From: a virus
IMG/VR virus record: IMGVR_UViG_3300044301_000103
Location: 1-21,146 of that record
DNA length: 21,146 nucleotides
Reading direction: 5' to 3' (one strand)
The notes beneath the pieces are model-generated. The model was given only the letters and a program-made list of their open reading frames with translations, had not been told where the DNA came from and did not search any database. Made by a program: the position numbers and the translations under genes. Below, in pieces: positions 1 through 21,146 of this stretch (position 1 is its first letter; each line of letters starts with the position of its first letter).

Positions 1-1
1 A

Positions 2-940
2 AGAACTAAAGGTTCTCCAGGTCAAGTTATGATGCCAATGCAAACACAAACTATTAATCAACAAGCATTTCCACTCCTTGAATATCTTGACACAGTAAGA
101 GAACAACGTACAGGAATAACAAGATACTCACAAGGCATGGATGCTGACTCTCTAAACAAAACAGCAACTGGTGTTAATGTAATATTAACCCAAGCTCAAA
201 TGAGGGTTGAGTTGATTGCACGTATCTTTGCCGAAACAGGTGTTAAAGATATGTTTACAAAGATATTTGAATTGGTGGTTAAACATCAAGATAAAGAACG
301 TATTATTAAAATTAGAAATACATTCGTACCATTTAGACCAATGGAGTGGCGTAATCGTTGCAACATTTCAATTAACGTGGGTTTAGGTACAGGATCAAGA
401 GATCAACAACTTGCAATCCTAAACAATATTTTACAAACTCAATTAAAAGCATTGGAGTTACAAGGTACTCCTGCTGGTCCAATGGTGAATCTTAGAAACA
501 TCTACAACACACTTGCAAAAATTGTAGAAAACGCTGGATTAAAAAATGCTGGTCTGTTCTTTACAGACCCTGATGTAGGTATGCAACAAATGCCTCCACC
601 ACAGCCACCACAACCAACAGAGTTTGAGAAAGTATCTCAATTACAAGTTCAAGGTGAGAACTACAGGAAACAAATAGATAGTGAAATTAGAATAAAAGAA
701 TTAGAAAAAGGCTATCAAGAAATGATACTGAAGTTTGAAACTAGAATTAAAGAACTTGAGCTACAATACGGAACAAAAATTAATGAAGCTGAAATAAGGC
801 GTGATGCAGCACTTGCAAAAGAAGATTTAGTTCAGCAAGGCAAGATAAGAGAACAAGCTCAAAAAAGCATTGATAAACAACTTGACCAAGCACAACAAAT
901 CATGCAAAACGTAACTAATGGACAAAACCAATCTAAGTAA
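2..940 (+). CDS. Portal protein, C-terminal part (5' end outside window)
   Basis: The frame is open from base 2, so this is the last 312 residues of a longer protein, not a gene starting at the ATG at 29. The sequence resembles the C-terminal half of P22/SU10-type portal proteins, the dodecameric ring at the capsid vertex through which DNA is packaged and ejected. Seen directly: a segment around TRYSQGMDADSLNKTATGV, typical of the portal wing/stem region of this family, then a Pro-rich stretch (PPPQPPQP) and a long charged Gln/Glu/Lys helix with coiled-coil character to the end, as expected for a barrel-type C-terminus. It overlaps the next gene by 23 bases and is followed by scaffold and capsid genes, the usual portal neighbourhood. 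A large terminase gene would be expected upstream, outside the window. Confidence 0.85.
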   Translation, partial: RTKGSPGQVMMPMQTQTINQQAFPLLEYLDTVREQRTGITRYSQGMDADSLNKTATGVNVILTQAQMRVELIARIFAETGVKDMFTKIFELVVKHQDKERIIKIRNTFVPFRPMEWRNRCNISINVGLGTGSRDQQLAILNNILQTQLKALELQGTPAGPMVNLRNIYNTLAKIVENAGLKNAGLFFTDPDVGMQQMPPPQPPQPTEFEKVSQLQVQGENYRKQIDSEIRIKELEKGYQEMILKFETRIKELELQYGTKINEAEIRRDAALAKEDLVQQGKIREQAQKSIDKQLDQAQQIMQNVTNGQNQSK

Positions 941-1190
941 AGAAGTATCAAGAGGCGAAAAAGCCAAATTACTTCTTGATGAACCATTGTTTAAAGAGGC
1001 GTTTGAACTCTTAAAAAAAGAGTATCAAGATGCTTTAATACAAACAAAGCACAATGAAGATGCAGAAAGAAAAGTCTTATGGTTAGCCTATCACCTTACT
1101 GACAAAGTGGAAAACCACTTTCGTACCGTAATGGACACAGGCAAACTCGCTGCACAACAAATCCAACAGCTTAAAAAGAATTCGACTTAA
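918..1190 (+). CDS. Small conserved helical phage protein between portal and scaffold
   Basis: A 90-residue, charged, almost wholly helical protein with no membrane segment and no Cys. It has the look of a small conserved protein commonly found directly after the portal gene in marine and other short-tailed phages, with an N-terminal 'SRGEKAKLLL' region and a C-terminal 'DTGKLAAQQIQQL' helix. The ATG lies inside the end of the portal gene (23-base overlap), which suggests translational coupling. Its position suggests a part in head assembly or packaging, but no function can be read from the sequence. Confidence 0.75.
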   Translation: MDKTNLSKEVSRGEKAKLLLDEPLFKEAFELLKKEYQDALIQTKHNEDAERKVLWLAYHLTDKVENHFRTVMDTGKLAAQQIQQLKKNST

Positions 1191-1241
1191 ATCGAATACA
1201 CCAACCCATAAGGGAGTGTAACATTTAACAAGGAGGTTGTT

Positions 1242-2228
1242 ATGGCTGATAGCCAATCAACTAATGTTATCGAAGCAGGAAACCTAATCAAAGGTCTGAT
1301 GACTGGAGATAAGTCTGCCGATACACCAGTAGAAGAAGCACAAGCTGAATCTACACCAGAAGAAACTCAAGAGGTGGATACGCCAATTGAAGAATCTTCA
1401 CAAATAACCGATGCTCCAATCGAAGAATCATCTTACGAAGAGGGGCAAGAATTATCTGAGTCGACTGATATACAAGAAAACTCTGAGGAGCCTGTTTACA
1501 CTGTAACCATTGATGGTACAGACTATGAGGTGACCCAAGATGAGTTAATTCAAGGGTATCAACGAAATGCAGATTACACTCGTAAAACACAGGAACTTGC
1601 TGCTGAAAAACAACAGTCAAGTGACTTTGTAGAACGATCAAAAAAAGACGTTGAAACGAAACTTGCAAAACTTGACCAACTTAATCAAGCTGCACAATCT
1701 CAATTACAACAAGAATATGCACAGATTGACTTTGAAAAACTATACGAAGAAGATCCTGCCGAAGCTGCCAGACTAGAGCATAAAATGCGAAAGAAAAACG
1801 AACAGCTACAGCAAGTGCAAAGACAAACTCAAGAGTTACAAACTCAAGAGTTTTCTAAATACTTAGAAGAACAACAGAAACAGTTATCTGTTAAAGTACC
1901 AGAGATGAATCATCCTGAAAAGAGTTCCGAGTTTAAAAAACAAATGAGGAATTATCTTTCATCAGTTGGCTTTAACAATCAAGAGATTGATTCTGTTTAT
2001 GACCACAGATATGTTTTACTTGTTAGAGATGCGATGAATTATCGTAATCTTCAAAAAGCTAAACCAGAAATTAAAAAGAAAGCGGTCAATGCTCCTAAAG
2101 TTGTAAAAGGTGGTGTGTCAAAATCAAAAGGTCAACAACAAGCGGAAGTTAGACGTCAACAACTCTCAAAGCTACGTAAAACTGGTAAGGTTGCAGATGC
2201 AGCTAAACTGTTTCGTAGTTTAGTATAA
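1242..2228 (+). CDS. Capsid scaffolding protein
   Basis: A 328-residue protein placed immediately before the major capsid gene, where phage scaffolds normally lie. The first ~85 residues are very acidic and rich in Glu, Ser, Thr and Pro, probably disordered. They are followed by a short module (YTVTIDGTDYEVTQDELIQG, roughly residues 86-106) and then a long Gln/Glu/Lys coiled-coil helix. The C-terminus is strongly basic (KPEIKKKAVNAPKVVKGG onward). Scaffolds of this type bind the inner coat surface through a basic C-terminal segment. A strong Shine-Dalgarno AAGGAGG at 1230-1236 supports the ATG at 1242. Function is inferred from composition and position; no enzyme motif is seen. Confidence 0.8.
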   Translation: MADSQSTNVIEAGNLIKGLMTGDKSADTPVEEAQAESTPEETQEVDTPIEESSQITDAPIEESSYEEGQELSESTDIQENSEEPVYTVTIDGTDYEVTQDELIQGYQRNADYTRKTQELAAEKQQSSDFVERSKKDVETKLAKLDQLNQAAQSQLQQEYAQIDFEKLYEEDPAEAARLEHKMRKKNEQLQQVQRQTQELQTQEFSKYLEEQQKQLSVKVPEMNHPEKSSEFKKQMRNYLSSVGFNNQEIDSVYDHRYVLLVRDAMNYRNLQKAKPEIKKKAVNAPKVVKGGVSKSKGQQQAEVRRQQLSKLRKTGKVADAAKLFRSLV

Positions 2229-2244
2229 CAAGAAGGAGGCTGTA

Positions 2245-3192
2245 ATGGCACAACCAACTAACTTGTACGATACATTTGAAACTGTAGGTATTCGAGAGGA
2301 TTTAGTAGATGTAATCTATAATGTTTCTCCAGAGGATACCCCAATTTTAAGTGCAATACCTCGTACAACCGCAAAATCAACAAAGCACGAATGGCAACTA
2401 GATAGCCTTGCTACACCTGCAACTAACGCAGTTATTGAAGGTGATGACGCAACTATTGATGCTATGACTGCAACGACTAGAGCATTTAACTATTGTCAAA
2501 TTTCTGACAAAGTAATTGCACTTTCTGGTACACAATCTGCTGTAGATGCAGCAGGTAGAGCTGACGAAATGGCTTACCAGATTGCTAAAAAATCAAAAGA
2601 ACTAAAGAAAGATATGGAGTTCGATATTATCGAGCCGAATGTTCAAGCTGCTGGTTCAGCAACTGCCGCTAGAGAGCTAGGATCTATTCCTACTTGGTTA
2701 AAAACTAACGGTGACGCTGGAACAAGTGGTTCACTTTCTACTGGTTCTGGTACTGACTTACCTGGTTCAGGTACAGACAGAGATTTAACTGAAGCAATTC
2801 TAAAAACAGTTATTAAAGAAGTTTACGTTTCAGGTGGAGAAATGGATATGTTAGTATGTCCACCATCAGTAAAACAAGTAATATCTGGTTTTAATGCTAA
2901 TACAACTCGTTTTGGTCCTGCAGGAGATAAAACAGAGTATGCAGCTATTGACGTTTATAGCTCAGACTTTGGTGATCTTCGTATTGTACCAAACAGAGTA
3001 ATGGCTACTACTGACGCTAAAGATGTATTCATCCTACAGCGTGATATGTTAGCTGCTGCTTACCTAAGAGATTTCCAAATTCAAGATCTTGCCAAAACTG
3101 GTGACTCTGAAAAGAAACAACTTTTAGTTGAGTACACATTGGAAGTACGAAATGAAGCCGCACACGGTATCATTTTAGATATTAACCAATAA
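2245..3192 (+). CDS. Major capsid protein (SU10-like, DUF5309-type)
   Basis: A 315-residue protein that forms the icosahedral shell. The N-terminus (TNLYDTFETVGIREDLVDV, then SPEDTPILSAIPR) is characteristic of the SU10-like/DUF5309 major capsid family, an HK97-fold coat. A Gly/Ser/Thr loop near residues 150-175 (GTSGSLSTGSGTDLPGSGT) looks like a flexible surface or E-loop insertion. The C-terminal part contains a segment ending DMLAAAYLRDFQIQDLAKTGD, common in this family. An ideal Shine-Dalgarno AAGGAGG lies at 2233-2239, five bases before the ATG, as expected for the most abundant virion protein. A hairpin follows directly after the stop codon. Confidence 0.9.
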   Translation: MAQPTNLYDTFETVGIREDLVDVIYNVSPEDTPILSAIPRTTAKSTKHEWQLDSLATPATNAVIEGDDATIDAMTATTRAFNYCQISDKVIALSGTQSAVDAAGRADEMAYQIAKKSKELKKDMEFDIIEPNVQAAGSATAARELGSIPTWLKTNGDAGTSGSLSTGSGTDLPGSGTDRDLTEAILKTVIKEVYVSGGEMDMLVCPPSVKQVISGFNANTTRFGPAGDKTEYAAIDVYSSDFGDLRIVPNRVMATTDAKDVFILQRDMLAAAYLRDFQIQDLAKTGDSEKKQLLVEYTLEVRNEAAHGIILDINQ

Positions 3193-3201
3193 TACTAATT
3201 A

Positions 3202-3225
3202 GTAGGGGAGCTTCGGCTCCCTTAC
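3202..3225 (+). terminator. UUCG-loop hairpin after the capsid gene
   Basis: GTAGGGGAGC (3202-3211) pairs with GCTCCCTTAC (3216-3225) through ten base pairs, one of them G-U, around a TTCG tetraloop. This is a very stable cUUCGg hairpin, ten bases after the capsid stop codon. Only three T follow the stem, so it is at best a partial intrinsic terminator. It may instead be an mRNA-stability or processing element that raises capsid expression relative to downstream genes. Confidence 0.7.
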
Positions 3226-3253
3226 TTTAGAATAATTCTAAGAAGGAAAACAA

Positions 3254-3541
3254 ATGAATAAAGCTCCAACAACATTTAAACCGTCAACTACACAGACAGT
3301 AGCTGCAGGTTCAACCTCTGCTGCGTCAAGTGCGTTTGGATCGGAAACTAGAGAAGTAAGAATTGTAACAACTGTAGATGCTTATGTTGAATTTGGTAGT
3401 TCACCTACTGCAAGTTCATCATCATTAATTGTACCTGCATTTACTGTAGAATATTTTAGAGTGGCTCCAGCAAGTAAAGTAGCTGTACTAAGAGTAGGTT
3501 CTACTACTGGAACATCAAGAGTAACTGAACTTACCCAATAA
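3254..3541 (+). CDS. Small Ser/Thr-rich structural (decoration-like) protein
   Basis: A 95-residue protein rich in Ser, Thr, Ala and Val, with alternating hydrophobic stretches suggesting a small beta barrel (EVRIVTTVDAYVEFG, then VEYFRVAPASKVAVLRVG). No enzyme motif, Cys or membrane segment. Small beta proteins directly after the coat gene often act as capsid decoration or stabilising proteins, so that role is plausible but unproven. AAGGA at 3243-3247 serves as ribosome binding site. The stop overlaps the next start by one base (TAATG). Confidence 0.7.
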   Translation: MNKAPTTFKPSTTQTVAAGSTSAASSAFGSETREVRIVTTVDAYVEFGSSPTASSSSLIVPAFTVEYFRVAPASKVAVLRVGSTTGTSRVTELTQ

Positions 3542-3723
3542 TGAAACCAGCTTTTTTTTCAATACGAAGTCAGGATCGTTACCGTAACCGTAGGACAGAT
3601 GTGCCTAATGATGCGGTATTACTAGAAGATTTAACTTACCTATTAAAAGAAGGTGGCGATAATATTATTTTAGAACAAGGAGTCGGTGTTTCTTATGAAA
3701 CAGATACTCCAATTTCAAATTAG
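3541..3723 (+). CDS. Hypothetical 60-residue phage protein
   Basis: A 60-residue protein started by an ATG that shares a base with the preceding stop (TAATG). A basic N-terminal half (SIRSQDRYRNRRTDV) is followed by an acidic half with paired 'LLEDLTYLLKEGGDN' and 'IILEQGVG' segments. No known family is recognised. Its place in a tightly coupled chain of structural genes supports it being real. Confidence 0.5.
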   Translation: MKPAFFSIRSQDRYRNRRTDVPNDAVLLEDLTYLLKEGGDNIILEQGVGVSYETDTPISN

Positions 3724-3866
3724 TGGCAAAAAAGTGGAAAGCCTATAACGAACACGAAGCTACACACAATGGTACTTCTTTAGGTCGTAACCCCAAAACA
3801 AGTTCAATGAATAAAAAAAAGAAACAAGATTTTAAAAAATATCGTGGTCAAGGCAAACGTAGATGA
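3723..3866 (+). CDS. Very small basic protein (47 residues), GTG start
   Basis: The frame opens with GTG at 3723, which overlaps the TAG stop of the previous gene (TAGTG), and runs 47 codons to TGA at 3864-3866. The protein begins (M)AKKWKAYNEHEATHNG and ends in a strongly basic tract (MNKKKKQDFKKYRGQGKRR). No family is recognised with confidence; the composition suggests nucleic-acid binding or packing inside the head. Evidence for it is the seamless junctions on both sides (TAGTG before, ATGA after) and the lack of any other gene in this space. Confidence 0.5.
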   Translation: MAKKWKAYNEHEATHNGTSLGRNPKTSSMNKKKKQDFKKYRGQGKRR

Positions 3867-3988
3867 CCATAGTAAAGAGCTTTGAAGAACTTTGTAAAAT
3901 CCTTAAAGAAAGAGAAAAAAGTTCTGAACAACTTAAAAAAAACAACCAAAGAAAAAAACAAACTAAAAAGAGGATAAAAAATGGCTGA
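3863..3988 (+). CDS. Very small Lys-rich helical protein (41 residues)
   Basis: An ATG overlapping the stop of the preceding small gene by four bases (ATGA at 3863-3866) opens 41 codons, ending within the start region of the next gene. The product begins MTIVKSFEELCKILKEREK and then becomes almost only Lys, Arg, Asn and Gln, forming a charged helix. No function is recognised. It fills the space between the GTG-started gene and the fibre-like gene, and its last codons contain the AAGAGG (3968-3973) that serves as ribosome binding site for the next gene. Confidence 0.4.
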   Translation: MTIVKSFEELCKILKEREKSSEQLKKNNQRKKQTKKRIKNG

Positions 3989-4814
3989 CAGTAAGATTAG
4001 TGATTTGACAGCATTAACAACAACAGCATCAGGTGATTCGTTACCTATTGTAGATGCAGATGCTAGTGCTACTAAAAAAATCACAGTAGAAAATATATTT
4101 AAAGGCATACCTGTAAGTGTAGGGGTAAACGTAGCTACACCACTTGCTAAATTGCACGTAGTTAGAGATGCTGTAAATCATTCAACAAATAGTTCACTAG
4201 CACCAATACGTACTGAAGATGATACTAGACCAGGTATTTTTATTACAGGTAATGCAGATAATATAGGTATTATACAATTTGGTGATAACGCATCTGTAAA
4301 CTCGGGTGAAATTTATTACGATCACGGTGCTGATAAATTTAGTTTTAGAACTGCAGGAACTGTACAAGCAACTTTAGCTGATGGCGTATTAGCACCAGAA
4401 ACAGACTCAGATGTAGACTTAGGTACTTCCTCTTTGTACTTTAAAGACGCATACATTGATTCTATAACTACAACTGGTGCATTAAATGGAGCATTAAAAA
4501 GATGGACAGCCAAAACTGCTAACTATACAGCAGTAGCTGGAGATAGAGTTCTTGCTGACACATCTGGCGGTGCTTGGACATTAACACTTCCTGCTTCACC
4601 TGCAGTCGGAGATGAAATACACATACTTGATTCAACAGCGTCATTTGACAACAACAACTTAACAGTTGCAAGAAACAGTTTAAAAATACAAGGTGGTACT
4701 GCAGACCTAACATTAACTACAGAAAATACTGGTATTGGTCTTGTATATATGAGTTCAACTTATGGATGGAGAGTTTTAATAGACGCATACGATGTAACTT
4801 TAACGGAGTTATAG
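3981..4814 (+). CDS. Fibre-like virion protein beside the capsid gene (head- or tail-fibre candidate)
   Basis: A 277-residue beta-rich protein. The N-terminus (SKISDLTALTTTASGDSLP) matches the 'KISDLT...IVD' entry module used by many marine phage structural and fibre proteins. A 'GVNVATPLAKLHV' motif follows, and the middle has fibre-shaft-like repeats with 'SDVDLGTSSLYFKDAYI'. From about residue 173 there is a separate domain (DTSGGAWTLTLPASPAVGD, then LTVARNS, ending GWRVL) of the kind found at the ends of phage fibre proteins. It sits between capsid and connector genes, far from the main fibre at 13.9 kb, so it could be a head fibre or a tail appendage. A ribosome binding site AAGAGG lies at 3968-3973. 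Confidence 0.7.
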   Translation: MADSKISDLTALTTTASGDSLPIVDADASATKKITVENIFKGIPVSVGVNVATPLAKLHVVRDAVNHSTNSSLAPIRTEDDTRPGIFITGNADNIGIIQFGDNASVNSGEIYYDHGADKFSFRTAGTVQATLADGVLAPETDSDVDLGTSSLYFKDAYIDSITTTGALNGALKRWTAKTANYTAVAGDRVLADTSGGAWTLTLPASPAVGDEIHILDSTASFDNNNLTVARNSLKIQGGTADLTLTTENTGIGLVYMSSTYGWRVLIDAYDVTLTEL

Positions 4815-4815
4815 T

Positions 4816-5133
4816 ATGGAGGATATTTATAATCCTAACCAACAAATTCACATTGATAGGGGTACTAGAAAACTTGTTGTAAGAAGTAGACAAGATACAA
4901 CCCCTATCTTAGAACAAAATAAAACATTTCGTAATCATATACCTGAAGCACAAACAGGTGATTTACAACGCATAGCACAGATACCTGTGATTGCATTAAA
5001 AGTAAAAACCAAAGAAAGATTTGGTCACTCTAACTTTTACAAACTTGATAGTGAACAACAAAAAAACATTATTAGGGAAATGGTAAACAGTAATGAGTAT
5101 ATGTTTTTTAGAACAGGAGATAAGAAATTATAA
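4816..5133 (+). CDS. Conserved small phage protein upstream of adaptor
   Basis: A 105-residue soluble protein with an N-terminal 'ILEQNKTFRN' segment, a central 'IAQIPVIALKVKTKERFG' and a C-terminal 'NEYMFFRTGDKKL'. I associate this pattern with small proteins that precede adaptor genes in P22/SU10-like phages, but I cannot name a function. GGAG at 4805-4808 is a good ribosome binding site, seven bases before the ATG. Its stop overlaps the adaptor start by one base (TAATG), so it is probably co-translated with the head-tail connector genes. Confidence 0.65.
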   Translation: MEDIYNPNQQIHIDRGTRKLVVRSRQDTTPILEQNKTFRNHIPEAQTGDLQRIAQIPVIALKVKTKERFGHSNFYKLDSEQQKNIIREMVNSNEYMFFRTGDKKL

Positions 5134-5783
5134 TGGCTTTAGATAATTATGCAAACTTAAAAACTGCAATAGCAAACTTCTTAGCAAGAGATGATCTTAC
5201 TTCTGAAATAGATGACTTTATAGATTTAACAGAAGCTGACTTTAATCGTAGATTAAGAATAAGACCAATGGAAACAGTAGATGCTTCTTTTTCAATAGAC
5301 GCAGCTACAGAGGCTTTGCCTACTGGGTTTTTAAAAGTACGAAGTTTTGTTTTAACAAGTCCTAATCCTGATAGAACATTAGTATTAATGACACCGTTTC
5401 ATCAAGCTGAAACAACAGGCTCAGACAGTTCTGGACAACCAAGAGGCTACTCTATTGAAGGATCAAACTTTAGGTTTAGTCCTGTACCAGATTCTACGTA
5501 CACTGCTAGATTAAGTTATTACAAAGCATTTGACCCTATAAGTTCATCTACAGCAACTAATCATATTTTAACAAACTATCCTGATATATATTTATTTGGT
5601 GCTTTATATTTTGGTTCTACATTTTTACGAGGAATGGACCCACAAACCGTTGCACAATTTAAAGGTCAATATGAGGCTGCATTACAACAAGCAGAAATTG
5701 CTGATAGCAAAGATAAATATAATGGTTCGCCTTTAGTACAAAGAACAGGAATTAACATTAACAATTTTGATAACGTAAGATAA
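5133..5783 (+). CDS. Head-tail adaptor protein (SU10/P22 gp4-like)
   Basis: A 216-residue protein forming the ring that joins the portal to the tail. The N-terminal helical part (NLKTAIANFLARDDLTSEID, then DFIDLTEADFNRRLRIRPM) is the family signature of phage SU10-type adaptors and related short-tail gp4-like proteins. The middle is a beta region and the C-terminal half carries 'YPDIYLFGALYFGSTFL' and a helix (FKGQYEAALQQAEIADSK), also typical of this family. It is linked by TAATG overlaps to the genes on both sides, upstream of the gp10-like nozzle protein, the expected order. Confidence 0.8.
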   Translation: MALDNYANLKTAIANFLARDDLTSEIDDFIDLTEADFNRRLRIRPMETVDASFSIDAATEALPTGFLKVRSFVLTSPNPDRTLVLMTPFHQAETTGSDSSGQPRGYSIEGSNFRFSPVPDSTYTARLSYYKAFDPISSSTATNHILTNYPDIYLFGALYFGSTFLRGMDPQTVAQFKGQYEAALQQAEIADSKDKYNGSPLVQRTGININNFDNVR

Positions 5784-7249
5784 TGCAAGTACCTTTTGGA
5801 GAATGGCTACCAGACCTACCAGATCACGTAAATCCTGGCACTACACAAGCCTTAAATGTATTTCCTGCTGCTAACAGTTATAGACCTTTTCAGAACATAG
5901 CTGTTACTTCAAGCAATGCACTAACAGCAAGATGTCAAGGAGCTAGGTCGTTTAAATCTGATGGTGGCGTAGTTAGTATATTTGCTGGTGACGCAACCAA
6001 GCTATATAAATTAACATCTAATGCTTTTGTAGATGAAAGTGGTGGAACGACATTTAGTTTCTCAGATAATTTTTATTGGGATTTTATAAGGTTTGGTGAA
6101 GTTGTTATAGCATTTAATGGTGATGATGCACCTCAAGCCTGGACATTAGATTCATCATCTGACTTTGCTGCATTAGGAGGTTCACCTCCAACATTTAGAC
6201 ACGCTGCAGTTGTAAACAACTTTGTAGTCACAGGGTTTCAACCGTCTGCACAAAACAAAGTACAATGGTCAGCAGTAAACAGTGCAACAAGTTGGACAGC
6301 AGGTACTAATCAAGCTGACTCAGAAACATTACCTGAAGGCGGAGTAATTACAGGTGTTACTGGTGGACAATACGGATTGATATTTCAAGAAAATAGAATT
6401 ACACGAATGGATTATCGTGGTGGTAATGTTATTTTTTCTTTTAGGCGTGTTGAAGATAACAGAGGAGCTGTACAAGGCAAAAACGTAATTCAGGTTGGTA
6501 ATTTAGTTTACTTCTTATCTGAGGATGGTTTTTATGTTACAGATGGTTCTGCTGCAAAACCTATTGGTGCTAACAAAGTAGACCGTTTTTTTTATAATGA
6601 TTTAAAACAATCATTACGAGAAAGAGTAAGAGCATCATACGACCACGAAAACAAACTAGTAATGTGGTCTTACCCATCTGCTACAGGTAATAACTCAAGT
6701 ACGCAAAACGATAAAATATTAATTTACCATATAGCTAGTAATCGTTGGTCAATAGTTGAAATAGACCACGAAGTTATTATAGATTTCTTGTCAGCAGGAT
6801 ATACATTAGAAGAATTAGATGATTACCCTGCATCAGGTACAAACGACATAGATGCTATTACGGTTTCGTTAGATAGTGCTTTGTTCTCTGGTGGATTACG
6901 TTCTGTTGGTGTATTTGACACTGACCATAAATTAGGATCCTTTGGTGGTGATACTTTAAAAGCAGAAATAGGTACTGCAGAAACAGAAATATTTCCACAA
7001 AGTAGGTCTTTAGTAACTCACGTTAGACCTATTGTAGATACATCATCTGCTACGGGCTCGTTGAGTTTTAGAAACAAAGTAGCTGAAACTGCGTCAACGA
7101 CAGCAGAAAGTTCAATGCACACTACAGGAACCATACCGTTTCATAAAAGTGCAAGATATTTTAGATTTAACTTACAAGTTCCAGCAGCATCTACGTGGAC
7201 AGACGCACAAGGAATTGACATAGAAGCAATTAAAGAAGGATATAGATAA
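5783..7249 (+). CDS. Tail nozzle/hub protein (P22 gp10-like)
   Basis: A 488-residue, mainly beta protein. It begins VPFGEWLPDLPDHVNPGT and continues with 'ALNVFPAANSYRPF', an N-terminal pattern shared by P22 gp10-like tail stabilisation/nozzle proteins of short-tailed phages. A chain of repeated beta segments with aromatic and Gly residues follows (for example 'YWDFIRFGEVVIAFNG' and 'GLIFQENRITRMDYRG'), consistent with a propeller-like body. The family extends the head-tail channel and closes it until ejection. Position directly after the adaptor supports the call. It is joined to both neighbours by TAATG one-base overlaps. Confidence 0.8.
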   Translation: MQVPFGEWLPDLPDHVNPGTTQALNVFPAANSYRPFQNIAVTSSNALTARCQGARSFKSDGGVVSIFAGDATKLYKLTSNAFVDESGGTTFSFSDNFYWDFIRFGEVVIAFNGDDAPQAWTLDSSSDFAALGGSPPTFRHAAVVNNFVVTGFQPSAQNKVQWSAVNSATSWTAGTNQADSETLPEGGVITGVTGGQYGLIFQENRITRMDYRGGNVIFSFRRVEDNRGAVQGKNVIQVGNLVYFLSEDGFYVTDGSAAKPIGANKVDRFFYNDLKQSLRERVRASYDHENKLVMWSYPSATGNNSSTQNDKILIYHIASNRWSIVEIDHEVIIDFLSAGYTLEELDDYPASGTNDIDAITVSLDSALFSGGLRSVGVFDTDHKLGSFGGDTLKAEIGTAETEIFPQSRSLVTHVRPIVDTSSATGSLSFRNKVAETASTTAESSMHTTGTIPFHKSARYFRFNLQVPAASTWTDAQGIDIEAIKEGYR

Positions 7250-8295
7250 TGACATTTTTAGAAGAATTACAAGCACAAACTGGTTTGTTAGGAAATCAAA
7301 TCCGTCAATCTAGTCCATTTGCTACATATACACCTACGTCAGAAAGAACAATACAAGGTGTGCCACAAAATTATTTTGATCCAGCAACTAACCAATTTAT
7401 GATGCCAGAAATGACTGGTATGGGTGGAACTATGACAGGAGTTGGCACAGGAACTGGCACAGCATTTGGAACTTATACACCTGGTGCTTTTGGACAATTT
7501 TTTGGAAGCCAAGCAGGTACTGGAGGATTAATGGGTACTGGTGCAACAGGAACAACAAGTGCTACAGGTGGTGGCGGAAATGGTAGACCAGATCCAGTAA
7601 ACCCAACTGCATATAATTTTCCTAACTATACAATGTTGCCTGGATTATTAGGTGTAGTTGCAGGATTAGTAGATTTACCACAAGGAACTAAATTCAAATA
7701 TAACGAAGAAACAGGACAATATGAGCCAGAGGCTTTTGTAAATAAACCAGAAGGTGCAACTACTTGGAATCCAGAGGCTTCAACCATGACAATGGATCAA
7801 CAAGGTAATGTAACTTATGGTACTGACCCTTATGGTATAGGTGACTATACAGCAGGAACTGGAACAGGAAGCGTTGCAGCTCCAGGTAGTTTAATGGGTA
7901 GTGGAATGGTATCAGATAATATAACACAAACAATGACTAGACCTGGACCACTTGGTAGACCTAGTTTTGGAGGTTCCCCAAGTCCAGCAAGTCCTGGAAC
8001 TGCAGCAGGTGCAGCAAATATTCAAGCAATGGCTGAAGCAGCACAAACAAATCCTCAAGTTTTAGCAGATATTGCTGCAATGACAGGAACTATGCCACAA
8101 ATCACTACACCAACAGCTCCACCATCTATTTTAAGTGGAGGTCAAGGCAATCAAGGTGGAAACTTTGGTGGTGCAAGTCAAAGTAATGTAGGAACTCAAG
8201 GAGCAATGACTGGATACGGAGGTGGTGGTCCAGGACCGGGTGGAGGCGGACAAAATTTTAGTGGTGGTAGACCAACAGGAACAGAAAGATTCTAA
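7249..8295 (+). CDS. Gly/Thr/Pro-rich low-complexity structural protein
   Basis: A 348-residue protein dominated by Gly, Thr, Ala, Pro, Met and Gln. Runs such as GMGGTMTGVGTGTGT and GYGGGGPGPGGGGQ show that much of it is probably disordered. One more ordered stretch near residues 120-170 (NYTMLPGLLGVVAGLVDLP, then KYNEETGQYEPEAF) could be a short membrane-active or packing helix. No family is recognised. Its place between nozzle and ejection genes, with TAATG junctions at both ends, indicates a virion component or assembly factor. Confidence 0.65.
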   Translation: MTFLEELQAQTGLLGNQIRQSSPFATYTPTSERTIQGVPQNYFDPATNQFMMPEMTGMGGTMTGVGTGTGTAFGTYTPGAFGQFFGSQAGTGGLMGTGATGTTSATGGGGNGRPDPVNPTAYNFPNYTMLPGLLGVVAGLVDLPQGTKFKYNEETGQYEPEAFVNKPEGATTWNPEASTMTMDQQGNVTYGTDPYGIGDYTAGTGTGSVAAPGSLMGSGMVSDNITQTMTRPGPLGRPSFGGSPSPASPGTAAGAANIQAMAEAAQTNPQVLADIAAMTGTMPQITTPTAPPSILSGGQGNQGGNFGGASQSNVGTQGAMTGYGGGGPGPGGGGQNFSGGRPTGTERF

Positions 8296-8465
8296 TGACT
8301 AGCACAAGAAATTTAGAATATGTTTACAACTATCCTGCTTTTACTTTAGAAGGAATTTTGCTATCTACGTATGAATCACAATTAGTATCGGAAGATATAA
8401 CCAATCAATTAGTACGTTATCACAATACAGAAAATCAAGAGGTTGTATCGTGGTTTCTAGCTTGA
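8295..8465 (+). CDS. Hypothetical 56-residue protein
   Basis: An ATG sharing one base with the preceding stop (TAATG) opens 56 codons to TGA at 8463-8465. The product begins MTSTRNLEYVYNYPAFTLEG and contains a mixed helical segment (LVSEDITNQLVRYHN) ending VVSWFLA. It is soluble, with no Cys. No family is recognised. The coupled start and the seamless junction to the following Cys-rich frame support it as a real small gene. Confidence 0.5.
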   Translation: MTSTRNLEYVYNYPAFTLEGILLSTYESQLVSEDITNQLVRYHNTENQEVVSWFLA

Positions 8466-8602
8466 ATTGTAAACATTGTGAACACGAATGTCACTGCGGA
8501 AATAGTGGTCAATGTCCTATAGAAGATTGCGATTGCATTAATTGTGAACACAACGCACTAGACGAATTTTGGAAGAATGTAAAAGATGGCTCACACATAT
8601 AA
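8450..8602 (+). CDS. Cys/His-rich zinc-binding-like miniprotein (50 residues)
   Basis: A frame of 50 codons from GTG at 8450, or 46 from TTG at 8462 (overlapping the previous stop as TTGA), to TAA at 8600-8602. It has eight Cys and four His, nearly all in residues 7-34: CKHCEHECHC, then C22, CDC (27-29) and CEH (32-34). This spacing suggests one or two metal-binding knuckles. The C-terminus is 'ALDEFWKNVKDG'. It overlaps both neighbours, like other genes here. The Cys density is unlike any surrounding frame and is hard to explain by chance. Similar tiny Cys-rich proteins occur in marine phages, but their function is not known to me. The non-ATG start is the least certain part. Confidence 0.55.
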   Translation: MVSSLNCKHCEHECHCGNSGQCPIEDCDCINCEHNALDEFWKNVKDGSHI

Positions 8603-8915
8603 AAATAGTAAAATAGATTTAACAACTACCAATGCTACTGCATTAATAACAGTACCATCAGGTTCTACAATAATAGTTAAGTCTATAATTATTTGCGAAG
8701 ATTCAAACAACGATGACAGTATATCTTTAACAATAGTTAATGATAGCTCTACATTTCAGTTTTTAAAAGACGCAGCAATAAGTGCTAAAGCCACAATACA
8801 AGGTATGGGTGGACATAACTCAACTTTAGTATTAGGCGAAGATGACATATTAAAAGCACAAGCTGCAACTGCTAATAGACTTCACGTCATTACAAGTTAC
8901 CTGGAGATTACGTGA
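8586..8915 (+). CDS. Small beta-rich virion-associated protein
   Basis: A 109-residue protein with alternating beta pattern: TALITVPSGSTIIVKSIIIC, then DSISLTIVND and LHVITSYLEIT. It resembles small beta-sandwich proteins that accompany structural modules in marine phages (tail or decoration accessories), but no named family is certain. It starts inside the end of the Cys-rich gene and ends in a GTGA overlap with the next gene, so the three are probably translated together. Confidence 0.65.
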   Translation: MAHTYKNSKIDLTTTNATALITVPSGSTIIVKSIIICEDSNNDDSISLTIVNDSSTFQFLKDAAISAKATIQGMGGHNSTLVLGEDDILKAQAATANRLHVITSYLEIT

Positions 8916-9337
8916 TTGGTGTAGTACAGATACCTAAAACAGATATTAAAACAGTTTGGAACTTGGTAGAAGATTCTATAACTAAAGCTCTTGCTTATTC
9001 AGGACATCACTTTAATACGTCTGATGTTAATGATGCGTGTTTAAGTGGTGATAATCAACTTTGGTTAGTATGGGATGACGATGCTGAAGAAAAACTAAAA
9101 GGTGTAGTGGTAACTAGAATTATTATAAGACCTAATTCTAAGGTAGCAAACATATTTATCTGCACAGGTAAGCAAAGAAAACTTTGGCAAGACCGATTGC
9201 ACGATATTGAAAAATGGGCTAAAGATAATAAGTGTACGCACTTTGAAACTTATGCCAGACCAGGATGGTCAAAATTATTAAAACAAAAAGGGTATAAAAT
9301 GACCCATTATTTACTAGAAAAGAAATTGGAGGAATAA
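8912..9337 (+). CDS. GNAT-like protein, T7 gp13-like candidate
   Basis: A 141-residue protein started by GTG in a GTGA overlap. The arrangement is that of a small N-acetyltransferase (GNAT) fold: an N-terminal helix (VWNLVEDSITKALAYSG), strands (QLWLVWDDD, GVVVTRIIIRP, VANIFICTG), a helix (RLHDIEKWAKDNKCTHFE) and a C-terminal 'ARPGWSKLLKQKGYKMTHYLLEK'. GNAT-like proteins occur among phage virion genes; T7 gp13, an internal virion protein, is a known case. The usual acetyl-CoA loop (Q/RxxGxG/A) is not obvious: at its expected place is CTGKQRKLW. The protein may therefore be a structural descendant rather than an active enzyme. It precedes the ejection-type genes, as gp13 does in T7. Confidence 0.6.
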   Translation: MIGVVQIPKTDIKTVWNLVEDSITKALAYSGHHFNTSDVNDACLSGDNQLWLVWDDDAEEKLKGVVVTRIIIRPNSKVANIFICTGKQRKLWQDRLHDIEKWAKDNKCTHFETYARPGWSKLLKQKGYKMTHYLLEKKLEE

Positions 9338-9339
9338 GT

Positions 9340-10173
9340 ATGTCAAGTGGCGGAGGTAATCAAACTACCACTCAAAGAACTGAGCCATACGCACCTGCGG
9401 AACCATTTTTGCAGGATATATTAGGCGAAGCTCAAAACATTTATAGAAGTGGTATTGGTAGACAATTTTTTCCAGGCAGTACCGTAGTACCGTTTGCAAC
9501 ACAAACCCAATCTGCATTAGATTTAGGACAAGCTGCAGCATTAGAACAAGCTGGACCATCGCAACTAATGAACTTAGCAGGAAGCACAATTAGTGATTTT
9601 GCTAGTGGTGCTGGACAAAACCAATATTTAAACCAAATAAGATCAGGTATTACATCTGACGTTATGGGTAACATTGCTACACAATTTGGTGGTATGGGAA
9701 GAACTGGAACAAGCCCTCAAGCACAACAAGCTGCTGCTAGAGGCATCACTCAAGCCTACGCACCAATTGCTGCACAGCTTAGTCAAGCTGAAAGATCAAG
9801 ACAATTAGCTGCTGCTGGACAACTATCACCATTACAGCAACAAATAGATGCAAGACGTTTTGGAGGAATAGGACAACTTGCAGGAGTTGGAGCATCTTAC
9901 GAAGATTTAGCACGTAGACAATTACAAGATCAAATAGCAAGATTCCAATTTGGACAACAGGCTCCTATGTCTGCACTACAACAATATGCTGGATTAGTTT
10001 CACCTATTGGTAGTGGATTTCCTACATCACTTACTAATGCACCGAGCAATAGACCTGGCACTTTAGGTGGAGCATTTGGTGGTGCTATAGCAGGTTCTGC
10101 TTTACCAGAAACATTTTTAGGTGGTTATGGCACAATGATAGGTGCTGGTTTAGGTGGATTAGGGTTAATATAG
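9340..10173 (+). CDS. Internal virion / ejection-type protein, Ala/Gln/Gly-rich
   Basis: A 277-residue protein beginning SSGGGNQTTTQRTEPYAP, a start common to marine phage virion proteins near the tail genes. The body is helical and rich in Ala, Gln and Gly (QQAAARGITQAYAPIAAQL, SQAERSRQLAAAGQ). The C-terminus is a Gly-zipper-like hydrophobic tract (GGAFGGAIAGSALPETFLGG, then MIGAGLGGLGLI). Such tails occur in ejection proteins that enter the host envelope. A clear GGAGG at 9328-9332 lies seven bases before the ATG. Assignment rests on composition and on the large ejection-like genes that follow. Confidence 0.6.
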   Translation: MSSGGGNQTTTQRTEPYAPAEPFLQDILGEAQNIYRSGIGRQFFPGSTVVPFATQTQSALDLGQAAALEQAGPSQLMNLAGSTISDFASGAGQNQYLNQIRSGITSDVMGNIATQFGGMGRTGTSPQAQQAAARGITQAYAPIAAQLSQAERSRQLAAAGQLSPLQQQIDARRFGGIGQLAGVGASYEDLARRQLQDQIARFQFGQQAPMSALQQYAGLVSPIGSGFPTSLTNAPSNRPGTLGGAFGGAIAGSALPETFLGGYGTMIGAGLGGLGLI

Positions 10174-10182
10174 GAGATATAT

Positions 10183-11580
10183 ATGGCAAACGGAATCAAA
10201 GGTTTTTTATCAAATCCAATAGCATCTTATACTACTGCAAGACAACCAGGTGGATTTTTAGCACCTACAGAAAATTTTCAAGATTTTTTATCTGATCCAA
10301 GAACAAGTATAGGAATACAAATTGCTCAAGGAGTACCTATAGGTCAAGCTATTTTGGGAGGTGCTTTACAGGCTGAAGAAATTAAAAAATCATTTCAACC
10401 AGAAAAATCAGATATATCTTTTAAACAGTTTGGAAACACAGTTTTTGCAGTAAATAATGATGACTTGAGCCTTACCCCTGTATATGATATACCCCAAAAA
10501 ACAGAGTATATGAATGTAGGTGGTGACGTGTATGCAATTAAAGACGGGGATATAAATTTAGCTTTACCAGGTACACAAAACGTAGAAGAACTAGCACAAA
10601 AAAAATTTCAGCAACTTCTTTCAGATCAAGGTGGAAATTTAGAAGCTGTAGCTAATATGAACCCTGATTTATTTTTAGAAGCATACGGTAACGATGGTTT
10701 AAGATTACTTAAAGACATACAAGAAGGTGATTCTCAAACTTATATACTGTCAAATGAAGATGTAACTGCATTAAATAAACTACAAGGTGGTTTTAGTTTT
10801 GATCCAAAAAAAATAAATGAGATTGAATTTTATCCAAATGTCGATACCTCATTGCCTATAACTGAAATATTTAAACCTGAAAACATAAAAAACTTTAGCG
10901 ACAATGGTAAAACTAACATATATACAGGTAAAATACCAAAAGATATAGTTGAAGCTGCTGCTGAACAGGTAGTTGCTAGTCAAAACAATATAGGAGCATC
11001 CATCTCTTTACTTCAAGATTTACAGGGATTTGGACCAGCCTCTATTGGAGTTTCTGGAGTTTTGGCTAAAGAAATTGGCGGATTTTTTGGTGCTATTGAT
11101 ATGCCAGAGTACGAACAAAGAGTAAACGAGTTTTTTAATACCCAAAGTTCAGAGGCACAAAAACAATTTAGATCACAAGCAAATTTGTTTGTTTCACGTA
11201 ATCTTAGAGTTATTACAGGTGATGAGTCAGGTCGATATACTGATAGAGAAAGAGAAATAGCTGAAGAGGCAATAGGAATATTAGGAACTTTTACATCATT
11301 CTCACAAGCTGTAGGTGCAATTAAATCTGTTATAGAAATGGAGCTTATTGCAGCCGACAGAAACGCTATTTTAGCAAATTCTAATAAACCTAATTATAAA
11401 CCAACTTTACTTTTAAACAAAGATAAACTGAATAATTATACAGAAGAATCACAAAAATCTATAGAAAATTATGGTAGAAAGTTAGTAGAATTAGGTTTTA
11501 GTGAAAAACAAGCGTACAGAATTATTAGTAAAATAGAATTGAACAGAACAGTTCAAGGATTGACAGGGGTATTTCAATGA
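10183..11580 (+). CDS. Probable internal virion protein (465 residues)
   Basis: A 465-residue protein of mostly mixed helical character and no recognised catalytic motif. The N-terminal region (FLSNPIASYTTARQPGGFLA, then IQIAQGVPIGQAILGGALQA) is hydrophobic and similar in style to phage ejection proteins. The middle carries acidic, repeat-free sequence and the C-terminus is a Lys-rich helix. AGGAG at 10172-10176 is its ribosome binding site. It ends in an ATGA overlap with the large 762-residue gene, which suggests the two products work together, as cylinder or pilot proteins of short-tailed phages do. Confidence 0.55.
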   Translation: MANGIKGFLSNPIASYTTARQPGGFLAPTENFQDFLSDPRTSIGIQIAQGVPIGQAILGGALQAEEIKKSFQPEKSDISFKQFGNTVFAVNNDDLSLTPVYDIPQKTEYMNVGGDVYAIKDGDINLALPGTQNVEELAQKKFQQLLSDQGGNLEAVANMNPDLFLEAYGNDGLRLLKDIQEGDSQTYILSNEDVTALNKLQGGFSFDPKKINEIEFYPNVDTSLPITEIFKPENIKNFSDNGKTNIYTGKIPKDIVEAAAEQVVASQNNIGASISLLQDLQGFGPASIGVSGVLAKEIGGFFGAIDMPEYEQRVNEFFNTQSSEAQKQFRSQANLFVSRNLRVITGDESGRYTDREREIAEEAIGILGTFTSFSQAVGAIKSVIEMELIAADRNAILANSNKPNYKPTLLLNKDKLNNYTEESQKSIENYGRKLVELGFSEKQAYRIISKIELNRTVQGLTGVFQ

Positions 11581-13865
11581 GTTTTAGTTTTGATGGCTAC
11601 CAAGAATATCAAAAAAATACAAAAGAAAATCAGGGTTATGTTGTAGACCCAGTAACAAATGATGTTTTAACTACACCACTAGGTTTTAAAGATAGAGTGC
11701 TTGTTGGGTATGGAGATACTGTTGAGGAAAAGGCTGCTATCTTTTACAGTCTTTACCCAGACGGAGATTTTACAACTATAAATGGAAAACTTGCATTTAG
11801 AAAAACAAGTGAAGATTCATACTCGGTTGTAGATAAACCATTTTTACAAAGCCTTAATGATCCAAAAGAGTTTATGACAGATATTGTAGAAGCCATATCT
11901 GAATCTCCAGAAATAGTTGTATCTACAGCTATTGCACTAGGCACAAAAAATCCATCCAGTATAGCAAAAACTTTAGCTCTATTTGGTTTGTCAGGCTCAG
12001 GCACTGAAATTACCAACCAAGCTATACAAGAAGTATTTGGAATACAAAAAGAAACGGCTATGGAGGCATACGTACAAAGACCTCTGGTAACAGGTTTTAT
12101 TGAGGCTGGTGGAGGTGCTGTAGGTCATCTGGTGCAAAGATTGACAAACGCTTTTAAAGGTGGAGGATTAGCTAAAGTAAGCCCTGAAGCAAGAATAGGA
12201 CAACAATCTGCGAAAGATATAGGTATATATGACGACCTAACAGTTGGACAATTAGTAACAAGTCCATTTATTAGAAAATTACAAGGTCAAGTTGAAGGCA
12301 CTACAGGTTCTATTAGTGATGCAGTATCAGCACAAAGAAGGCAGATAAACGCTTACATGAAAAACATTAATCCAACTAATTATGATGATTTAGTAAATAA
12401 GGTTACAAAAATCGAACAAAAAGCTATGGGCGATGCAATAAAACTGATGCAAAGAGGAGAATTTGTATCTACGCAAAAAGCAGGTAACGAAATATTAAAA
12501 GCAATAAGTCAATATGAAAACGCTAGTCAGGTAAAAGTAGGATCAGCTTATGCTGCTGCAAAATCAATTCTTAAAGGAGATGACATTTTATATGATATAA
12601 GCAACCTTAAATCTCAAGCAGCTAAGCTAAAACAAGGTGTTCAAGCTGTGAACGAAAAAGGTAAGGACATAAATGTTAAACCTTTAGAAACGGAACTTTT
12701 AAAAGTAGTTAATGAAATTTTGTCTATTCCTGATGCAAATTACAATTTTCAAATATTAAATGCTTTTCGAGAAAGAATTTATCCTTTAACAATTGCAAGA
12801 GAGGGTGATTATAGTAAATACACACAGACTCAAGCAAAATCACTTAGATCCGCAGTAGTTAATACATTAGAAGATGTGCAAAGCACAGATAAAAAGTTTT
12901 TAAAAGCATGGCAAAATGCAAACAAGTTAGCAAGAAAACGATTTAATACACTTGATGAGTTAATGTTTTTTAACTCTATAGGTAAAGATACTCCAGAAAT
13001 TATTGCACAAAGATTGTTTCAACTAGACAGTCCTACTTTAATTAACAAAGCTAAAAAAGCATTTTATTACAAAACAAGTAAACCTTATTTAGGATCAGGC
13101 GGTGAAGCAGGTATTAAAACAAGAGCTGATTGGGCTAGAGTTCAAGATGCTTTTATAGCAGAATTTTTAGACAACAGTAACAACTTAGGATATATTAAAA
13201 ATACTAGCCAACAATCAATAAAAGCAATACTTGAAGGCAAGTCTAAAAATTTTATAAAAGCTGTAAACAATATATACAAAATACAAAAAAATAATTTAAC
13301 AAAAATATCCGATGCTAAATTTGCACAACCGTTTATAGATCAAGTTTTATCAAATCCACAAGCAGGACAGTTAGTACAAAACGCTGTCAAACAATTTGAC
13401 CAAACTACAATGACTAAATTTAGAGCTGGTTTAATAGACAATATTTTTGCCAACTCAACATCAACAGCTCAAACAGGAGCTTCTGCTGGTATCAATGTAG
13501 TAGACCCTGCAAGATACTCTAAAGTTTTATCAAATTACGAAAGGAAAGGTCTTTTAGATATATTAGATCCATCAGAAATAAAAATGTTAAAAAATATTGA
13601 AAATGTTTTACCTTTTGTAAACAGTGCAGCAGATGTTGGTGCATCCCTAGAATCAGCAGCAATTGTAGCTCAAGCCAAAGAATTTAAAGGATCTGCAATT
13701 AAATCATTGTTGATTAACATAGGTATTGGAAGAATATTAACATCAAAAAAAGGTAAAGATTTTATTGTTGGTCACAAAAACATGGATATATCACAAGCAA
13801 CTAACGCAGCATTTGCAATATTAGCAAACGAAGCGGCTAAAATAACTAATTTAAAAGAAGATTAA
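11577..13865 (+). CDS. Large internal virion / DNA-ejection protein (762 residues)
   Basis: The largest product in the window. It starts in an ATGA overlap with the preceding gene. After a ~90-residue N-terminal domain comes a moderately hydrophobic stretch (EIVVSTAIALGTKNPSSIA, then TLALFGLSGSGTEITNQ), followed by a long, mostly helical and Lys/Gln-rich region to the end. A second less polar segment lies near the C-terminus (AIKSLLINIGIGRILTSKKG). No lysozyme or transglycosylase motif is visible. Large helical proteins just before the fibre gene in short-tailed phages are usually ejected with the DNA and form a trans-envelope channel. That role fits, but is inferred from size, composition and position only. 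Confidence 0.65.
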   Translation: MSFSFDGYQEYQKNTKENQGYVVDPVTNDVLTTPLGFKDRVLVGYGDTVEEKAAIFYSLYPDGDFTTINGKLAFRKTSEDSYSVVDKPFLQSLNDPKEFMTDIVEAISESPEIVVSTAIALGTKNPSSIAKTLALFGLSGSGTEITNQAIQEVFGIQKETAMEAYVQRPLVTGFIEAGGGAVGHLVQRLTNAFKGGGLAKVSPEARIGQQSAKDIGIYDDLTVGQLVTSPFIRKLQGQVEGTTGSISDAVSAQRRQINAYMKNINPTNYDDLVNKVTKIEQKAMGDAIKLMQRGEFVSTQKAGNEILKAISQYENASQVKVGSAYAAAKSILKGDDILYDISNLKSQAAKLKQGVQAVNEKGKDINVKPLETELLKVVNEILSIPDANYNFQILNAFRERIYPLTIAREGDYSKYTQTQAKSLRSAVVNTLEDVQSTDKKFLKAWQNANKLARKRFNTLDELMFFNSIGKDTPEIIAQRLFQLDSPTLINKAKKAFYYKTSKPYLGSGGEAGIKTRADWARVQDAFIAEFLDNSNNLGYIKNTSQQSIKAILEGKSKNFIKAVNNIYKIQKNNLTKISDAKFAQPFIDQVLSNPQAGQLVQNAVKQFDQTTMTKFRAGLIDNIFANSTSTAQTGASAGINVVDPARYSKVLSNYERKGLLDILDPSEIKMLKNIENVLPFVNSAADVGASLESAAIVAQAKEFKGSAIKSLLINIGIGRILTSKKGKDFIVGHKNMDISQATNAAFAILANEAAKITNLKED

Positions 13866-13882
13866 AGGAAACAAACCTTTAA
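13862..13882 (+). repeat. A/T-rich inverted repeat before fibre gene
   Basis: TTAAAGG (13862-13868) and CCTTTAA (13876-13882) form a 7-bp stem with a 7-base loop, spanning the stop codon of the previous gene. It is weak and lacks a T-run. It could slow degradation or mark a processing point before the strongly translated fibre gene, whose AGGAGG lies at 13893-13898. Confidence 0.3.
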
Positions 13883-13906
13883 ATAATTAACTAGGAGGAA
13901 AATAAA

Positions 13907-16057
13907 ATGGCTGGAACAGGCGTAGGAAAATTTAGTTCAACTGCAGGTAGTAATACTGCCAATATGACGGTGAACTTTGCAGAAAATATGGCACCAAGTA
14001 ATGTCAATAATGCTGCAAGAGAATTAATGGGACATATTAGAGATATGTACGAACAAATTGGAGATGGATATTTCGAGTTTGGAGATGGCGATGGCACATA
14101 TACTGTCGCAAGGAGTGATGCTGATACCATCACTATCACATCTTCTTCTGATATATCATCCGTATATTTCGCAGGAAGGAAGATTAGAATTACTGATGGT
14201 GGTGCTAATGTAGTAGAAGGCACAATTGCCTCTTCTTCACACTCATCCACAACTCAGACTGTAAACCTTACAGGTATCTCTTTGGCTTCTGGTACTCCTA
14301 CAAAAGTCGAACTTGGTATAGATACTGCTGCATTTGGTGGTCGAGTAATTCTTGATGACGATGGCGATACATATATCGAAGCTCCTACGGACGATACTAT
14401 CGACATTTACGTTGCAGGTGCAAAAGACTTTGTAATCACAGCCAATACATTTACTGCTGAATCTGGAAGTACAATTGCTGCACAAGCTCTTACAGCTACA
14501 AGTATAACTAGTACAGGAAATATTATTATACCTGATGCTGGTAATATAGGTTCTGCATCAGATACAGATTCAATAGCAATCGCAAGTGATGGTGTAGTAA
14601 CTTTTTCACAAGCACCAGTATTTCCTGATGGTTCAATAGCTGTGGCTGATTTGGACATTGACGGAGCTACAGACATTGGCGAAGCGATTGTGGATGCGGA
14701 TTTATTTATTATTGATAATGGTGCTGGAGGTACAAACCGTAAAGTAGCAGCGTCAAGACTTAAAACTTATGCTGGTGGTTCATTAGCAGGTATTGATGAC
14801 CAATCCTCATCTAACGATGACCAAGTAACAATTACTGATACTGCTGTTGTTATTAATGAAGATTCTGACGATTTAGATTTTAGAGTAGAATCAAATGGTA
14901 ATGCTAATATGTTATTTGTTAGTGGTGGTAATGATGTTGTAGGAATTGGAGCAGAAGGAGATTTAGGAATTGGATTACATATTAAAGAAAGTGATAGTGG
15001 ATCTTCTTCAGTTGACGCTCATGCAAATCAACTTGTTATAGAACATGGAACTAGCGGTGAAGGTTGCGGCATATCTTTTCTTGCGGCAACAGATGGTTTT
15101 GTAAGACTAGCTTTTGGTGATAGCGGTGACGATAACATTGGACAAATTCTTTATAATAATACTGGTGACATTTTACAATTTTTTGCAGGTGCTAATCATG
15201 TTATGAAACTAACATCAAGTACAGTTATTGTTAATGAAGATTCAGATGATGTAGACTTCAGAATAGAGTCTAATAATTATGTAAATATGCTTTATCTAGA
15301 TGGTGGTACTGATAGAATTGGTATAGGCAACAACAGCTCTGCTCCTTCTCATACTGTTGATGTAAGAGATGCACAAAATGATGTTATTTTTAGTGTACGA
15401 AACACTTTAACCAGTGGAAATATATTCGGACAGTTAATTAACTTTGGTTACGCACCTGACGATAACAGTAATCACTTTTTTTACTGTGCTGATACTGTTG
15501 CAAACAGATTTTTTATTTATTCTGATGGCGATGTGAAAAATCACGATAATTCTTATGGCTCAATATCTGATGAAAGAATTAAACAAGATATACGAGATAG
15601 TAATTCACAATGGGATGATATCAAGGCGGTTAAGGTTAGAAACTATAAAAAGAAAGATGATGTTCGTCAATATGGTGACAAAGCTTGGGAGCAAATAGGT
15701 GTTATTGCACAAGAGCTAGAGGATGCAGGTATGGACAAATTAATTAAAGAGTCTGACCCAACTCCTGCTGATATTCTTTCTGACGCATCATTTGGAACAC
15801 TTTGGACTAAAGATGATTCTGAAACTCAAGACGCAGTTTTATATACTGCTGATAGTCAGGAAGTTATTGATGGTGATAAAAATGTTGGTGATATTAAAAC
15901 ACCATCTACTAAACAAATTGGTGATGTCAAAGAGGTAAAACAAAAAGTTAAAGGAGTTTCTTATTCTGTGTTATACATGAAAGCTATCAAGGCTTTACAA
16001 GAAGCACAAACCCGTATAGAAACTTTAGAAACTAAAGTAGCTGCATTGGAGGGCTAA
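13907..16057 (+). CDS. Tail fibre/spike with C-terminal S74 self-cleaving chaperone
   Basis: A 716-residue receptor-binding protein candidate. Residues 23-41 (NFAENMAPSNVNNAARELM) match the entry motif of many marine phage fibres, which attaches to the virion. A beta-rich shaft follows and holds two copies of a ~32-residue unit at 317-348 and 443-474 (NEDSDD..DF....SN...ML...GG.D..GIG). From residue 554 there is a peptidase S74 intramolecular chaperone: SDERIKQDI with Ser554 and Lys559 as the expected cleavage pair, then GVIAQELEDAGMDKLI, and a final trimeric coiled coil (YSVLYMKAIKALQEA to the end). In known members this domain assists trimer folding and then cuts itself off. A ~45-residue Thr/Asp/Lys-rich insert lies between the two halves of the domain. 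A strong AGGAGG precedes the gene. Confidence 0.88.
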   Translation: MAGTGVGKFSSTAGSNTANMTVNFAENMAPSNVNNAARELMGHIRDMYEQIGDGYFEFGDGDGTYTVARSDADTITITSSSDISSVYFAGRKIRITDGGANVVEGTIASSSHSSTTQTVNLTGISLASGTPTKVELGIDTAAFGGRVILDDDGDTYIEAPTDDTIDIYVAGAKDFVITANTFTAESGSTIAAQALTATSITSTGNIIIPDAGNIGSASDTDSIAIASDGVVTFSQAPVFPDGSIAVADLDIDGATDIGEAIVDADLFIIDNGAGGTNRKVAASRLKTYAGGSLAGIDDQSSSNDDQVTITDTAVVINEDSDDLDFRVESNGNANMLFVSGGNDVVGIGAEGDLGIGLHIKESDSGSSSVDAHANQLVIEHGTSGEGCGISFLAATDGFVRLAFGDSGDDNIGQILYNNTGDILQFFAGANHVMKLTSSTVIVNEDSDDVDFRIESNNYVNMLYLDGGTDRIGIGNNSSAPSHTVDVRDAQNDVIFSVRNTLTSGNIFGQLINFGYAPDDNSNHFFYCADTVANRFFIYSDGDVKNHDNSYGSISDERIKQDIRDSNSQWDDIKAVKVRNYKKKDDVRQYGDKAWEQIGVIAQELEDAGMDKLIKESDPTPADILSDASFGTLWTKDDSETQDAVLYTADSQEVIDGDKNVGDIKTPSTKQIGDVKEVKQKVKGVSYSVLYMKAIKALQEAQTRIETLETKVAALEG

Positions 16058-16058
16058 T

Positions 16059-16262
16059 ATGTTTACATTAAACAATAAAGACTATGATGAAACTACACTA
16101 TCTAATAAAGGTAAGGCTATTTACCAAAAACTAATTAAAGTTGGCGAACAAAAAGCTGATTTAGATATAGTAGCAAATTATTGGACTTCACAACTTCAAG
16201 CTGAACTTCCAAAAGAGGAAACAAAAGAAGAATCTAAGGAAGCAAATGGAACAGCAAAATAA
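16059..16262 (+). CDS. Small conserved phage protein after fibre gene
   Basis: A 67-residue acidic protein: 'FTLNNKDYDETTLSNKGKA' is followed by a helix and an acidic Lys/Glu tail. Small proteins opening with a 'hNGKxYDxxxLs' pattern are common in marine phage genomes, often beside fibre genes (resembling DUF6447-type proteins); the family name is tentative and the function unknown. GGAGGG at 16048-16053 lies five bases before the ATG. The gene overlaps the next one by 17 bases. Confidence 0.65.
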   Translation: MFTLNNKDYDETTLSNKGKAIYQKLIKVGEQKADLDIVANYWTSQLQAELPKEETKEESKEANGTAK

Positions 16263-16443
16263 AGAAGCAATTATTCGCATTGAGGGTAAACTAGAGCTTA
16301 TGGATAATAAGCTCACTACCCTCAAGGATAATCACCTAGCCCATATCGAGAGAGATATGCGTCAATTACGAGCATTGGTATGGTTTATAGGTACGACTGT
16401 TTTTGTTCAAATGCTATATATAATTATTCGTTCAATTATGTAG
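16246..16443 (+). CDS. Small membrane protein with C-terminal anchor
   Basis: A 65-residue protein with a soluble, charged N-terminal helix of coiled-coil character (IRIEGKLELMDNKLTTLKD) and one predicted membrane helix at about residues 43-62 (ALVWFIGTTVFVQMLYIII), ending in a short basic tail. This layout resembles XhlA/hemolysin-type accessory lysis proteins and some single-span holins. As a separate two-span holin candidate lies downstream, this may be an accessory or regulatory lysis protein. Ribosome binding site AAGGA at 16236-16240. Confidence 0.6.
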   Translation: MEQQNKEAIIRIEGKLELMDNKLTTLKDNHLAHIERDMRQLRALVWFIGTTVFVQMLYIIIRSIM

Positions 16444-16445
16444 TA

Positions 16446-16462
16446 TTGCACATCTTGTGCAA
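16446..16462 (+). repeat. Perfect 7-bp inverted repeat in the gene gap
   Basis: TTGCACA (16446-16452) and TGTGCAA (16456-16462) flank TCT, in one of the few non-coding gaps of the window (16444-16480). It could be a small hairpin without T-run, or a dyad operator for the enzyme block that follows. No convincing -35/-10 pair is seen next to it. Confidence 0.45.
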
Positions 16463-16480
16463 ATCAAATAAAACTCAAGT

Positions 16481-17185
16481 ATGTCAAATAGATGTATATT
16501 GATTATTTCAGATACCCATTGTCCTTATCATCACGAAGATTTAATTCCTTTTTTAACTGCAATTAAAAAAAAATACAAACCTGATCGTGTAGTACACATA
16601 GGTGATGAAACTGATAAACACGGTTTAAACTTTCACGGTCAAGACCCTGACTTACCGAGTGCAGGAGATGAGTTATACGAAGCAAGAGAAACAATCCACG
16701 CCATTGAAAAACTATGGAGCAAGGTAGATGTCTTACATTCCAATCACGGAAGCTTGGCATACCGTAGAGCTTTTAAAGCAGGACTACCTAAAGCCTATAT
16801 GCGAGATTACAACGAGGTCCTTGAAGTAGGCAAAGGTTGGAAATGGCACAACGAACTCACAATAAAATTACCTGATGGCAATGACGTACACTTTCATCAC
16901 GGTAAATCAGCAAACATTTTAGCAGTAGGACAAAAGCAAGGCACTTGTTATGTTCAAGGGCATTTTCATACCAAGTATGGCATTTCCTATTGGGGAAATC
17001 CATCATCACTTTTATGGGCTATGCAAGTAGGATGTTTGATTGACAAAGACGCATTGGCTTTTGCGTATGACAAAGTATTTAAAGATAGACCTATTATAGG
17101 TTGTGGAATAATCATAGATAGCCAACCAAAACTTTTACCAATGGTATTGAATAAAGGTGGGAGATGGAATAAAATCTGTCCGTGA
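16481..17185 (+). CDS. Calcineurin-like metallophosphoesterase
   Basis: A 234-residue enzyme of the calcineurin-like phosphoesterase superfamily, which hydrolyses phosphomonoesters or phosphodiesters using two metal ions. The motif series is complete in order: D11-T-H13, G41-D42, N88-H89-G90 (in the form SNHG rather than the usual GNHE/D), H140-G141 and G160-H161-F-H163. Proteins of this size are common in phages, where the substrate is generally unknown. The start ATG has a weak ribosome binding site, but the preceding dyad and gap suggest a fresh translation unit. It ends in a GTGA overlap with the DUF3310 gene. Confidence 0.85.
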   Translation: MSNRCILIISDTHCPYHHEDLIPFLTAIKKKYKPDRVVHIGDETDKHGLNFHGQDPDLPSAGDELYEARETIHAIEKLWSKVDVLHSNHGSLAYRRAFKAGLPKAYMRDYNEVLEVGKGWKWHNELTIKLPDGNDVHFHHGKSANILAVGQKQGTCYVQGHFHTKYGISYWGNPSSLLWAMQVGCLIDKDALAFAYDKVFKDRPIIGCGIIIDSQPKLLPMVLNKGGRWNKICP

Positions 17186-17388
17186 AAACATTAGACCGAC
17201 AAGAAAGTGGAGATCACTACAAAAGGTTTATAATCCAACCTGCAGAGTTTATTAATATTAACAATTTACCCTATGCTGAAGGCAACGTCATAAAGTACGT
17301 ATGTAGGCACAAATTTAAGGGTAAAAAAGAAGATATAAAAAAGGCTATACATTATTTGGAAATGATTATAGAAAGGGACTATGAGTAG
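17182..17388 (+). CDS. DUF3310 family protein (T7 gp1.7-like small domain)
   Basis: A 68-residue protein started by GTG in a GTGA overlap. It has the DUF3310 signature: H12-Y13, then 'IQPAEFI', 'Y31-AEGNVIKYVCRHKFKG' and 'DIKKAIHYLE'. The domain is widespread in phages and is also found in T7 gp1.7, described as an unusual nucleotide kinase; whether the short stand-alone form has that activity is not established. The position beside other enzyme genes is consistent with a role in nucleotide metabolism. Confidence 0.85.
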   Translation: MKTLDRQESGDHYKRFIIQPAEFININNLPYAEGNVIKYVCRHKFKGKKEDIKKAIHYLEMIIERDYE

Positions 17389-17761
17389 CGTGGCGAGAAT
17401 GGAAGTGCCTAACAGGATGAGATCCGTTAATGTGCGTATGCTTATTGACGCTATGCCTATAGTTTCCACAATAGATTATGACGTGTCTGAGTCTGGTATT
17501 TTACCAGTAGCAGTATGGGTAAAAACAAAAAAATCAGAATCTACACTAGACAGAGAGCTTAGAAGCTCTGGAAAAGCAGTATCTTTACTTTTACAATATG
17601 GGTGTTCTTTAAAAGAAATTTCAGAAACTTTTACAAGAGATAGCATTATTGGTTCGGTGGTGTGGTATTTAAACAAAAATTTAGACGATATTCTTTTAGG
17701 CAATCAACCTGAAAAAGTACCCAATTTATCCACACAACCACAGGGATATACTATTAAGTGA
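17381..17761 (+). CDS. TSCPD-like phage/alphaproteobacterial protein
   Basis: A 126-residue protein overlapping the DUF3310 gene by eight bases. The layout resembles a small family often annotated as TSCPD or 'ribonucleotide reductase-like' in alphaproteobacteria and their phages: an N-terminal 'VPNRMRSV', a beta hairpin (SGILPVAVWVKTKK), then 'SSGKAVSLLLQYGCSLKEI' and 'TRDSIIGSVVWYLNKNLDDI'. The family resemblance is from memory of the pattern, and the catalytic Cys of true reductases is not expected. It could assist nucleotide reduction or bind nucleic acid; the function is open. Confidence 0.6.
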   Translation: MSSVARMEVPNRMRSVNVRMLIDAMPIVSTIDYDVSESGILPVAVWVKTKKSESTLDRELRSSGKAVSLLLQYGCSLKEISETFTRDSIIGSVVWYLNKNLDDILLGNQPEKVPNLSTQPQGYTIK

Positions 17762-17778
17762 ACAATAAACAATTCTAA

Positions 17779-18471
17779 ATGAAATTAATACTTGGAGATT
17801 GTTTAGATGAAATGTCAAAACTACCAGACAATTCAATAGATTTAATTATAACTAGCCCACCTTATGAGGATATAACTGGTGCAGGATATGTTGCAAAAAA
17901 TAAAGATGTGTTATTTTTAAAACTTTATTTAGAATTTTTAGATAAAGTGTTTACCGAGTATTACCGAATATTGAAAAACAACGGACAAATCTTTTTAAAC
18001 ATTAAGAGCAAAACGCTAAAAAAAAATTTGAGAACGCCACATTGGATTGAATTTTCTGAAAGTTTTCAAAAATTAAATTTTAAATCTTTTATTATTTGGA
18101 AGTATGCGGGTTCATTTGACAGCACAAAATCTAGGTTTCATTTAGATTATGAGATTATTTATCATTTATCAAAGGGTGATGATATTTATTTAAACCAGGA
18201 AACAGACATACACGATCCGCTATCAAGTGTTTGGTATGTGCCACACAATATAAAAAAAAGTGAAAGAGTGCATCCAACCCAAATGCCTACTGCTTTAGTA
18301 GAAAGAATTTTAAAAGTTGCATCAAAACCCAATGATACAGTTTTAGATAATTTTATGGGTAGTGGAACAACTGGCGTTGTATGTAAAGAACATAATTTAG
18401 ATTTTATTGGTATTGAAATAAATCCACAAAACTATGAACTATCAAAGAGAAGAATAAATGAACGATATTAA
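17779..18471 (+). CDS. DNA methyltransferase, beta class, probably N4-cytosine
   Basis: A 230-residue DNA methyltransferase. Motif order is catalytic first: TSPPY at 25-29 (motif IV), variable target-recognition region in the middle, HPTQMP at 165-170 (motif X), then FMGSGTTG at 192-199 (motif I, AdoMet binding) and GIEI at 211-214. This is the beta-class order. TSPPY is the form usual in N4-cytosine enzymes, while N6-adenine enzymes mostly have DPPY. No endonuclease partner is present, so it appears orphan: it may protect phage DNA from host restriction or time transcription. Spacing to the preceding gene is 17 bases with a weak ribosome binding site. Confidence 0.88.
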   Translation: MKLILGDCLDEMSKLPDNSIDLIITSPPYEDITGAGYVAKNKDVLFLKLYLEFLDKVFTEYYRILKNNGQIFLNIKSKTLKKNLRTPHWIEFSESFQKLNFKSFIIWKYAGSFDSTKSRFHLDYEIIYHLSKGDDIYLNQETDIHDPLSSVWYVPHNIKKSERVHPTQMPTALVERILKVASKPNDTVLDNFMGSGTTGVVCKEHNLDFIGIEINPQNYELSKRRINERY

Positions 18472-18901
18472 AGAACGTATAAAAGCACACGAAGGCTATA
18501 GGTTAGAGCCTTATCATTGTACCGAAGGACACCTTACTGGTGGCTGGGGTCATAAGATATTAGATGGTGAGGAAGTACCTAAATCTGAGGAAGGGTGGCA
18601 AAACCTATTTAATAACGACTTTGAAAAGGCGTTTAATGGGGCAAATTCGCTCATAGGAGAACATTTAGAGAACACTGAATGGTCGGAGCTACCTGAACCC
18701 AAAAAACACGCTATAACAGGCGTTTTAACGGAAATGTGTTTTCAGCTAGGACAAGCAGGAGTAGGCAAATTTAAGAAGATGTTTACTGCACTTGGCAAAT
18801 GCGACTTCAAAGAAGCTGCTGCACAGATGAGAGATTCACGCTGGAACAAACAAACTCCAGCTCGTTGCTTAGAACTAAGCGGCATTATCCAAAACTTATA
18901 A
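18458..18901 (+). CDS. Endolysin, GH24 (T4-type) lysozyme
   Basis: A 147-residue muramidase that cleaves host peptidoglycan at lysis. The N-terminus aligns with T4 lysozyme: E12-G13 in 'AHEGYRLEPYHCTEGHLTGG', with C21 where T4 has catalytic D20, and T27 at the position of T26. The spacing Glu-8-Cys-5-Thr is one of the known forms of the GH24 active site (Glu-8-Asp/Cys-5-Thr). The C-terminal half has the typical 'RWNKQTPARCLELSGII' segment. There is no signal peptide or SAR helix, so it should need a holin, and a holin candidate follows nine bases later. The gene overlaps the methyltransferase by 14 bases. Confidence 0.92.
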   Translation: MNDIKERIKAHEGYRLEPYHCTEGHLTGGWGHKILDGEEVPKSEEGWQNLFNNDFEKAFNGANSLIGEHLENTEWSELPEPKKHAITGVLTEMCFQLGQAGVGKFKKMFTALGKCDFKEAAAQMRDSRWNKQTPARCLELSGIIQNL

Positions 18902-18910
18902 GGAAATATT

Positions 18911-19303
18911 ATGTTACAAATGTTGATAAAACCTCTTTTAGGGGTTGCTGGTGATATGGTTAAAGGCGTAATAGAAACGAAGAAAGCCAAATCAGAAGCA
19001 AAACTTACAGAAATTAAAGCTGCTACTGCACTTAAAGAACAACAGATTGCAGGTAAAGTTTCTTGGGAAGCATCAGCAGTCAATCAGATGGAAGGATCGT
19101 GGAAGGACGAGGTAAGTTTAGTGGTGCTACTTTTACCTGCTGTTCTCGTATTTATTCCTGGTTGTCAAGAGTTTGTAAAAAGTGGGTTCATAGCTCTACA
19201 GGAGCTTCCTGAATATTACCAACACCTATTATACATTGCTATCTCAGCGTCATTTGGAATTAAGGGCGTAGGATCAGCAGCTAAAATGATTAAAAAGAAA
19301 TAA
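18911..19303 (+). CDS. Holin (3TM/GTA-type)
   Basis: A 130-residue membrane protein. An N-terminal amphipathic stretch (MLIKPLLGVAGDMVKGVIE) is followed by a Lys/Ala-rich helix and 'EGSWKDE' just before the first clear membrane helix (about 68-84, SLVVLLLPAVLVFIPG). A second membrane helix lies at about 105-121 (HLLYIAISASFGIKGVG), then a basic tail. This pattern fits the '3TM holin' family known from gene-transfer agents and marine phages. Position right after the lysozyme gene supports a role in releasing it through the inner membrane. AAGGA at 18900-18904 is the ribosome binding site. Confidence 0.75.
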   Translation: MLQMLIKPLLGVAGDMVKGVIETKKAKSEAKLTEIKAATALKEQQIAGKVSWEASAVNQMEGSWKDEVSLVVLLLPAVLVFIPGCQEFVKSGFIALQELPEYYQHLLYIAISASFGIKGVGSAAKMIKKK

Positions 19304-19309
19304 TTGTGA

Positions 19310-19552
19310 ATGTATTTCATAATTACCGCAATGCTATTCTTCAGTAGTTCTGAACAAGTTATTTATACACAATACGATAAAGCTACATTTGATTCCGTAC
19401 CTACTTGCCAAGAGTTTTTATTTCACAATAAAGTTCAACTCACATTAGACCTTTTTGATAACCATAATCAAAAGGGAGATATGAAAGGGTATGAGTTTTT
19501 TTGTGAAAGTCGATACTCGAGTGAACCAAAAAAACCAGGACAAGAGATATGA
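19310..19552 (+). CDS. Small protein with N-terminal export signal or anchor
   Basis: An 80-residue protein with a short hydrophobic start (MYFIITAMLFFSS) and a hydrophilic remainder holding two Cys (C33, C65), which could form a disulfide in the periplasm. The start lacks a basic n-region, so export is a prediction of moderate quality. It follows the holin by six bases, so a spanin-like or lysis-accessory role is possible, but there is no lipobox and no Pro-rich outer-spanin pattern. No family is recognised. It overlaps the next exported protein by four bases (ATGA). Confidence 0.55.
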   Translation: MYFIITAMLFFSSSEQVIYTQYDKATFDSVPTCQEFLFHNKVQLTLDLFDNHNQKGDMKGYEFFCESRYSSEPKKPGQEI

Positions 19553-20250
19553 AAAATATATTTATTATCGTATGCGTAACCATAGCAATGCTGTTTGTAT
19601 TTGGTGCATTGTTTGATAACGCAATGGCAGATGTTACTAATACAGGAGCCACGACAAACGATCAGGTAAACTCAACAGGGTCCAATACGGCTATCACGGG
19701 TGGATACGAAAGCACTTCTAGCACAACATATCAATCAGGCAGTTCATCTAACACCACAAGCACTTCTACAACAAACAACAATTCTTATACTGGCGATACA
19801 CGTACTGTACCATCAGCATCTGCTCCAGGAATATCAGCCATGTCGCAAGACCTTTGTACTGTGGGCGTTGGGATTGGAATACAGAAACCTTTAATAGGTG
19901 GAAGTATAGGTATCACAAAAAGAGATATGAATTGTGAAAGAATGAAATTATCTAAACTGCTTTTTGATTTTAATATGAAAGTTGCTGCAGTTAGTATTTT
20001 ATGTCAAGACGCAAGAGTTTTTTCTGCCATGGCTCACGCAGGAACTCCCTGCCCTTTCAACGGTAAAATAGGAGGAGATGCCCTAGACGAGTGGAATAAG
20101 TATGATGAACAAAGACCAGACTATGAGGAATATACAAAAGCTCTTAGATATATGGAGGAAGTAGATTCACAGATTACGGAGGCAATGGATGATAAGGAAG
20201 CCTATATTGTTGATGGCAATGGTAATCCTGTTCAACTCGGTAGCGAATAG
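19549..20250 (+). CDS. Exported Ser/Thr/Asn-rich protein with conserved 4-Cys domain
   Basis: A 233-residue protein started in an ATGA overlap. Residues 1-27 form a clear signal peptide (basic KN start, hydrophobic IIVCVTIAMLFVFGALF, cleavage site after AMA27). Residues ~28-98 are a low-complexity Ser/Thr/Asn linker. Residues ~100-175 are a compact domain with four Cys (C103, C129, C152, C168) and the segments 'NCERMKLSKLLFDFNMKVAA', 'CQDARVFSAMAHAGTPCP' and 'GKIG'. The tail is acidic. The domain looks like one seen repeatedly in marine phage genomes, but I know of no assigned function. It may be periplasmic, surface-exposed or virion-associated. Confidence 0.75.
   Translation: MKNIFIIVCVTIAMLFVFGALFDNAMADVTNTGATTNDQVNSTGSNTAITGGYESTSSTTYQSGSSSNTTSTSTTNNNSYTGDTRTVPSASAPGISAMSQDLCTVGVGIGIQKPLIGGSIGITKRDMNCERMKLSKLLFDFNMKVAAVSILCQDARVFSAMAHAGTPCPFNGKIGGDALDEWNKYDEQRPDYEEYTKALRYMEEVDSQITEAMDDKEAYIVDGNGNPVQLGSE
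20178..20182 (+). promoter_or_regulatory. Shine-Dalgarno fixing the start at 20189
   Basis: GGAGG lies six bases before the ATG at 20189, inside the end of the previous gene. It favours that ATG over in-frame ATGs at 20213 and 20219, and only the upstream start gives a complete signal peptide. Confidence 0.7.
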
Positions 20251-21146
20251 TGAAACTGTAACCCTTGAAGATACACCTCACGCAGGAGATACTACAGTAA
20301 TCGAAACTATTACAACAGGTAATCCTGTAGTCACTAATAATTTATTATCACAACAATGGAATGATGGTACTTGGACAGGAGATATGTTTCCTGACTCATC
20401 AGACATAAATGAAAACATTTATCTTACAGGCAAAGATGGTAAGTATGCAGAATCTACTGTAAACTCTCAAGACATTTTAACCGAACAAGAATTGCAACAA
20501 GGTTTAACTTCAACACTAACCGCTAAAGTACGCTGGTGGAATCAATGGGAAAGCACTATTGAGATGCGTCAAACTGCAACAAACGGTATTGATACAACTA
20601 CTCAAAGTATAATTTTACAAGATACAACTAATCATAATAATCAATTTAATTCTCATACTAATACTTTAGTTATTGCACCAGATGCAGAAAACTCACATGG
20701 CACATTAACTACAAGATTTACATTTGATATAGATAATGCTGCAGGTAATTGGAACAACGGCCACAGTGGACCAGATATTATACAACCCGATTTAAGACTT
20801 AGTTATTCTGCATTAAGCTCAACTACTGTTACTACAGTAACTCATTGCTACGAAAAGACACCACCTACTTGTCCTGGACAAGACGAACTAGCAGAAGTTG
20901 AAAACATAATAGACACCTTTGAAGATGATTTACAAGATTTATACTTTGAAGATTTGTATTATGAAGAACAAACATTCATACCAGAAACCATAGACTTTGA
21001 ATACTCATTCAATCCTGAAATCTTTGAGGAAGAAGATTTTAAAATGGAAGATGATTATTTAGCGTTTGATGATTTTTTTTTTGAAGAGCAGTTCTTTGAA
21101 GATGACTATTACGAAGAATTTGAGTTGGAAGAATACTTTCCAGCCT
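20189..21146 (+). CDS. Exported protein with acidic/aromatic tail, partial (runs off right edge)
   Basis: The frame stays open from 20189 to the end of the window (319 codons visible). It starts with a well-formed signal peptide, MIRKPILLMAMVILFNSVAN, with likely cleavage near residue 20-22. A beta-rich, Thr/Asn-rich region follows, including 'QQWNDGTWTGD' (about 55-65), 'LTAKVRWWNQWESTIEMRQ' and a Cys pair (C220, C228). From residue ~232 to the window end the sequence is almost only Asp, Glu, Phe and Tyr with a few Leu (for example DDFFFEEQFFEDDYYEE). It overlaps the previous exported gene by 62 bases, so the pair is probably co-expressed. No family is recognised. Surface, adhesin-like or metal-binding roles are conceivable. 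The 3' end is missing. Confidence 0.75.
   Translation, partial: MIRKPILLMAMVILFNSVANSETVTLEDTPHAGDTTVIETITTGNPVVTNNLLSQQWNDGTWTGDMFPDSSDINENIYLTGKDGKYAESTVNSQDILTEQELQQGLTSTLTAKVRWWNQWESTIEMRQTATNGIDTTTQSIILQDTTNHNNQFNSHTNTLVIAPDAENSHGTLTTRFTFDIDNAAGNWNNGHSGPDIIQPDLRLSYSALSSTTVTTVTHCYEKTPPTCPGQDELAEVENIIDTFEDDLQDLYFEDLYYEEQTFIPETIDFEYSFNPEIFEEEDFKMEDDYLAFDDFFFEEQFFEDDYYEEFELEEYFPA

Follow-up and report, generated by a model that had tools for sequence, protein, structure and literature searches.

The window, i.e., the whole 21,146-nt viral record IMGVR_UViG_3300044301_000103 (21.1 kb), closes at its 3' end with a lysozyme gene, a small holin-like membrane gene and three consecutive open reading frames, g1, g2 and g3, the last of which is cut by the window end. 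These frames overlap, as the original prediction had described; the overlap is 4 nt at the g1/g2 junction and 62 nt at the g2/g3 junction. In L007, a contig near-identical to the window, the complete g3 encodes 596 aa and is followed by a fourth gene, g4 (110 aa, L007 8415-8747). Beyond g4 lie two more genes, one for a phrog_20984 coiled-coil membrane protein of 124 aa and one for a protein of 73 aa. The features of the window are as follows.

18458..18901, + strand: endolysin (phage lysozyme), a context gene; Pfam Phage_lysozyme 32.7 bits, above the cut-off
18911..19303, + strand: small membrane protein, holin-like by position; phrog_2524 (no function assigned), PHROG match 5.8e-29
19310..19552, + strand: gene 1 (g1), 80 aa, two cysteines; weak signal-peptide score, adjacency to g2 not kept in relatives
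19549..20250, + strand: g2, 233 aa, predicted to be exported and carrying a four-cysteine domain; signal-peptide features, PHROG 20531 (no function assigned)
19549..19629, + strand: predicted g2 signal peptide, residues 1-27, cleaved between AMA and D (home-made score; helix 2-25 in the structure model)
19630..19824, + strand: g2 linker rich in Ser/Thr/Asn/Gly, residues 28-92; invariant N46, T47, I49, G51, G52 and Y53
19825..20133, + strand: g2 cysteine domain, residues 93-195; invariant C103, C129, C152 and C168
20189..20250, + strand: g2/g3 reading-frame overlap, 62 nt; the commonest arrangement, 49 loci
20189..21146, + strand: g3, predicted exported protein, 319 codons to the window end
20291..20842, + strand: predicted g3 beta-sandwich of carbohydrate-binding-module type, residues 35-218 (AlphaFold model, Foldseek against PDB)
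20954..21146, + strand: predicted acidic disordered stretch of g3, from residue 256 and continuing past the window (model and composition)

Upstream of the lysozyme lies a DNA methyltransferase-like gene (17779-18471), and a close relative of the window carries a different methyltransferase-like gene in the corresponding region (L017 3567-4337).

Export signals were assessed with a home-made score, not SignalP, which considers a charged N-region, a hydrophobic core and small residues at positions -3/-1. The original prediction ascribed hydrophobic, export-like starts to all three proteins and proposed signal-peptide prediction for each; by our score g2 and g3 carry convincing signal peptides, whereas g1 scores poorly, with no basic N-region, a short hydrophobic stretch and no Ala at -1. 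Cleavage is predicted between MKNIFIIVCVTIAMLFVFGALFDNAMA and DV in g2, which recovers the AMA site named earlier, and between MIRKPILLMAMVILFNSVA and NS in g3. None of the 20 other window genes tested reaches the score. Among relatives the signal-peptide features of g2 and g3 exceed chance by the same measure, being present at the N-termini of 164 of 169 g2 proteins, compared with 40 of 845 shuffled sequences, and of 153 of 155 g3 proteins, compared with 25 of 775. The hydrophobic start of g1 may instead belong to a small two-cysteine protein, as its first strand. Two-cysteine proteins of this kind, in which the first strand is hydrophobic, are found repeatedly near lysis genes in SAR11 phages (window 19310-19552; L007 9123-9344; L174 3324-3566 and 5000-5215).

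The conservation of the locus was analyzed in 160 IMG/VR contigs from two g2 scans and 11 annotated phage records. In 155 of 173 loci, g3 is the gene immediately downstream of g2. Among the other 18, 14 run into the contig end within ~600 nt of g2, and four, the Roseobacter and freshwater records, have different partner genes. Provided that g3 is complete and sequence remains beyond it, g4 comes next without exception (114/114 loci). The conserved unit is g2, g3 and the membrane gene g4, situated just outside the window, and the module is present in hundreds of ocean-virus sequences; as far as we searched, g2-g3-g4 has not been described as a unit. Conserved adjacency in viral metagenomes, another proposed check, held for g2-g3 and failed for g1, which is absent from the pattern and was rejected as a core exported member on account of its weak export score and its separation from g2 in relatives. 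An undescribed conserved exported system beside the lysis genes does exist, as had been claimed, although its composition differs from the three genes first named: its third member is a membrane coiled-coil protein past the window edge. Relatives neither lose the hydrophobic starts nor scatter the linked genes, two outcomes that had been named as refuting the prediction.

The isolates carrying g2 are the SAR11 phages Mosig, HTVC202P, Baldr, HTVC033P, HTVC023P and HTVC115P and, among Roseobacter phages, CRP-810 and CRP-207; g2 is also present in three uncultured genomes. As the isolated SAR11 carriers span podo-, sipho- and myo-like phages, the earlier statement that runs of secreted proteins are rare in short-tailed phages fails for SAR11 phages. 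Annotation of these loci is uneven. The g2 relative at L087 4887-5393 (MW202481) is not annotated as one gene, short opposite-strand frames having been called instead. Genes of 216 aa upstream of g2 (L083 6977-7621 and similar) are annotated PurM in HTVC023P, and 11 upstream neighbours of g2 match PHROG 3704 'ferredoxin', in disagreement with the PurM name.

No Pfam family was matched by g2, g3 or g4, and PHROG assigned a function to none of them, the sole match of g2, PHROG 20531, itself being without one. The cysteine domain of g2 is helical in the structure model, and a fold search of the g2 model against PDB gave no match. The beta-sandwich of g3 is modelled mostly at high confidence and, in Foldseek searches against PDB, resembles carbohydrate-binding modules (E-values between about 1e-4 and 2e-5, probability 1.00, target TM-scores of up to ~0.58), while the predicted acidic stretch comprises ~200 residues, of which 39% are Asp/Glu and 2% Lys/Arg, followed by a helical end. 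Hypervariability of the sandwich among close relatives was considered and found unsupported; replacement is seen only over larger distances. Alignment of g4 reveals a basic N-terminus, a single N-terminal membrane helix, a coiled coil whose length varies, and Asn-Pro-Leu near the C-terminus in every row (L007 g4 ends DNPLLN). A membrane protein with this motif was found in 111 of 115 SAR11-type loci, compared with 4 of 3671 background ORFs (about 0.1%). It occurs once per carrier genome in the phage genomes examined and is absent from HTVC200P, a phage without g2.

With respect to the lysis genes, the position of the module varies. Of the 85 loci with enough flank, 50 have an endolysin, a holin-like gene or both no more than a few kb away, and many relatives share with the window a small membrane gene of the holin-like kind upstream of g2; in Mosig, g2 is immediately preceded by a member of GTA_holin_3TM. 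The set of Votkovvirus S28C10 is flanked by a holin-like gene on one side and the terminases on the other. In HTVC200P, a phage of the same genus, the order is lysozyme, holin-like gene, phrog_20984-type coiled-coil membrane protein, 71-aa protein and terminases, and T7 encodes its spanins 18.5/18.7 between the holin and the large terminase, so that the S28C10 set occupies the place of both the HTVC200P coiled-coil protein and the T7 spanins. In Baldr and HTVC202P the set is found by the terminase, away from the endolysin, and in CRP-810 it comes after the tail-fibre genes.

In Baldr, in HTVC202P and in the 50 kb scanned of both HTVC033P and HTVC023P, a lipobox search that recovered the positive controls T7 18.7, lambda Rz1 and Bor detected no ORF for a lipoprotein. 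The annotated genes of HTVC200P, which lacks the set, likewise include no lipoprotein, so scarcity of lipoproteins may be common across these phages. A lipoprotein of 51-54 aa was nevertheless found in nine contigs; eight of these have it next to the set, where it immediately precedes g2, separates g2 from g3 or immediately follows g4.

To extend the analysis, a profile including distant g2 members (A10) was employed, which added 80 viral contigs together with 19 assigned to bacterial or archaeal genome bins, the latter probably being phage contigs. In 68 of these 99 distant loci, the gene after g2 is complete and encodes a hydrophobic N-terminus, and many of the others lie near contig ends. 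The partner genes usually overlap g2 by about 58-148 nt and belong to several unrelated types, about half of them with an acidic stretch. Downstream, a membrane protein ending in Asn-Pro-Leu/Ile was found in 45 of 63 distant loci with more than 3.5 kb of room, compared with 6 of 2474 background ORFs. Since distant loci keep g2 and a g4-like protein while swapping g3 for unrelated exported proteins, the constant parts are g2 and the g4 tip, with g3 exchangeable.

Further exported proteins stand between g3 and g4 in L179, L180, L182 and others. In the class formed by L180 (8536-11558), L179, L182, L183, L190, L265 and L275, up to five predicted exported proteins separate g2 from the Asn-Pro-Leu coiled coil, and in L180 a class-3 lipase gene comes after the run. 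A suspected likeness of the 304-aa distant partner in L180 to cyanophage proteins was dropped, as no match was found in 50,697 phage records. Two genes annotated 'lysozyme' / 'putative lysozyme', CRP-810 gp51 (L085 6207-6629) and CRP-207 gp73 (L086 3292-3873), encode membrane coiled-coil proteins ending in Asn-Pro-Leu, and a Pfam search of CRP-810 gp51 returned no lysozyme. CRP-810 gp53 (L085 4821-5576), annotated 'OmpA family protein', is related to g2 and has no OmpA hit in Pfam. Both names are probably wrong for members of the set.

Taking these observations together, we tentatively propose that g2, g3 and g4 constitute a periplasm-spanning complex that helps to disrupt the outer membrane at lysis, spanin-like and yet without the defining lipoprotein, a reading to which we give somewhat less than even weight. 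The three proteins would form a single periplasmic complex late in infection. In this complex, g4 would sit in the inner membrane, oriented as its basic N-terminus suggests, with its coiled coil crossing the periplasm and its Asn-Pro-Leu tip held by the cysteine domain of g2; this contact is proposed because both parts stay together even where g3 is exchanged. The g3 beta-sandwich could then reach glycans of the outer membrane or the wall. Once the endolysin has removed the peptidoglycan, the complex would join or tear the membranes so that the outer membrane opens, which is what spanins accomplish in other phages, and it would do so mostly without the usual outer-membrane lipoprotein.

The fixed gene order, the holin-like and endolysin genes nearby in over half of the informative loci, the position of the S28C10 set, the i-spanin layout of g4, its Asn-Pro-Leu end in carriers but not in HTVC200P, and the failure of the lipobox scan to reveal an ordinary spanin in four carrier genomes are consistent with this proposal, and the combination of an i-spanin-like g4 with an o-spanin-like lipoprotein in a minority of carriers favours a spanin-like role. 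Against it stand the loci of Baldr, HTVC202P and CRP-810, the lack of a lipoprotein in most carriers, its equal lack among the annotated genes of HTVC200P, which has no such set, and the presence in the window relatives of phrog_20984, another i-spanin-like protein, which could be their true i-spanin. A sugar-binding-type domain is, moreover, unexpected for a spanin and fits masking or recognition. Among the roles listed in the original prediction, help in lysis is the best supported, with superinfection exclusion or envelope remodelling as possible alternatives.

It is also possible, if rather doubtful, that the set represents a distinct and widespread class of phage envelope machine, in which the cysteine domain of g2 captures the Asn-Pro-Leu tip of the inner-membrane coiled coil g4 and couples to it an exchangeable exported head, g3, with no need of a lipoprotein. 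Such a head might open the outer membrane or act on surface glycans at the end of infection.

The main rival of the spanin-like proposal is glycan masking or superinfection exclusion by an exported, lectin-like g3 that is held by g2 and g4 and covers surface glycans, so that other phages are kept from adsorbing or released progeny are spared waste on debris. The modelled g3 sandwich, of sugar-binding type, and the replacement of the N-terminal g3 domain over larger distances while g2 is conserved would suit this role. We nonetheless regard masking as unlikely, considering that no route across the outer membrane is evident, that g4 is a predicted inner-membrane protein and that the g3 partner is not recognisably sugar-binding in many distant carriers. 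Less probable still is a role in regulating when lysis occurs or in regulating the host envelope, antiholin-like or through envelope stress or permeability, and not in the disruption of the outer membrane itself: the position beside a holin-like gene in many loci and the disulphide-type periplasmic domain would agree with it, but known antiholins need less than three large, invariantly linked components, and the set also occurs away from holins.

Similarly annotated genes are the commonest identifiable class in metaviromic islands and were read as host recognition genes (Mizuno et al., PMC3909814), which would favour a virion-associated adhesin, carried on the phage particle and aiding host recognition. 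A variable tip on a conserved base is also adhesin-like, and the CRP-810 location behind tail-fibre genes would fit. This explanation appears highly improbable, given that tailed phages assemble in the cytoplasm while >95% of g2 and g3 relatives bear signal-peptide features, and that g4 is a membrane protein; the suggested route of the products from the periplasm to the virion is not supported.

If the distinct-class reading is true, this set would be the means by which many SAR11 phages deal with the outer membrane at lysis. As a defined set with invariant residues, the four cysteines of g2 and the Asn-Pro-Leu of g4, it makes both the lysis role and the glycan-masking rival testable, and it offers leads for genes at present labelled hypothetical.

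Among known systems, the phage-borne curli or type VIII secretion genes of HTVC008M resemble the set in being exported proteins coded by SAR11 phages, and pelagiphages can carry CsgF/CsgG (PMC7029224, PMC9599517, PMC9004378). With HTVC008M as the positive control, the CsgG pore was detected in none of 30 g2-carrier records and CsgF in none of 10 carriers tested; HTVC008M, which has both, has no g2. Identity with curli was therefore rejected, and the two modules do not co-occur in this sample. The modelled g3 fold is comparable with the beta-sandwiches of the carbohydrate-binding modules CBM16, CBM4 and CBM22 and of the Fbs1 sugar-binding domain, from which g3 differs in having no sequence family match, its sugar binding being putative. 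Like g4, the phrog_20984 protein of the SAR11 phages HTVC200P, HTVC031P and HTVC019P combines a single membrane helix with a coiled coil and is encoded close to the lysis genes, and in HTVC200P it fills the place of g2-g4; it differs in lacking the Asn-Pro-Leu end and the g2/g3 partners, and it co-occurs with the set in the window relatives.

An o-spanin is an outer-membrane lipoprotein with a lipobox (PMC6139136), a feature not detected in the four carrier genomes, as far as scanned, and present in the minority of eight contigs. Likewise, a unimolecular spanin, which combines a lipobox and a C-terminal membrane helix in one protein, was not found in the four genomes, since the scan detected no lipoprotein there; no ordinary o- or u-spanin is thus seen there. 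Because the lipoprotein feature is mostly missing, the set is not a canonical spanin by membership. It differs from two-component spanins (lambda Rz/Rz1, T7 18.5/18.7) in its three components, its occasional distance from the endolysin, the large g3 with a sugar-binding-type domain and an acidic stretch, and the conserved Asn-Pro-Leu end of g4. It resembles them in the defining i-spanin feature, an N-terminal membrane helix followed by a periplasmic, often coiled-coil, domain, which alignment and hydrophobicity indicate for g4, with the orientation predicted from its basic N-terminus, as well as in its exported partner(s), its overlapping genes, its place in some carriers among the late genes, at their lysis or terminase end, and, in eight contigs, an adjoining tiny lipoprotein.
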